Assembly: GCA_018669795.1 (NCBI GenBank)
Contig: JABHSQ010000026.1
Location: forward strand, 62,001 to 126,000
Origin: Flavobacteriaceae bacterium
GTDB lineage: Bacteria > Bacteroidota > Bacteroidia > Flavobacteriales > Flavobacteriaceae
Reading direction: 5' to 3'
DNA: 64,000 nucleotides
Shown: positions 1 to 64,000 of the stretch, in pieces
How positions within the stretch are numbered: position 1 is the first letter of the stretch
How the letters are laid out: each line of letters starts with the position of its first letter
The notes under the pieces: generated by a model
Told to the model about the DNA's origin: nothing
The model's input: only the letters and a program-made list of their open reading frames with translations
Database searches by the model: none
Translations under genes and position numbers: made by a program

Positions 1-809
1 ACAAAATCATTCGATGGATTAGGATAAACAGAAAAAGGGAAGTCATTATCAAATTCACTTAAACCAAGGGACTCACAATCACGAGTTTCATCAAACAAAA
101 TCTGTAATTCTGTAATCGGCTCTATTTGATCAGTGCTTCCAGTTCTAACAGATAATAAAAAAGAAGGATCTCCAAATGTATCCGAAGGTTGTGCAACTTT
201 TACAAAAGCAAACAAAGATGAAGTTCCGTTATTTGTACAACGAAAATCAGCACCAACAATATTAGCACCTTGTAATGCCCCCATTAATTTACATGCAAGA
301 TCACCTTCGGTATTTAAAAACCCGGCTTCCATTCCATTCAATACTTCTTCTCCTAATAAAATATTTCCTTGAATAGAATAATTTGGTCCTGTAATGTCAT
401 TTTTATAGTCATCAGTGGCAACACCTGTATAAGCAGCCGTTTCAATATTTTCTCCAACTTTACCAACAATTCCATACTGCCTAAATTGAGGTTGATTTTG
501 AACATCGTTGTTAATTAACCATTCAATTATTTCACTTGGCGTATATCCTTCGTTCATTCTCGCCCTTGCGTTTTCTTGATTTGCAGGAATATAATATGCT
601 TGTGAATTTATAGCCCCAAGCCCAGGAAATAATTCTCCTAAAAAATCATCTGTTGGAAGATTGAAAGCATCTAAATCAACACAAGAAGCACCAGCACTAC
701 CAACCTCGCCTGTAATTGGATCCATGGCAACTATTGAAAATGTATCTTGACTATTCCCATTTATGATACTTGTAATTATAAAGAGGGCACTTAAGGTAAT
801 ATTTCTCAT
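1..809 (-). CDS. DUF1028 family secreted protein with T9SS sorting tail (3' end outside window)
   Basis: Read from the reverse strand: the ATG is at 809 and the frame stays open to the window edge, giving 269 residues without a stop. After a signal peptide of about 20 residues the mature part opens with TFSIVAMDPITGEVGSAG, the usual start of the DUF1028 family, which has an Ntn-hydrolase-like fold and no firmly known reaction. The last visible residues, FPFSVYPNPSNDF, are the start of a type IX secretion C-terminal sorting domain, so the protein is probably exported to the cell surface or released. It is the last gene seen in the leftward run behind scoB, 11 bases away. The family call rests on the N-terminal motif and overall look; the function is unknown. 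Confidence 0.8.
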   Translation of the reverse strand, partial: MRNITLSALFIITSIINGNSQDTFSIVAMDPITGEVGSAGASCVDLDAFNLPTDDFLGELFPGLGAINSQAYYIPANQENARARMNEGYTPSEIIEWLINNDVQNQPQFRQYGIVGKVGENIETAAYTGVATDDYKNDITGPNYSIQGNILLGEEVLNGMEAGFLNTEGDLACKLMGALQGANIVGADFRCTNNGTSSLFAFVKVAQPSDTFGDPSFLLSVRTGSTDQIEPITELQILFDETRDCESLGLSEFDNDFPFSVYPNPSNDF

Positions 810-820
810 ATCTATTTTTT

Positions 821-1477
821 TTAAAATTTTATTTCCGGGATGTCACCTTCAACAATAAGATTTCCTTCAGTAGCTGTTTTAATTTCTTCTACGCTTACTC
901 CAGGAGCTCTCTCTATAAGCTTAAAAGAATTATTGATAACCTCAAATACTCCAAGATTACTAACTATTTTTTTTACACAATTAACACCAGTTAATGGTAA
1001 GGAGCAATTTTTAAGAAGTTTAGATTCTCCAGCTCGGTTGGTATGCATCATTGCTACAATAATATTTTCTGCAGAAGCAACTAAATCCATAGCGCCCCCC
1101 ATTCCTTTAACCATTTTTCCAGGAATTTTCCAATTGGCAATATCGCCGTTTTGTGAAACTTCCATAGCACCTAATATTGTTAAATTTACATGTTGCCCTC
1201 TAATCATAGAAAAACTCATGGCAGAATCAAAAAAAGAAGCACCGGGCAACGTGGTAATGGTTTGTTTACCAGCATTAATTAAATCTGGATCCTCTTCTCC
1301 TTCAAAAGGGAATGGCCCCATTCCTAATACTCCATTTTCACTTTGAAAATCAACTTCAATATCATTTTGAACAAAATTAGCAACCAATGTTGGGATTCCT
1401 ATTCCTAGGTTTACATAGTAACCATCTTTTACTTCTTTAGCAATTCTTTGCGCTATTTGTTCTTTACTTAATGCCAT
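821..1477 (-). CDS. scoB: 3-oxoacid CoA-transferase subunit B
   Basis: 218 residues, the usual size of the B subunit of succinyl-CoA:3-ketoacid CoA transferase, which moves CoA from succinyl-CoA to acetoacetate so that ketone bodies can be used or made. The motif SENGVLGMGP around residues 46-55 contains the expected catalytic glutamate (Glu47), and GIGIPT near residue 25 is typical of the family. The start codon overlaps the stop of the A-subunit gene by one base (TAATG), so the two are translationally coupled. A different CoA acceptor (for example butyrate or another 3-oxoacid) cannot be excluded from sequence alone. Confidence 0.93.
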   Translation of the reverse strand: MALSKEQIAQRIAKEVKDGYYVNLGIGIPTLVANFVQNDIEVDFQSENGVLGMGPFPFEGEEDPDLINAGKQTITTLPGASFFDSAMSFSMIRGQHVNLTILGAMEVSQNGDIANWKIPGKMVKGMGGAMDLVASAENIIVAMMHTNRAGESKLLKNCSLPLTGVNCVKKIVSNLGVFEVINNSFKLIERAPGVSVEEIKTATEGNLIVEGDIPEIKF

Positions 1478-2178
1478 TAGTTTTGCTTTCTTACGGTTAA
1501 TTGTTCTATGCGTTTTTCATAGTTTTCTCCCTGAAAAATTCGTTGTATAAATATTCCAGGAATATGAATATGATTAGGATCTAAGGTTCCTACCGGAACT
1601 AATTCTTCCACTTCAGCAACAGTAATTTTTGCAGCTCCACACATATTAGGATTAAAGTTACGAGCACTTCCTTTAAAAACTAAATTACCAGCAGGATCAC
1701 CTTTCCAAGCTTTTACAAAAGAAAAATCAGCGTTAAAAGCTTTTTCTAAAAGATGCATTTTTCCATTAAACTCACGAGATTCTTTACCTTCTGCTACTTC
1801 AGTTCCATAACCCGCTGGAGTATAAAAAGCAGGAATTCCACTTTGTGCAGCCTGGCAACGTTGAGCAAGGGTTCCTTGCGGAATTAATTCCACATCTAAA
1901 TCTCCACTTAACATTTGACGTTCAAATTCTGCATTTTCGCCTACATAGGAAGAAATCATTTTTTGAATTTGTCTTTTTTGAAGTAATTGTCCTAAACCAA
2001 AACCATCTACTCCCGCATTATTCGAAATGCAGGTTACATCTTTTACATTTAAACGAACTAATTCAGCAATTAAATTTTCAGGAATTCCACTTAATCCAAA
2101 TCCTCCAAACATAAAAGTCATATTGTCTTTTATTCCTTGGCAAGCTTCTTGAACATTAGAAACGGTCTTATTGATCAT
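1477..2178 (-). CDS. scoA: 3-oxoacid CoA-transferase subunit A
   Basis: 233 residues, normal for the A subunit. It shows the glycine-rich [12 protein letters not shown] near residues 25-36 and [14 protein letters not shown] in the first third, both standard for subunit A, which supplies the CoA-binding part of the heterodimer. It lies 70 bases behind the penicillin-binding protein gene on the same strand and overlaps scoB by one base. The pair works in acetoacetate/ketone-body and short-chain acyl-CoA metabolism in the cytoplasm. Confidence 0.93.
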
Positions 2179-2248
2179 AGAAAGAATATTTTCTATAAAA
2201 ATACTGAAAAGGAAGCAGAATTACCTATGAAGCAAGTAGAATGTTATT

Positions 2249-4558
2249 TTAAAATTCGTCGGGTATTTCGTTATCTATGGTTTTTAATTGCTCCTTCCAT
2301 TTATCGCAATCCGTTTCTATAGAAAGGTTTTCTGGAATAGCAAAGTCTTCTTTTGAAATATCAAGATCTTCATTATTATAACAATCTTTCATGTAATTAG
2401 CCCAAATTGGTAAGGCCATCGAAGCGCCTTGTCCATAATCTATTGTAGAAAAATGAGTTGATCTATCTTCTCCACCCACCCATACGCCGGTGACCAAATT
2501 AGGAACCACCCCCATAAACCATCCATCACTTTGATTTTGTGTTGTACCCGTTTTTCCGGCAATGGAGTTTTCGAATTCCCAAGGATATCCAGTAATAATA
2601 TTTTTATAAACAGGATTATTGATGCTCCAATTATGCCTCAATCTGCTTCCAGAACCAGATTGAGTAACTCCTTCCATTAAACTAATAGTAACATAAGCAG
2701 CCTCTTCACTTAAAACATCCTTAGTTTCTGGTATATTTTGATATAATATACTACTATTTTTATCTTCAATTCTTGTTATTAAGGAAGGTTTAATATACAC
2801 TCCATGGTTTGCAAAAGTACTATAAGCTCCTACCATTTCATATAAAGAAACATCTGGAGTACCAAGTGCAATTGAAGGAACTTCTAAAATATTTTCTGTG
2901 TCAACTCCCATTTTACTTACTAAATTTAAAACAGGTTTAGGACCAACACGATCTATTAGTCTCGCGGTAACTGTATTGATGGATTGTGCTAAAGCTTGTT
3001 TTAAGGAAACCATCCCGCCATACTTATCTCCTGCATTTTTAGGGGTCCACGGATCAATTAAGCCATGTTTTCCTGCCGCTATGCTATGCAAAGTGTTTGG
3101 TAACGTATCACAAGGTGACATATGCATTTGATCTATCACGGTGGCGTATACAAAAGGTTTAAAGGTGGAGCCTATTTGACGCTTCCCTTTTTTAACCATA
3201 TCATATTTAAAATATTTATAATTAATTCCACCTACCCATGCTTTTACTTCTCCAGTTTGAGGTTTCATAGACATTAATGAAGCTTGAAGTATTGACTTAT
3301 GGTACCTAATAGAATCCATTGGGGTCATCAAAGTATCGATATCACCACTCCAAGCAAAAATTTGCATTTTAGTTTTTACAGAAAAACTTTTTATAATTTC
3401 TTCCTTTGTTTTTCCTTGTTTTTTCATTTCCCTCCATCGATCACTTCTTTTTATAGCAGAATTTAAAATATGATCTACCTCGTCATTAGTAACATCTCTA
3501 AATGGCGCTAGTTGATTATTTTTGTTTTGTTTGTCAAACTCTAATTGTAGATTTTGCATATGTTTATCTACAGCAGATTCAGCATATTCCTGCATTTTGG
3601 AATCTATAGTCGTATAGATTTTTAAACCATCACTATAAATGTTATACTCAGAACCATCAGCTTTAGGATTTTTTTTAATCCAATCGTGCATAAAATTTCG
3701 AGCGTATTCTCTAAAATAAGTTGCGATTCCTTTGTCATGACCTTGTGGAGTAAAAACAATTTCTAATTCTGTTGCCTGAATAGAATCTTTCATTTCTTCA
3801 GAAATAAAATTATACTTCGCCATCTGGCTCAGCACCACGTTTCTTCTATTTCTCACCCCAATAGGATTACGGACTGGATTGTAAAGCGAGGAGTTTTTAA
3901 ACATTCCTACTAAAATAGTAGATTCTGTAATTGTTAATTCTATGGGTGCTTTATCAAAATAAATATGAGCAGCAGACTCTATCCCAATGGCTTGGTTTAA
4001 AAAATCATATTCGTTGAAATACATAGTAAGTATTTCTTCTTTTGTATAACGCCTTTCTAGCCTAGTCGCTATAATCCACTCTTTAATTTTTTGAGTTCCT
4101 CTTTCTAATGTGCTTTTAGATACGTTTTCTGTAAAAAATAATTTTGCTAATTGTTGAGTAATAGTACTGGCTCCCCCCTTAGTTCCTAAAAAAGCAAATG
4201 CTCTTAAAGTCCCTCTGGCGTCAATACCGGAATGATCAAAAAACCTAACATCTTCAGTTGCGATTAATGCATTTATTAAATAAGGTGGCAAATCTTCAAA
4301 CTGTATAGGGGTTCTATTTTCTTTATAGAATTTTCCTAATATTACTCCGTCAGAGCCAATGATTTTAGTAGCTAGATTTTTTTCTGGATTTTCTAGACTT
4401 GTCTCATCAGGTAATTTACCAAATATCCCCCAAGAGGCTAATAAGAATATAAAAAAAACAAGAAAAACACCTAAAACAAGTAATTTCCAAAACGTTTTAA
4501 TGTGGCGTTTTAAATTATTAGTTTGAGTTTTCTTTGTTCTTGTTTTACGCTTAGCCAT
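2249..4558 (-). CDS. mrcA: class A penicillin-binding protein 1A (transglycosylase/transpeptidase)
   Basis: 769 residues. A basic cytoplasmic tail is followed by one membrane segment (about residues 26-46). The glycosyltransferase 51 domain shows EDVRFFDHSGID with catalytic Glu102, and STITQQLAK near 131-139. The transpeptidase domain has the active-site serine in GSTFKP (Ser464), SIN about 60 residues later, and KTGTT starting at Lys669. It polymerises and cross-links peptidoglycan from the outer face of the inner membrane. The gene starts 3 bases behind the gldH stop, and ricT-gldH-pbp1A appear to form one transcription unit. Confidence 0.95.
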   Translation of the reverse strand: MAKRKTRTKKTQTNNLKRHIKTFWKLLVLGVFLVFFIFLLASWGIFGKLPDETSLENPEKNLATKIIGSDGVILGKFYKENRTPIQFEDLPPYLINALIATEDVRFFDHSGIDARGTLRAFAFLGTKGGASTITQQLAKLFFTENVSKSTLERGTQKIKEWIIATRLERRYTKEEILTMYFNEYDFLNQAIGIESAAHIYFDKAPIELTITESTILVGMFKNSSLYNPVRNPIGVRNRRNVVLSQMAKYNFISEEMKDSIQATELEIVFTPQGHDKGIATYFREYARNFMHDWIKKNPKADGSEYNIYSDGLKIYTTIDSKMQEYAESAVDKHMQNLQLEFDKQNKNNQLAPFRDVTNDEVDHILNSAIKRSDRWREMKKQGKTKEEIIKSFSVKTKMQIFAWSGDIDTLMTPMDSIRYHKSILQASLMSMKPQTGEVKAWVGGINYKYFKYDMVKKGKRQIGSTFKPFVYATVIDQMHMSPCDTLPNTLHSIAAGKHGLIDPWTPKNAGDKYGGMVSLKQALAQSINTVTARLIDRVGPKPVLNLVSKMGVDTENILEVPSIALGTPDVSLYEMVGAYSTFANHGVYIKPSLITRIEDKNSSILYQNIPETKDVLSEEAAYVTISLMEGVTQSGSGSRLRHNWSINNPVYKNIITGYPWEFENSIAGKTGTTQNQSDGWFMGVVPNLVTGVWVGGEDRSTHFSTIDYGQGASMALPIWANYMKDCYNNEDLDISKEDFAIPENLSIETDCDKWKEQLKTIDNEIPDEF

Positions 4559-4561
4559 AAA

Positions 4562-5047
4562 TTACTCTTGTGTGATTTCCGCTACACTAAAACCTATATC
4601 AGTGATTCCTTCTAGATTTGTAACGCCTTCTACTTGACCGTTATTGCGGAGGGCATGCTTAATACTTACGGTATAAATTCCTTCTTCTATAAAAGACACC
4701 TGCTCTTTGTACCAAAGTTTATTATCTTTAATACTGCTAATGCCATTTCCCAGCCATGTCCCGTCTGGATTAGCCATTTTATATTCTAAAGTATCAGTTA
4801 CTATTTTTCCGTGTGGAAAATTCATTGCTATAATTAAAAAAATATTATTGTATTTATAGTCGTTTGTATTGCGAAGATTCACAAATAAATTATAGGTTTT
4901 TAAACTGTCTAATTGTGGTAAGTCAAACTCAATAACTTCCTCTTTATTCCAAACCCCAGACAATGATTTGTTTTTGCTAAAAGGGATATTAGGTTCACAA
5001 GATATTATTAAAAAGAGCATAAAAGAAAGGAAAAAAACTTTAGGCAT
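4562..5047 (-). CDS. gldH: gliding motility lipoprotein GldH
   Basis: 161 residues from the ATG at 5047. A longer in-frame extension to 5140 exists, but it would run deep into ricT and would put charged sequence before the signal peptide, so the internal ATG is chosen. MPKVFFLSFMLFLIISC is a lipoprotein signal with the lipidated Cys at 17. The rest matches the size and position of GldH, a lipoprotein needed for gliding and linked to the type IX secretion machinery in flavobacteria. The start overlaps the ricT stop by 8 bases. The gene order ricT-gldH-pbp1A is commonly seen in this family (from memory). Confidence 0.88.
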   Translation of the reverse strand: MPKVFFLSFMLFLIISCEPNIPFSKNKSLSGVWNKEEVIEFDLPQLDSLKTYNLFVNLRNTNDYKYNNIFLIIAMNFPHGKIVTDTLEYKMANPDGTWLGNGISSIKDNKLWYKEQVSFIEEGIYTVSIKHALRNNGQVEGVTNLEGITDIGFSVAEITQE

Positions 5048-6221
5048 TCTTTTTTGATTTTCTATTTTGATTAGGAGACTGGTTGCGGTTTTTACTTTTA
5101 TTTTTTCGTCTTTGATTGTTTTTCGACTTAGGTTTATCAAAACGAGTTAAACTATCTTGACCAACCACATTTTCAAATATTTTGCTTTCAGAAACATGTT
5201 CTACTTCTTCAAAATCTTCTAGGCAAGAAACCTTTTCTCCTTTTTTATTTAATGCAATAATTTCGTTTGCTTTATCAACACTAATTTGATGCCAATTCAT
5301 TCCCTGTTTCTCATAGCCATACCAAAGTATTCTTTTAAATATGTCAGTTTTTTGACAAACAGCAGTTCCTTTTTCGGTAATTAATTTAATATCATTTTTT
5401 GGAATATCTTTTAAAGCATCTAAGTAAGTATCTAATTCATAGTTAAGGCAGCATTTTAATTTACCACATTGTCCAGCTAATTTTTGTGGGTTTAAAGAAA
5501 GTTGTTGGTAACGAGCTGCAGAAGTTTTAACCGATCTAAAATCTGTTAGCCAAGTAGAACAACATAATTCGCGGCCACAAGAGCCAATCCCTCCAAGTCT
5601 GGCTGCTTCATGCCTAAATCCAACTTGTTTCATTTCTACACGAGTACTAAATGCACTTGAAAAATCCCTAATTAATTGCCTAAAGTCTACGCGTTCTTCA
5701 GCAGTATAATAAAAAGTTGTTTTTGATCCATCTCCTTGGTACTCTATGTCAGAAATTTTCATTTTTAACCCCAAATGAATTGCAATTTCACGAGAGCGTT
5801 TTTGTATTTCGGGCTCTTTAGCTCTTGCAGTTTGCCAAATATCAATATCTTTTTGAGTAGCTTTTCTATATATTTTAGGAAGTTCTTCAACTTTTTCAGG
5901 TTGTTTTTTCTTTTTCATTTGCACTTTTACCAATTCTCCAGTAAGGGTAACAATTCCAATATCATGACCAGACATTGCTTCGGTAGCTACGACGTCGCCC
6001 ATGGAAAGAGATAATTTTTCGGAATTTTTATAAAAATGTTTTCTTCCGTTTTTAAAACGGATTTCTACTCCAATAAATGGTTTTTGGTCTCCGGGAAGTG
6101 CCATATTTGATAACCAATCGAAAACCGTTAATTTATTACAGCCATCAGATCCGCAAGTACCATTGTTCTTACATCCTTTTGGTTGTCCATCAACTCCAGA
6201 ACTACAGCTTGTACAGCCCAT
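5040..6221 (-). CDS. ricT: PSP1/RicT (YaaT) family regulatory iron-sulfur protein
   Basis: 393 residues. The N-terminus is cysteine-rich (Cys at 3, 6, 17, 23 and 28), as in Bacteroidota RicT homologues, and the PSP1 core contains GSCGRELCCSTW and GQCGKLKCCLNYE. The C-terminal 35 residues are a basic Asn/Lys/Arg/Gln-rich tail. In Bacillus the family (YaaT) takes part in the Ric (Y) complex that affects RNA processing and phosphorelay; the role in flavobacteria is not established. It heads the leftward unit with gldH and pbp1A. Confidence 0.87.
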   Translation of the reverse strand: MGCTSCSSGVDGQPKGCKNNGTCGSDGCNKLTVFDWLSNMALPGDQKPFIGVEIRFKNGRKHFYKNSEKLSLSMGDVVATEAMSGHDIGIVTLTGELVKVQMKKKKQPEKVEELPKIYRKATQKDIDIWQTARAKEPEIQKRSREIAIHLGLKMKISDIEYQGDGSKTTFYYTAEERVDFRQLIRDFSSAFSTRVEMKQVGFRHEAARLGGIGSCGRELCCSTWLTDFRSVKTSAARYQQLSLNPQKLAGQCGKLKCCLNYELDTYLDALKDIPKNDIKLITEKGTAVCQKTDIFKRILWYGYEKQGMNWHQISVDKANEIIALNKKGEKVSCLEDFEEVEHVSESKIFENVVGQDSLTRFDKPKSKNNQRRKNKSKNRNQSPNQNRKSKKNA

Positions 6222-6360
6222 AAATTATATATAAAGCTCTTTCAATAATAAAGAGACGTGGGTTAAATTTATAAAACCTGTTATGGATTTTATATAAGGA
6301 GTAAAGATATTAATTCTAAACAAACCAACTGAAAGTATTTTAGTTTTTCTTATTTTCCTT

Positions 6361-6391
6361 TTGTACTGCTAATAAAGAAATAGTACCTTAG
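6361..6391 (+). promoter_or_regulatory. Bacteroidota-type promoter for recA
   Basis: TTG at 6361-6363 and TACCTTAG at 6384-6391 are separated by 20 bases. The -7 box differs from TAnnTTTG at one position. The expected transcript start is near 6396, giving a leader of about 28 bases before the recA ATG. No LexA-type operator was recognised. Confidence 0.5.
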
Positions 6392-6423
6392 CCTACTAAC
6401 ATTTTCAATAAAAAGACGGAACA

Positions 6424-7431
6424 ATGAGCAATGAAAAAGAAGCAAAGTTAAAGGCATTAAAGCTAACTTTAGATAAATTAGATAAAATATATGGTAAGGG
6501 TACCGTTATGAAAATGGGTGATGCAGCTGTTGAAGATATGGAAGTAATTCCAACAGGATCTTTAGGAATGGATGTCGCCTTAGGGGTTGGAGGATATCCT
6601 AGAGGTCGAGTTGTAGAAATTTATGGTCCAGAATCTTCAGGTAAAACAACGCTAACATTACATGCAATAGCCGAAGCACAAAAAAATGGAGGAATTGCAG
6701 CTTTTATAGATGCTGAACATGCTTTTGATAGATATTATGCAGAAAACTTAGGTATTGATATAGAAAATTTAATAATTTCTCAACCAGACAATGGAGAGCA
6801 AGCACTAGAAATAGCAGACAACTTGATTCGAAGTGGTGCAATTGATATTATTGTAATAGATTCTGTTGCAGCATTAACACCAAAAAGTGAGATTGAAGGT
6901 GAAATGGGAGATTCTAAAATGGGACTTCATGCTCGTTTAATGTCTCAGGCATTGCGTAAACTTACAGGATCTATAAGTAAAACAAAATGTACTGTAATAT
7001 TTATCAATCAATTACGTGAAAAAATCGGGGTGATGTTTGGAAACCCTGAAACTACTACGGGCGGTAATGCTTTAAAGTTTTATGCATCTGTTAGAGTAGA
7101 TATCCGTAGATCTACTCAAATTAAAAACACCAATGGCGAAGTTTTAGGAAATAAAACAAGAGTAAAAATTGTTAAAAATAAAGTTGCTCCACCATTTAAA
7201 ATGGTTGAATTTGATATCGTTTATGGTAAAGGAATTTCAAAAGTAGGTGAAGTAATTGACCTTGGAGTGGATTTTGAAATCATTAAAAAAAGCGGATCTT
7301 GGTTTAGTTATGATGATACCAAGTTAGGACAAGGAAGAGAAGCAGTAAAAACGTTGCTGTTAGACAATCCAGAATTAATGGACGAACTTGAACAAAAAAT
7401 AAAAGACGCCATTATTGAAAACAAATCATAG
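6424..7431 (+). CDS. recA: recombinase RecA
   Basis: 335 residues, full length. The Walker A motif GPESSGKTT is at residues 68-76, IDAEHAFD and the Walker B region VIDSVAAL follow, and the loop 2 region contains [22 protein letters not shown]. RecA forms filaments on single-stranded DNA for homologous recombination and triggers SOS self-cleavage where that exists. It stands alone with its own promoter, 130 bases ahead of the sigma factor gene. Confidence 0.99.
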
Positions 7432-7561
7432 TCCATTCTCCCTACGCAACCTATTTGTGTATTAGGCATCTACCCATTGTAGAAATCTTTATTATTATGG
7501 TTGCTTATTTATTTTTTTATAAGTTAAATCAACAATTTAATAATTATATAAGAGACTACGT

Positions 7562-8101
7562 TTGACATTAGAAGAGCTCATATTAAATTGTAAGAATCAG
7601 GATTTAAAAGCCCAGGAAGAATTATACAAGAAGTTTTCCGGTATATTATTTTCTGTTTGCTTAAAATATTCTCCAAACTATCATGAAGCGGAGGATAATT
7701 TACAAGATGCATTTATTACAATTTTTAATCGTATTGAGCAATTCAAAGGGAAAGGTTCTTTTGAAGGGTGGATGAAACGGGTTACCGTTAATACGGTTCT
7801 TCAAAAATATCGCAAGCAACGAGTATTTAATCTGTCTAATGAAGAACAGCTTGAAGAAGAAGCTGTAATTGAAATTGAAGACAATGTAGTTCCGTTGGAT
7901 TTTTTGTTGAAAATAGTTCAGGAATTACCGGATAGATATCGATTGGTATTTACGATGTATGTGTTAGATGATTATGCGCACAAAGAAATTTCGAAAATAG
8001 TTGGAATTTCTGTTGGGACCTCAAAATCTAACTTGGCAAGAGCTAGAGGAATATTAAAAGTAAAAGTTGAAGATTATTATAAGATCAATAAATTAAAATA
8101 A
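7562..8101 (+). CDS. RNA polymerase ECF sigma factor (sigma-70 family)
   Basis: 179 residues with region 2 (LYKKFSGILFSVCLKYS, NLQDAFITIF) and region 4 with a helix-turn-helix (YAHKEISKIVGISVGTSKSN). The start is TTG: the N-terminal residues TLEELILNCKNQDLKAQEELY match the normal beginning of flavobacterial ECF factors and no ATG lies nearby upstream or downstream, so the TTG is accepted even though it also falls in a TAnnTTTG-like string. The next gene starts 22 bases downstream and looks like its membrane partner. The stimulus and regulon cannot be told from the sequence. Confidence 0.9.
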   Translation: MTLEELILNCKNQDLKAQEELYKKFSGILFSVCLKYSPNYHEAEDNLQDAFITIFNRIEQFKGKGSFEGWMKRVTVNTVLQKYRKQRVFNLSNEEQLEEEAVIEIEDNVVPLDFLLKIVQELPDRYRLVFTMYVLDDYAHKEISKIVGISVGTSKSNLARARGILKVKVEDYYKINKLK

Positions 8102-8123
8102 TAATAAGCCCTTTTAGGGATTA

Positions 8124-9608
8124 ATGAAAAAAAATAAAAACATAGACGAATTATTTAAGGAACGATTCAAAAATTTTGAAGCAAGTCCTTCTCCGGATGT
8201 TTGGAATAAAATACAGATAAAACTAAAAGAGAAAGATGATCGAAAAGTAATTCCTATTTGGTTTAAACTAGGAGGTATTGCTGCTTTATTTGCACTATTA
8301 TTTACCATAGGAAACGCTATATTAAATGTTCCCTTAAACAAAATAAACGACTCTATAGTTAATGAAAACTCTATTGAAATTAATACAGAAAAAGCAAACA
8401 ATACAATAGTAAATCATAATGTTATCCAAAATGACATTGTTTTAACTGAAGATAATAATGAAGTAAAAAGCACTAAGAAGTTACTCATTAAAAAAGCTTC
8501 GAATTCCACTAATAATAGCAATGGAGTTAATCGTTCTGAAACTAAAGTAGCTTCCAATAATAAAAAACAAAGAGTTTCCAGAAAACACTCAAAGCAAGAT
8601 CTAATTCAAAGTTCAGAACTCATTATTAAGAATCAAGAATCAGTAGCTAATGAAACTACTAATTTAATAGATAAAAGAGAGAATCAACTTATAAATAAAG
8701 ATGTTGAAATTGATAAGAATATTGAAGTTGTGGCTGTAAATAAAATCACAAAAGATACACCTGAAAACCCTTCAAGCACTGAAAAGAAAGAACTTGTTAA
8801 GGAAGAAAACAAAAAATCTATTTTCGATGCAATAAAAGAAACCTCAGAAGAGGAAGTAGTTATCGCAAAATTAGATAATACACCAGACAATCGCTGGGAG
8901 GTTACACCAAATGTAGCTCCTGTATATTACAATAGCCTAACTGAAGGGTCTTCTATAGATCCATCTTTTTCGGATAATCCAAAAAACGGAGACTTAAATA
9001 TAGCTTATGGCGTAAAAGTAAGTTATAATTTAAATAAAAGATTAAGTATGCGTTCTGGACTTAGTAATGTAAATTTAAGTTACTCAACGACGGGATTGGA
9101 TATTGGGACCGGTCCTGTATCCGCTTCTACAGCCAGTATTGAGTATTCCAGTAGAAACAACGTTACTATTGTGGTAGATAAAGGAGCATTGGTAAATCAA
9201 AATCCAGACGAAACTTTTGGGAATGTCACTCCAAAATCAACCAATGGAGAACCCTTATTAAATCAAAAAATAAGTTATTACGAAATGCCTCTAGAATTAA
9301 ATTATACATTAATTAATAAAAATTTTGGAATTAGTGTAATTGGTGGTTTTAGTGCTTTATTATTAGGAAATAATGAGGTTTCTATTGAAGCGGGTGATTT
9401 TAATGAAGTCCTCGGTGAGGCTAGTAATTTATCATCTCTTAGCTTTACAACTAATGTCGGATTAGGCTTGAATTATAGTTTATCTAAAAAGTTAATGTTT
9501 AATATTGAACCTATGTTTAAGTACCAACTCAATCCTTATACAGATTCATCTGTTAACTTTAAACCTTATTATTTAGGTATTTATAGTGGTTTGAGTTTCA
9601 AGTTTTAG
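8124..9608 (+). CDS. anti-sigma-like protein fused to an outer-membrane beta-barrel
   Basis: 494 residues in three parts. Residues 1-46 are cytoplasmic, containing FKNFEASPSPDVWNKI, a form seen in Bacteroidota anti-sigma-like proteins; residues 47-67 are one membrane segment. Residues 70-250 form a charged, Asn/Lys/Glu/Ser-rich linker of low complexity. From about residue 256 (WEVTPNVAPVYYN) to the end the pattern is that of a small outer-membrane barrel with alternating strands, closing on SGLSFKF with a terminal Phe. It follows the ECF sigma gene by 22 bases and is probably co-transcribed. If both anchors are real, the chain spans the periplasm. That it controls the sigma factor is an inference from position and N-terminal form. 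Confidence 0.75.
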   Translation: MKKNKNIDELFKERFKNFEASPSPDVWNKIQIKLKEKDDRKVIPIWFKLGGIAALFALLFTIGNAILNVPLNKINDSIVNENSIEINTEKANNTIVNHNVIQNDIVLTEDNNEVKSTKKLLIKKASNSTNNSNGVNRSETKVASNNKKQRVSRKHSKQDLIQSSELIIKNQESVANETTNLIDKRENQLINKDVEIDKNIEVVAVNKITKDTPENPSSTEKKELVKEENKKSIFDAIKETSEEEVVIAKLDNTPDNRWEVTPNVAPVYYNSLTEGSSIDPSFSDNPKNGDLNIAYGVKVSYNLNKRLSMRSGLSNVNLSYSTTGLDIGTGPVSASTASIEYSSRNNVTIVVDKGALVNQNPDETFGNVTPKSTNGEPLLNQKISYYEMPLELNYTLINKNFGISVIGGFSALLLGNNEVSIEAGDFNEVLGEASNLSSLSFTTNVGLGLNYSLSKKLMFNIEPMFKYQLNPYTDSSVNFKPYYLGIYSGLSFKF

Positions 9609-9656
9609 TTTAGATTAAGTTAGTTTGGGGTTTGTGATTTCACAAACTTGTTAGAG

Positions 9657-9688
9657 AAAACCATCTTACGCCATAAGATGGTTTTTTC
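9657..9688. terminator. bidirectional intrinsic terminator
   Basis: Arms CCATCTTA (9661-9668) and TAAGATGG (9674-9681) flank a 5-base loop, with A4 before and T6 after. It lies between the convergent barrel gene and plsC, and can serve both strands. Confidence 0.85.
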
Positions 9689-9693
9689 TTAAA

Positions 9694-10437
9694 TTAAAAA
9701 GAAGGATTTTCTAACTCTTCTAATATGATAGCACGGGTTTTTTTATTTAGTTCTTTCTTCATTTCTATTGAATAGTTACTTGTTGATATTAATGGATGAA
9801 GCATCACTCTCATTTTTCCAGGACCCCCACTAAAAAAAGTATAAGAAAATAATTTTTTATTATCATGAAAAGTCACGGGAGCTATTGGAATTTTATGTTC
9901 AATAGCTAGACGAAAAGCACCATCTTTAAAATCATCTAAAATAATACTTTCATCAGACGGAACTCCTCCTTCGGGAAAGATACAGATACTATAACCTAGA
10001 TTTATTTTTTGTTGGGCACTGTTAAAAACAGCTCGTCTACTTTGGGAGTTGTTTCTGTCAACTAAAATACAAGTCCGTTTATAAATAAAACCAAATAAAG
10101 GTATTTTACTTAGTTCTTTTTTTCCAACAAATACAACAGGATCTTTTGTGATAAAAAGCATTAGCATTATATCAATCATAGACGTATGATTAGCAACAAT
10201 CATGTAACTTTCTCCCTTTTTAAACTTAACTCCTTTTTTTATAATTGGTATAAACCCCATCCCAAATAAAATGATATAGGCCCAAAAACGTGCTAATTTA
10301 AAAAAAACAGGATACCATTCTTTTCTCAAAATACTAATAAATAGAAAAGGGAACAATACAACAATACTTACAAGCATTAGTATGTAGTACCAAATACGGT
10401 AGAGAAGTATTGCTATATTTTTTAAAATTTTCAGCAC
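9694..10437 (-). CDS. plsC: 1-acyl-sn-glycerol-3-phosphate acyltransferase
   Basis: 247 residues. The acyltransferase box NHTSMID (His84, Asp89) and CIFPEGG near residue 155 are the catalytic and substrate-binding motifs of the LPLAT family. The N-terminal 60 residues contain two hydrophobic stretches that place it on the inner membrane. It adds the second acyl chain to lysophosphatidate in phospholipid synthesis. It is monocistronic and divergent from trpS. Some homologues act on ornithine lipids instead, so substrate assignment is slightly open. Confidence 0.9.
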   Translation of the reverse strand: MLKILKNIAILLYRIWYYILMLVSIVVLFPFLFISILRKEWYPVFFKLARFWAYIILFGMGFIPIIKKGVKFKKGESYMIVANHTSMIDIMLMLFITKDPVVFVGKKELSKIPLFGFIYKRTCILVDRNNSQSRRAVFNSAQQKINLGYSICIFPEGGVPSDESIILDDFKDGAFRLAIEHKIPIAPVTFHDNKKLFSYTFFSGGPGKMRVMLHPLISTSNYSIEMKKELNKKTRAIILEELENPSF

Positions 10438-10483
10438 TTGCCAAAAATAGCAAATTGAAGATAATCAAAAGGTTAAAAAATTT

Positions 10484-10491
10484 TATCTTTG
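10484..10491 (+). promoter_or_regulatory. -7 promoter box for trpS
   Basis: TATCTTTG fits TAnnTTTG exactly. The nearest upstream TTG (10455-10457) is 26 bases away, longer than usual, so the -33 part is weak. The implied leader is about 120 bases. Confidence 0.4.
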
Positions 10492-10614
10492 TAAAAATTA
10501 TAATAATAACTTTTTTTTGAATACACTAAAAATTGATCAACACTAATTCATTTTAATAAATAATTAGGGTGTTTAAAAACAATTAAAAGATTCCTGCTTA
10601 GACAGGATATAAAT

Positions 10615-11583
10615 ATGTCAAGAATATTAACAGGAATACAAAGTACAGGAACACCACATTTAGGTAATCTTTTAGGTGCAATTTTGCCAGCTATTGAAAT
10701 GGCGAATAATCCAAAAAATGAATCCTTTTTATTTATTGCTGATTTACATTCATTAACTCAAATTAAAGATGCAAGCACATTACGCGATAATACCTATAGT
10801 ACAGCAGCAGCTTGGCTGGCATTTGGTTTGGATTTAGACAGAACTGTTTTCTACCGTCAAAGTGATGTACCTCAAGTATCAGAACTTTCTTGGTATTTAA
10901 GTTGTTTTTTTCCTTATCAAAGGTTAACTCTTGCGCATTCTTTTAAAGACAAGACAGATCGATTGGAAGATGTGAATGCTGGACTGTTTTCGTATCCAAT
11001 GTTAATGGCAGCCGATATATTATTATACGACGCACATATAGTTCCGGTTGGGAAAGATCAATTGCAGCATATAGAGATGACTCGCGATGTTGCCGCTCGT
11101 TTTCATAGTAAAATGGGAGAGACTTTTGTGATGCCAGAAGCAAAAGTACAAGAAAACACAATGTTGATTCCTGGTACGGATGGAGTAAAAATGAGCAAGT
11201 CTAAAAATAACATTATCAATATATTTTTAGATGATAAAAAGCTTCGCAAACAAATAATGGGAATACAGACAGACAGTATTTCTATGGAAGAATCTAAAAG
11301 TCCTGATGCGTGTAATGTTTTTAACTTATATAAATTAGTAGCCTCTGAAGGTCAAATAAAAGTAATGAGAGCTAATTATGAGGGTGGTAATTATGGGTAT
11401 GGTCATGCCAAGCAAGCTTTATATGAATTGATTATCAATAAATTTTCTAAAGAAAGAGGAAGGTATAATTACTTTATGAAAAATTTGGATGAAGTTGACA
11501 AAGCTCTAGCAGTTGGAGCTAAAAAAGCTACTGCAGTTGCTAATGAGGTTTTAAGGAGAGTAAGAAAAAAATTGGGCTATTAA
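10615..11583 (+). CDS. trpS: tryptophanyl-tRNA synthetase
   Basis: 322 residues, usual bacterial size. The class I signatures are GTPHLGN (His15 to Asn18 replaces HIGH) and KMSKS at residues 192-196. LMAADILLYDA and VGKDQLQHIEMTRDVA are typical TrpRS substrate-pocket segments. It charges tRNA-Trp in the cytoplasm. The gene ends 3 bases from the convergent dprA stop, with no clear terminator between them. Confidence 0.98.
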   Translation: MSRILTGIQSTGTPHLGNLLGAILPAIEMANNPKNESFLFIADLHSLTQIKDASTLRDNTYSTAAAWLAFGLDLDRTVFYRQSDVPQVSELSWYLSCFFPYQRLTLAHSFKDKTDRLEDVNAGLFSYPMLMAADILLYDAHIVPVGKDQLQHIEMTRDVAARFHSKMGETFVMPEAKVQENTMLIPGTDGVKMSKSKNNIINIFLDDKKLRKQIMGIQTDSISMEESKSPDACNVFNLYKLVASEGQIKVMRANYEGGNYGYGHAKQALYELIINKFSKERGRYNYFMKNLDEVDKALAVGAKKATAVANEVLRRVRKKLGY

Positions 11584-11586
11584 TCG

Positions 11587-12693
11587 CTATATCAACTCAA
11601 AGAGTTTCCCAGGTAAAGGACGAATGATTTCTTTTAATTCCATATCAAGTAAAATTGAAGCTAATTTATAAGTGGGCATAGAACAATTTAGCGCAATATT
11701 ATCAAGATCGTCTTTAGTTATTACTTTTAAATAATTAAAAACTACTTTTTCTTCTTCAGAAAGTTCAATAAATAATTGAGTTTGCAGAAGTTTTCTGTTT
11801 TTCTCCTCTAGTTCCCAGCCCAACATATATATTAAATCGGCAGCACTTGTAATTACATTAGCTTGTTGAGACTTTATTAAGTTATTGCAACCCTGACTTT
11901 GTAAATCTGTAGCTCTTCCGGGTAAAGCAAAAACATCTCTATTATAGGAATTAGCAATATCTGCCGTTACCAAACTTCCTCCTTTAAAAGCAGATTCAAT
12001 AACAATCGTTGCTTGTGAAATTCCAGCAATGATTCTATTTCGTTTTAAAAAATTACTTTTATCAAACGCATCACTGCTCCAAAACTCAGAAATAAAGCCA
12101 CCATTATCCATTACATTATCCATATATTTTTTATGCATTTTTGGATAAATTAGATTCATTCCATGAGCTAAACAAGCAACCGTTTGTAAACCATTTTTAA
12201 TAGCTGTTTTATGAGCAGTAATATCTACTCCATAAGCAAATCCTGAAACAATAACAGGATTAAGAGGAGTGAGCTCTTCAATTAATTTTTCACAAAAAAC
12301 CTTTCCATAGCTTGTGATTTTACGAGTGCCAACAACACTAATTATTTTATTTTTCTGAAGATCAATATTGCCTTTTTGAAAATATAAAATGGGCCCATCA
12401 ATGCAATGCTTTAATCTCTCGGGATATAAATTGTCTTGAAAATAAAGCCATTCCAATTTATTTTCTTCAATAAAACGTATTTCTTCATCTGCTTCATCCA
12501 ACTGAATTTTTTTAGAAAGCTCTTTCAATTTGAAGCTTCCAACGCCATTTATCTTTAATAAATTGGATTTTTTTTCATTGAAAATTCCTTCGGCAGAACC
12601 CACTTTATGAATTAGTTTTTTAGCAGTAGCATCTCCAATATTAGGAACACGTTGCAAAGCTAACGTATAGCGTAATTCGTTTTTCGATAACAT
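11587..12693 (-). CDS. dprA: DNA-processing protein DprA
   Basis: 368 residues. An N-terminal helix-hairpin-helix part (NIGDATAKKLIHKVG) is followed by the Rossmann-like DprA core with SVVGTRKITSYG and SGFAYGVDITAH, and a C-terminal winged-helix-like DprA domain. The protein loads RecA onto incoming single-stranded DNA in natural transformation. It is a single gene facing trpS. Confidence 0.95.
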   Translation of the reverse strand: MLSKNELRYTLALQRVPNIGDATAKKLIHKVGSAEGIFNEKKSNLLKINGVGSFKLKELSKKIQLDEADEEIRFIEENKLEWLYFQDNLYPERLKHCIDGPILYFQKGNIDLQKNKIISVVGTRKITSYGKVFCEKLIEELTPLNPVIVSGFAYGVDITAHKTAIKNGLQTVACLAHGMNLIYPKMHKKYMDNVMDNGGFISEFWSSDAFDKSNFLKRNRIIAGISQATIVIESAFKGGSLVTADIANSYNRDVFALPGRATDLQSQGCNNLIKSQQANVITSAADLIYMLGWELEEKNRKLLQTQLFIELSEEEKVVFNYLKVITKDDLDNIALNCSMPTYKLASILLDMELKEIIRPLPGKLFELI

Positions 12694-12764
12694 ATTTGAT
12701 ATTTAAAAGGGGGAGGCCTTAAAAATAACGAATTTAAACTGTTAATAAAAATCTGTTATTAAAA

Positions 12765-12794
12765 TTGAATAAAAATAAAAATCAACTATATTTG
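12765..12794 (+). promoter_or_regulatory. promoter directly upstream of the HU/SPOR gene
   Basis: TTG at 12765-12767, a 19-base spacer and TATATTTG at 12787-12794 match the consensus fully. The expected transcript start (about 5 bases past the box) falls on the ATG at 12800, so the mRNA may have no leader. Confidence 0.65.
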
Positions 12795-12799
12795 TTTGA

Positions 12800-13741
12800 A
12801 TGCAAATAACCACTTACATAAATGATTTACTTTACCGTTATGAATGTGTAATCATTCCTGGATTTGGAGCGTTATTAACTCATTATCAGTCCGCTAAAAT
12901 TGATAGTGAAAACCAAACTTTTTATCCTCCTTCAAAAACCTTATCGTTTAACAGACAATTACAAACTAATGATGGTTTATTAGCAAATTATATTGCTTCG
13001 GTTGAAAAATGTAGTTATGAAACTTCACTTCAGAAGTTAAGAAATTATACAGGAAAATTGTCATTACAATTATCTGAAAGAGAAGTAGTATCCCTTAGTA
13101 ATATTGGAGATTTTTATTTAAATACAGAAAATTCAGTACAGTTTACACCTTCTTCGAAACAAAATTTTAGCACAGCATCATTTGGGTTAACATCATTTGT
13201 ATCTCCTAAAGTAACTCGAGAAGTTGATAAGGAAACAGTGGAGGCTTTAGAAGAAAAAGTTCCAATATACATCACTCCAGAAGTAGGTGCTAAGAATTCT
13301 TATTTAAAATATGCAGCAATCGCTTTAGTTGCTATTTCAATTGCAGGATTTACTGGGATGAAATTATATGAAGGAGAAGTACAAAAATATAATTTTGCTG
13401 AAAAACAAAAAGCAAACTCAATTGTAGAAAATCAAATTCAAGAAGCTACTTTTAGTTTTGAAAATCCGTTGCCAATTTTAAATATTACTTTTAAAAAGCA
13501 AACTGGTAAATATCACATTATCGCTGGTGCATTTAGAGTTGAATCAAATGCAGATAAAAAAATCCAACAACTTCGTGAGAAAGGATTTACTCCTGCACTT
13601 ATTGGGGTTAATAAATATGGCTTACATCAAGTAGCATATGAGAGTTTTCAAGAACGATTAGATGCGCTAAAGAATCTTAGAAAGATTAAAAATACTCAAA
13701 ATCCAGATGCCTGGTTATTAGTAAAAGAAATAGAAAAATAA
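12800..13741 (+). CDS. HU-like domain (CCDC81-type) and SPOR domain protein
   Basis: 313 residues. The N-terminus (INDLLYRYECVIIPGFGALL) is the start of the prokaryotic CCDC81/HU-like domain found in Bacteroidota; a second HU-like unit covers roughly residues 60-110. A membrane segment lies near 169-187, and the C-terminus from about 232 (GKYHIIAGAFRVESNA) is a SPOR domain, which binds denuded peptidoglycan at division sites. The protein is therefore probably inner-membrane anchored with the SPOR part in the periplasm. The exact role is not known; a link to cell division or envelope organisation is inferred from SPOR. The ATG is supported by the match of the first residues to the family. Confidence 0.82.
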   Translation: MQITTYINDLLYRYECVIIPGFGALLTHYQSAKIDSENQTFYPPSKTLSFNRQLQTNDGLLANYIASVEKCSYETSLQKLRNYTGKLSLQLSEREVVSLSNIGDFYLNTENSVQFTPSSKQNFSTASFGLTSFVSPKVTREVDKETVEALEEKVPIYITPEVGAKNSYLKYAAIALVAISIAGFTGMKLYEGEVQKYNFAEKQKANSIVENQIQEATFSFENPLPILNITFKKQTGKYHIIAGAFRVESNADKKIQQLREKGFTPALIGVNKYGLHQVAYESFQERLDALKNLRKIKNTQNPDAWLLVKEIEK

Positions 13742-13762
13742 TTCTTCTCTATTAAAGATATC

Positions 13763-13790
13763 TTGTTCCTGAGATAACTTTGTACATTTG
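13763..13790 (+). promoter_or_regulatory. promoter for the acyl-CoA thioesterase gene
   Basis: TTG at 13763-13765, 17 bases, then TACATTTG at 13783-13790. The TTG that closes the -7 box is in frame with the gene and could be mistaken for its start codon. Confidence 0.6.
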
Positions 13791-13805
13791 CAAAAAATAA
13801 ATACT

Positions 13806-14315
13806 ATGACTTCAAGAACACCAAGCGAATCGTATACCGTAGTAACCGATTTGGTTTTACCTAGTGAAACCAATCCAGTTGGAAATATGTTTGGTGGTGA
13901 GTTATTAGCTCGTATGGACAGAGCGGCAAGTATAGCCGCAAGAAGGCATTGTAGAAGAATTGTAACAACAGTATCTGTTAATCATGTTGCTTTTAGTAAA
14001 ATGATACCTTTAGGAAGTGTTGTTACTATTGAGGCAAAAGTATCTAGAGCCTTTAAAAGTTCTATGGAAGTAGTAATGGATATTTGGATAGAAGACCGTG
14101 AAAGCGGTATGAGAAACAAATCCAATGAAGGAATTTATACTTTTGTTGCAGTAGATGAATCTGGTCAACCAGTTCCAGTTCCCCTTATAACTCCTGAAAG
14201 CGATCTTGAAAAAGAACGTTTTAAAGCTGCCTTAAGAAGACGTCAATTAAGTTTGGTAATTGCCGGAAAAATGAAGCCAGCTGAAGCCACTGAATTAATA
14301 GCATTATTCAAATAA
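13806..14315 (+). CDS. acyl-CoA thioesterase (YciA/ACOT hotdog family)
   Basis: 169 residues from the ATG at 13806. An in-frame TTG at 13788 lies inside the -7 promoter box, upstream of the predicted transcript start, and is rejected. The hotdog fold is recognised from LPSETNPVGNMFGGELLARMDRAA followed within the domain by VSVNHVAFSKMIPLGSVVTIEA (read as two short motifs, GNMFGGELLARMD and NHVAFSK). Asp25-region acidic residue and the Asn/His segment fit hexameric cytosolic acyl-CoA hydrolases, which release CoA from fatty acyl-CoA. Monocistronic, 78 bases ahead of the ZIP transporter. Confidence 0.88.
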   Translation: MTSRTPSESYTVVTDLVLPSETNPVGNMFGGELLARMDRAASIAARRHCRRIVTTVSVNHVAFSKMIPLGSVVTIEAKVSRAFKSSMEVVMDIWIEDRESGMRNKSNEGIYTFVAVDESGQPVPVPLITPESDLEKERFKAALRRRQLSLVIAGKMKPAEATELIALFK

Positions 14316-14393
14316 TTTCATTTTAAAAATTTAGAATTAAAAAATAGTATCATTAAATTTAGACATGACTAAAAATAAAATTAATTAAAAATA

Positions 14394-15224
14394 ATGTTCG
14401 AACAATTAGTAGAATTCGCAAAAATAAACCCAATTTTATCTGCTTTTTATGCTTCGGTATTTACCTGGGGCTTAACTGCTTTAGGAGCTTCACTGGTTTT
14501 CTTTTTCAAAAAGGCAAATCGAGCAGTTTTAGATGGTATGTTAGGCTTTACTGGAGGAGTAATGGTAGCGGCAAGTTTTTGGAGTTTATTGGCTCCTGCA
14601 ATTGAAAACAGTGAAGGAGAAGGCTTTGTAAAAGTGCTTCCAGCAGCAATCGGATTTGGACTTGGAGCTTTGACTTTATTTGGTATGGATAAATTAATGC
14701 CACATTTACACATTAACTTTAAAAAAGAAGAAGCAGAGGGGATAAAGACAGATTGGCATAAAACCACTTTATTAGTTTTAGCAATTACACTTCATAATAT
14801 ACCAGAAGGATTAGCTATTGGTGTTCTTTTTGGTGCTGCATCAACTTTGGGTGGATTTGAACAGACTGAAATGATAATTGCTGCTATTACTTTAGCAATA
14901 GGAATAGGTATTCAAAATTTTCCAGAAGGATTTGCAGTTTCTATGCCTTTAAGAAGACAAGGTGTTTCTCGTTTTAAAAGTTTTTGGTATGGACAACTAT
15001 CTGCGGTTGTAGAACCCATTGCAGCAGTTGTAGGAGCAGTAGCTGTTGCTTTTTTTACTCCAATTTTACCTTATGCATTAGCTTTTGCAGCAGGTGCAAT
15101 GATTTTTGTTGTTGTTGAAGAAGTGATTCCAGAAACCCAAAGAGATAAGTACACCGATGTCGCAACCTTAGGTTTTATTGGAGGTTTTATAGTCATGATG
15201 TCTTTAGATGTTGGTTTAGGGTAA
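14394..15224 (+). CDS. ZIP family divalent metal transporter
   Basis: 276 residues with about eight membrane segments. The metal site motifs are HNIPEGLAIG (residues 134-143) in helix 4 and QNFPEGFAVS in helix 5, the ZIP/ZupT signature. The loop after helix 3 carries HLHINF and a charged stretch, as usual. It probably imports Zn(II) or Fe(II)/Mn(II) across the inner membrane; ion choice cannot be read from the sequence. Confidence 0.9.
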   Translation: MFEQLVEFAKINPILSAFYASVFTWGLTALGASLVFFFKKANRAVLDGMLGFTGGVMVAASFWSLLAPAIENSEGEGFVKVLPAAIGFGLGALTLFGMDKLMPHLHINFKKEEAEGIKTDWHKTTLLVLAITLHNIPEGLAIGVLFGAASTLGGFEQTEMIIAAITLAIGIGIQNFPEGFAVSMPLRRQGVSRFKSFWYGQLSAVVEPIAAVVGAVAVAFFTPILPYALAFAAGAMIFVVVEEVIPETQRDKYTDVATLGFIGGFIVMMSLDVGLG

Positions 15225-15362
15225 AATAGTCTACCATACTATTTAACTATAGTTGATTTACAATAGTTATTATGAAATTAAGTTCTATTTATCATCTATT
15301 TTTTTCCAGCTTTAAAAGATCATCCAGGTACTAAAAAAAGGTGTTATAACCGCTAAATAAGT

Positions 15363-15521
15363 TTAGTGGCAAGCACAATCATTTTTACCACATTTGGTGT
15401 TTTCCCCATCCATGGTTGTGCTCTTCTTTTGTCTCCCCTCAAAAATTGGATTCCAAACAAATTTTTTAACTAGAAATCCTGTTGCTAATGAGAATGTAAG
15501 TATGACTAATATATGTTGCAT
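15363..15521 (-). CDS. FeoB-associated Cys-rich small membrane protein
   Basis: A 52-residue gene read directly from the sequence: an N-terminal membrane segment (ILVILTFSLATGFLVKKFVW), then a soluble tail that ends in C-G-K-N-D-C-A-C-H. Its ATG overlaps the feoB stop by one base (TAATG), so it is translationally coupled as the third gene of the feo operon. Size, topology and Cys-rich tail fit the family annotated as FeoB-associated Cys-rich membrane protein. It may handle ferrous iron or assist FeoB, but this has not been shown. Confidence 0.8.
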   Translation of the reverse strand: MQHILVILTFSLATGFLVKKFVWNPIFEGRQKKSTTMDGENTKCGKNDCACH

Positions 15522-17620
15522 TATTTAAGTATTTGATAAGCAGCTAAAGCAACAATATATGCTAAAGCAGTCATTGATAATAATTGCCATAATGGCCATT
15601 TCCATGAATTTGTTTCTCGTTTTACGATAGCTAAGGTACTCATACATTGCATCGCAAAAGCATAAAATAATAAAAGAGAAATACCACTCGCTAAATTAAA
15701 TAAGGGCGTTCCATTAGATGGGTTGATTTCAGCAGCCATTCTTTCTTTTATAGTTTCTACTTCATCATTTCCAACACTATACATGGTAGCAAGAGTTCCA
15801 ATAAACACTTCTCTTGCAGCAAATGAACTTATTAGGGCAATACCTATTTTCCAATCGTAACCTAGAGGTCTTACCGCAGGCTCTATAAATTTACCAACTA
15901 TACCTATATATGAATTCTCTAATTTAAAAGATGATAATTTAATAGCTAGCTCCTCTTGTGATAAATTTTGTTGTTCGGTTTGTTGTAAAACAATTTCTTC
16001 AGCTTGATTGAAATCTCCAGGACCATAAGAACCCATAACCCAAAGAATTATTGAAATAGCTAAGATTATTTTACCAGCTCCAAATACAAATAATTTCGTT
16101 TTTTCTAATACGGTAATCCCCACATTTTTCAATAAGGGTAGCTTGTAATTTGGCATTTCAATCACAAAAAAAGACTTGCTTTTTACATGTAAATATTTGT
16201 CTAAGGTATAAGCTGCAATAATTGCAGCAGCAAAACCTAAACCATATAAAATTAAAAGCGTCAACCCTTGTAAACTAATAATTCCCAATACTCGACCTTC
16301 TGGAATAACCAATGAAATGATTATTAAATAAACAGGTAATCTAGCTGCACAAGTTATAAATGGAGTTACTAAAATTGTAATAAGACGTTCTTTCCAATTT
16401 TCAATATTTCTAGTAGCCATAATTGCAGGAATTGCACAAGCAGTACCAGAAACTAATGGCACAACACTTTTTCCGCTTAATCCAAAACGACGCATAATTC
16501 TGTCCATTAAAAAGACCACACGACTCATATAACCGCTTTCTTCTAAAATGGAAATAAATAAAAATAAAAATGCAATTTGTGGTATAAAAATTACAATCCC
16601 ACCAAGTCCAGGTATGATTCCTTCTGTAATTAAATTTGAAAAAACACCAGGAGGTAAATTAATTTTTAACCATTCACTTAACAATGTAAATGAATTATCA
16701 ATAAAGTCCATTGGATAGGTGCTCCAATCGAATATGGCTTGAAATATCAATAATAAAATAGAAAAGAAAATAACATAACCCCAAAACTTATGAGTTAATA
16801 TTTTATCTAACCTACTTCTTAAATCTTTTGCATTTTTTGAATCAATTGATAAGGTCTCTTTTAGGGTGTCATTGATAAATTGATAACGGGCAATGGTTTC
16901 TTTTTGCTGTAATCGTTTTAGATTAGTTATAGATTCTGTTTGAAAGGGTTGGATTCCATTTATTTTCTTTCTATTTAACTTTCCAAAATTAACATCCTGG
17001 GTAACCACCAACCATAATTTATATAAATCTTGATTTGGGAAAGTTTTTTGAAGGCGTTCAAAATATTCGGGAGCGATTTTAGATGAATTTATACAAGGTG
17101 TTAAAGAGAGCGAATTGTAATTTGAAATTAAACTCTTCAAGGTTTCAATTCCAGTTTTTTTTCTGGAACTTAGTAAAACAATTTTAGTTCCTAATTTTTC
17201 TTCTAGTTCTTTAATATTAAGTGAAATGGCTTTACGTTTCATTCTGTCAGCCATATTAATTGCTAAAATGGTTGGAATTCCAAGATCTTTTATTTGTGTA
17301 AATAAAAGTAAGTTTCTTTTTAAGTTTTCAATATCTGCTATAACGACAGCCACATCGGGATAATCTTTATCTTTTTTATTAAGTAGTAATTCTATAACTA
17401 CATTTTCATCTAAGGAAGAAGCATTTAAACTATAAGTCCCCGGGAGATCAATAATGTGGGCTTTTAGGTTTCTTTCAAGCTGGCAGGTTCCTTGTTTTTT
17501 TTCAACCGTAATTCCCGGATAATTTCCAACTTTTTGATTAAGTCCAGTTAGGATATTAAACACAGAGCTCTTTCCTGTATTTGGATTACCAATAAGTGCA
17601 ACATTTATTTGTTTAGCCAT
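15521..17620 (-). CDS. feoB: ferrous iron transporter FeoB
   Basis: 699 residues from the ATG at 17620, which overlaps the feoA stop by 8 bases (ATGGCTAA). A TTG six codons earlier is less likely. The N-terminal G domain has G1 at residues 11-18 (GNPNTGKS), DLPGTYSL (G3) and NMAD (G4). The membrane part begins near residue 285 and includes the paired gate segments with GTACAIPAIMATR and FITCAARLPVYL. FeoB brings Fe(II) into the cytoplasm. The order feoA-feoB-Cys-rich protein is a complete feo operon of the Bacteroidota kind with separate A and B. Confidence 0.96.
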   Translation of the reverse strand: MAKQINVALIGNPNTGKSSVFNILTGLNQKVGNYPGITVEKKQGTCQLERNLKAHIIDLPGTYSLNASSLDENVVIELLLNKKDKDYPDVAVVIADIENLKRNLLLFTQIKDLGIPTILAINMADRMKRKAISLNIKELEEKLGTKIVLLSSRKKTGIETLKSLISNYNSLSLTPCINSSKIAPEYFERLQKTFPNQDLYKLWLVVTQDVNFGKLNRKKINGIQPFQTESITNLKRLQQKETIARYQFINDTLKETLSIDSKNAKDLRSRLDKILTHKFWGYVIFFSILLLIFQAIFDWSTYPMDFIDNSFTLLSEWLKINLPPGVFSNLITEGIIPGLGGIVIFIPQIAFLFLFISILEESGYMSRVVFLMDRIMRRFGLSGKSVVPLVSGTACAIPAIMATRNIENWKERLITILVTPFITCAARLPVYLIIISLVIPEGRVLGIISLQGLTLLILYGLGFAAAIIAAYTLDKYLHVKSKSFFVIEMPNYKLPLLKNVGITVLEKTKLFVFGAGKIILAISIILWVMGSYGPGDFNQAEEIVLQQTEQQNLSQEELAIKLSSFKLENSYIGIVGKFIEPAVRPLGYDWKIGIALISSFAAREVFIGTLATMYSVGNDEVETIKERMAAEINPSNGTPLFNLASGISLLLFYAFAMQCMSTLAIVKRETNSWKWPLWQLLSMTALAYIVALAAYQILK

Positions 17621-17843
17621 TGATAAGTTCAATTTCAATCTTGCAAGCCATTTCCTTTCTGATAGCTAAATGACTGCCATTAATAGTAAGATATAATGGG
17701 TCTTTAAAAGGAGCTTCTTGTAGTAAAGTCACTTCATTACCAGGAAGGCATCCCATTTCTAACAATTTTAAGGGGATTACATCTACAGAGAAGTCTTTTA
17801 TAACGGCCCGTTGCCCAATTTTTAAAGACGCAATAGAAAGCAT
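17613..17843 (-). CDS. feoA: ferrous iron transport protein FeoA
   Basis: 76 residues from the ATG at 17843. The upstream TTG at 17873 is part of the -7 box, and the ATG at 17861 would be only a few bases from the predicted transcript start, so 17843 (MLSIASLKIGQRAVI) is preferred; 17861 remains possible. The SH3-like FeoA fold is recognised by LKIGQRAVIKDF, LLEMGCLPGNEVTLL and ISIA-like C-terminal LAIRKEMACKIEIE. FeoA is a small cytoplasmic partner of FeoB. Confidence 0.9.
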   Translation of the reverse strand: MLSIASLKIGQRAVIKDFSVDVIPLKLLEMGCLPGNEVTLLQEAPFKDPLYLTINGSHLAIRKEMACKIEIELING

Positions 17844-17870
17844 TTTTTTATTTAGATTCATTTTAAACAA

Positions 17871-17878
17871 CAAATGTA
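17871..17878 (-). promoter_or_regulatory. -7 promoter box for the feo operon
   Basis: On the reverse strand the bases read TACATTTG, a perfect TAnnTTTG. No good TTG is seen 17-20 bases upstream. No clear Fur operator was recognised in the 70 bases up to the SCO gene. Confidence 0.5.
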
Positions 17879-17944
17879 AACTAACAGATTGACATGGAAA
17901 AACGTTGTTTAATAAAAGATTTAATACTTCTAATGATAGGCGTG

Positions 17945-18613
17945 TTAATTTTCTCTTTTCAATATTTCGATATCTTTTAGAAGTTGTTCGATATCTAAAT
18001 CATCAGTTCCATCATAAAAACCTCGAATTCTTTTTTTCTTGTCTACTAAAATAAAGTTTTCAGTATGTATCATATCATATTGATCACCATTACCATCGGT
18101 TTTAACTGCGAGATATGATTTTCTTGCAAGTTTATAAATTTCTTTTTTTTCTCCAGTAACAAGATTCCATTTTGTATCATTTACTCCTTTTTTAAGAGCG
18201 TATTTTTTTAATTGAGCAACCGAATCGATTTCTGGCGTAACCGAATGTGACAACAACATGATTGTAGAATCGTTTTTCAATTTGTTTTGGACTTCAAGCA
18301 TATTATCTGTCATTATGGGACAAATAGTTTGACAGGTGGTAAAAAAGAAATCTGCTACATATATTTTATTTTTATAATCTTCTTGAGTAATGGTTTTGCC
18401 GTTTTGATTAATCAATGAAAAGTCAGAAATTATATGATATTTTTTTACATGTTGTATGGTACTATCTACGAGTTCAGCATTCACTTTCGCTGGTTGAAAT
18501 ATCGGTAAAACCTCATTAGGTTTTAAAACTTGATATATGATTGAAATAATTATAATGGAAAGAATTAATAGTACAAGCCCAAAAATTTTATACTTGGAAA
18601 AAAATAAAAGCAT
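17945..18613 (-). CDS. SCO1/SenC family copper chaperone
   Basis: 222 residues. One N-terminal membrane segment (about 10-30) anchors a thioredoxin-like domain facing the periplasm. The copper-binding pair is in FFTTCQTICP (Cys94, Cys98), and the third ligand is His183 in YDMIHTENF. SCO proteins deliver copper to the CuA centre of cytochrome c oxidase or act as thiol reductases for it. It lies 71 bases upstream of feoA, with a separate promoter between. Confidence 0.93.
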   Translation of the reverse strand: MLLFFSKYKIFGLVLLILSIIIISIIYQVLKPNEVLPIFQPAKVNAELVDSTIQHVKKYHIISDFSLINQNGKTITQEDYKNKIYVADFFFTTCQTICPIMTDNMLEVQNKLKNDSTIMLLSHSVTPEIDSVAQLKKYALKKGVNDTKWNLVTGEKKEIYKLARKSYLAVKTDGNGDQYDMIHTENFILVDKKKRIRGFYDGTDDLDIEQLLKDIEILKREN

Positions 18614-18828
18614 ACTTTAAAAGTCTTTTTTTTAAAAAACAAAGTTAGGAGACTTTTATCAAATTACAAGTAAAATTTGGTCCCAAATGTTTTAAAAAAT
18701 ATCATTATTAGTGACTTTACAAAATAATTATTGTTTTTTCATTTTAAAACAAATTACAGAATCAAACTTAAATAGTTAATTAAAAGGTAATAAACGTAAG
18801 GTAAAAGAGATTTATAATATAAATTATC

Positions 18829-18836
18829 TATTTTTG
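18829..18836 (+). promoter_or_regulatory. -7 promoter box for rseP
   Basis: TATTTTTG fits TAnnTTTG. The -33 TTG is not evident at normal spacing. The implied leader is about 15 bases. Confidence 0.4.
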
Positions 18837-18855
18837 CACCCTAATTTTATAGACT

Positions 18856-20181
18856 ATGAGTCCATTTGCTGTTAAAGCACTACAATTGCTTCTAAGCCTT
18901 TCTTTACTAATTGTCCTTCACGAATTGGGGCATTTTATACCTGCCAAATTATTTAAAACTCGGGTAGAGAAGTTTTACCTTTTTTTTGATATAAAGTTCT
19001 CTTTATTTAAAAAGAAAATAGGAGAAACTGTTTATGGTATTGGTTGGTTACCACTTGGAGGATATGTGAAAATATCTGGAATGATTGATGAGAGTATGGA
19101 CAAAGAGCAAATGGCCTTGCCCCCTCAACCTTGGGAATTTAGATCCAAACCAACATGGCAACGATTAATTATTATGTTAGGTGGTGTAACTGTTAATATT
19201 ATTGTTGGGTTTGTAATATATATATGCATTTTTTTCTTTGTTGGTCAAAAAATTGTTACCAATGATGAATTGCCAAATGGTTTTGCTGTTTCTCAAACAT
19301 TTAAAGACCTAGGTTTTAAAAATGGGGATAAAGTTTTAAAGCTCAATGGGGAAGATTTTGAAAATTTAAATAACTTAAACCGTTACTTATTCTTAAGAGA
19401 TGTTAATTCATTGACCGTAAAGCACAGCGATGGGAATACGGAAACAATTTCGATTCCGGAGGAAGTTGGTATGACTATGTTTAAAGCAGGTGAATTAAGA
19501 CCTTTTCAGCCTGTAAGAAGTAATGTTTTAGACACTATTATTCCAAATTATCCTGCTGAAAAAGCTGGATTATTAAAAGGAGATAAAATTGTATCAGTTA
19601 ACGGAGTAACAACGCTTAATTGGGCAAGTTTATCAGAAAACATAAAAGCAAATCCTAGTACGGAAGTTACTTTAACTATTGATAGAGACGGGGGCTTAGA
19701 AACAATTAAAGTTACTCCTAGGGAAGATGGTACCATTGGAATTAATAATTTCGGTTTAGAGTATGAAAATGCATACAAACAAGTAAAATATGGCTTTATT
19801 GAAAGCTTAGGAGGAGGAATCAACTATGGATATAATGTTTTAACAGACTATGTAAAACAATTTAAATATGTATTTACATCTGAGGGAGCTACACAAGTAG
19901 GTGGGTTTGGAGCAATTGCTAATTTATTTCCTGGTACATGGAATTGGATTTCTTTCTGGCATACCACTGCTTTAATTTCAATTATTTTAGCATTTATGAA
20001 TATTCTGCCAATACCAGCATTAGACGGTGGACATGTAGTATTTTTATTGTATGAGATGGCTACGGGACGTAAGCCTAATGAAAAGGTAATGGAGTATGCA
20101 CAGATGGTAGGATTTATATTATTAATTGCATTGGTATTATTCGCAAATGGGAATGATGTTTATAGATGGTTATTTAAATAA
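18856..20181 (+). CDS. rseP: site-2 intramembrane metalloprotease RseP
   Basis: 441 residues. The zinc motif HELGH is at residues 22-26 in the first membrane helix, and the third zinc ligand is Asp390 in ALDGGH in a C-terminal helix. Two PDZ-like regions lie between; the second contains YPAEKAGLLKGDKIVSVNG. It cleaves anti-sigma factors and signal peptide remnants within the inner membrane. With an ECF sigma/membrane partner pair at 7.6-9.6 kb, a functional link is possible but only inferred. Confidence 0.96.
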   Translation: MSPFAVKALQLLLSLSLLIVLHELGHFIPAKLFKTRVEKFYLFFDIKFSLFKKKIGETVYGIGWLPLGGYVKISGMIDESMDKEQMALPPQPWEFRSKPTWQRLIIMLGGVTVNIIVGFVIYICIFFFVGQKIVTNDELPNGFAVSQTFKDLGFKNGDKVLKLNGEDFENLNNLNRYLFLRDVNSLTVKHSDGNTETISIPEEVGMTMFKAGELRPFQPVRSNVLDTIIPNYPAEKAGLLKGDKIVSVNGVTTLNWASLSENIKANPSTEVTLTIDRDGGLETIKVTPREDGTIGINNFGLEYENAYKQVKYGFIESLGGGINYGYNVLTDYVKQFKYVFTSEGATQVGGFGAIANLFPGTWNWISFWHTTALISIILAFMNILPIPALDGGHVVFLLYEMATGRKPNEKVMEYAQMVGFILLIALVLFANGNDVYRWLFK

Positions 20182-20199
20182 TAAAAAAATAAAAATTGT

Positions 20200-20229
20200 T
20201 TGCTGCACATAAAAAATAAATTATATTTG
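20200..20229 (+). promoter_or_regulatory. promoter for tRNA-Asn
   Basis: TTG at 20200-20202 (within TTTG), 19 bases, then TATATTTG at 20222-20229. The transcript would carry a leader of about 70 bases removed by RNase P. Confidence 0.6.
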
Positions 20230-20303
20230 CACCCGCCTACAAAACTAATAAGGTTTTCAAAGGCAAAATTTAAGTTCTTATAATAACGTTTACTACCATA
20301 AAT

Positions 20304-20380
20304 TCCTCTTTAGCTCAGCTGGTTAGAGCACCTGACTGTTAATCAGGGTGTCCTTGGTTCGAGTCCAAGAAGAGGAGCCA
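20304..20380 (+). tRNA. tRNA-Asn (anticodon GTT)
   Basis: A full cloverleaf of 77 bases including an encoded CCA. The acceptor arms are TCCTCTT (20304-20310) and AAGAGGA (20370-20376), followed by discriminator G and CCA. The anticodon stem CCTGA/TCAGG encloses CTGTTAA, with anticodon GTT at 20338-20340. The T arm is CTTGG-TTCGAGT-CCAAG. The foreign-looking flavodoxin gene lies 220 bases downstream. Confidence 0.97.
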
Positions 20381-20388
20381 TATTAGAC

Positions 20389-20420
20389 AGGAGGTCATTT
20401 TTGACCTCCTTTTTATTTTT
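20389..20420 (+). terminator. intrinsic terminator of tRNA-Asn
   Basis: Arms AGGAGGTCA (20389-20397) and TGACCTCCT (20402-20410) with a 4-T loop, followed by TTTTATTTTT. It starts 8 bases after the CCA. Confidence 0.9.
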
Positions 20421-20601
20421 ATCACTTTTTAAAACCTTGCTGGCCAACATAATAAACTTGATCTCTGGAGTGAAAATGTGGTTGCAACTCTCAAAATCGA
20501 AATTTTCGAGTTTTTCCTCAAAGATGCAACAAAGAATCTTCTTTTTGGTATTCACATCGGCCGGAAACCATTAACTTGCTCACTTAAATGCAAGTATAAA
20601 A

Positions 20602-21201
20602 ATGATGCGATTAAAAGGTTGCCTAAAATTAGTGTTTACTCTTATAGTTGGCTTGGCTTATGGTGTGGGTTTCGGACAGCAAGACAGCTCCCAAATACCG
20701 ACTATACTTATTACATATGTTTCCAATTCCGGCAACACGGAAAAGTTGGCCAAATCGGTATACAAGGGCGCGACGGAAAACAACAGCGTTCATGTGGTCC
20801 TTAAGTCTGTATCGGAGACCACCAATGAGGATGTAATTTTAGCAGATGCCATTATCTTAGGATCACCAGTTTACAATGCCAATCCGGCTCCGGAGCTATT
20901 AACGTTTATTCAGGGCTGGCCTTTCGAAAAAACACCCCTACAGGATAAAATTGGAGCGGTTTTTGTAACCGCAGGAGGCATTTCTTCAGGAGAAGAACTG
21001 GTTCAAAACGCGCTGCAAAATGCCATGCTCATATTTGGCATGGTGGTGGTTGGTGGCGGGGAATGGACTACTCCTTTTGGAGCTTCCGCCATTAATGAAG
21101 AATTGAAGGGTTACCCGGAAAGGGATGATCTGTTTTCAAAAAAGGGCGAGCAGCTCGGCAGGCGCCTACGAGACGCGGTATTGCGGTGGAATGCGAAGTG
21201 A
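20602..21201 (+). CDS. exported flavodoxin/NAD(P)H-quinone-oxidoreductase-like protein
   Basis: 199 residues. A hydrophobic N-terminus (LVFTLIVGLAYGVGFG) reads as a signal peptide, unusual for a flavodoxin. The mature part is a flavodoxin fold: the FMN phosphate loop is in YVSNSGNTEKLA, then LGSPVYNANPAPELLTFI and a central GAVFVTAGG. Length fits WrbA-like short flavodoxins. The gene is clearly richer in G+C than its surroundings: bases 21061-21180 contain 61 G or C in 120, against about one third elsewhere. It stands alone behind tRNA-Asn. Horizontal transfer is inferred. Either of two adjacent ATGs (20602, 20605) may be used. Confidence 0.75.
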   Translation: MMRLKGCLKLVFTLIVGLAYGVGFGQQDSSQIPTILITYVSNSGNTEKLAKSVYKGATENNSVHVVLKSVSETTNEDVILADAIILGSPVYNANPAPELLTFIQGWPFEKTPLQDKIGAVFVTAGGISSGEELVQNALQNAMLIFGMVVVGGGEWTTPFGASAINEELKGYPERDDLFSKKGEQLGRRLRDAVLRWNAK

Positions 21202-21222
21202 TATTTGGTATTTAAGACAACA

Positions 21223-21309
21223 ATGAAATCTTTAAGAATTTCAATCCTATTATTCACATTACTAAATATGCTTCTCTTCTTTTTCACAAGACAAAAAAGT
21301 GTTAATTAA
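21223..21309 (+). CDS. possible 28-residue hydrophobic peptide
   Basis: ATG at 21223 opens a short frame with one hydrophobic stretch (ISILLFTLLNMLLFFF) and a basic end, starting 21 bases after the flavodoxin stop. It could be a small membrane peptide or the remnant of a longer gene. Nothing else supports it. Confidence 0.25.
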   Translation: MKSLRISILLFTLLNMLLFFFTRQKSVN

Positions 21310-21314
21310 CCCTT

Positions 21315-22082
21315 TTATAGTAGTCTATATAAAACGGGCATCGCAACGATTTGGTTTGCTGTGAAATTTTTAAGAACGAAACTGTTTAGTCCTTTGATAA
21401 TTCCAATCCTACCGAGGATAAGAATTGGCAATATATCAATTAAACGATTCCATTTGCAATGATTGATTAATGCATAATCACATTTTTTATTCAGCGGAGA
21501 TAATGGAGTGCTATTAGTCAAATTAGCATTTTCAGTCCACCATCCAGCAGTATATTTCCATACATCCAATACAGTTTTCTCATCTTTACAATAAAAATAA
21601 TTGAAAAGAAAAACGCCATTTGTATTTTTATCTACTTCTGCTATTTTCATTTTATTTTGCGCTTTAGTTTTAAAAAAACGCTCAGTATTAGCTCTTAAAT
21701 AGTCTTCAATTTCTATTAATTTTTTATTGTTTTCTATCACATCAAGATTGTCTATAGATTCTGATTGGATAAGGATTACAATATCAAATTTTGCGGGTTG
21801 GATCTCAATATTTTTTTCTTTAATTAATTGAAGTCCTTCTTTACTCCCAGGAGGGATTATAAAACCGGAAAATAAATCAGCTCTCTGTACGCCTTCTATA
21901 TCCGTAAGTAAAGAAATTTTATCTTTTAATTCACACTCTAATTTTCTTTTATGACTTGATTTTTTAAAGAGGTGTTGTGGTTCAATTTCAGCTGCAATAA
22001 AAATATATCCAAAGGAATTTGGGGAGGATAACATTCCTTGTTCTTCAATGTTTTCTGCTAAAGTGGGATTGATTATTTTCAT
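21315..22082 (-). CDS. uncharacterised 255-residue protein
   Basis: No family with known function is recognised. The protein has no signal peptide or clear membrane helix. Two halves each look like an alpha/beta unit; the first contains the segment DIEGVQRADLFSGFIIPPG, the second DVWKYTAGWWTENANLTNSTPL followed by YALINHCKWNRLIDILP, Trp- and His-rich enough to suggest a conserved ligand pocket. A dimeric alpha-beta-barrel type fold is a guess. Its ATG overlaps the stop of the 48-residue gene (ATGA), so it is the third gene of the leftward operon starting at 22791. Confidence 0.7.
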   Translation of the reverse strand: MKIINPTLAENIEEQGMLSSPNSFGYIFIAAEIEPQHLFKKSSHKRKLECELKDKISLLTDIEGVQRADLFSGFIIPPGSKEGLQLIKEKNIEIQPAKFDIVILIQSESIDNLDVIENNKKLIEIEDYLRANTERFFKTKAQNKMKIAEVDKNTNGVFLFNYFYCKDEKTVLDVWKYTAGWWTENANLTNSTPLSPLNKKCDYALINHCKWNRLIDILPILILGRIGIIKGLNSFVLKNFTANQIVAMPVLYRLL

Positions 22083-22225
22083 TTTTTTTTAAAGATATTT
22101 CCCTTGCTGATAAGAAAAACAAACAGCAATGAAATAATAAATGAAAACAGATAGGCAAAACCCTCTTTTTGAGAGTTTATTCCAATATGATTTAAAATAA
22201 AATTTATGAAAAGATAACGCAACAT
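22079..22225 (-). CDS. 48-residue membrane peptide in the HXXEE operon
   Basis: Read directly from the sequence. The ATG at 22225 comes 2 bases after the stop of the HXXEE gene, and its TGA overlaps the ATG of the next gene (ATGA), so spacing on both sides is that of a translated gene. There is one hydrophobic C-terminal segment (AYLFSFIISLLFVFLIS) followed by a basic tail ending in KKK. It resembles no family I can name; it could be a small membrane protein or the end piece of a larger one split by mutation. Confidence 0.5.
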   Translation of the reverse strand: MLRYLFINFILNHIGINSQKEGFAYLFSFIISLLFVFLISKGNIFKKK

Positions 22226-22227
22226 TA

Positions 22228-22791
22228 TTATTTTCTTGAAGCTTTAATTTTTTTGGTCTCTTGAAGCGTTATTCTTAATCCCAGCCAGGCCGGTATTAGA
22301 GGTAATGCAGCAGTTGCTACCCCCGCAGTATATTGCCATTCCCCATAAATTATAAATGGAAAAATAAAATGCGTCAATTCTGCTACTGTCATTGCAAAAT
22401 AAAAGAAGGACAGAAAATAATAACCCAATGGCCATTTTTTTAGGATTAATATGGCTCCAGCAATCCACATGATTGGACCAAAAAAGGCTGCAAAGGTCAA
22501 AAAATCTCTTTGTGTAACAGAACTGCCTCCCAATTGTGAAGCCACCTGTTCAAACCCAAAAATATATTCCTCGTAAACGTGAACAATAAAAAAGATGACA
22601 GCAAGTAAATAATAGATGATGACTTTTGAAGTATCGAAATGCGTTTTATAACTCGTTTTCAAATACAACAAAAATCCGCCTGCACCTGCTCCTCCAATAA
22701 CAATTGGGCCGATTTTACCTAACAAAAAATAAGAGAAAATAGAAAGAAATATTATAAATACACCTGGAATTAAAATATCTTTGTTTTTCAT
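22228..22791 (-). CDS. HXXEE domain membrane protein
   Basis: 187 residues, hydrophobic throughout, with about six membrane segments. HVYEEYIFGFE near residues 71-81 supplies the His-x-x-Glu-Glu pattern that names the HXXEE family, and ELTHFIFPF near 138-146 adds another His/Glu pair in a later helix. The family has no settled function; paired acidic residues and His in membrane helices resemble metal- or lipid-acting enzymes. It is the first gene of a leftward operon with the 48-residue peptide and the 255-residue protein. Confidence 0.8.
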   Translation of the reverse strand: MKNKDILIPGVFIIFLSIFSYFLLGKIGPIVIGGAGAGGFLLYLKTSYKTHFDTSKVIIYYLLAVIFFIVHVYEEYIFGFEQVASQLGGSSVTQRDFLTFAAFFGPIMWIAGAILILKKWPLGYYFLSFFYFAMTVAELTHFIFPFIIYGEWQYTAGVATAALPLIPAWLGLRITLQETKKIKASRK

Positions 22792-23200
22792 TTATAAATA
22801 ATTATATGTGGTTATCATACATACTTATCGTAAATAAGTAGTGCTAAAGTAATTGATTTTTAATAATTTAAGGGATAATTAACCAAAATTGTAAAAAAAC
22901 TAATTTTAACACCTATTCTTTTATTGATAATTTAAACTGTTTAACAGAAGAGAGCTACATACTTATAAAAACGCAAATGATAAATGGCTTTTAAGTGAAA
23001 TAACTGCAATTTCTAACAATAAATGAAACTAAACCACAGGCACATCATCTTCTATAAGTTATGTTATAAAATACACTTTACCCAGAATGAAACAAGCTAC
23101 TTCCTTCACAATTAAAGGAAGTTTACGGTCGTTAATTAAGTGTTATTGAGAATGGAGAAATGGATGTTGTCCAAGGCGAGTGGATCGTCAAAAGAAGAAA

Positions 23201-23232
23201 TTGTGTTGCAGCTCCGAGTAATAGGGGGAGCA
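23201..23232 (+). repeat. 32-bp repeat, copy 1
   Basis: It begins TTGTGTTGCAGC and ends AATAGGGGGAGCA. It matches the copy at 23952-23983 at 27 of 32 positions, and all five differences are transitions. Like copy 2 it is followed within about 15 bases by a hairpin with a T run. Confidence 0.7.
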
Positions 23233-23247
23233 TCTTATAAAAGTAAA

Positions 23248-23279
23248 ACCGTTATACTGTTATAGTATAGCGGTTTTTG
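23248..23279 (+). terminator. terminator-like hairpin behind repeat copy 1
   Basis: An 11-bp stem (ACCGTTATACT 23248-23258 with AGTATAGCGGT 23264-23274, one G-T pair) and a 5-base loop, followed by TTTTG. No gene is seen directly upstream of it. Confidence 0.65.
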
Positions 23280-23346
23280 TTTGTCAAATAATATTTTGTA
23301 AATAAAACTTGACATTTTAAATAAAAGATTTATTTTTGTCAAATAA
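23280..23346 (+). promoter_or_regulatory. candidate operator pair TTTGTCAAATAA
   Basis: The 12-mer TTTGTCAAATAA occurs at 23280-23291 and at 23335-23346. Its first nine bases, TTTGTCAAA, form an odd palindrome. The second copy shares its TTTG with the -7 box and covers the predicted transcript start; the first lies upstream of the -33 box. Together they look like sites for the XRE regulator encoded 400 bases downstream. Confidence 0.45.
23309..23338 (+). promoter_or_regulatory. promoter of the membrane protein/XRE pair
   Basis: TTG at 23309-23311 (in TTGACA), 19 bases, then TATTTTTG at 23331-23338, a full consensus match. The predicted start near 23343 leaves a leader of about 16 bases. Confidence 0.65.
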
Positions 23347-23358
23347 ACTTTACAAATT

Positions 23359-23751
23359 ATGAAAGAAGAAAGAAAAAAACATCTGCTAAACTTAGGATTA
23401 TGGACGTGGTCATGGGTTGCTACTTTGGCAATTGCCACATTTGGACCAAAATTTATTTGGGATGACCATACCGTACTAACAACCTTTGCAATACTTACAA
23501 ACCTTGTTAATGGTGTACTTATGATCTTGGCAAATAGAAAGTTATTTAACCATTATGATGAATTGGAGCGGAAGATTCATTTGGAGTCTTTAGCATTAAC
23601 ACTTGGGTTGACTGTTATAATAGGACTCACCTATTCGTTATTGGATCAAGTCAACCTAATACCGTTTGATGCAGAAATAGGAATTCTTGTTGGATTTGTT
23701 GGACTAACCTATATGATTACTTTATTGATTAATAGAAAAAGATATTCATGA
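23359..23751 (+). CDS. four-helix membrane protein partnered with an XRE regulator
   Basis: 130 residues with four predicted membrane segments and a conserved-looking cytoplasmic turn, NHYDELERKIHLESLALT, near the middle. Proteins of this form (a YDELxRKIxLEAL motif followed by two helices) are often encoded in front of small XRE regulators in many bacteria, from memory. Here the stop overlaps the regulator ATG (ATGA). Function is unknown. Confidence 0.75.
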   Translation: MKEERKKHLLNLGLWTWSWVATLAIATFGPKFIWDDHTVLTTFAILTNLVNGVLMILANRKLFNHYDELERKIHLESLALTLGLTVIIGLTYSLLDQVNLIPFDAEIGILVGFVGLTYMITLLINRKRYS

Positions 23752-23948
23752 AGAATCGGGTTAGAGAATTAAGAAAACTGAAAGGCCTAACGCAAGAACA
23801 ATTAGCTGAAGTGATTGGAGTTTCGAGACAAACTATAAATGCTATTGAAAAGGAGAAGTTCGACCCAAGCTTACCCACAGCATTTAAAATGTCAAAACTA
23901 TTTGATCTTCCTATTGAAGATTTCTTTCTTTTTAATGAAGTAGAATAG
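23748..23948 (+). CDS. small XRE-family HTH transcriptional regulator (YozG-like)
   Basis: 66 residues, nearly all helix-turn-helix: VRELRKLKGLTQEQLAEVIG and VSRQTINAIEKEKFDPSLPT are the two halves of the DNA-binding motif, and the chain ends FDLPIEDFFLFNEVE, typical of the short Cro/XRE group. It overlaps the membrane-protein gene by 4 bases. It probably controls its own promoter at 23309-23338, where a palindromic repeat overlaps the -7 box. The second 32-bp repeat starts 4 bases after its stop. Confidence 0.93.
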   Translation: MKNRVRELRKLKGLTQEQLAEVIGVSRQTINAIEKEKFDPSLPTAFKMSKLFDLPIEDFFLFNEVE

Positions 23949-23951
23949 ATT

Positions 23952-23983
23952 TTGTGCTGCAACTTTGAATAATAGGGGGAGCA
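23952..23983 (+). repeat. 32-bp repeat, copy 2
   Basis: It begins TTGTGCTGCAAC and ends AATAGGGGGAGCA, 27/32 identical to copy 1 at 23201-23232. It sits between the XRE stop and a strong terminator-like hairpin. Confidence 0.7.
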
Positions 23984-23987
23984 GAAC

Positions 23988-24020
23988 AACCCTTTATATC
24001 ATTGATGTAGAGGGTTTTTG
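23988..24020 (+). terminator. intrinsic terminator of the membrane protein/XRE pair
   Basis: A 13-bp stem (AACCCTTTATATC 23988-24000 with GATGTAGAGGGTT 24004-24016, two G-T pairs), a 3-base loop, then TTTG and further T-rich sequence. Confidence 0.75.
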
Positions 24021-24288
24021 CTTTTATAGAGTTTTAGTGGACTCTCCCACTCAAACCAGTCTCGAAAGCCTCCTAAAAGGTTTCTACTTATCTGATAACA
24101 AACATCTCAAAGAACAATTTAAAACTACAAAAATTGGCAGACAATTGACAGATACTTATGTTCTTTTCGACTTTTAGCATTTTTCTCAACGGTCGTTGTA
24201 CCAAGTCCTCTGAACTATTTTTTGCAAAAAACCACCCTAAATTAATAGAATGGCTTTATTTTATTTGTTTCTACTATAAGAATTTTTC

Positions 24289-24366
24289 TTATTTATTGTG
24301 AGAACCATCACAAAATCCATCAAGGTTTTGAGTGTTTCCACATCCACATTTAGGTTTGTCTGACAT
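24289..24366 (-). CDS. 25-residue CDGSH-type iron-sulfur peptide
   Basis: Read from the reverse strand: ATG at 24366, TAA at 24289. The peptide contains C-G-C-G-N-T-Q-N-L-D-G-F-C-D-G-S-H. The CDGSH consensus is CxCx2(S/T)x3PxCDG(S/T)H; here the spacing to the third Cys is one residue longer and the Pro is Asp. All four expected 2Fe-2S ligands (three Cys, one His) are present. Its role is unknown; larger CDGSH proteins carry redox-active 2Fe-2S clusters. It has no close neighbour on its strand. Confidence 0.65.
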   Translation of the reverse strand: MSDKPKCGCGNTQNLDGFCDGSHNK

Positions 24367-24799
24367 AATAATTATAATTTAGATTATAAATATATTATTA
24401 AAACTCTTTAGAATGAATATAGATTAAGCTTTAAACACTATTACTGGTTTAGTATTTAGGAATATTTTCTTTTTCATCTCACATAACATTATAAAGGTTA
24501 GCATTTATAAATAGTTGATTTTTCGTCATTTTCGACATTTTTTATCTTTTTTTAAGTGTTTTTTGTCTGTTTTTAGTCTTTTTTGATAGTTTTTGTTGTT
24601 TTTTTAAATATGCTATTAAAAATTAATAACCCAAGAAATGCTATAATTGAAAGCTGTAGCAAAGCTATTCTATATAAAGAAAGTAGTAGTTAGATTTAGA
24701 TAGAAGGTATCTCTTCGGTTGCTAATTCAGCTAATCTAAAACTCTTAACTAAGTTAGGTATATAATTATTATATTTATAGCATATTTAAAATATACAAC
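24367..24799. other. 433-base stretch without a gene
   Basis: It contains the phased T-tracts at 24519-24605. Apart from those it is AT-rich with a weak -7-like TATATTTA at 24770-24777 before the lipoprotein gene. No RNA gene or frame is recognised. Confidence 0.5.
24519..24605 (+). other. nine T-tracts in helical phase (intrinsically curved DNA)
   Basis: Runs of 4-7 T occur at 24519, 24529, 24538, 24547, 24559, 24570, 24579, 24590 and 24599 (start positions). Centre-to-centre distances are 9.5, 10, 9.5, 11.5, 10.5, 9.5, 10.5 and 10 bases, mean about 10.1, close to one helical turn. Phased A/T-tracts of this kind bend DNA strongly. The tracts are separated by short, differing spacers, so this is not a simple tandem repeat. 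Confidence 0.7.
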
Positions 24800-25285
24800 A
24801 TGAAAAAATTATTATTAGTTTTAGCCTTAGGATTGGCATTTATCTCTTGTAATGAAAAAGAAAAAGAGAAGATCATAGCCGAATCAGAGGTAATAGACCC
24901 TTTGAGAAAGGTAATATATATTAAGAATAAAAACAGCGAGGGAAAAGAAATTGAATTAAAGTTTAGAGCCTCAGAGCTATATGAAGTTAGGAAGTTGCCA
25001 ATACCTGATGAGGCTATGTTAAATAAAACAGCAAATTTAGCTTTTAAGTATGCTGATTATGGTGTAGATAACACATTTACTTATGAGTTTTTGAGCGGAA
25101 TCAAAGACCCTATTTATTTAAACCCTAATGATGAAGGAGGAGGCATGAATATAGTTATAAAAGGGAAAGCTCTTAATATGTATGGTGTTCCTATATCAGT
25201 TACTACTGCTATTACATTTAATACTGAGGGAGATGTAATGAAATATGATGATGGCAGATTACGAATTACTACGACTAAGTATTAA
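24800..25285 (+). CDS. hypothetical lipoprotein
   Basis: 161 residues. MKKLLLVLALGLAFISC is a lipoprotein signal with the lipidated Cys at 17, followed by a charged NEKEKEKI stretch. The mature part has no motif I recognise; it looks like a compact beta-rich domain. It is preceded by the curved-DNA stretch and followed by about 300 bases without a gene. Confidence 0.75.
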   Translation: MKKLLLVLALGLAFISCNEKEKEKIIAESEVIDPLRKVIYIKNKNSEGKEIELKFRASELYEVRKLPIPDEAMLNKTANLAFKYADYGVDNTFTYEFLSGIKDPIYLNPNDEGGGMNIVIKGKALNMYGVPISVTTAITFNTEGDVMKYDDGRLRITTTKY

Positions 25286-25587
25286 ACAATAGACAAACCA
25301 AGTAAAACTAAAGCCTCTTACATTCATTTTAGGTTTTTTTATATAGGTAAGTTCAAGTCAGTTTAATAATTATTAATTCCAAATTTTAGACTTTGGGTTT
25401 TATGTGGTAATTACAATTATTATTTTGTATTTAGTGATAGCTTTTGGTTATTTAATGTTACCCACTAAAGAGGATTAATAAAAAAGCACAATTTGCTTAA
25501 TAGATTTTATATAATCTTCTTTACTATTATACAGACCATTTTTTTACCATTTATCACCTCCATATTTATTACCATAATGATTAAATA
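25286..25587. other. 302-base stretch without a confident gene
   Basis: A short hydrophobic frame ending in LMLPTKED before a TAA at 25479 has no ATG start and is not called. Nothing else is seen. Confidence 0.4.
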
Positions 25588-27072
25588 ATGCATTTAAAAT
25601 ATTCATTAACACTACTAAGCTTTCTTTTTTTATCTTTTGCAAATGCACAATCTTTCTTGGCAAAGGTGATCGATCAAGAAACTCAAGAACCAATACCGTA
25701 TGCAACAATAGAGACAGGATTGCACCAAGGAATGGTCTCTAATGAAGAAGGGGAATTTACATTCTTATTAGAAAATATTATACCAACACCAGATTCTATT
25801 TATATATCTTATATGGGATATGAAACAAAAGGCATTGTCTTTGAAGAAAACGATGGAATTACAATACCCTTAATTCCTAAGCTTTACGAGCTTAAGGAAG
25901 TGTTTTTAACTACAGAAGTACTTACCATTAAAGAGATTATTAAAAAAGTAAAAGACAGCTTAGATAAAAACTATGCATTTAATTTAACAAAAAAGAAAAT
26001 TTTCTTTCGTCAATCTGAAATTAATAATATAAAAAAGATGGACTTTGGATTTAAAAAATCTACTATTGATGAGTTAAATAAGGAGCTCTTGGACAGTATT
26101 ACAAAGCTCCTTCCAAAAAAATCATCTTACTATAGAGAAGTAGTTGCAGATTTATATGGAGATTACAATAATTACAAGCTCAATATTAATAAAGCCGCAG
26201 AATTGTACGATAAGAATAACGATATATCGCTTTCGGGAATAGAAAAAAAGTTAGAAGTTATATTTAATGAAAACATAAAAAAAGATTCTTATTTGAAAAT
26301 AAAATCAGGGTTCTTTAGCACTAAAAAGCAAGTCGACTCTATCCTTCAAGAAAATGAAGAAGCAAAAGCAACCCTAGAAAAGAAAAAAAAAGAAGGTACT
26401 CTAGAATTTCAAGAACAAATAAGCAATCAAATAGCTAATTTATACGAGCAGTTATTTTTTCAAGAAGGCAGCATAATAGATGTGTTAGATAACTCAGGTA
26501 GGTATAATTTCACATTGGATAATTATACAGTAATTAATGAAATGGCTGTTTATATATTACAATTTACCCCTAAAGGCGGGAAAGACTTTAAAGGTACGAT
26601 GTATGTAAATACTCAAGATTTTGCCATTGTACGTTTAGATTTTGAAAATGTAAAACCACTAAATAACTTTGCGCTTCTTGGAATTACCTATCGAAATAAC
26701 ATTTATAAAGGTAAAATGTTATTTGATAAAGATGAGAATGGAAGTTATAGTCCACGATTTTTAGAGCTATTGGATGGTAGTTATATGGGTTTCGATAGAC
26801 CTGTGAAGGTGATAGAAAAAAACAAGAATGTAAGAGGTAGAAGAAAACAAAACGAACTTTTCTTAAAGTTACATATTCAAGGAAATCAATTACAAAAACA
26901 AGAGTTAGTTGTTTTTGAATCAGAAAATATAACGCAATCTTCCTTCGACCTTGTAGATGGAAAACAAATAATTAAAGCGACCTACTTATCTAAATACGAT
27001 CCTATGTTTTGGAAAGACTACTCTATTATGGAACCCAATGAAGCTATAGAGTCTTTTAAAGTAGTTGAGTAA
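25588..27072 (+). CDS. secreted protein with N-terminal CarboxypepD_reg-like domain
   Basis: 494 residues. A signal peptide (SLTLLSFLFLSFANAQ) is followed by a carboxypeptidase regulatory-like beta-sandwich (residues about 22-105, with IPYATIETGLHQGMVSNEEG). The remainder has no enzyme motif but includes a lysine/glutamate-rich helical middle part and a C-terminal half of beta strands (AVYILQFTPKGG, DFKGTMYVNTQDFAIVRLDF) common to Bacteroidota surface or periplasmic proteins. Probably a periplasmic or outer-membrane-associated protein; function unknown. Monocistronic. Confidence 0.8.
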   Translation: MHLKYSLTLLSFLFLSFANAQSFLAKVIDQETQEPIPYATIETGLHQGMVSNEEGEFTFLLENIIPTPDSIYISYMGYETKGIVFEENDGITIPLIPKLYELKEVFLTTEVLTIKEIIKKVKDSLDKNYAFNLTKKKIFFRQSEINNIKKMDFGFKKSTIDELNKELLDSITKLLPKKSSYYREVVADLYGDYNNYKLNINKAAELYDKNNDISLSGIEKKLEVIFNENIKKDSYLKIKSGFFSTKKQVDSILQENEEAKATLEKKKKEGTLEFQEQISNQIANLYEQLFFQEGSIIDVLDNSGRYNFTLDNYTVINEMAVYILQFTPKGGKDFKGTMYVNTQDFAIVRLDFENVKPLNNFALLGITYRNNIYKGKMLFDKDENGSYSPRFLELLDGSYMGFDRPVKVIEKNKNVRGRRKQNELFLKLHIQGNQLQKQELVVFESENITQSSFDLVDGKQIIKATYLSKYDPMFWKDYSIMEPNEAIESFKVVE

Positions 27073-27197
27073 AAAAATCAATTCACTTTAAAACCATCTA
27101 TAACTTTCTATTTTGACCTCCTTCAAATGGAAGCAAAAATATCTCATTGATAGACCCTTTTAGGCTTAGGGTAAAATCGATAAAAATTTAGCTCCTT

Positions 27198-27548
27198 TTA
27201 ATGAACCCTCTTTACAATTAAATAATAATCATTTTCCAAAGATAAATACCCTTGGTCGTATAAATAAAAATAAACAGATCCTGTTTTTGTAGTATAGGTG
27301 CTGGTAAAATTTTCAAAATTAAATCCCAATCTGGATAGTTTTTCCTTTGTAGTTTTGGTTTTACCTTCTGGATTTAGAGATTCTAATATCCGATAGTTTT
27401 TTCGCAAACTATTATTAATATTCCTAATAAGGTTTTTGCTATCCTTGTTTAAAGCATTGTTATGAGTATTTCTGCAAGCATCACTGCAAAATTTCTTATC
27501 GGCCCTACCGATAATCTTATCACCGCATTCCGGACAAAGTTTTTTCAT
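27198..27548 (-). CDS. small protein with N-terminal zinc-ribbon
   Basis: 116 residues. CPECGDKI and KKFCSDACRNTHNN give a CxxC...CxxxC zinc-binding pair at residues 4-31, similar to DUF2116-type ribbons. The C-terminal half (NLIRNINNSLRKNYRILESL, then short beta segments ending YLSLENDYYLIVKR) is of unknown fold. The form is common in flavobacteria from memory, with no known function. Convergent with the upstream gene and divergent from ileS. Confidence 0.8.
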   Translation of the reverse strand: MKKLCPECGDKIIGRADKKFCSDACRNTHNNALNKDSKNLIRNINNSLRKNYRILESLNPEGKTKTTKEKLSRLGFNFENFTSTYTTKTGSVYFYLYDQGYLSLENDYYLIVKRVH

Positions 27549-27648
27549 GCCTATAAAACTACCAATAATATTTTAGAATCTTTATTTTTTTTCTTTAAAA
27601 TGAATTTTACAGGGCTTTTTTATTTGCTTAATTATAAGGCAATAAGCA

Positions 27649-27678
27649 TTGTCTTATCTTAACATTTTATTAATTTCG
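27649..27678 (+). promoter_or_regulatory. promoter for ileS
   Basis: TTG at 27649-27651, 19 bases, then TAATTTCG at 27671-27678, one mismatch to TAnnTTTG. The leader would be about 40 bases. Confidence 0.45.
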
Positions 27679-27724
27679 CAGCTATCTTGAAGATGATAAA
27701 TTTTATATTGAAAAATATTACATA

Positions 27725-30700
27725 ATGAGCAGAGCATTTAAAACATACCAAGGTCTAAACCTTCCAAAATTAGGAGAAGAAATACTCGAATTTTGGGAAA
27801 AAGAAAACGTCTTTGAAAAAAGTGTTTCTTCTCGCGAAGGAAAAACGCCTTATGTTTTTTTTGAAGGGCCTCCTTCTGCCAACGGCTTGCCAGGAGTACA
27901 TCATGTGCTAGCTCGTACAATTAAAGATATTTTTCCTCGATATAAAACCATGAAAGGCTTCCAAGTAAAGCGAAAAGCAGGTTGGGATACTCATGGGCTT
28001 CCCATAGAATTAGGCGTGGAAAAAGAATTAGGAATTACTAAAGAAGATATTGGTAAAACTATTTCAGTGGAGGATTATAATGCGGCTTGTAGAAAAGCAG
28101 TAATGCGTTATACAGGTATTTGGAATGACCTAACTAAACGAATTGGTTATTGGGTAGATATGGAAGATCCATATGTAACCTATGAGCCAAAGTATATGGA
28201 AACAGTTTGGTGGTTATTAAAAGAAATATACAACAAAGGATTACTGTATAAAGGCTATACAATTCAACCATATTCACCAAAAGCAGGAACTGGATTAAGT
28301 TCTCACGAGTTAAATCAACCTGGCACCTATCAAGATGTAACCGATACAACTGTTGTTGCTAAATTTAAAGCAATTAAAGATACCTTGCCAGACTTTTTAA
28401 AAATTTTGGATGGGGATATCTACTTTTTAGCTTGGACCACTACCCCTTGGACCCTACCCTCCAATACGGCTTTAACAGTTGGTAAAAAAATTGACTATGT
28501 GTTAGTTAAAACTTTTAATCAATACACTTTTGAGGCATCACAAGTAATTTTAGCTAAAAATTTAGTTGAAAAACAATTTTCAGGTAAGTTTGAAAATGTA
28601 GCATTAGTACAAGATTTATTTTCCTATGAAAAAGGAGCTAAAAAAATTCCTTATATCATTCTTAAAGAATTTAAAGGAGTTGATATTTTAGAATCTCGCT
28701 ACGAACAATTAATGCCGTTCACACTGCCTCATGACCAACCAGAAAATGCATTTAGAGTAATTCCTGGCGATTTTGTAACCATTGAAGACGGAACAGGAAT
28801 TGTTCATACAGCTCCAACTTTTGGAGCAGATGATGCTATTGTTGCAAAACAAGTAGAACCAGAAGTTCCACCTATGTTGCTAATGGATGAAAACCAAAAG
28901 TTAGTTCCTTTAGTAAATTTACAAGGTAAATTTAGACCAGAAATGATTGAATATGCTGGTAAATACGTAAAGAATGAATATTATGCTGATGGAGAAGCAC
29001 CAGATAAATCGGTAGATGTAGAGATTGCAATTCAATTAAAAACAGAAAATAAAGCATTTAAAGTTGAAAAATACACCCACAGTTACCCAAACTGTTGGCG
29101 TACTGATAAGCCAATATTATATTATCCATTAGATTCTTGGTTTATAAAAGTAACCGATTTTAAAGATCGAATGTTTGAGTTAAACCTTGGGGTTAATTGG
29201 AAACCTAAAGCTACAGGTGAAGGACGTTTTGGTAATTGGTTAGCAAATGCAAACGATTGGAACTTATCGAGGTCAAGGTATTGGGGTATCCCGCTTCCTA
29301 TATGGCGTACTGAAGATGGAAAAGAAGAGATTGCTATTGGTTCTATTGAAGAATTAAAAGGCGAAATGAAAAAAGCAGTGGATGCTGGATTCATGCAAAA
29401 AGACATTTTTGATGATTTTGTAACAGGAGATTTTTCGGAAGATAATTACGCAAAAGTAGACCTTCATAAAAACATTGTTGACGATATTGTATTGGTTTCT
29501 AAAAAAGGAAACCCTATGAGCCGTGAAGCCGATTTAATTGATGTTTGGTTTGATAGTGGAAGTATGCCTTATGCTCAATGGCATTATCCTTTCGAAAATA
29601 AAGAAAAAGTAGATACTACTTGGCGAAAAGCAGATTTTATTGCTGAAGGAGTAGATCAAACACGTGGTTGGTTTTATACGCTGCACGCTATTGCAACTAT
29701 GATTTTTGATGATGTTGCCTATAAAAATGTAGTTTCAAACGGATTGGTATTAGATAAAAATGGACAAAAAATGTCTAAGCGTTTAGGAAACGCAACAGAT
29801 CCTTTTGAAACAATCGATACATTTGGACCAGATGCTACTCGTTGGTATATGATAAGCAACGCCAACCCTTGGGATAACTTAAAATTTGATTTAGCAGGAA
29901 TTTCGGAAGTAAGAAATAAATTTTTTGGAACACTCTATAACACTTATAGTTTCTTTAGTCTGTATGCTAATTTGGATAATTTTAGTTATTCAGAAGCAGC
30001 TATTTCATTAGAGAAAAGACCAGAAATAGATCGTTGGATACTTTCAGAGCTACATACTTTAATCGAAAGAGTAGATCAATATTATAGTGAATATGAGCCA
30101 ACAAAGGCTACAAGAGCGATTTCAGATTTCGTTCAAGAAAATTTAAGTAACTGGTTTGTTCGTTTAAGCAGAAGACGTTTTTGGAAAGGTAGTTATGGCG
30201 AAGATAAAATATCGGCATATCAAACATTACACACCTGTTTATTAACGATAGCTAAGTTAAGCGCACCTATTGCTCCCTTTTTTATGGACCGCCTTTATAA
30301 TGATTTATTGAATGGAACTGTTAAATTTGATGAGATTTCGGTGCATTTAAGTAACTTTCCAACATCAGACTCGTCATATATTGACAGTGCATTGGAACAT
30401 AAAATGAAAAAGGCTCAAACAATATCTTCATTAGCGTTATCCTTACGCCAAAAAGAAAAGATTAAAGTTAGACAACCTTTACAAAAAATTATGATTCCTG
30501 TTTTAAATAATAAACAGCGTGAAGAAATAATAGCGGTTTCAGATTTAATTAAATCTGAAGTTAATGTGAAGGAAATTGAATTGATTGATGAAGGATCTGG
30601 AATATTAGTAAAACAGATAAAACCAGACTTTAAAAAGTTAGGGCCTCGCTTCGGAAAAGATATGAAATCTGTTGCACAAGTAATTACTAATTTTGGTCAA

Positions 30701-31129
30701 GAAGAGATTTCAATTCTTGAAAAAGAAGGAGAAATTAATGTTTTAATTAACAAAAAAAATACTACATTGTGCAAAGATGATGTAGTGATAAGTTCTCAAG
30801 ACATTGAAGGTTGGTTGGTTGCAAATAGTGACGGTGTTACGGTGGCTTTAGATGTGACCATTAGTACAGAATTAAAGAACGAAGGAATTGCTAGAGAATT
30901 GGTAAACCGAATTCAAAATTTACGTAAAGACTCTGGTTTTGAAGTAATGGATCGAGTTGAGGTAACTATTCAGGAAGATGAAAACTTAAAAGTTGCGGTA
31001 AACCAAAATTTAGAATATATTAAACGTGAAACGCTAACAGATGTTTTGTGTTTTTATCAAAAATTAGAGGAAGGAACTGAAATAATATTTGATGAAATAA
31101 CAAGCAAGTTAGCCATTAAAAAAATTTAA
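27725..31129 (+). CDS. ileS: isoleucyl-tRNA synthetase, type 2 with swapped GXHH signature
   Basis: 1134 residues. KMSKR is at residues 682-686, and the editing (CP1) domain and anticodon-binding domain are in normal order. The class I HIGH site reads LPGVHHVLA: Gly57-Val58-His59-His60 where LPHYGH-type HXGH is expected, so the first and third residues of the motif are exchanged. Length and the surrounding GPPSANGLP and WDTHGLPIE point to the IleRS2 (eukaryote-like, mupirocin-insensitive) group. It is the only IleRS gene in the window. The dksA-like gene starts 1 base after its stop, so translation is likely coupled. Confidence 0.97.
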   Translation: MSRAFKTYQGLNLPKLGEEILEFWEKENVFEKSVSSREGKTPYVFFEGPPSANGLPGVHHVLARTIKDIFPRYKTMKGFQVKRKAGWDTHGLPIELGVEKELGITKEDIGKTISVEDYNAACRKAVMRYTGIWNDLTKRIGYWVDMEDPYVTYEPKYMETVWWLLKEIYNKGLLYKGYTIQPYSPKAGTGLSSHELNQPGTYQDVTDTTVVAKFKAIKDTLPDFLKILDGDIYFLAWTTTPWTLPSNTALTVGKKIDYVLVKTFNQYTFEASQVILAKNLVEKQFSGKFENVALVQDLFSYEKGAKKIPYIILKEFKGVDILESRYEQLMPFTLPHDQPENAFRVIPGDFVTIEDGTGIVHTAPTFGADDAIVAKQVEPEVPPMLLMDENQKLVPLVNLQGKFRPEMIEYAGKYVKNEYYADGEAPDKSVDVEIAIQLKTENKAFKVEKYTHSYPNCWRTDKPILYYPLDSWFIKVTDFKDRMFELNLGVNWKPKATGEGRFGNWLANANDWNLSRSRYWGIPLPIWRTEDGKEEIAIGSIEELKGEMKKAVDAGFMQKDIFDDFVTGDFSEDNYAKVDLHKNIVDDIVLVSKKGNPMSREADLIDVWFDSGSMPYAQWHYPFENKEKVDTTWRKADFIAEGVDQTRGWFYTLHAIATMIFDDVAYKNVVSNGLVLDKNGQKMSKRLGNATDPFETIDTFGPDATRWYMISNANPWDNLKFDLAGISEVRNKFFGTLYNTYSFFSLYANLDNFSYSEAAISLEKRPEIDRWILSELHTLIERVDQYYSEYEPTKATRAISDFVQENLSNWFVRLSRRRFWKGSYGEDKISAYQTLHTCLLTIAKLSAPIAPFFMDRLYNDLLNGTVKFDEISVHLSNFPTSDSSYIDSALEHKMKKAQTISSLALSLRQKEKIKVRQPLQKIMIPVLNNKQREEIIAVSDLIKSEVNVKEIELIDEGSGILVKQIKPDFKKLGPRFGKDMKSVAQVITNFGQEEISILEKEGEINVLINKKNTTLCKDDVVISSQDIEGWLVANSDGVTVALDVTISTELKNEGIARELVNRIQNLRKDSGFEVMDRVEVTIQEDENLKVAVNQNLEYIKRETLTDVLCFYQKLEEGTEIIFDEITSKLAIKKI

Positions 31130-31130
31130 A

Positions 31131-31511
31131 ATGAAACAAGGAACATACGACAGATATTATGATGCGGATTTAGAAGAATTCAAGCAACTAATCCTTGAAA
31201 AAATCAAAAATGCACAAAAACAATTAGAATTAATTGAAAGTGCTTTTAAAAACGATAGCGATAACGGAACCAATGATACCTCACCAACGTTTAAGGCTTT
31301 TGATGAAGGAAGTCATGTAATGAGTAAAGAAGCAAATGCTCAATTAGCTATACGTCAAGAAAAATTTATTCGCGATTTAAAAAATGCATTGATCCGTATA
31401 GAAAATAAAACCTACGGAGTTTGTCGTGTAACAAAAAAATTAATTAATAAAGAACGGTTAAAATTAGTTCCTCATGCCACTCTTAGTATGGAAGCTAAGA
31501 ATATGCAATAG
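31131..31511 (+). CDS. DksA/TraR-family protein with degenerate zinc finger
   Basis: 126 residues: an N-terminal coiled-coil-like helical part (EEFKQLILEKIKNAQKQLEL) and a C-terminal domain with the DksA frame YGVCRVTKKLINKERLKLVPHATLSMEAK read as two short pieces, YGVCRVTKKLI and RLKLVPHATLSMEAK. Only one of the four zinc-finger cysteines is kept. DksA-type proteins enter the RNA polymerase secondary channel and tune rRNA and stress transcription. The ileS-dksA-like-lspA order is frequent in flavobacteria from memory. Confidence 0.87.
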   Translation: MKQGTYDRYYDADLEEFKQLILEKIKNAQKQLELIESAFKNDSDNGTNDTSPTFKAFDEGSHVMSKEANAQLAIRQEKFIRDLKNALIRIENKTYGVCRVTKKLINKERLKLVPHATLSMEAKNMQ

Positions 31512-31533
31512 TAAATTAATAAGATCGTTAAAG

Positions 31534-31583
31534 TTCCAAATTCTAGAACAGCTAAATAGCTTACAGAATTTGGAATTTATTTT
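31534..31583 (+). terminator. terminator after ileS and the dksA-like gene
   Basis: An 11-bp stem, TTCCAAATTCT (31534-31544) with AGAATTTGGAA (31565-31575), encloses a 20-base loop that itself holds a small GCTA/TAGC hairpin; TTTATTTTTT follows. Confidence 0.65.
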
Positions 31584-31605
31584 TTAAATACAAATTAAAT
31601 AATAT

Positions 31606-31613
31606 TATTTTTG
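31606..31613 (+). promoter_or_regulatory. -7 promoter box for lspA
   Basis: TATTTTTG fits TAnnTTTG; no clear -33 TTG at normal spacing. With the terminator just upstream it suggests lspA has its own transcript. Confidence 0.4.
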
Positions 31614-31628
31614 CCAAGCATATAAAAT

Positions 31629-32279
31629 ATGATGTCTCTTAAAAAATCCATATTTATTATATTTTTGATCTTAGTAATCGATCAGATTTCAAAAATATAC
31701 ATTAAAACTCATTTTGTATTAGGTGAAAGTATACCTGTTTTTGAATGGTTTAAAATTGCCTTTGTAGAAAACGAAGGAATGGCTTGGGGAGCTAAAATTC
31801 CTGGCAAATACGGAAAATTAACACTTACCCTTTTTAGGTTAATTGCTATTGTTGGTATAGGCTATTGGCTATGGGATTCCATAAAAAAGAAACATTCTAA
31901 AATACTGATTGTTTCTATTGCATTAATATTTGCTGGAGCATTTGGTAATATTATTGACTCTGTATTTTATGGAATTATTTTCAACGAAAGTCATCTGCAA
32001 ATTGCGACTATATTTCCTCCAGATGGAGGCTATGGCACTTTATTTCATGGGAAAGTGGTAGACATGTTGCATTTTCCATTATGGGAAGGATTTTTACCAA
32101 AATGGCTGCCTTATTGGGGAGGAAATTACTTCACTTTTTTCGATCCCGTATTTAATATTGCAGATATGTCTATTAGTACCGGTTTTGGAATATTATTAGT
32201 TTTTAGCAATAAGGCTTTTCCCAAACCAGAAAATGAGGTCCGTGTTTCCTCTTCAAATTCAGAAGAAAAAGATTCTTAA
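31629..32279 (+). CDS. lspA: lipoprotein signal peptidase (signal peptidase II)
   Basis: 216 residues against about 160 in E. coli. The catalytic aspartates are Asp145 in KVVDMLHF and Asp179 in NIADMSIS. Between GNIIDSVFYG (residues 106-115) and the first catalytic Asp there is an extra stretch of roughly 30 residues, and a hydrophilic tail follows the last membrane helix. It removes signal peptides from prolipoproteins in the inner membrane; several lipoproteins in this window (gldH, M13, DUF5689, M23 and others) would be clients. An ATG one codon later is equally possible. Confidence 0.94.
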   Translation: MMSLKKSIFIIFLILVIDQISKIYIKTHFVLGESIPVFEWFKIAFVENEGMAWGAKIPGKYGKLTLTLFRLIAIVGIGYWLWDSIKKKHSKILIVSIALIFAGAFGNIIDSVFYGIIFNESHLQIATIFPPDGGYGTLFHGKVVDMLHFPLWEGFLPKWLPYWGGNYFTFFDPVFNIADMSISTGFGILLVFSNKAFPKPENEVRVSSSNSEEKDS

Positions 32280-32282
32280 TAA

Positions 32283-32654
32283 TTAAATTACATTTCTAAT
32301 GATTGTAAAAAGAATCATTAAAGCGACTATGGTAATAAAGCATTTAGTAGAAATAATGATGTCTGGTAAAATAATATTAAATGGTTTTAATAACAATTTA
32401 ATAAAAATAAAAAGTAATAGGGGTGCAAAAAAATAGATAAGTAAATTAAGTTGAGCAGCTTTTATGAAATTACCATGTAATAACTCATGAAAAGCACGTT
32501 GAGCTCCGCAACCAGGACAATCTAAACCACTAATAGTTTTACTAATACAAGCTACAAAAATTGCTTCTCCACTCGATGGATCATTGTTGTAAAAATAATA
32601 GATACCTATTCCTAATAGCGTAAAGGCGATTATTGATAAAAGTTTATAAATCAA
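32283..32654 (-). CDS. DUF2752 membrane protein
   Basis: 123 residues with three membrane segments. LDCPGCGAQRAFHELLHG near residues 44-61 is the DUF2752 hallmark (CPGCGxxRA). Function unknown. It follows the CCC-motif protein gene by 6 bases, a pairing common in Bacteroidota. Confidence 0.85.
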   Translation of the reverse strand: MIYKLLSIIAFTLLGIGIYYFYNNDPSSGEAIFVACISKTISGLDCPGCGAQRAFHELLHGNFIKAAQLNLLIYFFAPLLLFIFIKLLLKPFNIILPDIIISTKCFITIVALMILFTIIRNVI

Positions 32655-32660
32655 AACAGG

Positions 32661-32978
32661 TTATTGAGTAATAGTATAGGTCTCTAATATTTTCTGATAA
32701 GCAGCTATTCCTCCAAAAACAAATAAGAAAATTAAATTGAAGGCTAGAAGTCCTATCGCTATAAAAGATACTATTTTTGAGTTTTTAGCAGAAGAATTTG
32801 CTCCAGCGAAATTACCCCTTTCAAATTTTGTTTTCACCTGACTTGATAATACAATTGCAATAATTCCAAGAATAAGCCCAATACAACAAGGAGAGCACGG
32901 TCCTAAAACAGTAGCAATGATTGCTAAGGTCATATTATTATTTGGCAGGGGATTTTCAGAAAAAGAAGCGGTTTCCAT
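32661..32978 (-). CDS. CCC-motif membrane protein
   Basis: 105 residues with two or three membrane segments. LGPCSPCCIGLILGIIAI is the cysteine motif of the family; the region after it (SSQVKTKFERGNFAGANSSA) is the usual cytoplasmic loop. Function unknown. Probably co-transcribed with the DUF2752 gene. Confidence 0.82.
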   Translation of the reverse strand: METASFSENPLPNNNMTLAIIATVLGPCSPCCIGLILGIIAIVLSSQVKTKFERGNFAGANSSAKNSKIVSFIAIGLLAFNLIFLFVFGGIAAYQKILETYTITQ

Positions 32979-33023
32979 AGAAGAAGATTTTTATAAATTC
33001 AGTTTTAAATATACTGCGAATTT

Positions 33024-33581
33024 TTAAAATGTATATATTTTAGTAGGTGTTATGCAAAAATTTAGAGGGATATCTGTCTTTTCATTTGGAATTTTTAATT
33101 CTGGCTCGAATAAAGAGACTCCAATAAATAGGGTTTTAGAATTACATTTTTCTAAAAAACGATCATAAAACCCTTTACCATAACCCAATCTATTTCCTTT
33201 AATATCATAAGCTAATAGGGGTACAAAAACAACATCAATTTTAGAAGGTAGGATTTCAATTCCTGAAATAGGTTCTGGAACTCCATAATTAGATAATTTT
33301 AAAGCAGTATTGTCTTGTAATAAAATATGTGACATCTCTTTATTGTTTTCAACTTTTGGAATCATTATGCTTTTGTCTTTCCCTTGTAAAATATGGAGTA
33401 TAAACTCTGTATTTATTTCTTTTTTATTAATGATAGTTAAAAAAATATGATAATTTGAAAATTCCCAAATAGGTAATTTTAAAGAATTATTTGCAATAGC
33501 AATACTTAAATCTTCTAAATCTTCATCAGAAATACCAGCTCGTAACGATAGGTATTTTTTTCTAAAATTATTTTTATTCAT
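33024..33581 (-). CDS. 5-formyltetrahydrofolate cyclo-ligase
   Basis: 185 residues from the ATG at 33581; an extension to 33659 would overlap the upstream gene by 44 bases and begin with a membrane-like stretch foreign to the family, so it is rejected. NFRKKYLSLR near the N-terminus and the ATP/folate site GNRLGYGKGFYDRFLEK are diagnostic. The enzyme converts 5-formyl-THF to methenyl-THF with ATP. It is the third gene behind the RimK-like ligase and the aspartoacylase-like gene, starting 35 bases after the latter. Confidence 0.93.
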   Translation of the reverse strand: MNKNNFRKKYLSLRAGISDEDLEDLSIAIANNSLKLPIWEFSNYHIFLTIINKKEINTEFILHILQGKDKSIMIPKVENNKEMSHILLQDNTALKLSNYGVPEPISGIEILPSKIDVVFVPLLAYDIKGNRLGYGKGFYDRFLEKCNSKTLFIGVSLFEPELKIPNEKTDIPLNFCITPTKIYTF

Positions 33582-33615
33582 CGGTACTTTTCTTTTCTTG
33601 ATTTTTTTAAATATC

Positions 33616-34578
33616 TTATTTAGTAGAAATATGAAATATAGCATCACCTTGATGAACAATTGGAGTTTGGTTTACATTAATAATAAAACCTTCATTAGTA
33701 GCGGTAACATTAAATGTCATTTTCCCATATGGATCTGTAATAGTTGCAAGTATCTCTCCTTTTTCCACCCATTGAGAACACTTTATATTTAAATGAAAAA
33801 GCCCGCTCTTTTTTGCGCGAATCCATCTTGATTTTTCAATAATCAAACTATCTTTAATTGGATTGGTGACATTAAACTTTGAATCTAACATATCTAAAAA
33901 ATATAAAAAACGTTTAATTCCTCTAACTCCATAATTAACAATTTGAGTATTGCTTTCTAATGATTTACCTCCTTCAAAAAGTACCATTGGAATTCCTAAT
34001 TTATCACAGGTTGATCTATATGATTTTTTTAAGTTTTTTGAATACACTATAAAAGGCACATTAAATACTTTTGCTAATTTTAAAAGGTTTTCGTCTCCTG
34101 GGTTCACTCTTACTTGAGGCGCATTAAATCGACTGGCTCCACCAGTATGGAAATCCATGCAGTAATCTACATGCGGCAATACTTGGGTTGTTAAATAATA
34201 GGCAACCCTACTAGCTAAAGATCCTCTTTTATTTCCTGGAAATACTCTGTTTAAATCTCTTCCATCAGGAAATGCTCTCTCGGTATTTAAAAAACCAAAT
34301 ACATTTAATATAGGAATACAGATAATCGATCCTCTTTTAGGTTTGTTTATTTTTCTAGCGATTAATTGTCTGACAATTTCAACACCATTGATTTCATCTC
34401 CATGAATAGCTGCAGTAATTAAAATTGTAGGACCTGGAATCAACGATCTTTCAATTATAACAGGAATCGCAATATTAGTAGAAGTAAATAGTTTTGCAAT
34501 ATTAAAGTCAACTGTTTTACTTTCACCTAATTCTATTTTTTCACCTAATATCTCAAGAGTTTTTACAAATTCACTCAT
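33616..34578 (-). CDS. succinylglutamate desuccinylase/aspartoacylase family zinc hydrolase
   Basis: 320 residues from the ATG at 34578, which overlaps the ligase stop by one base (TGATG). The M14-like zinc site is HGDEINGVE (His59, Glu62) and DFHTGG (His144), with substrate-binding GRDLNR near residue 106. The C-terminal third (HLNIKCSQWVEKGEILATI) is a biotinyl/lipoyl-like barrel, as in many AstE/AspA relatives. Family members remove an acyl or amino-acyl group from an amine. Tight coupling with a RimK-type glutamate ligase suggests it removes what the ligase adds, or matures a product; this is inference. Confidence 0.85.
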   Translation of the reverse strand: MSEFVKTLEILGEKIELGESKTVDFNIAKLFTSTNIAIPVIIERSLIPGPTILITAAIHGDEINGVEIVRQLIARKINKPKRGSIICIPILNVFGFLNTERAFPDGRDLNRVFPGNKRGSLASRVAYYLTTQVLPHVDYCMDFHTGGASRFNAPQVRVNPGDENLLKLAKVFNVPFIVYSKNLKKSYRSTCDKLGIPMVLFEGGKSLESNTQIVNYGVRGIKRFLYFLDMLDSKFNVTNPIKDSLIIEKSRWIRAKKSGLFHLNIKCSQWVEKGEILATITDPYGKMTFNVTATNEGFIINVNQTPIVHQGDAIFHISTK

Positions 34579-35450
34579 CAACGTTTATTTCTTTCAATAT
34601 AACTTATTATTTTTTTTGAAATATTAATTCCAGTGGTTTTTTCAATACCTTCTAGGCCTGGAGATGAATTAATTTCAAGCACCAAAGGTCCTTTTTTAGA
34701 TTGTAAAATATCAACTCCACAAACACCTAATTGTACTGCTTTTGCTGCTTTTAGTGCAACACTTTCTTCCTTATAAGTTAATTTTACATTTAAAGAGGAA
34801 CCTCCTCTATGTAAATTAGATCTAAAATCTCCGTTCTTACTTTGTCTTTTCATAGCAGCAACTACTTCTCCATCTACCACAAATATTCTTAGATCGGAAC
34901 CATTGGATTCTTCAATATATTCTTGAAGTAAGAATTTAACACCAGCTGTTTTTAATGTTTCAATAGTAGATAAGGCATTAAGATAAGTTTCAGCTAATAT
35001 TACTCCGTTACCATGAGTCCCTTCTAAAATTTTTATAATAATCGGTTGGTTTTTAAAATTAGAAAGTAAGTATTCTAAGTTTGAAGATGCTCCAAGTATT
35101 GTTTTTGGGATTGGAACATTGGCTTTAGAAAGTAATTGAGAACAGGTCCATTTATCTCTGGTTTGCAAAATTGCTCCAGCAGAAACAATTGAAAATACTC
35201 TCATGGCATTAAAATGTCTAACTAAAGTAGCTCCATAATAAGTGTTGGATGCTCCAATTCTAGGGATAATAGCATCTAAATCGTCTACAATTTCATTATG
35301 AAACTTTACTATTGACCTCCCGTTTTCGATCGATAAAGAGCAATGAGATGGATCTAAAACTTCCATGACATGCTTATTTTCAGTGCCTGCTTTTAGTAAA
35401 ACTTGAGTTGAGTAAAGAGCTTCCCCTTTAGATAAAATAGCAATGTTCAT
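34578..35450 (-). CDS. rimK: RimK family alpha-L-glutamate ligase (ATP-grasp)
   Basis: 290 residues. The ATP-grasp core shows DKWTCSQLLSKANVPIPKT, ILEGTHGNGVILAE and, at the metal site, CGVDILQSKKGPLVLEINSSPG. RimK ligases add glutamates to the C-terminus of ribosomal protein S6 or to other acceptors (F420, lysine-biosynthesis carrier proteins). The next gene is overlapped by one base and encodes a zinc hydrolase of the aspartoacylase type. The substrate is not certain. Confidence 0.87.
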   Translation of the reverse strand: MNIAILSKGEALYSTQVLLKAGTENKHVMEVLDPSHCSLSIENGRSIVKFHNEIVDDLDAIIPRIGASNTYYGATLVRHFNAMRVFSIVSAGAILQTRDKWTCSQLLSKANVPIPKTILGASSNLEYLLSNFKNQPIIIKILEGTHGNGVILAETYLNALSTIETLKTAGVKFLLQEYIEESNGSDLRIFVVDGEVVAAMKRQSKNGDFRSNLHRGGSSLNVKLTYKEESVALKAAKAVQLGVCGVDILQSKKGPLVLEINSSPGLEGIEKTTGINISKKIISYIERNKR

Positions 35451-35525
35451 TATATTAATATTTCATTGTTGCTAATTTAGTTATTTATCTATTAGGTTTG
35501 ATTTCTCATTTAATAAAACATCAAT

Positions 35526-35533
35526 TATCTTTG
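35526..35533 (+). promoter_or_regulatory. -7 promoter box directly before uvrC
   Basis: TATCTTTG fits TAnnTTTG; the nearest upstream TTG (35498-35500) is 25 bases away, so the -33 box is weak. The ATG lies 5 bases after the box, at the expected transcript start. Confidence 0.4.
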
Positions 35534-35537
35534 ACCT

Positions 35538-37325
35538 ATGACAATACCATCGGTAGCATTACAAACAACAACTTTACCCAATAAACCGGGCGTGTATCAG
35601 TATTATGATAAAGATGATAAATTATTATATATAGGAAAGGCAAAGAATCTTAAAAAAAGGGTGTCTTCTTATTTCACTAAACAGCATGATTCAGGTAAAA
35701 CAAGAGTATTAGTAAAAAAAATTGTCACTATAAAGCATATCGTTGTTGATACGGAAACTGATGCTTTATTATTAGAAAATAATCTTATAAAAAAATACCA
35801 GCCACGGTATAATATCTTATTGAAAGACGATAAAACCTATCCGTGGATTTGTATTAAAAAGGAACGATATCCTAGAGTTTTTTCTACTCGAAGAATGATT
35901 AAAGACGGGTCTGAATACTTTGGGCCTTATACAAGTAAGAAAACAGTTCATACCTTGTTGGACTTAATTAATGGTCTGTACCCATTGCGAAATTGCAATT
36001 ATGATTTGTCGGATAAAAATATTGAATCGGGTAAATATAAAGTGTGTTTAGAATATCACTTAGCCAATTGTTTAGGTGCTTGTGAAGGGAAACAAACAGA
36101 AGAAAGTTACCTTGAAAGTGTTGCAGCAATACGAAATATTCTAAAAGGAAACTTTAAAGAATCTCTTTTAGCATTTAAAAATCAAATGAAGAGTTTTGCT
36201 AAAAATTTGCAATTTGAAGACGCTCAAAAAGTAAAAGAAAAAATGGAGGTATTAATGAATTATCAATCCAAATCAACCATTGTAAATTCAAAAATTAATA
36301 ATGTTGATGTGTTTTCTATTATTACAGATGAAGAATATGGGTATGTAAATTACCTTCAAATTTCTTATGGTTCCATAATTCGTTCTCATACTTTAGAAAT
36401 AAAGAAAAAATTAGCGGAAACAGATATAGAGATTTTACAATTAGCAGTTATAGAGTTAAGAAATCGTTTTCAATCTCATTGTAAAGAAATTTATGTGCCA
36501 TTTAAAATAAATGCTGGAGAGGACATTAAAATATACATCCCAAAATTAGGTGATAAAAAACACATTCTAGATTTATCTATTCGAAATGCTAAGTATTATA
36601 GAATGGAACGTTTTAAACAAGTAAGAATAACTGATCCAAATCGTCATGAAAATAGAATTATGACGCAAATGAAAAAGGATTTACGATTATCCCAAGAACC
36701 TCGACACATCGAATGTTTCGATAATAGTAATATACAAGGAACGAATCCTGTAGCGGCTTGTGTGGTTTTTAAAAACGGAAAACCAAGTAAAAAAGACTAT
36801 CGAAAATATAATATAAAAACGGTGGTCGGTCCAGACGATTTTGCTTCTATGGAAGAAGTTGTTTATCGCAGGTATAAAAGATTATTAGATGAAAAGCAAC
36901 CACTTCCACAGTTAATCATCATAGATGGAGGAAAGGGTCAATTGTCATCTTCATTAAAAAGTTTAGATAAGCTTAATTTAAGAGGGCAAATAACAATTAT
37001 AGGTATTGCAAAACGATTGGAAGAATTATTTTACCCAGATGATCCAATCCCATTATATTTAGATAAAAAAACAGAAACTTTAAAAATAATACAACAATTA
37101 AGAAATGAAGCGCATCGATTTGGCATTACATTTCACAGAAATAAAAGAAGTAAAGAAGCGTTAAATACAAGTATGGATGCTATTGATGGTATTGGTGAAA
37201 AAACAGTGATTGAATTATTGAAAAACTTTAAAAGTTTAGAACGTATTAAATTAGCTACTTTTGAAGAATTAACTGAGATTATTGGACCAAGTAAATCAAA
37301 AAAAATAAAAGAATTTTTCAAATAA
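35538..37325 (+). CDS. uvrC: excinuclease ABC subunit C
   Basis: 595 residues. The N-terminal GIY-YIG nuclease (GVYQYYDKDDKLLYIGKAKNL, split as GVYQYY and LLYIGKAKN) makes the 3' incision; a UVR domain lies near residues 205-240; the C-terminal RNase H-like nuclease (HIECFDNSNIQGTNPVAACV region) makes the 5' incision, and the chain ends with helix-hairpin-helix units (AIDGIGEKTVIELLKNF). It works with UvrA/UvrB in nucleotide excision repair. The start matches the family N-terminus. Confidence 0.97.
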   Translation: MTIPSVALQTTTLPNKPGVYQYYDKDDKLLYIGKAKNLKKRVSSYFTKQHDSGKTRVLVKKIVTIKHIVVDTETDALLLENNLIKKYQPRYNILLKDDKTYPWICIKKERYPRVFSTRRMIKDGSEYFGPYTSKKTVHTLLDLINGLYPLRNCNYDLSDKNIESGKYKVCLEYHLANCLGACEGKQTEESYLESVAAIRNILKGNFKESLLAFKNQMKSFAKNLQFEDAQKVKEKMEVLMNYQSKSTIVNSKINNVDVFSIITDEEYGYVNYLQISYGSIIRSHTLEIKKKLAETDIEILQLAVIELRNRFQSHCKEIYVPFKINAGEDIKIYIPKLGDKKHILDLSIRNAKYYRMERFKQVRITDPNRHENRIMTQMKKDLRLSQEPRHIECFDNSNIQGTNPVAACVVFKNGKPSKKDYRKYNIKTVVGPDDFASMEEVVYRRYKRLLDEKQPLPQLIIIDGGKGQLSSSLKSLDKLNLRGQITIIGIAKRLEELFYPDDPIPLYLDKKTETLKIIQQLRNEAHRFGITFHRNKRSKEALNTSMDAIDGIGEKTVIELLKNFKSLERIKLATFEELTEIIGPSKSKKIKEFFK

Positions 37326-37387
37326 GGAATAAATAAAAGAATACTTAAGGACTTATCTTTAATATCTAATTAGACCATAAAACGAAA

Positions 37388-39625
37388 GTGAAAAAATTAT
37401 TATTAATAACAATTTTATTTATATCTGGTGTTCTTTTCTCGCAAGAAAATCAACAAAAAAAGGATGTAAAAGTAGGCTTGGTATTAAGTGGTGGTGGTGC
37501 CAAAGGAATGGCACATATTGGGGCTTTAAAAGTAATTGAAGAATTAGGAGTTCGAATTGATTACATTGGAGGAACTAGCACAGGAGCAATTGTTGGAGGC
37601 TTGTATGCTGTGGGTTACTCAGCAGTTCAAATAGACTCCATATTTAAGGAGATAAATTTCTCAGAATTAATTCAAGATGATTTACCAAGAAGTGCGAAAA
37701 CTTTTTTCGAAAAATACGAATCAGAACGCTATGCGCTAACCTTGCCTTTTCAAGATTTTAAAATTTCATTGCCTTCCTCGATTTCAAAAGGTCAAAACAT
37801 GTATGATTTGTTTTCAAAACTAACCTTACATGTAAGTGATATAGAAGATTTTAATGAGCTTCCTATTCCATTTTTTTGTATTGCAACTAATATTGAATCC
37901 GGAAAAGAAACGATTTTAAACAAGGGCTATTTGCCTAGAGCGGTAGCTGCTAGTAGTGCATTACCAACATTATTTAATCCAGTAAAATTAGGTGATTCCA
38001 TATTTATAGATGGCGGGATTACAAATAATTACCCAATAGATAGAGTTCGAGCTATGGGAGCAGATATCATTATTGGTATAGATGTTCAAGACTCTTTAAA
38101 AACTAGAGAAAATTTAAAATCCGTTATTGAAATTTTAGGGCAAATAAACAATTATGAGACTATTGAGCTGATGAAAGAAAAGCGTAATAAAACAGATATT
38201 TATATCCATCCAAATATCAATGATTATACGGTAGTTTCGTTTGATGAAAAAAATGAGATAATTCAAGTAGGTTCAAAAGAAGCGTTGCTATTTAAAAATG
38301 AATTAATAGCATTAGCAGCTCAACAAAAAAGATACCTAAAAGAAGAAGTCGTTTTTTATCCCAATGATTCTTTGTTTATCACAGAAGTCGAAATTCAAGG
38401 AAACAATCATTACACACGTTCCTATATTTTAGGTAAATTAAAATTGATAATACCTTCAAAAACTACGTATAAAAACTTTAGTGAAGGAATTAATAATTTA
38501 TCGGCAACCGAAAATTTTCGAAAAATTAATTATCGTTTTATTAAAGACGAAAAAGGAAAGCTAATTATAAAACTTGACTTAACCGAAAGTGAAAATAAAA
38601 CTTCACTTAGATTGGCTTTGCATTATGATGATTTATATAAAACAGCAGCTCTTATAAACTTCACTCGCAAAAGGCTTTTTACAAATAATGATATCACTTC
38701 TTTTGATTTCATTGTAGGGGATAATTTAAGGTATAATTTCGATTACTTTATTGATAAAGGATACTATTGGAGTATTGGTTTTAATTCAAACTATAATGAC
38801 TTTAATGAAAATGTATCTATTCATTTTATCAACTCGAATGAAGCGGTTCCTAACGATAATACAATTAATAGTTTAAATTTTGAATATGGAGAACTAACCA
38901 ATCAATTATTCTTACAAACCTTCTTTAAAAAAACCTATTTATTGGGAGTTGGTTTGGAACAAAAATGGAAAGAGTATTTATCTAAAACTATTGGAATTGA
39001 CGAAAACGATGAGCCTAGAACAGTATTTGAGAATACAAACTACTTAAGCACATTTGGTTATTTGACTTTTGATTCATTTGACAATAAATTTTTTCCAAGA
39101 AAAGGGTTCTATTTAAGAGGAGATTTTAATTTTTATTTTTATGCAAATGGGACCAATAAAAATTTTAATGAATTTTCAATAATAAAAGCAAAAATAGGAT
39201 ATGCAGAAACTATATTTAAAAATTTTTCTGCCCTATTAGAAGCAGCAGGAGGTGTTAAAATAGGAGGTGATGAAACAAAATCATTTGATTTTTTTGTTGG
39301 AGGTTATGGTTATAAAGAGAGCAGTAATTTAGTTCCTTTATATGGCTATAAAGATTTAAATTTAAGAGGAAATACCTATTTAAAAGCTACAATTACCATA
39401 GATTATAACTTCTATAAAAAAGCACATATTAATATTGCAGCAAATATTGCAAATGTTGGAGATGATTTATTCGACACAAAGCAGTGGATAGATGGCATAG
39501 AACATTCAGGTTATGCGATTGGGCTGGGCTTGGATACCTTTTTAGGACCTATTGAAGCAAAGTATTCATATGCTCCAGAAATAGATGAAAGCGCTTGGTA
39601 TGTGAGTATAGGTTACCGTTTTTAA
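37388..39625 (+). CDS. patatin-like phospholipase with POTRA and surface-antigen barrel
   Basis: 745 residues, start GTG. Signal peptide 1-19; patatin domain about 28-300 with oxyanion loop GGGAKG (35-40), nucleophile Ser64 in GTSTG and Asp208 in DGGITNN. A POTRA-like unit (TEVEIQGNNHYTRSYILGKL) follows near residue 335, then a BamA/TamA-type 16-strand barrel ending YVSIGYRF. The layout is that of PlpD-like (type Vd) autotransporters, though Bacteroidota members may keep the lipase attached. Monocistronic, 60 bases behind uvrC. Confidence 0.9.
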   Translation: MKKLLLITILFISGVLFSQENQQKKDVKVGLVLSGGGAKGMAHIGALKVIEELGVRIDYIGGTSTGAIVGGLYAVGYSAVQIDSIFKEINFSELIQDDLPRSAKTFFEKYESERYALTLPFQDFKISLPSSISKGQNMYDLFSKLTLHVSDIEDFNELPIPFFCIATNIESGKETILNKGYLPRAVAASSALPTLFNPVKLGDSIFIDGGITNNYPIDRVRAMGADIIIGIDVQDSLKTRENLKSVIEILGQINNYETIELMKEKRNKTDIYIHPNINDYTVVSFDEKNEIIQVGSKEALLFKNELIALAAQQKRYLKEEVVFYPNDSLFITEVEIQGNNHYTRSYILGKLKLIIPSKTTYKNFSEGINNLSATENFRKINYRFIKDEKGKLIIKLDLTESENKTSLRLALHYDDLYKTAALINFTRKRLFTNNDITSFDFIVGDNLRYNFDYFIDKGYYWSIGFNSNYNDFNENVSIHFINSNEAVPNDNTINSLNFEYGELTNQLFLQTFFKKTYLLGVGLEQKWKEYLSKTIGIDENDEPRTVFENTNYLSTFGYLTFDSFDNKFFPRKGFYLRGDFNFYFYANGTNKNFNEFSIIKAKIGYAETIFKNFSALLEAAGGVKIGGDETKSFDFFVGGYGYKESSNLVPLYGYKDLNLRGNTYLKATITIDYNFYKKAHINIAANIANVGDDLFDTKQWIDGIEHSGYAIGLGLDTFLGPIEAKYSYAPEIDESAWYVSIGYRF

Positions 39626-39817
39626 ATACTAAATATTCACAATGCTGTTTTTAGTATTTTCTTAATCAAATTACAATTATATTTTTACGATATTTGTAAA
39701 ATGACTGCTAAATGTTGGAAATATACACTTCTAGATATCAAGTTTCTAAATAAAAGAAATCCAGAATAGGCAAGCTATAATTTTCAATTAATTATTTAAA
39801 TCATTTAATAAAAAATT

Positions 39818-40975
39818 ATGCCACGTTATCATACACTCGGTAAAATACCACATAAAAGACATACTACTTTTAAAAAGCCAGATGGATCTTTATATCAAGA
39901 AGAACTTTTTGGAACTGCAGGATTTGCAGGTATGTCTTCTTTAATATATCATTTACATCCTCCTACAGTTGTATCTGAGATAAAAAGAGGAGCAGATGTC
40001 TCTCCAAAAATAGCCATAGATAAAAATATGAAAGCGCTAAGTTTTAAAGGATTTTCTTTAAAACCAGAACAAGATTATTTAAAAAGTAGAAAAACATTAT
40101 TTGTTAATAATGAATTGCATATTGGTTTAGCAGCGCCTAAAGAGTTTTCGAAAGATTATTTTTATAGGAATTCTGATGCTGATGAAATGATTTTTATTCA
40201 TGTAGGCTCAGGAACCCTAAAAACGATGTATGGGAATATAGATTTTAAATATGGAGATTATTTAATCATTCCTAGAGGAACAACATACCAGTTTACTTTT
40301 GATACAGAAGAAAACAGACTTTTATACATTGAGTCTTTTAGTCCAATAGTAACACCAAAACGGTATAGAAATAATTTTGGTCAATTATTGGAAGGTGCTC
40401 CATTTTGTGAACGTGATTTTAGATTGCCAAAAGATTTAAAAACCAATGACAAACAAGGTGAGTTTAAAATTATATCAAAAAAACAAGGTGTAATTTGGGA
40501 ATACACACATTCAAATCATCCTTTTGATGTAGTTGGTTGGGATGGGTTTCATTACCCCTATGCTTTTTCAATTCACGACTTCGAGCCTATAACTGGTCGA
40601 ATTCATATGCCGCCTCCAGTCCACCAAACATGGGAGGCAGCAGGATTTGTAGTCTGTAGTTTTGTACCAAGAATGTACGATTACCATCCTGAGGCAATTC
40701 CTTCTCCTTATCATCATTCTAATATTGATTCAGAGGAGTTATTGTATTATGTAGATGGAGATTTTATGAGTAGAAATAATATAGAAAAAGGACAAATAAC
40801 CCTACATCCAGGTGGAATCCCGCATGGACCACATCCAGGAGCATATGAAAAAAGTATAGGTAAAAAAGAAACAGGAGAATTAGCGGTTATGATTGATCCT
40901 TTTAAACCTCTTATGATTACTGAAGAAGCATTAAAATTAGAAGTAGACGATTATTATAAATCTTGGATTAAGTAA
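39818..40975 (+). CDS. hmgA: homogentisate 1,2-dioxygenase
   Basis: 385 residues, the shorter bacterial form. The double-cupin fold carries the iron site in the C-terminal half: YDYHPEAIPSPYHHSNIDSEE read as YHPEAI and PYHHSN, then HPGGIPHGPHPGAYE. It opens the ring of homogentisate to maleylacetoacetate in tyrosine breakdown. The hpd gene follows by 26 bases and makes its substrate. The later enzymes (maleylacetoacetate isomerase, fumarylacetoacetase) are not in the window. Confidence 0.95.
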   Translation: MPRYHTLGKIPHKRHTTFKKPDGSLYQEELFGTAGFAGMSSLIYHLHPPTVVSEIKRGADVSPKIAIDKNMKALSFKGFSLKPEQDYLKSRKTLFVNNELHIGLAAPKEFSKDYFYRNSDADEMIFIHVGSGTLKTMYGNIDFKYGDYLIIPRGTTYQFTFDTEENRLLYIESFSPIVTPKRYRNNFGQLLEGAPFCERDFRLPKDLKTNDKQGEFKIISKKQGVIWEYTHSNHPFDVVGWDGFHYPYAFSIHDFEPITGRIHMPPPVHQTWEAAGFVVCSFVPRMYDYHPEAIPSPYHHSNIDSEELLYYVDGDFMSRNNIEKGQITLHPGGIPHGPHPGAYEKSIGKKETGELAVMIDPFKPLMITEEALKLEVDDYYKSWIK

Positions 40976-41001
40976 GATATATTTAAGAAAAAAAACAATA
41001 T

Positions 41002-42165
41002 ATGAGTGATAAAAAAATTAAATCGGTTGATTACGGTTTAGAAAAAATATTTGAAGGAGCGCAAGATTTCTTACCTTTATTAGGAACAGATTACGTTGAA
41101 TTTTATGTTGGTAACGCTAAACAATCTGCGCATTTTTATAAAACAGCTTTTGGATTTCAATCCTATGCATACAAAGGGCTTGAAACGGGTTCAAGAGATA
41201 GTGTGAGTTATGCTTTAAAGCAAGATAAAATTGTTTTAGTATTAACTACGCCTCTTAATAGTAAATCCCCTATTAACGATCATTTAGTTAAACATGGAGA
41301 TGGAGTTAAAGTGATTGCCTTATGGGTAGATGATGCCCGAAAAGCTTACAAAGAAACTACAAGTAGAGGTGCTAAATCTTATATGGAACCCTTTGTGGAA
41401 AAAGATGAGTATGGGGAAGTTGTAAGAGCTGGTATTTATACCTATGGTGAAACGGTTCATATGTTTGTTGAGCGTAAAAATTATAAAGGTAATTTTTTAC
41501 CAGGTTTTGTTGCTTTGAAGTCAGATTACAATCCGGAATCGGTAGGTTTAAAATACATCGATCATATGGTAGGAAATGTTGGTTGGGGACAAATGAATAA
41601 ATGGGTTAAATGGTATGAAGATGTAATGGGATTTGTTAACTTTTTGTCTTTTGATGACAAACAAATACATACAGAATACTCCGCTTTAATGAGTAAGGTA
41701 ATGAGTAACGGTAATGGACGAATAAAATTCCCAATTAATGAGCCAGCAAAAGCTGCAAAAAAGTCTCAAATTGAAGAATATTTAGATTTTTATGAAGATT
41801 CTGGAGTACAACATTTAGCATTAACAACCGATGATATTGTAAAAACGGTAGCTCAGTTAAAATCTAGAGGTATTGAGTTTTTACCACCACCACCTCAAGC
41901 TTATTATGATGAAATTCCTGGTAGATTAGGAGTGCATATGGATATAATGAAAGAAGATATTAAAGAACTTCAAAGGCTTTCTATATTAGTAGATGCTGAT
42001 GAAGATGGATATTTATTACAAATATTCACAAAACCATTAGAGGATAGGCCAACTTTGTTTTTTGAGATCATTCAAAGAATGGGAGCTCAAGGATTTGGAG
42101 CTGGTAATTTTAAAGCATTATTTGAATCTATCGAAAGAGAACAAGCAAATAGAGGAACCCTTTAA
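41002..42165 (+). CDS. hpd: 4-hydroxyphenylpyruvate dioxygenase
   Basis: 387 residues. Two vicinal-oxygen-chelate halves; the Fe(II) ligands are in YIDHMV (His188), GVQHLAL (His271) and LFFEIIQR (Glu355). The C-terminal GFGAGNFKALFESIEREQ is the conserved helix closing the active site. It converts 4-hydroxyphenylpyruvate to homogentisate. It is co-transcribed with hmgA and ends at a strong terminator. Confidence 0.97.
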   Translation: MSDKKIKSVDYGLEKIFEGAQDFLPLLGTDYVEFYVGNAKQSAHFYKTAFGFQSYAYKGLETGSRDSVSYALKQDKIVLVLTTPLNSKSPINDHLVKHGDGVKVIALWVDDARKAYKETTSRGAKSYMEPFVEKDEYGEVVRAGIYTYGETVHMFVERKNYKGNFLPGFVALKSDYNPESVGLKYIDHMVGNVGWGQMNKWVKWYEDVMGFVNFLSFDDKQIHTEYSALMSKVMSNGNGRIKFPINEPAKAAKKSQIEEYLDFYEDSGVQHLALTTDDIVKTVAQLKSRGIEFLPPPPQAYYDEIPGRLGVHMDIMKEDIKELQRLSILVDADEDGYLLQIFTKPLEDRPTLFFEIIQRMGAQGFGAGNFKALFESIEREQANRGTL

Positions 42166-42179
42166 AGTATAACAAATTA

Positions 42180-42211
42180 AAAACGCTATCATCAATTAGA
42201 TAGCGTTTTTA
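42180..42211 (+). terminator. intrinsic terminator after hmgA-hpd
   Basis: An 11-bp stem AAAACGCTATC (42180-42190) with GATAGCGTTTT (42199-42209), 8-base loop, T run. Confidence 0.88.
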
Positions 42212-42259
42212 ATTTCAGAATAAAATCCTATTTTTTAGTTTTTATAACTAAATAAACAG

Positions 42260-43030
42260 ATGAAAAATTTAAGTATTCTTATTTTAGTATTGATGAGTAA
42301 TTACTCCTTTTCTCAAAAAACGGCTTATGATGATGGAGAGTGGCTTAAGTTTAGAGTTCATTATGGGTTAATAACTGCTGGAGAAGCTACCCTAAAAGTG
42401 AAAACTGAGTTTATAGATGCTGAAGAAACTTTTCATGTAATAGGTTATGGAGAGACCACAGGGTTTACTAGTTGGTTTTTTAATATACAAGATCATTATG
42501 AGACCTATATTATCAAAGGAAAAGATCTGCCAAAACGATTTATTAGAAAAATTGATGAAGGAGGACATACCAAAGATATTCAAATAGATTTTGATCATAC
42601 CACTCAAAATGCCACCATTACTAATTTTGAAAATGATACAAAAAAAATAGTTTCCTTTCCAAGAGAAGCTCAGGATATGGTTTCTTCTTTCTATTATTTA
42701 AGAAATAATCTAGACACAAAAGAACTAAAAGTAAAGAATGAAATAGAGATGGATATGTTTTTTGATAGGGAAAACTATAAATTCAAGCTTAAATTTTTAG
42801 GAAGAGAAATCTTAAGCACCAAATTTGGGGACGTATCTTGCTTAGTCTTTAGACCTTATGTGCAGTCAGGTAGGGTTTTTAAAGAAAAAGAAAGTCTTAC
42901 TATATGGGTAAGTGATGATGATAATAAAATCCCCTTATTAATAAAAGCAGATCTAGCAGTTGGATCCTTAAAAGCAACTCTTGTAGAGTTTAAAAAATTA
43001 AAGAATTCATTTAAAATAGTAGTCGATTAA
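42260..43030 (+). CDS. DUF3108 secreted protein
   Basis: 256 residues with a signal peptide (SILILVLMSNYSFSQ). The beta-rich body with GLITAGEATLKVKTE and FPREAQDMVSSFYYLRN is typical of DUF3108, found in the periplasm or on the outer membrane of many Bacteroidota. No reaction is known. The tryptophan dioxygenase gene starts 2 bases after its stop, so the pair is co-transcribed, but a shared pathway is not implied. Confidence 0.82.
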   Translation: MKNLSILILVLMSNYSFSQKTAYDDGEWLKFRVHYGLITAGEATLKVKTEFIDAEETFHVIGYGETTGFTSWFFNIQDHYETYIIKGKDLPKRFIRKIDEGGHTKDIQIDFDHTTQNATITNFENDTKKIVSFPREAQDMVSSFYYLRNNLDTKELKVKNEIEMDMFFDRENYKFKLKFLGREILSTKFGDVSCLVFRPYVQSGRVFKEKESLTIWVSDDDNKIPLLIKADLAVGSLKATLVEFKKLKNSFKIVVD

Positions 43031-43032
43031 TT

Positions 43033-43974
43033 ATGGCAAACCAATCAAAAAGAGAACAACTTATAAATCAGTTAGAAAATAAATTTAATGACATAGGTCA
43101 AGATTTAGACACCCATCTAGAAGGAATCTTGTATAGTGAACCAATGACCTATTGGGATTACATACAAACTGATGCATTATTAAATTTGCAAACAAAACGA
43201 ACTACATTGCCAGATGAGATGGTATTTATTATGTACCATCAAGTAAACGAATTATTATTTAAAATGATACTTTGGGAAATTGAGCAAGTAGCACATCATA
43301 AAGAATTAACGGCAACTTTTTTCACTTCAAGACTCATGCGTATCAGTCGTTATTTTGATATGTTAACTTCTTCATTTGCCATCATGCAAGATGGAATGGA
43401 AGTAGAACAGTATTTAAAATTTAGGAATACATTAACTCCTGCAAGTGGTTTTCAAAGTGCTCAATATCGAAAAATTGAATTTGCTTCCACAGACTTAATT
43501 AATCTTATTGACGCCCGTTTTAGAGAAACTATTGATAGAGATACACCCTACGAACATGCCCTAGATCATTTGTATTGGCAAGCAGCTGGTAAAGATTTTA
43601 AAACAGGTAAAAAATCGTATTTATTAGAAGCTTTTGAAGGAAAATATAAAAATGAATTTATTGCTTTTACACAAGAATATAATACCATAAATTTATATGC
43701 TAAATTTAAAGAACTTCCAATTGAAGTTCAAGAAGATGAAACGTTAATAAAAGCTATGCGTCATTACGATTACACCGTAAATATTACTTGGGTTATGGCA
43801 CATTATAAAGCTGCAAATCATTATATTTCTGGAGGAACCGCTAAGGGTGAAAAAATCGAGGCTACTGGAGGAAGTGATTGGAAAAAATACATGCATCCAA
43901 AATACCAAAGAAGGATATTTTTTCCAACTCTTTGGTCAGAACAAGAATTAAAAGATTGGGGAACCAACGTTTAA
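43033..43974 (+). CDS. kynA: tryptophan 2,3-dioxygenase
   Basis: 313 residues. MVFIMYHQVNELLFK (His69), RNTLTPASGFQSAQYR and the C-terminal GGTAKGEKIEATGGSDW segment match the family; His257 in WVMAHYK is the likely haem ligand. The enzyme opens the indole ring of tryptophan to N-formylkynurenine. It sits close to the tyrosine genes hmgA and hpd, forming an aromatic amino acid catabolic neighbourhood. No other kynurenine pathway gene is in the window. Confidence 0.93.
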   Translation: MANQSKREQLINQLENKFNDIGQDLDTHLEGILYSEPMTYWDYIQTDALLNLQTKRTTLPDEMVFIMYHQVNELLFKMILWEIEQVAHHKELTATFFTSRLMRISRYFDMLTSSFAIMQDGMEVEQYLKFRNTLTPASGFQSAQYRKIEFASTDLINLIDARFRETIDRDTPYEHALDHLYWQAAGKDFKTGKKSYLLEAFEGKYKNEFIAFTQEYNTINLYAKFKELPIEVQEDETLIKAMRHYDYTVNITWVMAHYKAANHYISGGTAKGEKIEATGGSDWKKYMHPKYQRRIFFPTLWSEQELKDWGTNV

Positions 43975-43995
43975 AGTTATAAAAGAACACCAACA

Positions 43996-45216
43996 TTGAA
44001 AAAATTATTGCTAATTATTCCCGCTGTCATTTTTTGTTTTTCCTGTACTCAAAAAACAAAAAATGACAAAACAACTCCATCTATTGAAATTGTAAAGGCA
44101 AATTTTGAATATGGCTATGATCTTAATGAGTTTACTATTCTAAGAGACACCATACGATCTGGTGATACTTTTGGAGCAATTTTAGATGCAAATCATGTGT
44201 CTCAAGGAGAAATATATGAAGTAGTTTCAAAAATAAAAGATAGTTTTGATGTAAGAAGAGTAAAAGCTGGAAATCCTTATGTCCTTCTTAATTCCAAAGA
44301 TAGTATTGGTAAAACACAAGTTTTTATTTATGAAAAAAATACAGTTGATTATGCTGTTATTGATTTAAGAGATTGTGTTACTACCTTTAATGATAAAAAG
44401 CCAGTTTCTTATATTAAAAAATATGCCAAAGGAGTAATAACAAGTTCGTTATCAGAAACCATGGAAGAACAGCATTTAAGTCCAAATATGACTGATCAAT
44501 TAGCTGATATATACGCTTGGACTATTGACTTTTTTAGATTGCAACCTGGAGATCGTTTTAAAGTAGTTTATACCGAAAAATACATTAATGACTCTATTCC
44601 TGCTGGTTTAGGCGAAATAAAAGCAGTGATGTTTGAGCACCGAGGAAAACCTATTTATGCTTTTAGTTTTATTGGAGATTCAATTATGGGTATTACCGAT
44701 TACTATGATGATGAAGCAAATAATTTAAGACGGGCATTTTTAAAGGCTCCTGTAAAATTTAGCAGAATATCTTCACGGTATAATTTAAAAAGAAAAATAA
44801 AATTTTATGGTAACAGAGTGCGTGCCCATAAAGGAACTGATTTTGCTGCACCTATTGGAACCCCTATATTAGCAACAGCAGATGGAGTTGTGTCAAAATC
44901 TGAACGAAGTGGAGGAAATGGTAATTATGTAAAAATTAGACATAATAACACTTATGATACACAATACCTTCATATGAAAAAAAGAAATGTAAAAGTGGGG
45001 AAGTATGTTGCACAAGGAGATGTGATTGGATGGGTTGGAATGACAGGAAATACTGGTGGTCCTCACGTATGCTATCGTTTTTGGAAAAACGGAAAGCAAG
45101 TAGATCCATTTAAGCAAGACTTGCCTCTTTCTAAGCCACTACAAGAAAAGTATCAAAAAACTTATTTTGATCATATTTCACCCTTAAAACAACAATTAAA
45201 CGATTTAATTTTTTAA
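43996..45216 (+). CDS. M23 family metallopeptidase lipoprotein
   Basis: 406 residues, start TTG. A lipoprotein signal (LLIIPAVIFCFSC) is followed by a stretch resembling the N-terminal domains of Csd3/ShyA-type endopeptidases (RSGDTFGAILDANHVS). The LytM domain has RAHKGTDFAAP, YLHMKKR and GGPHVCYRFW, giving the zinc ligands His-Asp, His and His. It should cut peptide cross-links of peptidoglycan. It follows the dioxygenase by 21 bases. Confidence 0.92.
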   Translation: MKKLLLIIPAVIFCFSCTQKTKNDKTTPSIEIVKANFEYGYDLNEFTILRDTIRSGDTFGAILDANHVSQGEIYEVVSKIKDSFDVRRVKAGNPYVLLNSKDSIGKTQVFIYEKNTVDYAVIDLRDCVTTFNDKKPVSYIKKYAKGVITSSLSETMEEQHLSPNMTDQLADIYAWTIDFFRLQPGDRFKVVYTEKYINDSIPAGLGEIKAVMFEHRGKPIYAFSFIGDSIMGITDYYDDEANNLRRAFLKAPVKFSRISSRYNLKRKIKFYGNRVRAHKGTDFAAPIGTPILATADGVVSKSERSGGNGNYVKIRHNNTYDTQYLHMKKRNVKVGKYVAQGDVIGWVGMTGNTGGPHVCYRFWKNGKQVDPFKQDLPLSKPLQEKYQKTYFDHISPLKQQLNDLIF

Positions 45217-45367
45217 TTTATTTTTAGTTTATAAGTCTGTTAATAAAAAATTAAAAAAATAACCTATTAATTATCAGATTTTTACGATACTTACACAAGT
45301 ATATATGCAATAATTCTATTTTTTTTTAAAATTTTAAAATTTTATTAAAAAAAACAAATTGAATCCG

Positions 45368-45375
45368 TAAATTTG
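45368..45375 (+). promoter_or_regulatory. -7 promoter box for the 870-residue TonB receptor
   Basis: TAAATTTG fits TAnnTTTG. Its last three bases (TTG) are in frame with the gene and mimic a start codon. The 60 bases upstream are almost pure A and T and could act as an UP-like element. Confidence 0.5.
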
Positions 45376-45396
45376 CAACAACTTAAAAACAATTTA

Positions 45397-48009
45397 ATGA
45401 TGAAAAAAATTACTTTTTATTTAGTAGTTTCCTTTTTATTCGTAAGTGTTATTTCATTTGCACAAGGAACTATTACAGGAACAATTAACGACAGCGATTT
45501 AGGAGGTCCATTATCTGGAGCGACTATTGTTGAGTATGGTACAGATAATGGTGCTGTAACTGATTTTGACGGAAACTTTGAGCTTATAGTAGAAGGGGAC
45601 GACGGAACAGTAACTATTTCTTACTTAGGGTATACTACTCAAACTTTTGTTTATACACTATCTGATGGTGTTTTAGTTTTAGAGGTTGTTACCTTAGCTC
45701 CTGATCCAAATTCACTTGCAGAAATAGTAGTTATAGGGACTGGAGTTGTACAACTTGCAGCTGGAAGAAAAACTCCTACTGCAGTGTCAACAATTTCTGC
45801 TGAAGAAATTCAACTTAGAGGAGGAGCAAATAGAGATTTAACCGAATCAATTGCATTTACACCATCAGCAACTGTTACTGGGAATAATGGGTTTGGAGAT
45901 TCTCAATTATTTTTAAGAGGGTTTGATCAAACTAACATTGCAGTACTATTAAACGGTCAGCCCGTAAATGGTATGGAAGATGGTAAAGTTTATTGGTCTA
46001 ACTGGTCAGGTCTTGCAGATATTGCAACTACAGTTGAGGTTCAAAGAGGTCTTGGAGCTTCAAGATTAGCGATTTCTTCAGTTGGGGGAACCACTAATAT
46101 TGTTATGAAAGCTGCAGATAAAAGAAAAGGTGGATTTGTAAAATTTACAGGAGCAAACGACAGTTATTTGAAAGCTACTGTTGGATATGATTCTGGTATG
46201 AACGATAAAGGATGGGCTTTTTCAGTATTATTAGATTACTGGCAAGCACATAGAAAATGGTCTGCGGGTACCTATGGTGAAGGGCAAACATATTATTTTT
46301 CTGTTGGTTATAAGGCAAGTGAAAAACATAATTTTAACTTCTTAGTTACTGGTTCACCGCAATTACATGGTCAAAAATGGTCTCAATCTAGAGAAAGAAT
46401 TGCTGCTGATCCAAAATTTAACCAACATTGGGGTTATTTAAATGCAGACGGTACAGATATATCGTCTGAAAGACAAAACTTTTACCACAAACCAGTTACT
46501 AACTTAAACTGGGATTTTACTATTTCTGACAACACTACACTATCTACAGTTGCTTATGCTTCTTGGGGACGTGGTGGTGGAACTGGTCCAAGAGGAAACG
46601 GACGTATTAGAACAGCAGACGTTGAAGTAGATGGGGTAACTTTCCCAGGACAAATTGATTACCCTGCAATAGAAGAAGCTAACACTTTAATAGGTGTAGG
46701 TGGTGATTATGGAGCTCCAAATGGAGCAGGATACATCAGAAGAGGTTCTATGAATAATCATGCTTGGTATGGAGTGGTTTCTAATTTAAATCATGATTTT
46801 TCTGATAACCTATCTGGTAGTGTTGGAGTAGATGCAAGATTTTATCAAGGTGATCATTTTAGACAAGTAGTCGATTTGTATGGTTTATCTGGATGGTCTA
46901 ATGACAGACCAGATGATAAAGTAGTGACAAATACCTATGAAGCTAATCCATGGTCAACTTTATTTGATTATGCACCAGAAGAAAATAGAATTGCTTATGA
47001 TAATTCAGAAAAAATAAACTACCAAGGAGTATTTGGACAATTAGAATATGCTACCGATAACTTTACGGTATTTACACAGGGTGCTATTTCTAACCAATCT
47101 TATGAAAGAGAAGATAGGTTTGGGGATACAAAATCTGATAAAATTAGTAAAGCTGGATATAATATAAAAGCTGGTGTTTCATATGATATGAACCCGTCAA
47201 ATACTATTTTCCTTAATGGTGGTCATTATTCAAGACAGCCTTATTTAGATAATATTTTTAATAGAAATTCAGGTCAAATTACAGAACCAATATCTCCATC
47301 TGTAGACAATGAATTAATTACAAGTGTTGAAGCTGGATACCATATTAAAGCAAATCGTTTTAGAGTAAACTTTAATGCCTATGTAACTAATTGGTCTGAT
47401 AGAACATTATCAAACTTTGATACAGATGACAATGGCACTCCTGATGATGATACAGATGATTTTGACTTAACTGTCTTACAAAGGGATGTAACGCAATTTC
47501 ACTCTGGAGCTGAATTAGATGTTAATTTTAGAGCTACTGATTGGTTAACAATACAAGGATTTGCTTCTGCTGGTTCTTGGTATTATAAAGGAGACGCTGA
47601 AGTATCTATTTATAACGCTGATACTGACGCACAAATAGGTGAAACTGAACAAGTTAATCGTGATGGTATTAAAGTATCATCAGCTCCACAATTTACTACA
47701 GGTATAGGTTTTGATGCAAAACTTGTTAAAGGTCTAAGTATAGACGCTCGTATTAAATACAATGCTAATCATTATGAGTTTACTGACGTATCAACTTCAA
47801 AAGAAGATTTTCTAGGAGATAAATTAGATACTTATGCTTTAACAAATGCTGGTATTACTTACCGTTTTAGTTTTGGAGATAATACCATGACTTTTAGAGC
47901 AAACATGTTTAATGTTTTTGATAAAATTGCGATCAATCAATCTGATAGATACGGATATTTTATTACGGGTGGTAGAACATTTAATGCTTCCATGCGTTAT
48001 GAGTTCTAA
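45397..48009 (+). CDS. TonB-dependent receptor with CarboxypepD_reg domain
   Basis: 870 residues from the ATG at 45397; the TTG at 45373 belongs to the promoter. Signal peptide (TFYLVVSFLFVSVISFAQG), CarboxypepD_reg-like domain (about 23-105: LSGATIVEYGTDNGAVTDFDG), plug (SAEEIQLRGGANRDLTESIA, LFLRGFDQTNIAVLLNGQPV) and a 22-strand barrel that ends MRYEF. No SusD-like partner adjoins it, so a polysaccharide role is unlikely; the substrate is unknown. Monocistronic, closed by a strong terminator. Confidence 0.93.
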   Translation: MMKKITFYLVVSFLFVSVISFAQGTITGTINDSDLGGPLSGATIVEYGTDNGAVTDFDGNFELIVEGDDGTVTISYLGYTTQTFVYTLSDGVLVLEVVTLAPDPNSLAEIVVIGTGVVQLAAGRKTPTAVSTISAEEIQLRGGANRDLTESIAFTPSATVTGNNGFGDSQLFLRGFDQTNIAVLLNGQPVNGMEDGKVYWSNWSGLADIATTVEVQRGLGASRLAISSVGGTTNIVMKAADKRKGGFVKFTGANDSYLKATVGYDSGMNDKGWAFSVLLDYWQAHRKWSAGTYGEGQTYYFSVGYKASEKHNFNFLVTGSPQLHGQKWSQSRERIAADPKFNQHWGYLNADGTDISSERQNFYHKPVTNLNWDFTISDNTTLSTVAYASWGRGGGTGPRGNGRIRTADVEVDGVTFPGQIDYPAIEEANTLIGVGGDYGAPNGAGYIRRGSMNNHAWYGVVSNLNHDFSDNLSGSVGVDARFYQGDHFRQVVDLYGLSGWSNDRPDDKVVTNTYEANPWSTLFDYAPEENRIAYDNSEKINYQGVFGQLEYATDNFTVFTQGAISNQSYEREDRFGDTKSDKISKAGYNIKAGVSYDMNPSNTIFLNGGHYSRQPYLDNIFNRNSGQITEPISPSVDNELITSVEAGYHIKANRFRVNFNAYVTNWSDRTLSNFDTDDNGTPDDDTDDFDLTVLQRDVTQFHSGAELDVNFRATDWLTIQGFASAGSWYYKGDAEVSIYNADTDAQIGETEQVNRDGIKVSSAPQFTTGIGFDAKLVKGLSIDARIKYNANHYEFTDVSTSKEDFLGDKLDTYALTNAGITYRFSFGDNTMTFRANMFNVFDKIAINQSDRYGYFITGGRTFNASMRYEF

Positions 48010-48030
48010 AACTTAGAATGTCACAATTAA

Positions 48031-48064
48031 AAAGCGCCCTAATTGTATTAGGGCGCTTTTTTTA
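48031..48064 (+). terminator. intrinsic terminator after the first TonB receptor
   Basis: A perfect 13-bp stem AAAGCGCCCTAAT (48031-48043) with ATTAGGGCGCTTT (48047-48059), 3-base loop, then a T run. Confidence 0.92.
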
Positions 48065-48191
48065 TTTTTTATAATTGCCTTTATAAAATAACATTAACAT
48101 GTTCAGATTACATTAATAAATTATATTGATGGATTATATTAATTATTCTTGTATTTTTATTTCAACTATTAATTAACTAAAATACCATACT

Positions 48192-48536
48192 ATGAATGCT
48201 ACAAAAGCTAATATTATAAATTCAGTCTGTTTAATCTCTATTGGATTGTGGGGATATCTTGAAGTAATTTCACCAACTGCACTTATTCCCGTAGGTTTTG
48301 GGGCTGCTTTAATTCTTTGTTCGCCTGGTGTAAGAAAGGAAAACAAAGTAGTTGCGCATATAGCTGTTCTTTTAACACTAGTCATTTTAATTGCCTTAGT
48401 AGGAATGAGACTTCCTAAATCAATTGATCAAGGAGGTTTAGGGCTTGTAAGAGTCTTATTAATGATTGGAACTTCTGCCTTTTCAATGGTATATTTTGTA
48501 AAAAGTTTTATTGCAAATAGAAAAGCTAGAAAATAA
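48192..48536 (+). CDS. small membrane protein of unknown function
   Basis: 114 residues with four predicted membrane segments and a basic C-terminus (FIANRKARK). No family recognised. It is flanked by terminators on both sides and is probably transcribed alone. Confidence 0.7.
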   Translation: MNATKANIINSVCLISIGLWGYLEVISPTALIPVGFGAALILCSPGVRKENKVVAHIAVLLTLVILIALVGMRLPKSIDQGGLGLVRVLLMIGTSAFSMVYFVKSFIANRKARK

Positions 48537-48598
48537 GTTGAAATAAAGTTCGCTTTATCTATTCTTATTAGGCATAGTCAATAGTAATACTATCATAT

Positions 48599-48638
48599 AA
48601 AAGCTTCCAATTAGATTTCTAATTGGAAGCTTTTATAT
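48599..48638. terminator. bidirectional terminator
   Basis: A perfect stem AAAAGCTTCCAATTAG (48599-48614) with CTAATTGGAAGCTTTT (48619-48634) and a 4-base loop lies between two convergent genes. Confidence 0.9.
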
Positions 48639-48656
48639 TTATTAAAACTGATTGTA

Positions 48657-49706
48657 TTAGTTCTCTTTAATTAAGTATATATAAACTGGAAAATGGTCAC
48701 TATAACCGCCAGTATAACCACCATCTGCATAACTGCGGTAAGGGTAGCCTTTGTATCTTCCATGAGCATTTACTAAATAGGTTTTATTATAAATACCTGC
48801 CTGATAAAATCGATAACTTGAAAAATCTTTTTTTGTTAATTCTGTAGATATAATTATTTGATCAAAAAGATTCCAACTATCTCTATAAGCAATCGATCCT
48901 AACCCTTTTTTAGCTATATCCTCCATAGGATTATACAATTCTTTCATGTTAAGCCCTTCTGTTTTTCTTTGTGTTTTTAAATATTTTTTTACACTAGGAC
49001 TCGTTGGGTCATCATTGAAATCTCCCATTGTTATAACTTTTGCATAAGGATCTTCGCTAAATAAAGAATCTATTATTTGTCTATTTAATTTTGCTGCTTT
49101 AATTCGTTTTGAACGACTTCTTTTTTCTCCACCACTTCTAGATGGCCAATGGTTTATAATTAGGTTAATTTTCTCACCATCTAGCATTCCACTTACTATA
49201 AGTTGATCTCTAGTAAAAACTCGTTTAGATTTATCGTTATCACTATAAATTAATAACTCTTTTGTCTTATAATTGGTAGGGGTAAATAATTTCTTTTTAT
49301 ATAATAAAGCTACATCAATCCCTCTTCTATCAGGTGAATTAAATTGTATAATACCATAATCTTTTTTTACTAAAGGTTTTTGATTTACTAAATCTTCTAA
49401 AACCTTTCTGTTTTCAATTTCACATACACCAATAATAGCAGGAGTTGTTCCAGAAACATCAGCCCCAATTTCTGAAATCACCTTTGCCATATTTTTTAAT
49501 TTATCTTGATAGATTTCTTCCGTCCAATGATCTTTTCCTTCAGGAGTTCTGTCATCATCAAAAGTAATTGGGTCATTTTCAGTATCAAATAAATTTTCCA
49601 AATTGTAAAAAGCAATAGTGTTCACTTTATATGTTTTTGAATTCTGACCAAAACTAACGGTTAAAGAAAGTATTGAAAGGACTAAATAATAGCGTATCTG
49701 TCTCAT
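48657..49706 (-). CDS. secreted endonuclease/exonuclease/phosphatase family protein
   Basis: 349 residues. A signal peptide (YYLVLSILSLTVSFGQ) and then the EEP fold: FYNLENLFDTEND, GVCEIENRKVLE, NHWPSRSGG, GDFNDDPTS and the final SDHFPVY histidine. Such proteins cut nucleic acids, phosphodiesters or phosphoinositides. It is divergent from a TonB receptor followed by a DUF5689 lipoprotein. In this setting it probably releases phosphate or nucleotides outside the cytoplasm, which is inference. Confidence 0.9.
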   Translation of the reverse strand: MRQIRYYLVLSILSLTVSFGQNSKTYKVNTIAFYNLENLFDTENDPITFDDDRTPEGKDHWTEEIYQDKLKNMAKVISEIGADVSGTTPAIIGVCEIENRKVLEDLVNQKPLVKKDYGIIQFNSPDRRGIDVALLYKKKLFTPTNYKTKELLIYSDNDKSKRVFTRDQLIVSGMLDGEKINLIINHWPSRSGGEKRSRSKRIKAAKLNRQIIDSLFSEDPYAKVITMGDFNDDPTSPSVKKYLKTQRKTEGLNMKELYNPMEDIAKKGLGSIAYRDSWNLFDQIIISTELTKKDFSSYRFYQAGIYNKTYLVNAHGRYKGYPYRSYADGGYTGGYSDHFPVYIYLIKEN

Positions 49707-49839
49707 AAAGTGTGCGATATGAAATATTATTTTTAAATATTTTATACTTCAAAAGTAGTTAATTCAAATTTATTGTTTAAATTTAACCTACTTCCCTCTT
49801 TATAAGCAATTATAAAACTTAGCAAACGTATAAAACAAA

Positions 49840-52695
49840 ATGAGAAAAATTATTTTCACATTAGCTGTTGTATATATAAGCAGCACCATTTTACATGCTC
49901 AAGAGGTTGTAATAAAAGGAAGGGTGGTAGACACCTATTCAAGTGAAGTAATCACAGACGTGCAAATATATATTTTGTCTTCAAATTTTGAAACAAAGAC
50001 AAATATGAAGGGATTGTTTGCCTTAACAGGTTCAGATTTCCCACAAGGAGAACAAATTCTTGTGGTAAGCAAGTTAAATTACATTACTCAGCGTATTCCT
50101 ATTACCATTCAAAACGGAAAAACCATTAATCTAGACCCTATTATTATGGATATAGATTTAACCGAATTAGAATCCAAAATAGGACTTATTAATCTTTCTG
50201 ATATTGAACTAGACGGTGATTTAGGAGGATCAGCTACTAATGTTTCAGGTCTGTTACAGGCATCAAAAGGTGCTTTCTTAAATGCAGCAGCTTTTGATTT
50301 TAGCGCTACTTTTTTTAGACCACGTGGTTTAGATAATGCCTATGGAAAAGTTTTAATCAATGGTGTTGAAATGAACAAGCAATTTAACGGTCGACCACAA
50401 TGGGGAGACTGGGGAGGTCTTAACGATGTGCAAAGAAACAGGGAGTTTGCTATGGGATTAAAAGCCAATGATTACACTTTTGGTGGCCTTGCAGGAACAA
50501 CCAATATGGTAATGAGAGCTTCAAAATATCGTAAAAGTGGACGGGTTTCAATTGCCGTAGCTAACAGAAGCTACAAAGGCCGAATAATGGCATCGTACCA
50601 TAGTGGAGTTTCTAAAAAAGGTTGGGCCTATTCATTTTTAGTATCTAGACGGTATGGAAATGAAGGGTTTATTGATGGAACATTATACGAAGCGAATTCA
50701 TTTTTCGCTTCTGTTGAAAAAATTATAAACGAAAAGCATTCCTTAAACTTTACCTCATTTTATACTCCAAACCGAAGAGGACGTTCAACAGCGGTTACAC
50801 AGGAAGTAAAAAATCTAAAAGGGATTCGATACAATCCTAATTGGGGATACCAAAATGGAGAATTAAGAAACAGTCGTGTTCGAAATATTAAAGAACCAGT
50901 GTTTATGTTAAATCATTTTTGGAAAATAAACAAAAAAACAAATTTGAACACGAATGCTTCCTACCAAACTGGAAGTATTGGTAATACAAGAGTTGATAAT
51001 GGAGGGACTCGCTTATTAGAAGTTGATGGCCAAGAAGCCTATTTAGGTGGAGGTAGAAATCCCCTTGGAAATTATTACCAACGATTACCTAGTTATTTCT
51101 TAAAAGACCCAAATTCAACTGCAGGGGACTTCCAAAACGCCTATGTAGCGCAACAAGAATTTGTTACTAACGGACAATTAGATTGGGAATCTCTTTATAG
51201 GGCGAATGCAATTTCAGTTTCTACTGGAGGGAATTCTATTTATGCTATTCAAGAGGATAGAATAGACGATACTCAGTTTACTATAAATTCTATTTTTAAT
51301 AGTCAAATTACGGATAAAATATTATTTAATGTAAATATTAATTATCGAAATCTAAAAAGCGAAAATTTTGCTGAATTAAAAGATTTATTAGGCGGAACAG
51401 GATTTTTGGATGTAGATTTCTTTGCGGAAGGCGAAGATGGGGAAGTAACTATTGAAGTTGGAGATGTTGCTCAAAGTGACCTTAGAAACCGAAATAGAAT
51501 TGCTAAAGAAGGAGATCGTTATAAATATAATTATGAGATTAATTCAAAGGTATTATCTGGTTTTGCTCAAGCTCAATTTAAATACAATCGAGTAGATTTT
51601 TATATAGGAGCTTCTGTTTCTAACACAAATTATCAACGGAATGGTTTGTTTGAAAATGGCAATTACCTAGGAACAGAATCTTTTGGTGAAGGGGAAAAAC
51701 AAAGTTTTACAGATTTCGGAGTGAAAGGTGGTGCTATCTATAAAATAACAGGTAGACATTTAATAGATGTAAATTTAGGATACATATCTAAAGCACCAAG
51801 TATACGAAATACATTTACAAATGCTCGTCAAAACAATGCTGTTAGTATTGGTTTAGAAAGTGAGAAAATTCAGAATGTGGATATTGGATATATTTTTAGA
51901 TCACCTATAATTAAAGCTAAAATTACTGGTTTTTATTCAAATTTTAAAGATGGAAGTGATTTAGGTTTTTATTTTACTGAAAATATTTCTGGTTTAGGAT
52001 TGGAACAGAATGCATTTATACAAGAGGTAATGACCAATATCGAAAAACAACATATCGGTACAGAATTAGGAATTGAAGCACAAGTTACACCTACTATAAA
52101 GTTAAAAGGCGCAGCATCGATGGGTCAATATACTTATCATAACAATCCAAACTTATATATTACAAGTGATGATTTAGATGGACCAATTTCATTTGGAGAT
52201 GGTACTACTAAATTAAAAAATTATCATGTTGCAGGAGGTCCAGAAAGAGCATATCAATTAGGTATTGAATATCGAGATCCAAAATTTTGGTGGGTAGGAT
52301 TAACAACTAATTACTATTCTAATACTTACCTAGATATCAATAATTTAGCGCGATCTGATAATTTTAGTACAGATTTTGACGGACAGCCCTTTAACAATTA
52401 CGATCCAGAAGTAGCGAAGGAATTATTAAAACAAGAAAAGTTTGACGATTACTTTCTAGTAAATGTAATTGGAGGCAAGTCTTGGAAAATTAAACAATAT
52501 TATGTTGGATTTTTTGCTTCGATCAATAATGCTTTAGATCAAGAATATGTAACTGGTGGATTTGAACAAGGAAGAAAATCAAGCTATAGAGATTTAAAGG
52601 AAGATAAATTACTTGAATATGGGCCTATTTTTGGACCTCGTTATTTCTTTGGTACCGGAGGATCTTATTATGTAAATGTTTACGTAAGATTTTAA
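49840..52695 (+). CDS. TonB-dependent receptor (beside DUF5689)
   Basis: 951 residues. Signal peptide (FTLAVVYISSTILHAQ), CarboxypepD_reg-like domain (about 23-110), plug and barrel ending YVNVYVRF. The plug is reduced: the usual second half reads FSATFFRPRGLDNAYGKVLI and DVQRNREFAMGLKAN. The downstream lipoprotein gene starts 53 bases later. Substrate import through the outer membrane is energised by TonB; the neighbouring EEP protein suggests a nucleic-acid- or phosphate-related nutrient. Confidence 0.92.
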   Translation: MRKIIFTLAVVYISSTILHAQEVVIKGRVVDTYSSEVITDVQIYILSSNFETKTNMKGLFALTGSDFPQGEQILVVSKLNYITQRIPITIQNGKTINLDPIIMDIDLTELESKIGLINLSDIELDGDLGGSATNVSGLLQASKGAFLNAAAFDFSATFFRPRGLDNAYGKVLINGVEMNKQFNGRPQWGDWGGLNDVQRNREFAMGLKANDYTFGGLAGTTNMVMRASKYRKSGRVSIAVANRSYKGRIMASYHSGVSKKGWAYSFLVSRRYGNEGFIDGTLYEANSFFASVEKIINEKHSLNFTSFYTPNRRGRSTAVTQEVKNLKGIRYNPNWGYQNGELRNSRVRNIKEPVFMLNHFWKINKKTNLNTNASYQTGSIGNTRVDNGGTRLLEVDGQEAYLGGGRNPLGNYYQRLPSYFLKDPNSTAGDFQNAYVAQQEFVTNGQLDWESLYRANAISVSTGGNSIYAIQEDRIDDTQFTINSIFNSQITDKILFNVNINYRNLKSENFAELKDLLGGTGFLDVDFFAEGEDGEVTIEVGDVAQSDLRNRNRIAKEGDRYKYNYEINSKVLSGFAQAQFKYNRVDFYIGASVSNTNYQRNGLFENGNYLGTESFGEGEKQSFTDFGVKGGAIYKITGRHLIDVNLGYISKAPSIRNTFTNARQNNAVSIGLESEKIQNVDIGYIFRSPIIKAKITGFYSNFKDGSDLGFYFTENISGLGLEQNAFIQEVMTNIEKQHIGTELGIEAQVTPTIKLKGAASMGQYTYHNNPNLYITSDDLDGPISFGDGTTKLKNYHVAGGPERAYQLGIEYRDPKFWWVGLTTNYYSNTYLDINNLARSDNFSTDFDGQPFNNYDPEVAKELLKQEKFDDYFLVNVIGGKSWKIKQYYVGFFASINNALDQEYVTGGFEQGRKSSYRDLKEDKLLEYGPIFGPRYFFGTGGSYYVNVYVRF

Positions 52696-52748
52696 TTAAT
52701 AAAATATAGACGGATATATCGTTAACATAAAAAATAAAATTTATCAAA

Positions 52749-54185
52749 ATGAAAACTATAAAAAATTATAAACTAGCAGCTTTTTTCTTTGCAATGACCC
52801 TGGCAGTATCTTGTGTAAAAGATGATGACTACGATATGCCAAATACAGATTCTGCTGCACCAATTATTAACGGAACTATGATCACAATTAATGTTTTAAA
52901 CTCCTTGTTAGAACAAGAACAAAATGTAAATGGGAATGATATTTTGAGTTTTATTGAAAGTAATTTATATATTTCTGGATTCGTAATTTCAAATGACGAA
53001 GCAGGAAACATATATGAAGAATTAGTACTGCAAGATTTAGCAATTAATCCTAGCAGAGGAGTAAAAGTTTTAATAAATGTTAGCCCTTTATTTACTACTT
53101 TTGAATTTGGCAGAAAAGTTTTTGTTAAGCTTGATGGTCAGTCTGTAGGATATAATGGAGGTGTTTTATCTCTAGGATTTAGAGATGGGAACCAAGTTGA
53201 AGCTATTGCTGAATCACTTATGGATCAAACTATCATAAGAGCTATTGAGTTAGCAGAAATAGAACCATTATCAATAAATATTTCAGACTTTTCAGCAGCT
53301 AAAACAAATCTTTATTTGCGATTAAATGATGTGCAATTTAATCGCAATGATGCATTGGGTGAAAATCGTAAAACTTTTGCTGCCGAACCAGAAGATGAGT
53401 TTGACGGAGAAAGAAATTTAGAAAGTTGTGCCGAAGGCTTCAGTGTAATCTTAAGTACCAGTACATTTTCAGATTTTAAAGCTATTGAATTGCCTCAAGG
53501 AAGAGGATATTTAGATGGAATATTAACATATAACTATTTTGGAGATACATTTAATATGGTATTAAACTCTCCAGAAACGATACATTTTAACAGTACTGAC
53601 CGTTGTGATCTTGTGGAGGTAGATTGTGGTTTAGCAGAAACAACTGGAAGCAATGTGATATTTAGTGAATTCTTTGAGTCACAAGAAGTGGATGAGTCAA
53701 TTACTGGAAATGGATGGACAAATTATATCCAAGAGGGTTCTAGAGATTATGAGGCTTATTTTAGCGATGGTGGTAACGGAAACCCTTCTTTAGGAATTTC
53801 TGCTTCAATTGGGTCTTATAATTCTAATGATGATAGCACTATTGCATGGTTAATTATGCCTGAAATTGATTTTGATGTTCAAGACGGAGAAACCATCAAC
53901 TTTAAAACTTCTAATAGTTTTTCTGACGGTAGTACATTAGTGTTATTATTCTCTAGTGATTGGGATGGAAATCCAGATACTATTGCTACAAGTACTTGGG
54001 ATAGTATACCAGCTGCTTATATAGTTCAAGATGATGATTTTTATGGCGATTGGTATCCATCAGGAAATATAAGTTTAGATTGTATTAACGGAAAAGGATA
54101 TATTGGATTTAAATATACAGGAAATGGTAAAGAAGATTTCGACGGAACCTACGAACTAGATGAAATTATTGTAAACTCTAACTAA
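52749..54185 (+). CDS. DUF5689 lipoprotein with choice-of-anchor-J-like domain
   Basis: 478 residues. Lipoprotein signal ending MTLAVSC, then a DUF5689 region (about 35-275; GFVISNDEAGNIYEELVLQD, GRGYLDGILTYN), which resembles an OB-fold nucleic-acid-binding domain, and a C-terminal jelly-roll domain (about 300-478; FSEFFESQEV, GWTNYIQEG, MPEIDFD). It is probably the surface lipoprotein that pairs with the TonB receptor upstream. The binding target is not known. Confidence 0.87.
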   Translation: MKTIKNYKLAAFFFAMTLAVSCVKDDDYDMPNTDSAAPIINGTMITINVLNSLLEQEQNVNGNDILSFIESNLYISGFVISNDEAGNIYEELVLQDLAINPSRGVKVLINVSPLFTTFEFGRKVFVKLDGQSVGYNGGVLSLGFRDGNQVEAIAESLMDQTIIRAIELAEIEPLSINISDFSAAKTNLYLRLNDVQFNRNDALGENRKTFAAEPEDEFDGERNLESCAEGFSVILSTSTFSDFKAIELPQGRGYLDGILTYNYFGDTFNMVLNSPETIHFNSTDRCDLVEVDCGLAETTGSNVIFSEFFESQEVDESITGNGWTNYIQEGSRDYEAYFSDGGNGNPSLGISASIGSYNSNDDSTIAWLIMPEIDFDVQDGETINFKTSNSFSDGSTLVLLFSSDWDGNPDTIATSTWDSIPAAYIVQDDDFYGDWYPSGNISLDCINGKGYIGFKYTGNGKEDFDGTYELDEIIVNSN

Positions 54186-54196
54186 CTTCTATACTA

Positions 54197-54676
54197 CTAC
54201 CAAGTATGGCCTTTCAATTTTAAGGCAGCTTTTAAGATATCTTTTTGACTTATTTGACCTACCAATTTACCTTCTTTTACAATTGGAAACCTTCTTCTTT
54301 TTGAAGAAATAAATTTTTCAGCAGCATCAAAAATATTCATATCACCATCAATGGTTTCAATATCTTTAATCATATGATCTTCTACATTTATATTCCCCAA
54401 AGGCTGGTTGTAATAACGACTTTCGGTAATTTGTTTGATACAGTCCCCTTCTGATATCATTCCAATTAATTCGTTATTTTTATTAACAACAGGTCCACCA
54501 GAAATTCGATTTTTAATAAGTTGATTCATTACCGCTAACACCGATTGTTGAGGTTTAAATACAATTAAGTTTCTTGTCATATAATCAGATACAATTATTT
54601 GTTCCGATGTGTCTTTTGCCTTTTTAGACCTTCTCCCAATAAAACTTTTAATTCCCATAATATTCATGTTTAACAT
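54197..54676 (-). CDS. CBS domain pair protein
   Basis: 159 residues with two CBS units: VSDYMTRNLIVFKPQQSVLAV and VEDHMIKDIETIDGDMNIFDA begin each. Such pairs bind adenine nucleotides and usually regulate a partner. The family commonly begins MGIKSF, so the ATG at 54658 may be the true start; 54676 is kept as the longest ATG form. Convergent with the DUF5689 gene. Confidence 0.87.
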   Translation of the reverse strand: MLNMNIMGIKSFIGRRSKKAKDTSEQIIVSDYMTRNLIVFKPQQSVLAVMNQLIKNRISGGPVVNKNNELIGMISEGDCIKQITESRYYNQPLGNINVEDHMIKDIETIDGDMNIFDAAEKFISSKRRRFPIVKEGKLVGQISQKDILKAALKLKGHTW

Positions 54677-54777
54677 CCTAAGTTAAACATAAATATTAAG
54701 AATTTCTTTTAGAAAATAGCAATATTCACTTTTATTGATATTATATGGTACATTTAAAGCTTATAAAAACTCTATCT

Positions 54778-57111
54778 ATGAAGCGTTCTCAATCCTTTAT
54801 ATCTTTTTTATTAATAATTGGCTTAGTCTACTTAAGCTTTTACAGTTTAATGCCTCAAAATGGGACTCCAGCCTCAATTTCTGAAACTGAATTCTCCACA
54901 GAAAGAGCTTTAATTCCTTTAAAGGAAATCACGAAAGCTCCACATTATATTGGAACTGCAGAACACACAAGAGTTCGAGAATATATTGTAGAACAATTAA
55001 AGGGATTGGGTTTAGAAACCGAAATACAAGAGGGATTTATACTGAACCCTAAGTGGAAGAGTTTGGATAAACCAAAAAATATACTTGCAAAAATTAAAGG
55101 TTCTGGAAACGGTAAGTCTCTATTGCTCTTATCTCATTATGACAGTGCCTTAACTCCATCATTTGGCGCTAGTGATGCAGGAAGTGGAGTAGTCACTATT
55201 TTAGAAACGATTCGAGCTTATAAAGCGAGTGGTAAAATACCAAAAAATGATATTATAATTTTAATTACCGATGCTGAAGAGGTAGGTTTAGACGGAGCTA
55301 GACTTTTTGTTAAAAATCATTCCTGGGCAAAAAATGTAGGTATTGCTTTAAATTTTGAAGCTCGTGGTAGCGGAGGTCCGAGTAATATGATTGTAGAAAC
55401 TAATGGCGGAAATAAAAACTTAATTAATGCTTTTATAGAAGCAGACGTTAAATTTCCCGTGGCATCCTCGTTAATGTATAGTATCTATAAAATGTTGCCA
55501 AACGATACAGACTCTACTGTTTTAAGAGAAGGAGGCGATATCGATGGGTTCTTTTTTGCATTTATAGATGATCATTTTGATTACCATACAGCAAATGATA
55601 ATTTTGAAAATCTAGATCGAAATACCTTACAGCATCAAGGAGAATATTTACTTCCATTAGTTCATTATTTTGGGGATGCAAATCTTAGTTCTTTAAAATC
55701 TAACGAAGACAATGTATATATAAACGTGCCAATTCTTAAAATGATTAGCTATCCTTTTGATTGGATATTTCCGATGTTAATTTTGGCAATTGTATGTTTC
55801 ATTGTTTTAATTGTTTATGGATTAAACAAGAAGGTACTTTCAGGCAAAACGATTGTAAGAAGTTTTATTCCTTTTTTATTAGCGATGGTTAGTTGTGGAC
55901 TTATAGGATTTTATGGATGGAAATTACTCTTGGTACTGTATCCGAAATATTTAGAAATACAACATGGATTTACCTATAACGGTCATACTTATATTTCATT
56001 TTTTGTAGTAGTGTCATTAGGAATCTTATTTGGGATTTATCATAGGTATTCTAAAAATACAAATGTTGCAAGTTTGTTAATTGCGCCACTTACATTTTGG
56101 TTAATCATAAACGTATTGGTTGCTATTTATTTAAAAGGGGCAGCATTTTTTATTATCCCAGTTTTTCTAGGACTTCTTTCTCTATGGATATTAATACGTC
56201 AAGAAAAACCTAACCTAATTTTAATGGTTTTAATTGGGGGCTTAGCAATTTTTATGTTTGCCCCTCTTATTCAATTTTTCCCTGTAGGTTTAGGATTAAA
56301 AATGTTGGTAGGAAGTTGTTTATTTACCGCATTGCTTTTTGGAATATTACTACCAGTCTTTGGGTTTTATAGCGAGAAAGGAGTTATTTCTGCGGCGTTT
56401 ATGCTAGTAGCGATTGTGTTTTTTATTAAAGCACATCTAACAAGTGATTTTACTGCTGAAAGACAAAAACCAAATAGTTTGGTGTATTATTATGATGCAG
56501 ATATGGAAGCAAATTATTGGGCCACTTATGATCAACTATTAGACGATTGGACCAAAGAATATTTAGGAGAAGACCCTGAAGAAGCATCTAACTATATAAG
56601 CTATGCATCTGGAAGTAAATATTCTAAAGGCTATAGTTTTGCTGTGGAAGCTCCGCCTAAAAACATTCCTTTATTTGAAGCGGTATTGAATAAAGACACC
56701 ATTATAAATAACATTAAAAAGAGAACCTTTACTATCATTCCAAAACGAAATGTTAATCAAATAAGTTTATATGTAGCAGAAGGGGTAGAGTTTGATTTTC
56801 TTTCCTTTAATGGTCAAAGTTTGCCATTAAACAAAAATGAAAATAGTGCTTCACAAAAAATTAAGAGTAAAGAATTGGTTCGGTATTATATTTCAGATAA
56901 GGATAGTTTAGAGGTTTCTTATGAAGTTTCAAAAGATCAAAAAGTTTCTTTTACGGTGATGGAGTACTCTTTTGATTTATTAGATCACCCTCAATTTACG
57001 ATTACCAATAGAGCAGAAAATATGATGTCTAAACCATTTGTAGTTACGGATGCTATTATTGTAAAGAAAACAATTGTTATTGATAACTTGATATTAAAGG
57101 TTAGGGATTAA
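54778..57111 (+). CDS. M28 family metallopeptidase with C-terminal membrane domain
   Basis: 777 residues from the ATG at 54778, which gives a normal N-terminal anchor (SFISFLLIIGLVYLSFYSLMP); an ATG at 54745 adds 11 charged/hydrophobic residues and is possible. The M28 domain (about 60-310) has the zinc residues in LSHYDSAL, GASDAGSGV and ITDAEEVGLDGA. From about 320 to 560 there are eight or so membrane helices, then a C-terminal periplasmic domain. The layout resembles ERMP1-type aminopeptidases. Confidence 0.9.
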   Translation: MKRSQSFISFLLIIGLVYLSFYSLMPQNGTPASISETEFSTERALIPLKEITKAPHYIGTAEHTRVREYIVEQLKGLGLETEIQEGFILNPKWKSLDKPKNILAKIKGSGNGKSLLLLSHYDSALTPSFGASDAGSGVVTILETIRAYKASGKIPKNDIIILITDAEEVGLDGARLFVKNHSWAKNVGIALNFEARGSGGPSNMIVETNGGNKNLINAFIEADVKFPVASSLMYSIYKMLPNDTDSTVLREGGDIDGFFFAFIDDHFDYHTANDNFENLDRNTLQHQGEYLLPLVHYFGDANLSSLKSNEDNVYINVPILKMISYPFDWIFPMLILAIVCFIVLIVYGLNKKVLSGKTIVRSFIPFLLAMVSCGLIGFYGWKLLLVLYPKYLEIQHGFTYNGHTYISFFVVVSLGILFGIYHRYSKNTNVASLLIAPLTFWLIINVLVAIYLKGAAFFIIPVFLGLLSLWILIRQEKPNLILMVLIGGLAIFMFAPLIQFFPVGLGLKMLVGSCLFTALLFGILLPVFGFYSEKGVISAAFMLVAIVFFIKAHLTSDFTAERQKPNSLVYYYDADMEANYWATYDQLLDDWTKEYLGEDPEEASNYISYASGSKYSKGYSFAVEAPPKNIPLFEAVLNKDTIINNIKKRTFTIIPKRNVNQISLYVAEGVEFDFLSFNGQSLPLNKNENSASQKIKSKELVRYYISDKDSLEVSYEVSKDQKVSFTVMEYSFDLLDHPQFTITNRAENMMSKPFVVTDAIIVKKTIVIDNLILKVRD

Positions 57112-57146
57112 CCAATAATACTCTTTTTTTATAAATTTTATGGATG

Positions 57147-59213
57147 CTACCAAATACGAACGCGTTCTTCAGTAGGAACAAACATTCCGTCTCCTTCTTT
57201 TATATCAAACGCTTCATAAAAAGCATCAATATTAATAAGAGGTTGTGTTGCTCTTACCATACCTGGAGAATGTGGATCTGTTTTAATGCGATTTCGCAAT
57301 TCCTCATCTCTTGTTAAAGTTCTCCAAACAGTTGCCCAACTCATAAAGAATCGTTGTTCTGCTTTAAAACCATCAATATCTTCCGGTCTTCCATTTTTTT
57401 CGTAAAGCAATTGCAAACCATCGTAAGCTCCTAAAACTCCACCAAGATCTCCAATGTTTTCACCTAAAGTAAATTTACCGTTGATATAAACACTATCTAA
57501 TACTTCTATCTTACTGTATTGTGCTGCCAAAGCATCTCCTCTAGCTGTAAATTGTTTTAAGTCTTCTTCAGACCACCAATTTACAAGATTCCCATTGGCA
57601 TCAAAACGAGCACCACTATCATCAAATGCATGAGAAATTTCATGACCTATTATGGCACCAATTCCACCATAATTTACAGCATCATCTGCTAAATAATCAT
57701 AAAAAGGAGCTTGTAATATCGCTGCAGGAAATACAATTTCATTATTTAATGGGTTAAAATATGCATTCACAGTTTGTGGTGACATTCCCCATTCTGTTTT
57801 GTCTACAGGTTCTCCCATTTCAGATAAATTTTTAGCCAATGCCCATTTGTTAATTGCACTTATATTTTCAAAATAGGTGTTTCCCTTTTTAATTTCCATC
57901 GTTGAGTAATCTTCCCAAATGTCTGGATAACCAATCTTTACCGTAAATTTATCTAATTTTTCAATGGCTTTTGTTTTGGTTTCATCACTCATCCAGTCTA
58001 GTAATTGAATGCGCACTTGATAAGAAGCAATAACATTTGCAATCATTTCTTCTGCATTTTCTTTTGCCTCTGGCGGAAATTTAGCATCTACATACAATTG
58101 CCCTAATGCTTCTCCAACATTATTGTTAACTACTGATAATGCTCGTTCATTAGCAGGTCTCATTTTTTTAGCATCTCTTAAATACTTACTGTAAAATTCC
58201 CAGTTGGCTACTTCAATTTCTTCTGTTAATCGACTCGCACTACTAACAAAAGTATCCCAACGCAATAGCGTTTTAAGATCATCGATAGTATGTTCTGTTA
58301 AAAATGAATTTAAGGTGCTAATAAATTTAGGCTGTGTTGCGATAAGGGTATCAACGTTTTGTTTAAGCTTTTTATCAGCCATCATTTTTTTTATATTTAA
58401 TGATGGAATTAATAATTGTGTTTCTGAAATGGATTTTGGATTGTTATAATTACGCATATCTCTACTTTGTACTTTATCCAATCGAGGTATTGCTAATTGC
58501 GTTTCCATCGCTAGAATTTTTTCTGCAGAAGCGGTAGCAGAAATTTCATCATCCCCTAAAAACTGTAGCATTTTTGAAATGTATTCTACATATTTTGCAC
58601 GGATTTCAACAGATTTTATATCCATTTCTAAATAATAATCACGATTACCAAGACCAAGACCATTCTCTGTAACATAAGCTGCGTTTATAGAACTATCATT
58701 TAGGTCTGCAAATGAAACAAAATCTATAAATGGTGAACTTACATTGGGAACCGTCATTAAAACAGTTTGAAGATCGTTTAAATTCTCTATGCCAGCAATA
58801 GCATCTAAAGCGGGTTGTAAGGGGGTTATTCCCTCAGTATTACGAGTATCAACATCAAGTTTTGAGTCGAATAAAAATAATGCTTTCGCCTGATCGGTAT
58901 TTGAAGCGTAGTTTCCGGTATTTTTGGCTTTTGCTAAGATCTCAAGAACATCGCTATCTGTAGATTTTCGCAAAACAGAAAATCCTCCCCAGATGGTGCG
59001 ATCTTCAGGGATTTTTGTGTTTTTCATCCAATTTCCGTTCACATAATTATAAAAATCATCTTTTGGATTTACGCTTGTATCCATGTTTTCCAGAATAATA
59101 CCGTGTGGTAATTCATCTGCTTTTTTAGAACTTTTATTGGCTTCACCACAAGACATTAGCATTAATGCAAGAGAAGCGGTTAAAGTTAAAAATTTAAATG
59201 CTGTTAATTTCAT
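57147..59213 (-). CDS. M13 (neprilysin-like) metallopeptidase lipoprotein
   Basis: 688 residues. Lipoprotein signal ending LMLMSC; zinc motif GHEISHAFDD with the third ligand in ENIGDLGG, substrate-binding NAYFNPLNNEIVFPAAIL read as NAYFNP and NEIVFPAAI, and the terminal CxVW-like RVRIW. M13 enzymes cleave oligopeptides outside the cytoplasm. A small lipoprotein gene lies 26 bases upstream on the same strand. Confidence 0.95.
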   Translation of the reverse strand: MKLTAFKFLTLTASLALMLMSCGEANKSSKKADELPHGIILENMDTSVNPKDDFYNYVNGNWMKNTKIPEDRTIWGGFSVLRKSTDSDVLEILAKAKNTGNYASNTDQAKALFLFDSKLDVDTRNTEGITPLQPALDAIAGIENLNDLQTVLMTVPNVSSPFIDFVSFADLNDSSINAAYVTENGLGLGNRDYYLEMDIKSVEIRAKYVEYISKMLQFLGDDEISATASAEKILAMETQLAIPRLDKVQSRDMRNYNNPKSISETQLLIPSLNIKKMMADKKLKQNVDTLIATQPKFISTLNSFLTEHTIDDLKTLLRWDTFVSSASRLTEEIEVANWEFYSKYLRDAKKMRPANERALSVVNNNVGEALGQLYVDAKFPPEAKENAEEMIANVIASYQVRIQLLDWMSDETKTKAIEKLDKFTVKIGYPDIWEDYSTMEIKKGNTYFENISAINKWALAKNLSEMGEPVDKTEWGMSPQTVNAYFNPLNNEIVFPAAILQAPFYDYLADDAVNYGGIGAIIGHEISHAFDDSGARFDANGNLVNWWSEEDLKQFTARGDALAAQYSKIEVLDSVYINGKFTLGENIGDLGGVLGAYDGLQLLYEKNGRPEDIDGFKAEQRFFMSWATVWRTLTRDEELRNRIKTDPHSPGMVRATQPLINIDAFYEAFDIKEGDGMFVPTEERVRIW

Positions 59214-59239
59214 AATTATAGTTTCAATTGTATTGGGTT

Positions 59240-59824
59240 TTATTTTTTATTTTGGTCTTCTAATTCTGCTTTATAAACAGCATCTAGAAATTGTTTTTGA
59301 AGTACTAATTCTTTATTTTCACTATCAACTCTTAGTAAATCGACGGCATCTTTTTCAAATTTTTCATTGATCTGAATAAATAAATTTTTCACTGAAATAT
59401 TCATTTCTTTAAAATCATCTTGAAGTCTTACAGAATCAAAATGAGCCTTATTTACTTCTTGATTTAATAACTGAGTTCGAGTTTTTACTACAATTACCCT
59501 TGAGAAAATTAAAGGAGTATTTAAGGTGTCAGGGATTTTTTTAATTAGAGAATTAATATGAGAAACCATCAGAATTGATTTAGTTTGTATCGCTTCCAAA
59601 TTATTTCCATTAATGGTTTTTGCTTGTTCTTCAAAATCTTCAAAAGCTCCCCAATGTATCACTTCTGCTCTTGCGCTTTCTGAAATCGTCGGAAATTTAA
59701 AATTAGTATTACCATAAATACTTGAATTTATTTTTTGAGAAATCAATTTTTGTATTGGTTCTTTTTGGTTATTTCCACAAGAAACTACGATTAAACTTAC
59801 TATAAAAAATACAAGAATTTTCAT
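59240..59824 (-). CDS. hypothetical lipoprotein upstream of M13 peptidase
   Basis: 194 residues with a lipoprotein signal (ILVFFIVSLIVVSC, Cys at 16). The rest is largely helical with heptad-like spacing; no family recognised. It is probably co-transcribed with the M13 peptidase gene 26 bases downstream. Confidence 0.75.
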   Translation of the reverse strand: MKILVFFIVSLIVVSCGNNQKEPIQKLISQKINSSIYGNTNFKFPTISESARAEVIHWGAFEDFEEQAKTINGNNLEAIQTKSILMVSHINSLIKKIPDTLNTPLIFSRVIVVKTRTQLLNQEVNKAHFDSVRLQDDFKEMNISVKNLFIQINEKFEKDAVDLLRVDSENKELVLQKQFLDAVYKAELEDQNKK

Positions 59825-59940
59825 TTGATAAAAGTGTGTATCTACAAATATACAAGTTCTATGGACATATTAAAGTTAATTTTAAGTGAATGTAAAAGAG
59901 AAGAATATTCGTATATTTACATAATAAAAAATTATAATTT

Positions 59941-60882
59941 TTGAATAAAATAATTCTTATAATAGGTGCATCGGGTCAAATAGGAACCGAACTAACAATG
60001 CAACTGAGAAAGAAATACGGAAACCAAAATGTAGTTGCTACAGATATTAGGGAAGATGATGGAACCTTAAGTAAAGACGGTCCTTTTGAAGTTTTAGATG
60101 CCATGGATTACCAGGGTATTGAAAGCATAGTTATAAAGTATAAAATTACAGATGTTTATTTGTTAGCGGCCATGTTATCTGCTACTGCTGAAAAGTTTCC
60201 GATGCGTGCATGGAATTTAAATATGAACTCATTATTTAATGTTTTAAACCTTGCTAGAGATCAAAAAATTAAGAAAGTATTTTGGCCTTCAAGTATTGCA
60301 GTATTCGGACCCTCTTCTCCAAAAGAGAACACACCACAAAGAACAATAATGGAACCTTCTACAGTTTATGGAATTAGTAAACAAGCTGGTGAAAGATGGT
60401 GTGAATATTATCATAATATTTATGGTGTGGATGTTCGAAGTATTAGATATCCAGGTTTAATAAGTTATAAAACTCCACCTGGTGGAGGTACAACAGATTA
60501 TGCAGTAGCTATTTATCATCAAGCTATTAAAGGCAAGAATTATGTTTGTTTCCTAGATAAGCAAACCACATTGCCCATGATGTATATTGATGATGCCATA
60601 AGAGCTACATTAACTATTATGGATGCTCCAAAGGAGTCGATTAAAATAAGAAGCTCTTATAATCTATCAGGATTAAGTTTTAATCCAATTGAAATTTCTG
60701 AAAGCATAAAACAACAAATTCCAAGTTTTGAAATTTCTTATAAACCAGATTTTAGACAAAAAATTGCAGATTCTTGGCCGAAAAGTATAGATGATACAGA
60801 TGCCAAAAATGATTGGAGATGGAAAAACAATACATCATTAGAAGAAATCACTGCTATAATGCTTAAAAATTTACAGGATTAA
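59941..60882 (+). CDS. L-threonine 3-dehydrogenase-like NAD-dependent epimerase/dehydratase family protein
   Basis: 313 residues, start TTG. The Rossmann motif GASGQIGTEL (9-18) binds NAD; the catalytic residues are Ser117/Ser118 and Tyr143-x3-Lys147 in TVYGISKQAGE. YPGLISYKTPPGGGTTDYAV and LPMMYIDDAI are characteristic of the short-chain-type threonine dehydrogenase group known from psychrophilic flavobacteria. It would oxidise threonine to 2-amino-3-ketobutyrate. A kbl gene is not in the window. Confidence 0.85.
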   Translation: MNKIILIIGASGQIGTELTMQLRKKYGNQNVVATDIREDDGTLSKDGPFEVLDAMDYQGIESIVIKYKITDVYLLAAMLSATAEKFPMRAWNLNMNSLFNVLNLARDQKIKKVFWPSSIAVFGPSSPKENTPQRTIMEPSTVYGISKQAGERWCEYYHNIYGVDVRSIRYPGLISYKTPPGGGTTDYAVAIYHQAIKGKNYVCFLDKQTTLPMMYIDDAIRATLTIMDAPKESIKIRSSYNLSGLSFNPIEISESIKQQIPSFEISYKPDFRQKIADSWPKSIDDTDAKNDWRWKNNTSLEEITAIMLKNLQD

Positions 60883-60893
60883 ATAATAGTATT

Positions 60894-61214
60894 TTAAAAC
60901 CAAGGTCGTTTACCAACCTGGTAGGTATTATAAAATTCTTCATCACTCTTTGTAAGATAAATAATACCTTCTATAAATCCTATAATCCCAGCAGCACCAC
61001 AAGTTAAAAATGTGATGACCATTTGAATTATTCCTTCTTTAGTATAACCTAAAATAAATTTATGTATCCCTAATGGTCCAAATAAAATAGCCATAATACC
61101 AGCTATTACTTTTTTGTTTTCGCCATTAGCAGTTAAATCATTCCAGTTTTCTTTAAATTCATTTGCAGTTTGTTTCGCCTCTTTTTCAAATGATTGTTTA
61201 TTTTCTTCGCTCAT
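60894..61214 (-). CDS. TM2 domain protein
   Basis: 106 residues: a charged N-terminal 35 residues, then the TM2 pair (VIAGIMAILFGPLGIHKFILGYTKEG and IIQMVITFLTCGAAGIIGFIEGI, quoted as FGPLGIHKFILGY and GIIQMVITFL). Function unknown; widespread in bacteria. Confidence 0.9.
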   Translation of the reverse strand: MSEENKQSFEKEAKQTANEFKENWNDLTANGENKKVIAGIMAILFGPLGIHKFILGYTKEGIIQMVITFLTCGAAGIIGFIEGIIYLTKSDEEFYNTYQVGKRPWF

Positions 61215-61448
61215 TAATAGTTGGTTTTTAGCAAGTTGATTTGTAAATATAATAAATAAGCACTATCAATTGACTCCCAAAGTTCAATTTTATTAACTTA
61301 ATTGTCTGAAATTTAACCAAAATTGGCATAATCATCGGTATCTAATCATCAAATGATTTTATACCAATCTTTTGTTGTTTTGGCTATTTCGTTTTAAAAA
61401 TACTCACCTCCTAATACAGTTACTCGTTTCATGATCTTAGGTTTTAAT

Positions 61449-62384
61449 TTATTGAAATTCACGAACTATTTTGTCTGCAATTACTTGGGCTAATTTCTCT
61501 TTACTTTCTAATGTCCATCCTGCAATATGAGGACTTAAAATCACATTTTCCATACTTAATAAGTCAGATAAAGATGCTGGTATTTTATTAGAAAATAATG
61601 ACTCGAACGAACTCTTTTCAAACTCTAAAACATCCAAACCAGCTCCTAATAGTTTGCCTTTTTTTAAAGCTGAAACTAAGTCTGAGGTGACCACACTTTT
61701 TCCTCTAGCGGTATTTAATAACCAAAATGCTTTTGAAAATTGATTGATAAAATCGCTGTTTACCATTCTGTTTGTTAAGGGGGTCCAAGGAATATGTAAA
61801 CTCACAACATCTACTTCTTTTTGAAAAGTTTTTAATGAAACTTGAGTCGCATTTTTATCACCAACTTGTTTCTTAATATCATAGCAAATTACCTTGCAAT
61901 CAAATCCTTTTAGTTTTTTTGAAAAAGCTTTACCCATATTTCCATACCCAATAATACCCACTGTTTTTCCATCTAATTCAATTCCTCTATTTGCTTCCCG
62001 ATGCCACAATCCTTTTCTAACTTCAAGATCTGCTTTGTTAAGTTTATTAAACAAGGAAAGAAGCATCCCTAAAGTATGTTCGCCAACAGCATTACAATTT
62101 CCTTCAGGTGCTGATATTAAAGTAATTTTTTTAGATGCAGCATAAGGAATATCTATACTTTCTAATCCAGCACCTACTCGCGCAATAAACTTTAAATTAG
62201 CTGCAGCATTAATAAAAGTTGCATCGCATTTAAACCTGCTCCTTATAACGATTCCGTCATATTCTGAAATGATTTGTTCAATATCAGATTTAGAAGAGGT
62301 GTAATCTTCTTCGTTTTTATATCCAGCATTTGTCAGTTGCTCAATAAGTAAAGGATGGTTTTTATCTAAATGAAGGACTTTCAC
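61449..62384 (-). CDS. D-2-hydroxyacid dehydrogenase (phosphoglycerate-dehydrogenase-like)
   Basis: 311 residues. NAD motif IGYGNMGKAF, catalytic Arg in RVGAGLES/NTARGKS segments and the His in ILSPHIAGWTLES. There is no C-terminal ACT domain, unlike many SerA proteins, so serine synthesis is possible but not certain. It starts 2 bases after the cupin stop and is the last gene of the leftward mgtE-thioesterase-cupin run. Confidence 0.87.
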   Translation of the reverse strand: MKVLHLDKNHPLLIEQLTNAGYKNEEDYTSSKSDIEQIISEYDGIVIRSRFKCDATFINAAANLKFIARVGAGLESIDIPYAASKKITLISAPEGNCNAVGEHTLGMLLSLFNKLNKADLEVRKGLWHREANRGIELDGKTVGIIGYGNMGKAFSKKLKGFDCKVICYDIKKQVGDKNATQVSLKTFQKEVDVVSLHIPWTPLTNRMVNSDFINQFSKAFWLLNTARGKSVVTSDLVSALKKGKLLGAGLDVLEFEKSSFESLFSNKIPASLSDLLSMENVILSPHIAGWTLESKEKLAQVIADKIVREFQ

Positions 62385-62386
62385 GA

Positions 62387-62752
62387 TTAAATTTTTGGAT
62401 AATTGCTAATTGTTTTTTCGTGTTTAATAGTACCGGTATGAGCGGTACTCAATTTTTCAAATAATAACACATGAACTTCTTCTCCGTTTTCTGTTACTGG
62501 ACAATGTTCCACTCCTTTTGGGACTAGTATAATTTCTCCTTCATTAATAATTTCAATACGATCCCTAAAATGCATTTCTAAAGTGCCTTTTATAACTTGA
62601 AATAACTCATCTTCTTTTTCGTGTTGGTGCCAAACAAACTCACCCTTAATCTTTGCTAAAAGTACTTGCATATCGTCTACGATTGCAATTTGATGAGGAT
62701 GCCAGTTCTTGCTGAATTTCGAGAACTTTTCTTTAATATTTATAGAATTCAC
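62387..62752 (-). CDS. cupin domain protein
   Basis: 121 residues, a single cupin: WHQHEKEDELFQVIKG gives the His-His-Glu metal motif and VPKGVEHCPVTENGEE the second His motif. No substrate can be assigned. It lies between the thioesterase (11 bases) and dehydrogenase (2 bases) genes. Confidence 0.9.
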   Translation of the reverse strand: MNSINIKEKFSKFSKNWHPHQIAIVDDMQVLLAKIKGEFVWHQHEKEDELFQVIKGTLEMHFRDRIEIINEGEIILVPKGVEHCPVTENGEEVHVLLFEKLSTAHTGTIKHEKTISNYPKI

Positions 62753-62763
62753 GGTCTTATAAA

Positions 62764-63153
62764 TTAGTCAAACAAGGTACTAATTTCTTCTGTTATTTTA
62801 GTTGGACGTAGTGTTTTTTCATTTAATAAGCACCAAGTAGTTTTTGCTTCGACGATTGTTTTTTGATCACTTAATCTAACAATTTTATAATGGCGTTCAC
62901 TTTTAACCCCTTCGTTTTTAGCAATCCAAGTGGTCAATTCTAATTTTTCTCCTTTAAAGGAAGCTGCTTTATAATTAATCGTGTGATTAATAACGTACCA
63001 TATATAATTTTCTTGAAATTTTTTAGGCACCGCATCATTCCAATGTTTTTCTGCAGCATCTAAGCACCATTCCAAATAAATAAGATTATTTACGTGATTT
63101 CTTTTATCTATTGCGGATGAAGGGACTATAAATGTTTTGGAATAGATTTTCAT
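62764..63153 (-). CDS. acyl-CoA thioesterase (4HBT family)
   Basis: 129 residues. Hotdog fold of the 4-hydroxybenzoyl-CoA thioesterase type: SSAIDKRNHVNNLIYLEWCLDAA carries the Asp/His-containing active-site loop (quoted in part as HVNNLIYLEW). It starts directly after the mgtE stop (TAA-ATG). The natural acyl-CoA is unknown. Confidence 0.87.
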   Translation of the reverse strand: MKIYSKTFIVPSSAIDKRNHVNNLIYLEWCLDAAEKHWNDAVPKKFQENYIWYVINHTINYKAASFKGEKLELTTWIAKNEGVKSERHYKIVRLSDQKTIVEAKTTWCLLNEKTLRPTKITEEISTLFD

Positions 63154-64000
63154 TTAAAAACCAAGAATAAGTTTTGCGATATAAAAGAACAGAAAAATTC
63201 CAAAAATATCATTACTAGTAGTAATAAAAGGTCCTGTTGCAATTGCAGGGTCAATTCCTTTGCGATCTAAAATGATCGGAACAAAAGTCCCTATAAGTGC
63301 AGCGATTATAATTACAGTTAACATAGAAATAGCAATTGTGATACTTACAATAAAATCTTGACCAACTATAACTCCAAAAAGGATTACTAATAATCCTAAT
63401 ATGGATCCGTTAATTAATGCCAATCCTAATTCTTTTAATAATCGATGAAATAAACTCCCTTTAACAACATCGTTTGCTAAACCTTGTACAATAATAGCGC
63501 TAGACTGAACACCAACATTACCTGCCATTGCCGCTATTAATGGTGTAAAGAAAAATAATATTGGATAATTAAACAATGCTTCTTCAAATCCTTGTAAAAT
63601 GTAAACACTGCCTAATCCTCCAAATAATCCTAAAACCAACCAAGGTAATCTTGCTTTGGTTAATTCTAAAATACTATCATCAGCTTCAACATCTTGCGAT
63701 ATACCCGCTGCCATTTGATAATCTTTTTCTGCTTCCTCTTTTATGAAATCTACAATATCATCAATGGTAATTCTACCAACTAATACACCATTTTTATCTA
63801 CAACAGGAATGGCTTCCAAATCGTATTTTTGCATAATTCTTGCTACTTCTTCGTCTTCTGTAGCAACGGTTACATAATCTACTTTTGCAATATAGATTTC
63901 ACTAATATATGTTTTGGCAGACGCAGTTAAAAGGTCTTTTAAAGAAAGGCGTCCTTTTAATTTACCATCTTTATCGGTAACATAAATAGAATGAACTCGA
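63154..64000 (-). CDS. mgtE: magnesium transporter MgtE (5' end outside window)
   Basis: The frame is open from the stop at 63154 to the right edge of the window: 281 complete codons of the C-terminal part. The edge-proximal residues (VHSIYVTDKDGKLKGRLSLKDLL, quoted as DKDGKLKGRLSL) belong to the first CBS domain; the second CBS domain contains EAIPVVDKNGVLVGRITIDD. Five membrane helices follow with the pore signature ITTSNDIFGIF and IDPAIATGPFIT. It admits Mg(II), gated by the CBS/N domains. Confidence 0.95.
   Translation of the reverse strand, partial: RVHSIYVTDKDGKLKGRLSLKDLLTASAKTYISEIYIAKVDYVTVATEDEEVARIMQKYDLEAIPVVDKNGVLVGRITIDDIVDFIKEEAEKDYQMAAGISQDVEADDSILELTKARLPWLVLGLFGGLGSVYILQGFEEALFNYPILFFFTPLIAAMAGNVGVQSSAIIVQGLANDVVKGSLFHRLLKELGLALINGSILGLLVILFGVIVGQDFIVSITIAISMLTVIIIAALIGTFVPIILDRKGIDPAIATGPFITTSNDIFGIFLFFYIAKLILGF

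Follow-up and report, generated by a model that had tools for sequence, protein, structure and literature searches.

A subset of type 2 isoleucyl-tRNA synthetases (IleRS2) in which the first and third residues of the class I signature HXGH are exchanged, giving GXHH or AXHH, was described in 2023 as catalytically competent and linked to mupirocin inhibition constants (Ki) in the millimolar range (PMC10485003). According to the available text of that paper, its tree comprises 86 G/AXHH and 77 HXGH IleRS2, and the naturally exchanged enzyme of Streptomyces griseus has a Ki of 10 mM, while conversion of ALHH to HVGH in Deinococcus radiodurans IleRS2 lowered the Ki from 6.6 mM to 8.1 µM. Introduction of GVHH raised the Ki from 0.20 to 35 µM in Thermus thermophilus IleRS2 and from 1.08 to 460 µM in Priestia megaterium IleRS2 (PMC10485003). 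Since engineered GVHH enzymes reach 35 or 460 µM whereas natural G/AXHH enzymes reach 6.6 or 10 mM, the strength of resistance cannot be read from the motif alone. Following the P. megaterium IleRS2 structures reported in the same 2023 paper (PMC10485003, available text), the displaced tip of helix α1 in IleRS2 leaves room for ATP, so that an exchanged motif still permits formation of Ile-AMP, and the bulky His replacing Gly at the third motif position clashes with mupirocin.

Here, we analyzed a 64,000-nt stretch of DNA (the window) from contig JABHSQ010000026.1 of a Flavobacteriaceae bacterium (GCA_018669795.1), which encodes an IleRS that resembles the S. griseus and D. radiodurans enzymes in being of type 2 and in having the first and third motif residues exchanged. 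Its closest solved relatives are chains that we take to be P. megaterium IleRS2, an enzyme that naturally carries HVGH and coexists with an IleRS1, unlike the sole GVHH enzyme of the window. MupA and MupB are also related; MupA is described in that literature as sitting on staphylococcal plasmids, whereas the window gene is the only ileS of its genome. IleRS1, as in Escherichia coli and Staphylococcus aureus, performs the same reaction with the same class I core, but the E. coli enzyme keeps HIGH, has a C-terminal zinc finger and is 27.7% identical to the window IleRS. Striking as this newly described route to resistance is, the case presented here is ordinary for its phylum.

An IleRS2 with an exchanged class I signature

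The ileS reading frame is intact and begins with ATG (Table 1), and its product scored 979.2 bits against the IleRS family TIGR00392 (cut-off 621.4 bits). The codons GGA GTA CAT CAT specify Gly-Val-His-His, and the surrounding segment, GPPSANGLPGVHHVLARTIKD, pairs without gaps with a stretch of P. megaterium IleRS2. In the PDB alignments GVHH is matched to HVGH both in 8c8u (P. megaterium IleRS2) and in 1ile, the latter taken to be T. thermophilus IleRS. Among six reference loci compared by blastp, the same column holds HIGH in E. coli K-12 and Halomonas, HAGH in Sutcliffiella, HYGH in Microbacterium, and GIHH in the two Bacteroidota references, Riemerella and Bacteroides. Codons and alignment column therefore agree that GVHH stands where class I synthetases have HXGH, as the original prediction had read it; an H-x-G-H elsewhere in the chain, named there as counter-evidence, did not appear anywhere in the 1134 residues. 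With G/A-X-H-H in place of HXGH, the window IleRS belongs to the published GXHH class. In the same genome, frames that we read as ValRS-like and LeuRS-like, names given from inspection of the frames and not from a family search, have HMGH and HVGH, respectively. All 15 same-genus relatives with a full-length match share GXHH, as do the cut fragments of two more, and GVHH is therefore not an error of one assembly.

Table 1 Features of the ileS locus, in window coordinates
Feature	Position	Strand	Evidence
ileS, type 2 isoleucyl-tRNA synthetase (IleRS2), 1134 aa	27725..31129	+	ORF; TIGR00392; PDB relatives
Class I signature, exchanged form GVHH, residues 57-60	27893..27904	+	sequence; HXGH-column alignments
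Residues 58-76, co-switching positions 58, 62, 71, 76 (window: V, L, P, M)	27896..27952	+	sequence comparison
Second class I signature KMSKR, residues 682-686	29768..29782	+	sequence
Anticodon-binding domain PF08264, residues 769-921	30029..30487	+	Pfam
C-terminal DUF5915 PF19302, residues 940-1133	30542..31123	+	Pfam
TraR/DksA-type zinc-finger gene, directly downstream of ileS	31131..31511	+	PF01258
lspA, lipoprotein signal peptidase	31629..32279	+	PF01252, 122.3 bits

The assignment to type 2 was supported by structure-derived sequences, domain content, a clade motif and phylogeny. The best PDB chains were 8c8w, 8c8u, 8c8v and 8c9d (778-791 bits, over residues 18-1108), the top one of which, 8c8w, itself has GVHH. 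We assign these chains to P. megaterium IleRS2 on the strength of 8c9d, whose residue at chain position 130 is Q, in keeping with the W130Q mutant that PMC10485003 names. By comparison, S. aureus IleRS1 scored 275 bits (1ffy, in a row that includes 1qu2, the latter named as an S. aureus IleRS1 complex in PMC10485003), and 8c9e and 8c9f, taken to be P. megaterium IleRS1, scored 298 and 306 bits. Pfam detected tRNA-synt_1, Anticodon_1 and DUF5915 in the window protein and no zf-FPG_IleRS; DUF5915 is shared by the Sutcliffiella IleRS and missing from E. coli IleRS1, which carries the zinc finger. The combination of DUF5915 with absence of the IleRS1 zinc finger, a criterion of our own with one control for each type and with the type of the Sutcliffiella control itself inferred, again points to IleRS2. 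So does HYPFE, given in the available text of PMC4861432 as a motif of the eukaryote-like IleRS clade and present in the window protein as H620 Y621 P622 F623 E624. In a tree of 46 rows, whose references from outside Bacteroidota were one IleRS2-like sequence and two IleRS1, all 42 Bacteroidota rows stood with the Sutcliffiella enzyme apart from the two IleRS1 (SH-aLRT 100), at a split for which the program warns of long branches meeting. The protein is thus closer to IleRS2 than to IleRS1 by PDB scores, and the tree, with its long branches, agrees; the placement in IleRS1 that had been named as grounds for rejection was seen in neither. The prediction had also tied a GXHH subset of IleRS2 to mupirocin hyper-resistance, a connection borne out by the available text of PMC10485003. 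Against the NCBIfam models the protein scored 777.3 bits for MupB and 737.1 bits for MupA, far below the cut-off of 1900 bits, and it is accordingly not assigned to either.

As a separate observation, the second class I signature KMSKR was also found in 80 of 80 named-record loci (the best 80 of at least 591), and the loci read in the phylum draw described below have KMSKS in 138 of 194 and KMSKR in 44 of 194. An AlphaFold model of the window IleRS had a mean pLDDT of 60.6, with values below 50 at residues 42-65 and 67-95, and its catalytic domain is unreliable.

A sole ileS in a shared gene neighbourhood

The genome of the window (2,246,925 bases, 28 contigs, 99.12% complete) was searched with the IleRS family, and among all nine candidates scored one ileS exceeded the cut-off. 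The other seven matches, in three other places, scored at most 205.8 bits, the value of the next best, which lies in the ValRS-like frame. The prediction that the window holds no second ileS consequently extends to the whole genome.

The gene directly downstream scored 23.3 bits against PF01258, just below the Pfam cut-off of 24.9. On its downstream side, ileS is followed within 300 nt by a homolog of this TraR/DksA-type gene in each of the 80 named-record loci and in 26 of the 27 loci from relatives; with the limit set at 1200 nt, LspA was detected downstream in 54 of the named-record loci. The records of Riemerella and Bacteroides show the gene order ileS, TraR/DksA (annotated as such) and lspA. 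The setting is that of a housekeeping gene, and together with the sole-copy status in a nearly complete genome it upholds the earlier description of the gene as the housekeeping ileS.

Three ileS records are filed under plasmids. In a Riemerella anatipestifer 'plasmid' (NZ_CP081938.1, L232) the gene adjoins TraR/DksA, lspA and also lepA, and in Bacteroides finegoldii 'plasmid 21' (NZ_OY725923.1, L233) it adjoins TraR/DksA and lspA; these two may be mislabelled pieces of chromosome, or may represent essential genes on a second replicon. The third (L234), IleRS2-like and with HAGH as its motif, is on Sutcliffiella horikoshii plasmid pBH-BAT-167 (1459-4548); roughly 1.2 kb away lies a gene whose annotation is CBASS phospholipase.

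Distribution of GXHH over the phylum

The distribution of the motif was followed in a draw of 198 genomes, each at least 90% complete, from 103 genera and 39 families, with 149 of the 198 lying outside the window's class. Judging from the named close relatives, we regard the drawn phylum as Bacteroidota, in GTDB's wide sense of the name. Exactly one ileS exceeded the cut-off in 197 of the 198 genomes (E 1e-150, four best candidates per genome scored), and a recheck of 24 and another 23 drawn genomes, in which every candidate was scored (E 1e-100), again gave one ileS each. The remaining genome (G176) has an N-terminal ileS piece only, at a contig end; in another (G190) the gene lies in two pieces of one frame, of which the first half (L169) was read and the second (L170) dropped.

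All 197 readable genomes, covering every one of the 39 families, have GXHH in ileS (56 GVHH, 139 GIHH, 1 GMHH and 1 GLHH), and HXGH was found in none of them. These figures combine 194 loci read by script (54 GVHH, 138 GIHH, 1 GMHH, 1 GLHH) with one locus read from its translation (L247, GVHH), the window's own genome (GVHH) and G012 (GIHH), which occurs in both draws and was counted once. L247, the only ileS match of the draft genome G067, has an in-frame TAG, either a sequencing error or a real stop. Closer to the window, 28 of 30 relatives gave a full match, all 28 with GXHH, and the fragments of the other two read GVHH. GXHH was likewise present in all 80 named-record loci of Flavobacteriaceae and near relatives (the best 80 of at least 591), a set picked by similarity that may overlap the drawn genomes (L086 and L226 have the same sequence beyond their N-terminal part).

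Given its presence in every readable genome, GXHH was therefore inherited from a deep ancestor of the phylum, of which it is the normal state as far as the genomes were read. We consider it very probable that the window gene is the cell's only, housekeeping IleRS2 and that GXHH is the ordinary, inherited state of the phylum. Among the titles and abstracts searched, none attributes GXHH to Bacteroidota at the level of the phylum. In the text available, 'bacteroid' and 'flavobact' occur zero times in the main text of PMC10485003, and 'bacteroid' zero times in PMC4861432, although the tree of PMC10485003 may well include Bacteroidota sequences.

Origin and consequences of the exchange

The original prediction had presented the motif as remarkable in this flavobacterium and perhaps adaptive in the face of marine mupirocin makers. 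This part does not stand, because GXHH occurs in the single ileS of every readable phylum genome and the gene neighbourhood is shared with Riemerella and Bacteroides; the motif says nothing about the antibiotic exposure of this organism. A recent adaptation in a marine lineage, in which selective pressure from makers of mupirocin or thiomarinol led to a swap of the motif or to acquisition of the gene, could draw on the marine-origin genes for thiomarinol, a mupirocin relative, mentioned in PMC8159325, and on residues behind the motif that differ between the window's lineage and its nearest relatives. It is contradicted by the same exchange in 197 of 197 readable genomes from all 39 families drawn and by the ileS gene order common to Riemerella and Bacteroides, and we rejected it as very unlikely on account of the phylum-wide motif. 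A degenerate or non-aminoacylating paralog with a decayed signature would be in line with the severe effect that losing the first His of HXGH usually has (PMC10485003), but the intact reading frame, the status as sole ileS in the genome and the identical kind of exchange in all 197 genomes led us to dismiss this reading, whose probability we consider close to nil.

A further rival concerns the cause alone and not the identity of the enzyme: something other than mupirocin may have fixed the exchange early in the history of the phylum, whether drift in an IleRS2 active site that tolerates it or a property of catalysis or editing, with drug insensitivity as a side effect. The retention of GXHH in every readable genome across 103 genera would be consistent with such a history, as would the kcat of the natural ALHH IleRS2 of D. 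radiodurans, 45.5 per s versus 24.4 per s for its HVGH mutant. However, the natural enzyme has a KM for Ile of 44 µM versus 17.9 µM in the mutant, so that its efficiency is not better, and in two other IleRS2 the change to GVHH lowered kcat (PMC10485003, available text). On balance, early fixation unrelated to mupirocin is a tenable explanation to which we give slightly less than an even chance.

Read as the inherited housekeeping IleRS2 of its phylum, the window enzyme adds a point of distribution, namely that across a phylum GXHH can be fixed in the one housekeeping IleRS, and the idea of each GXHH IleRS as a local response to mupirocin producers is therefore weakened. By analogy with the published enzymes, it would be catalytically competent and bind mupirocin weakly, with the 35 µM case leaving a wide range for how weakly. 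At the level of the phylum, GXHH predicts intrinsic mupirocin insensitivity of Bacteroidota. The literature searched yielded no activity or drug assay for the window IleRS or any Bacteroidota IleRS and, in the texts available, no mupirocin MIC values for Bacteroidota; no enzyme of the phylum appears in the kinetic table of PMC10485003 as available, and no mupirocin MIC for Flavobacteria was found in the available text of PMC7564983. A figure in PMC4861432 groups MIC values according to the type of IleRS, and the gene table of PMC10835994 has an entry 'isoleucyl-tRNA synthetase / mupirocin' for Ornithobacterium hominis.

Residues switching together behind the motif

The 116 sequences that are at least 66% identical to the window protein divide evenly at residue 71, with 58 carrying P and 58 carrying C. 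Every P71 row has M at residue 76, and the C71 rows have Q (55) or L (3) there; neither P71/Q76 nor C71/M76 occurs in the set. Residues 58 and 62 vary likewise in these sequences, V58 going with L62 and I58 with M62, I62 or, in rare cases, L62, and the combinations observed at 58/62/71/76 include VLPM, IMCQ and IMPM. By normalized mutual information, a measure that ignores kinship, the pair 71-76 ranks second and 58-62 eighth of 115,921 column pairs. The spacings of four and five residues would fit packing along a helix. In the window's genus, the window and 11 of 15 relatives have VLPM, one (L142) has ILPM and three (L123-L125) have IMCQ.

Trees computed from the protein minus its N-terminal part show 11 changes of P71/C71, and still at least 8 or at least 6 once branches with support under 95 or under 99, respectively, are collapsed; on a three-state FastTree tree the number was 12. 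The coupling of 71 and 76 is local to Flavobacteriaceae, since C71 with M76 is common outside this family, and it is not tied to GXHH, since 1ile has P and M at these positions together with HVGH. A composite picture, which we offer tentatively and would not back at even odds, is that the whole of Bacteroidota may depend on a single IleRS with the swapped motif and so be intrinsically hyper-resistant to inhibitors of the mupirocin kind, through an ancestral fixation that possibly had nothing to do with the drug, the 58/62 and 71/76 helix having been repeatedly remodelled in Flavobacteriaceae.

Short-tract recombination was considered as a source of the combinations at 58/62/71/76. Over codons 57-78, silent identity is 0.563 within VLPM and 0.560 within IMCQ versus 0.543 between them, and with within-state values hardly above the between-state value there is no clear sign of a recent tract exchange; an old exchange may have occurred, since silent sites stand at about 0.5 identity throughout. 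For the window's clade, the silent identity of the tract is 0.586 to other VLPM rows versus 0.514 to its IMCQ sisters, with the flanks leaning the same way as the tract and other IMCQ rows reaching 0.578.
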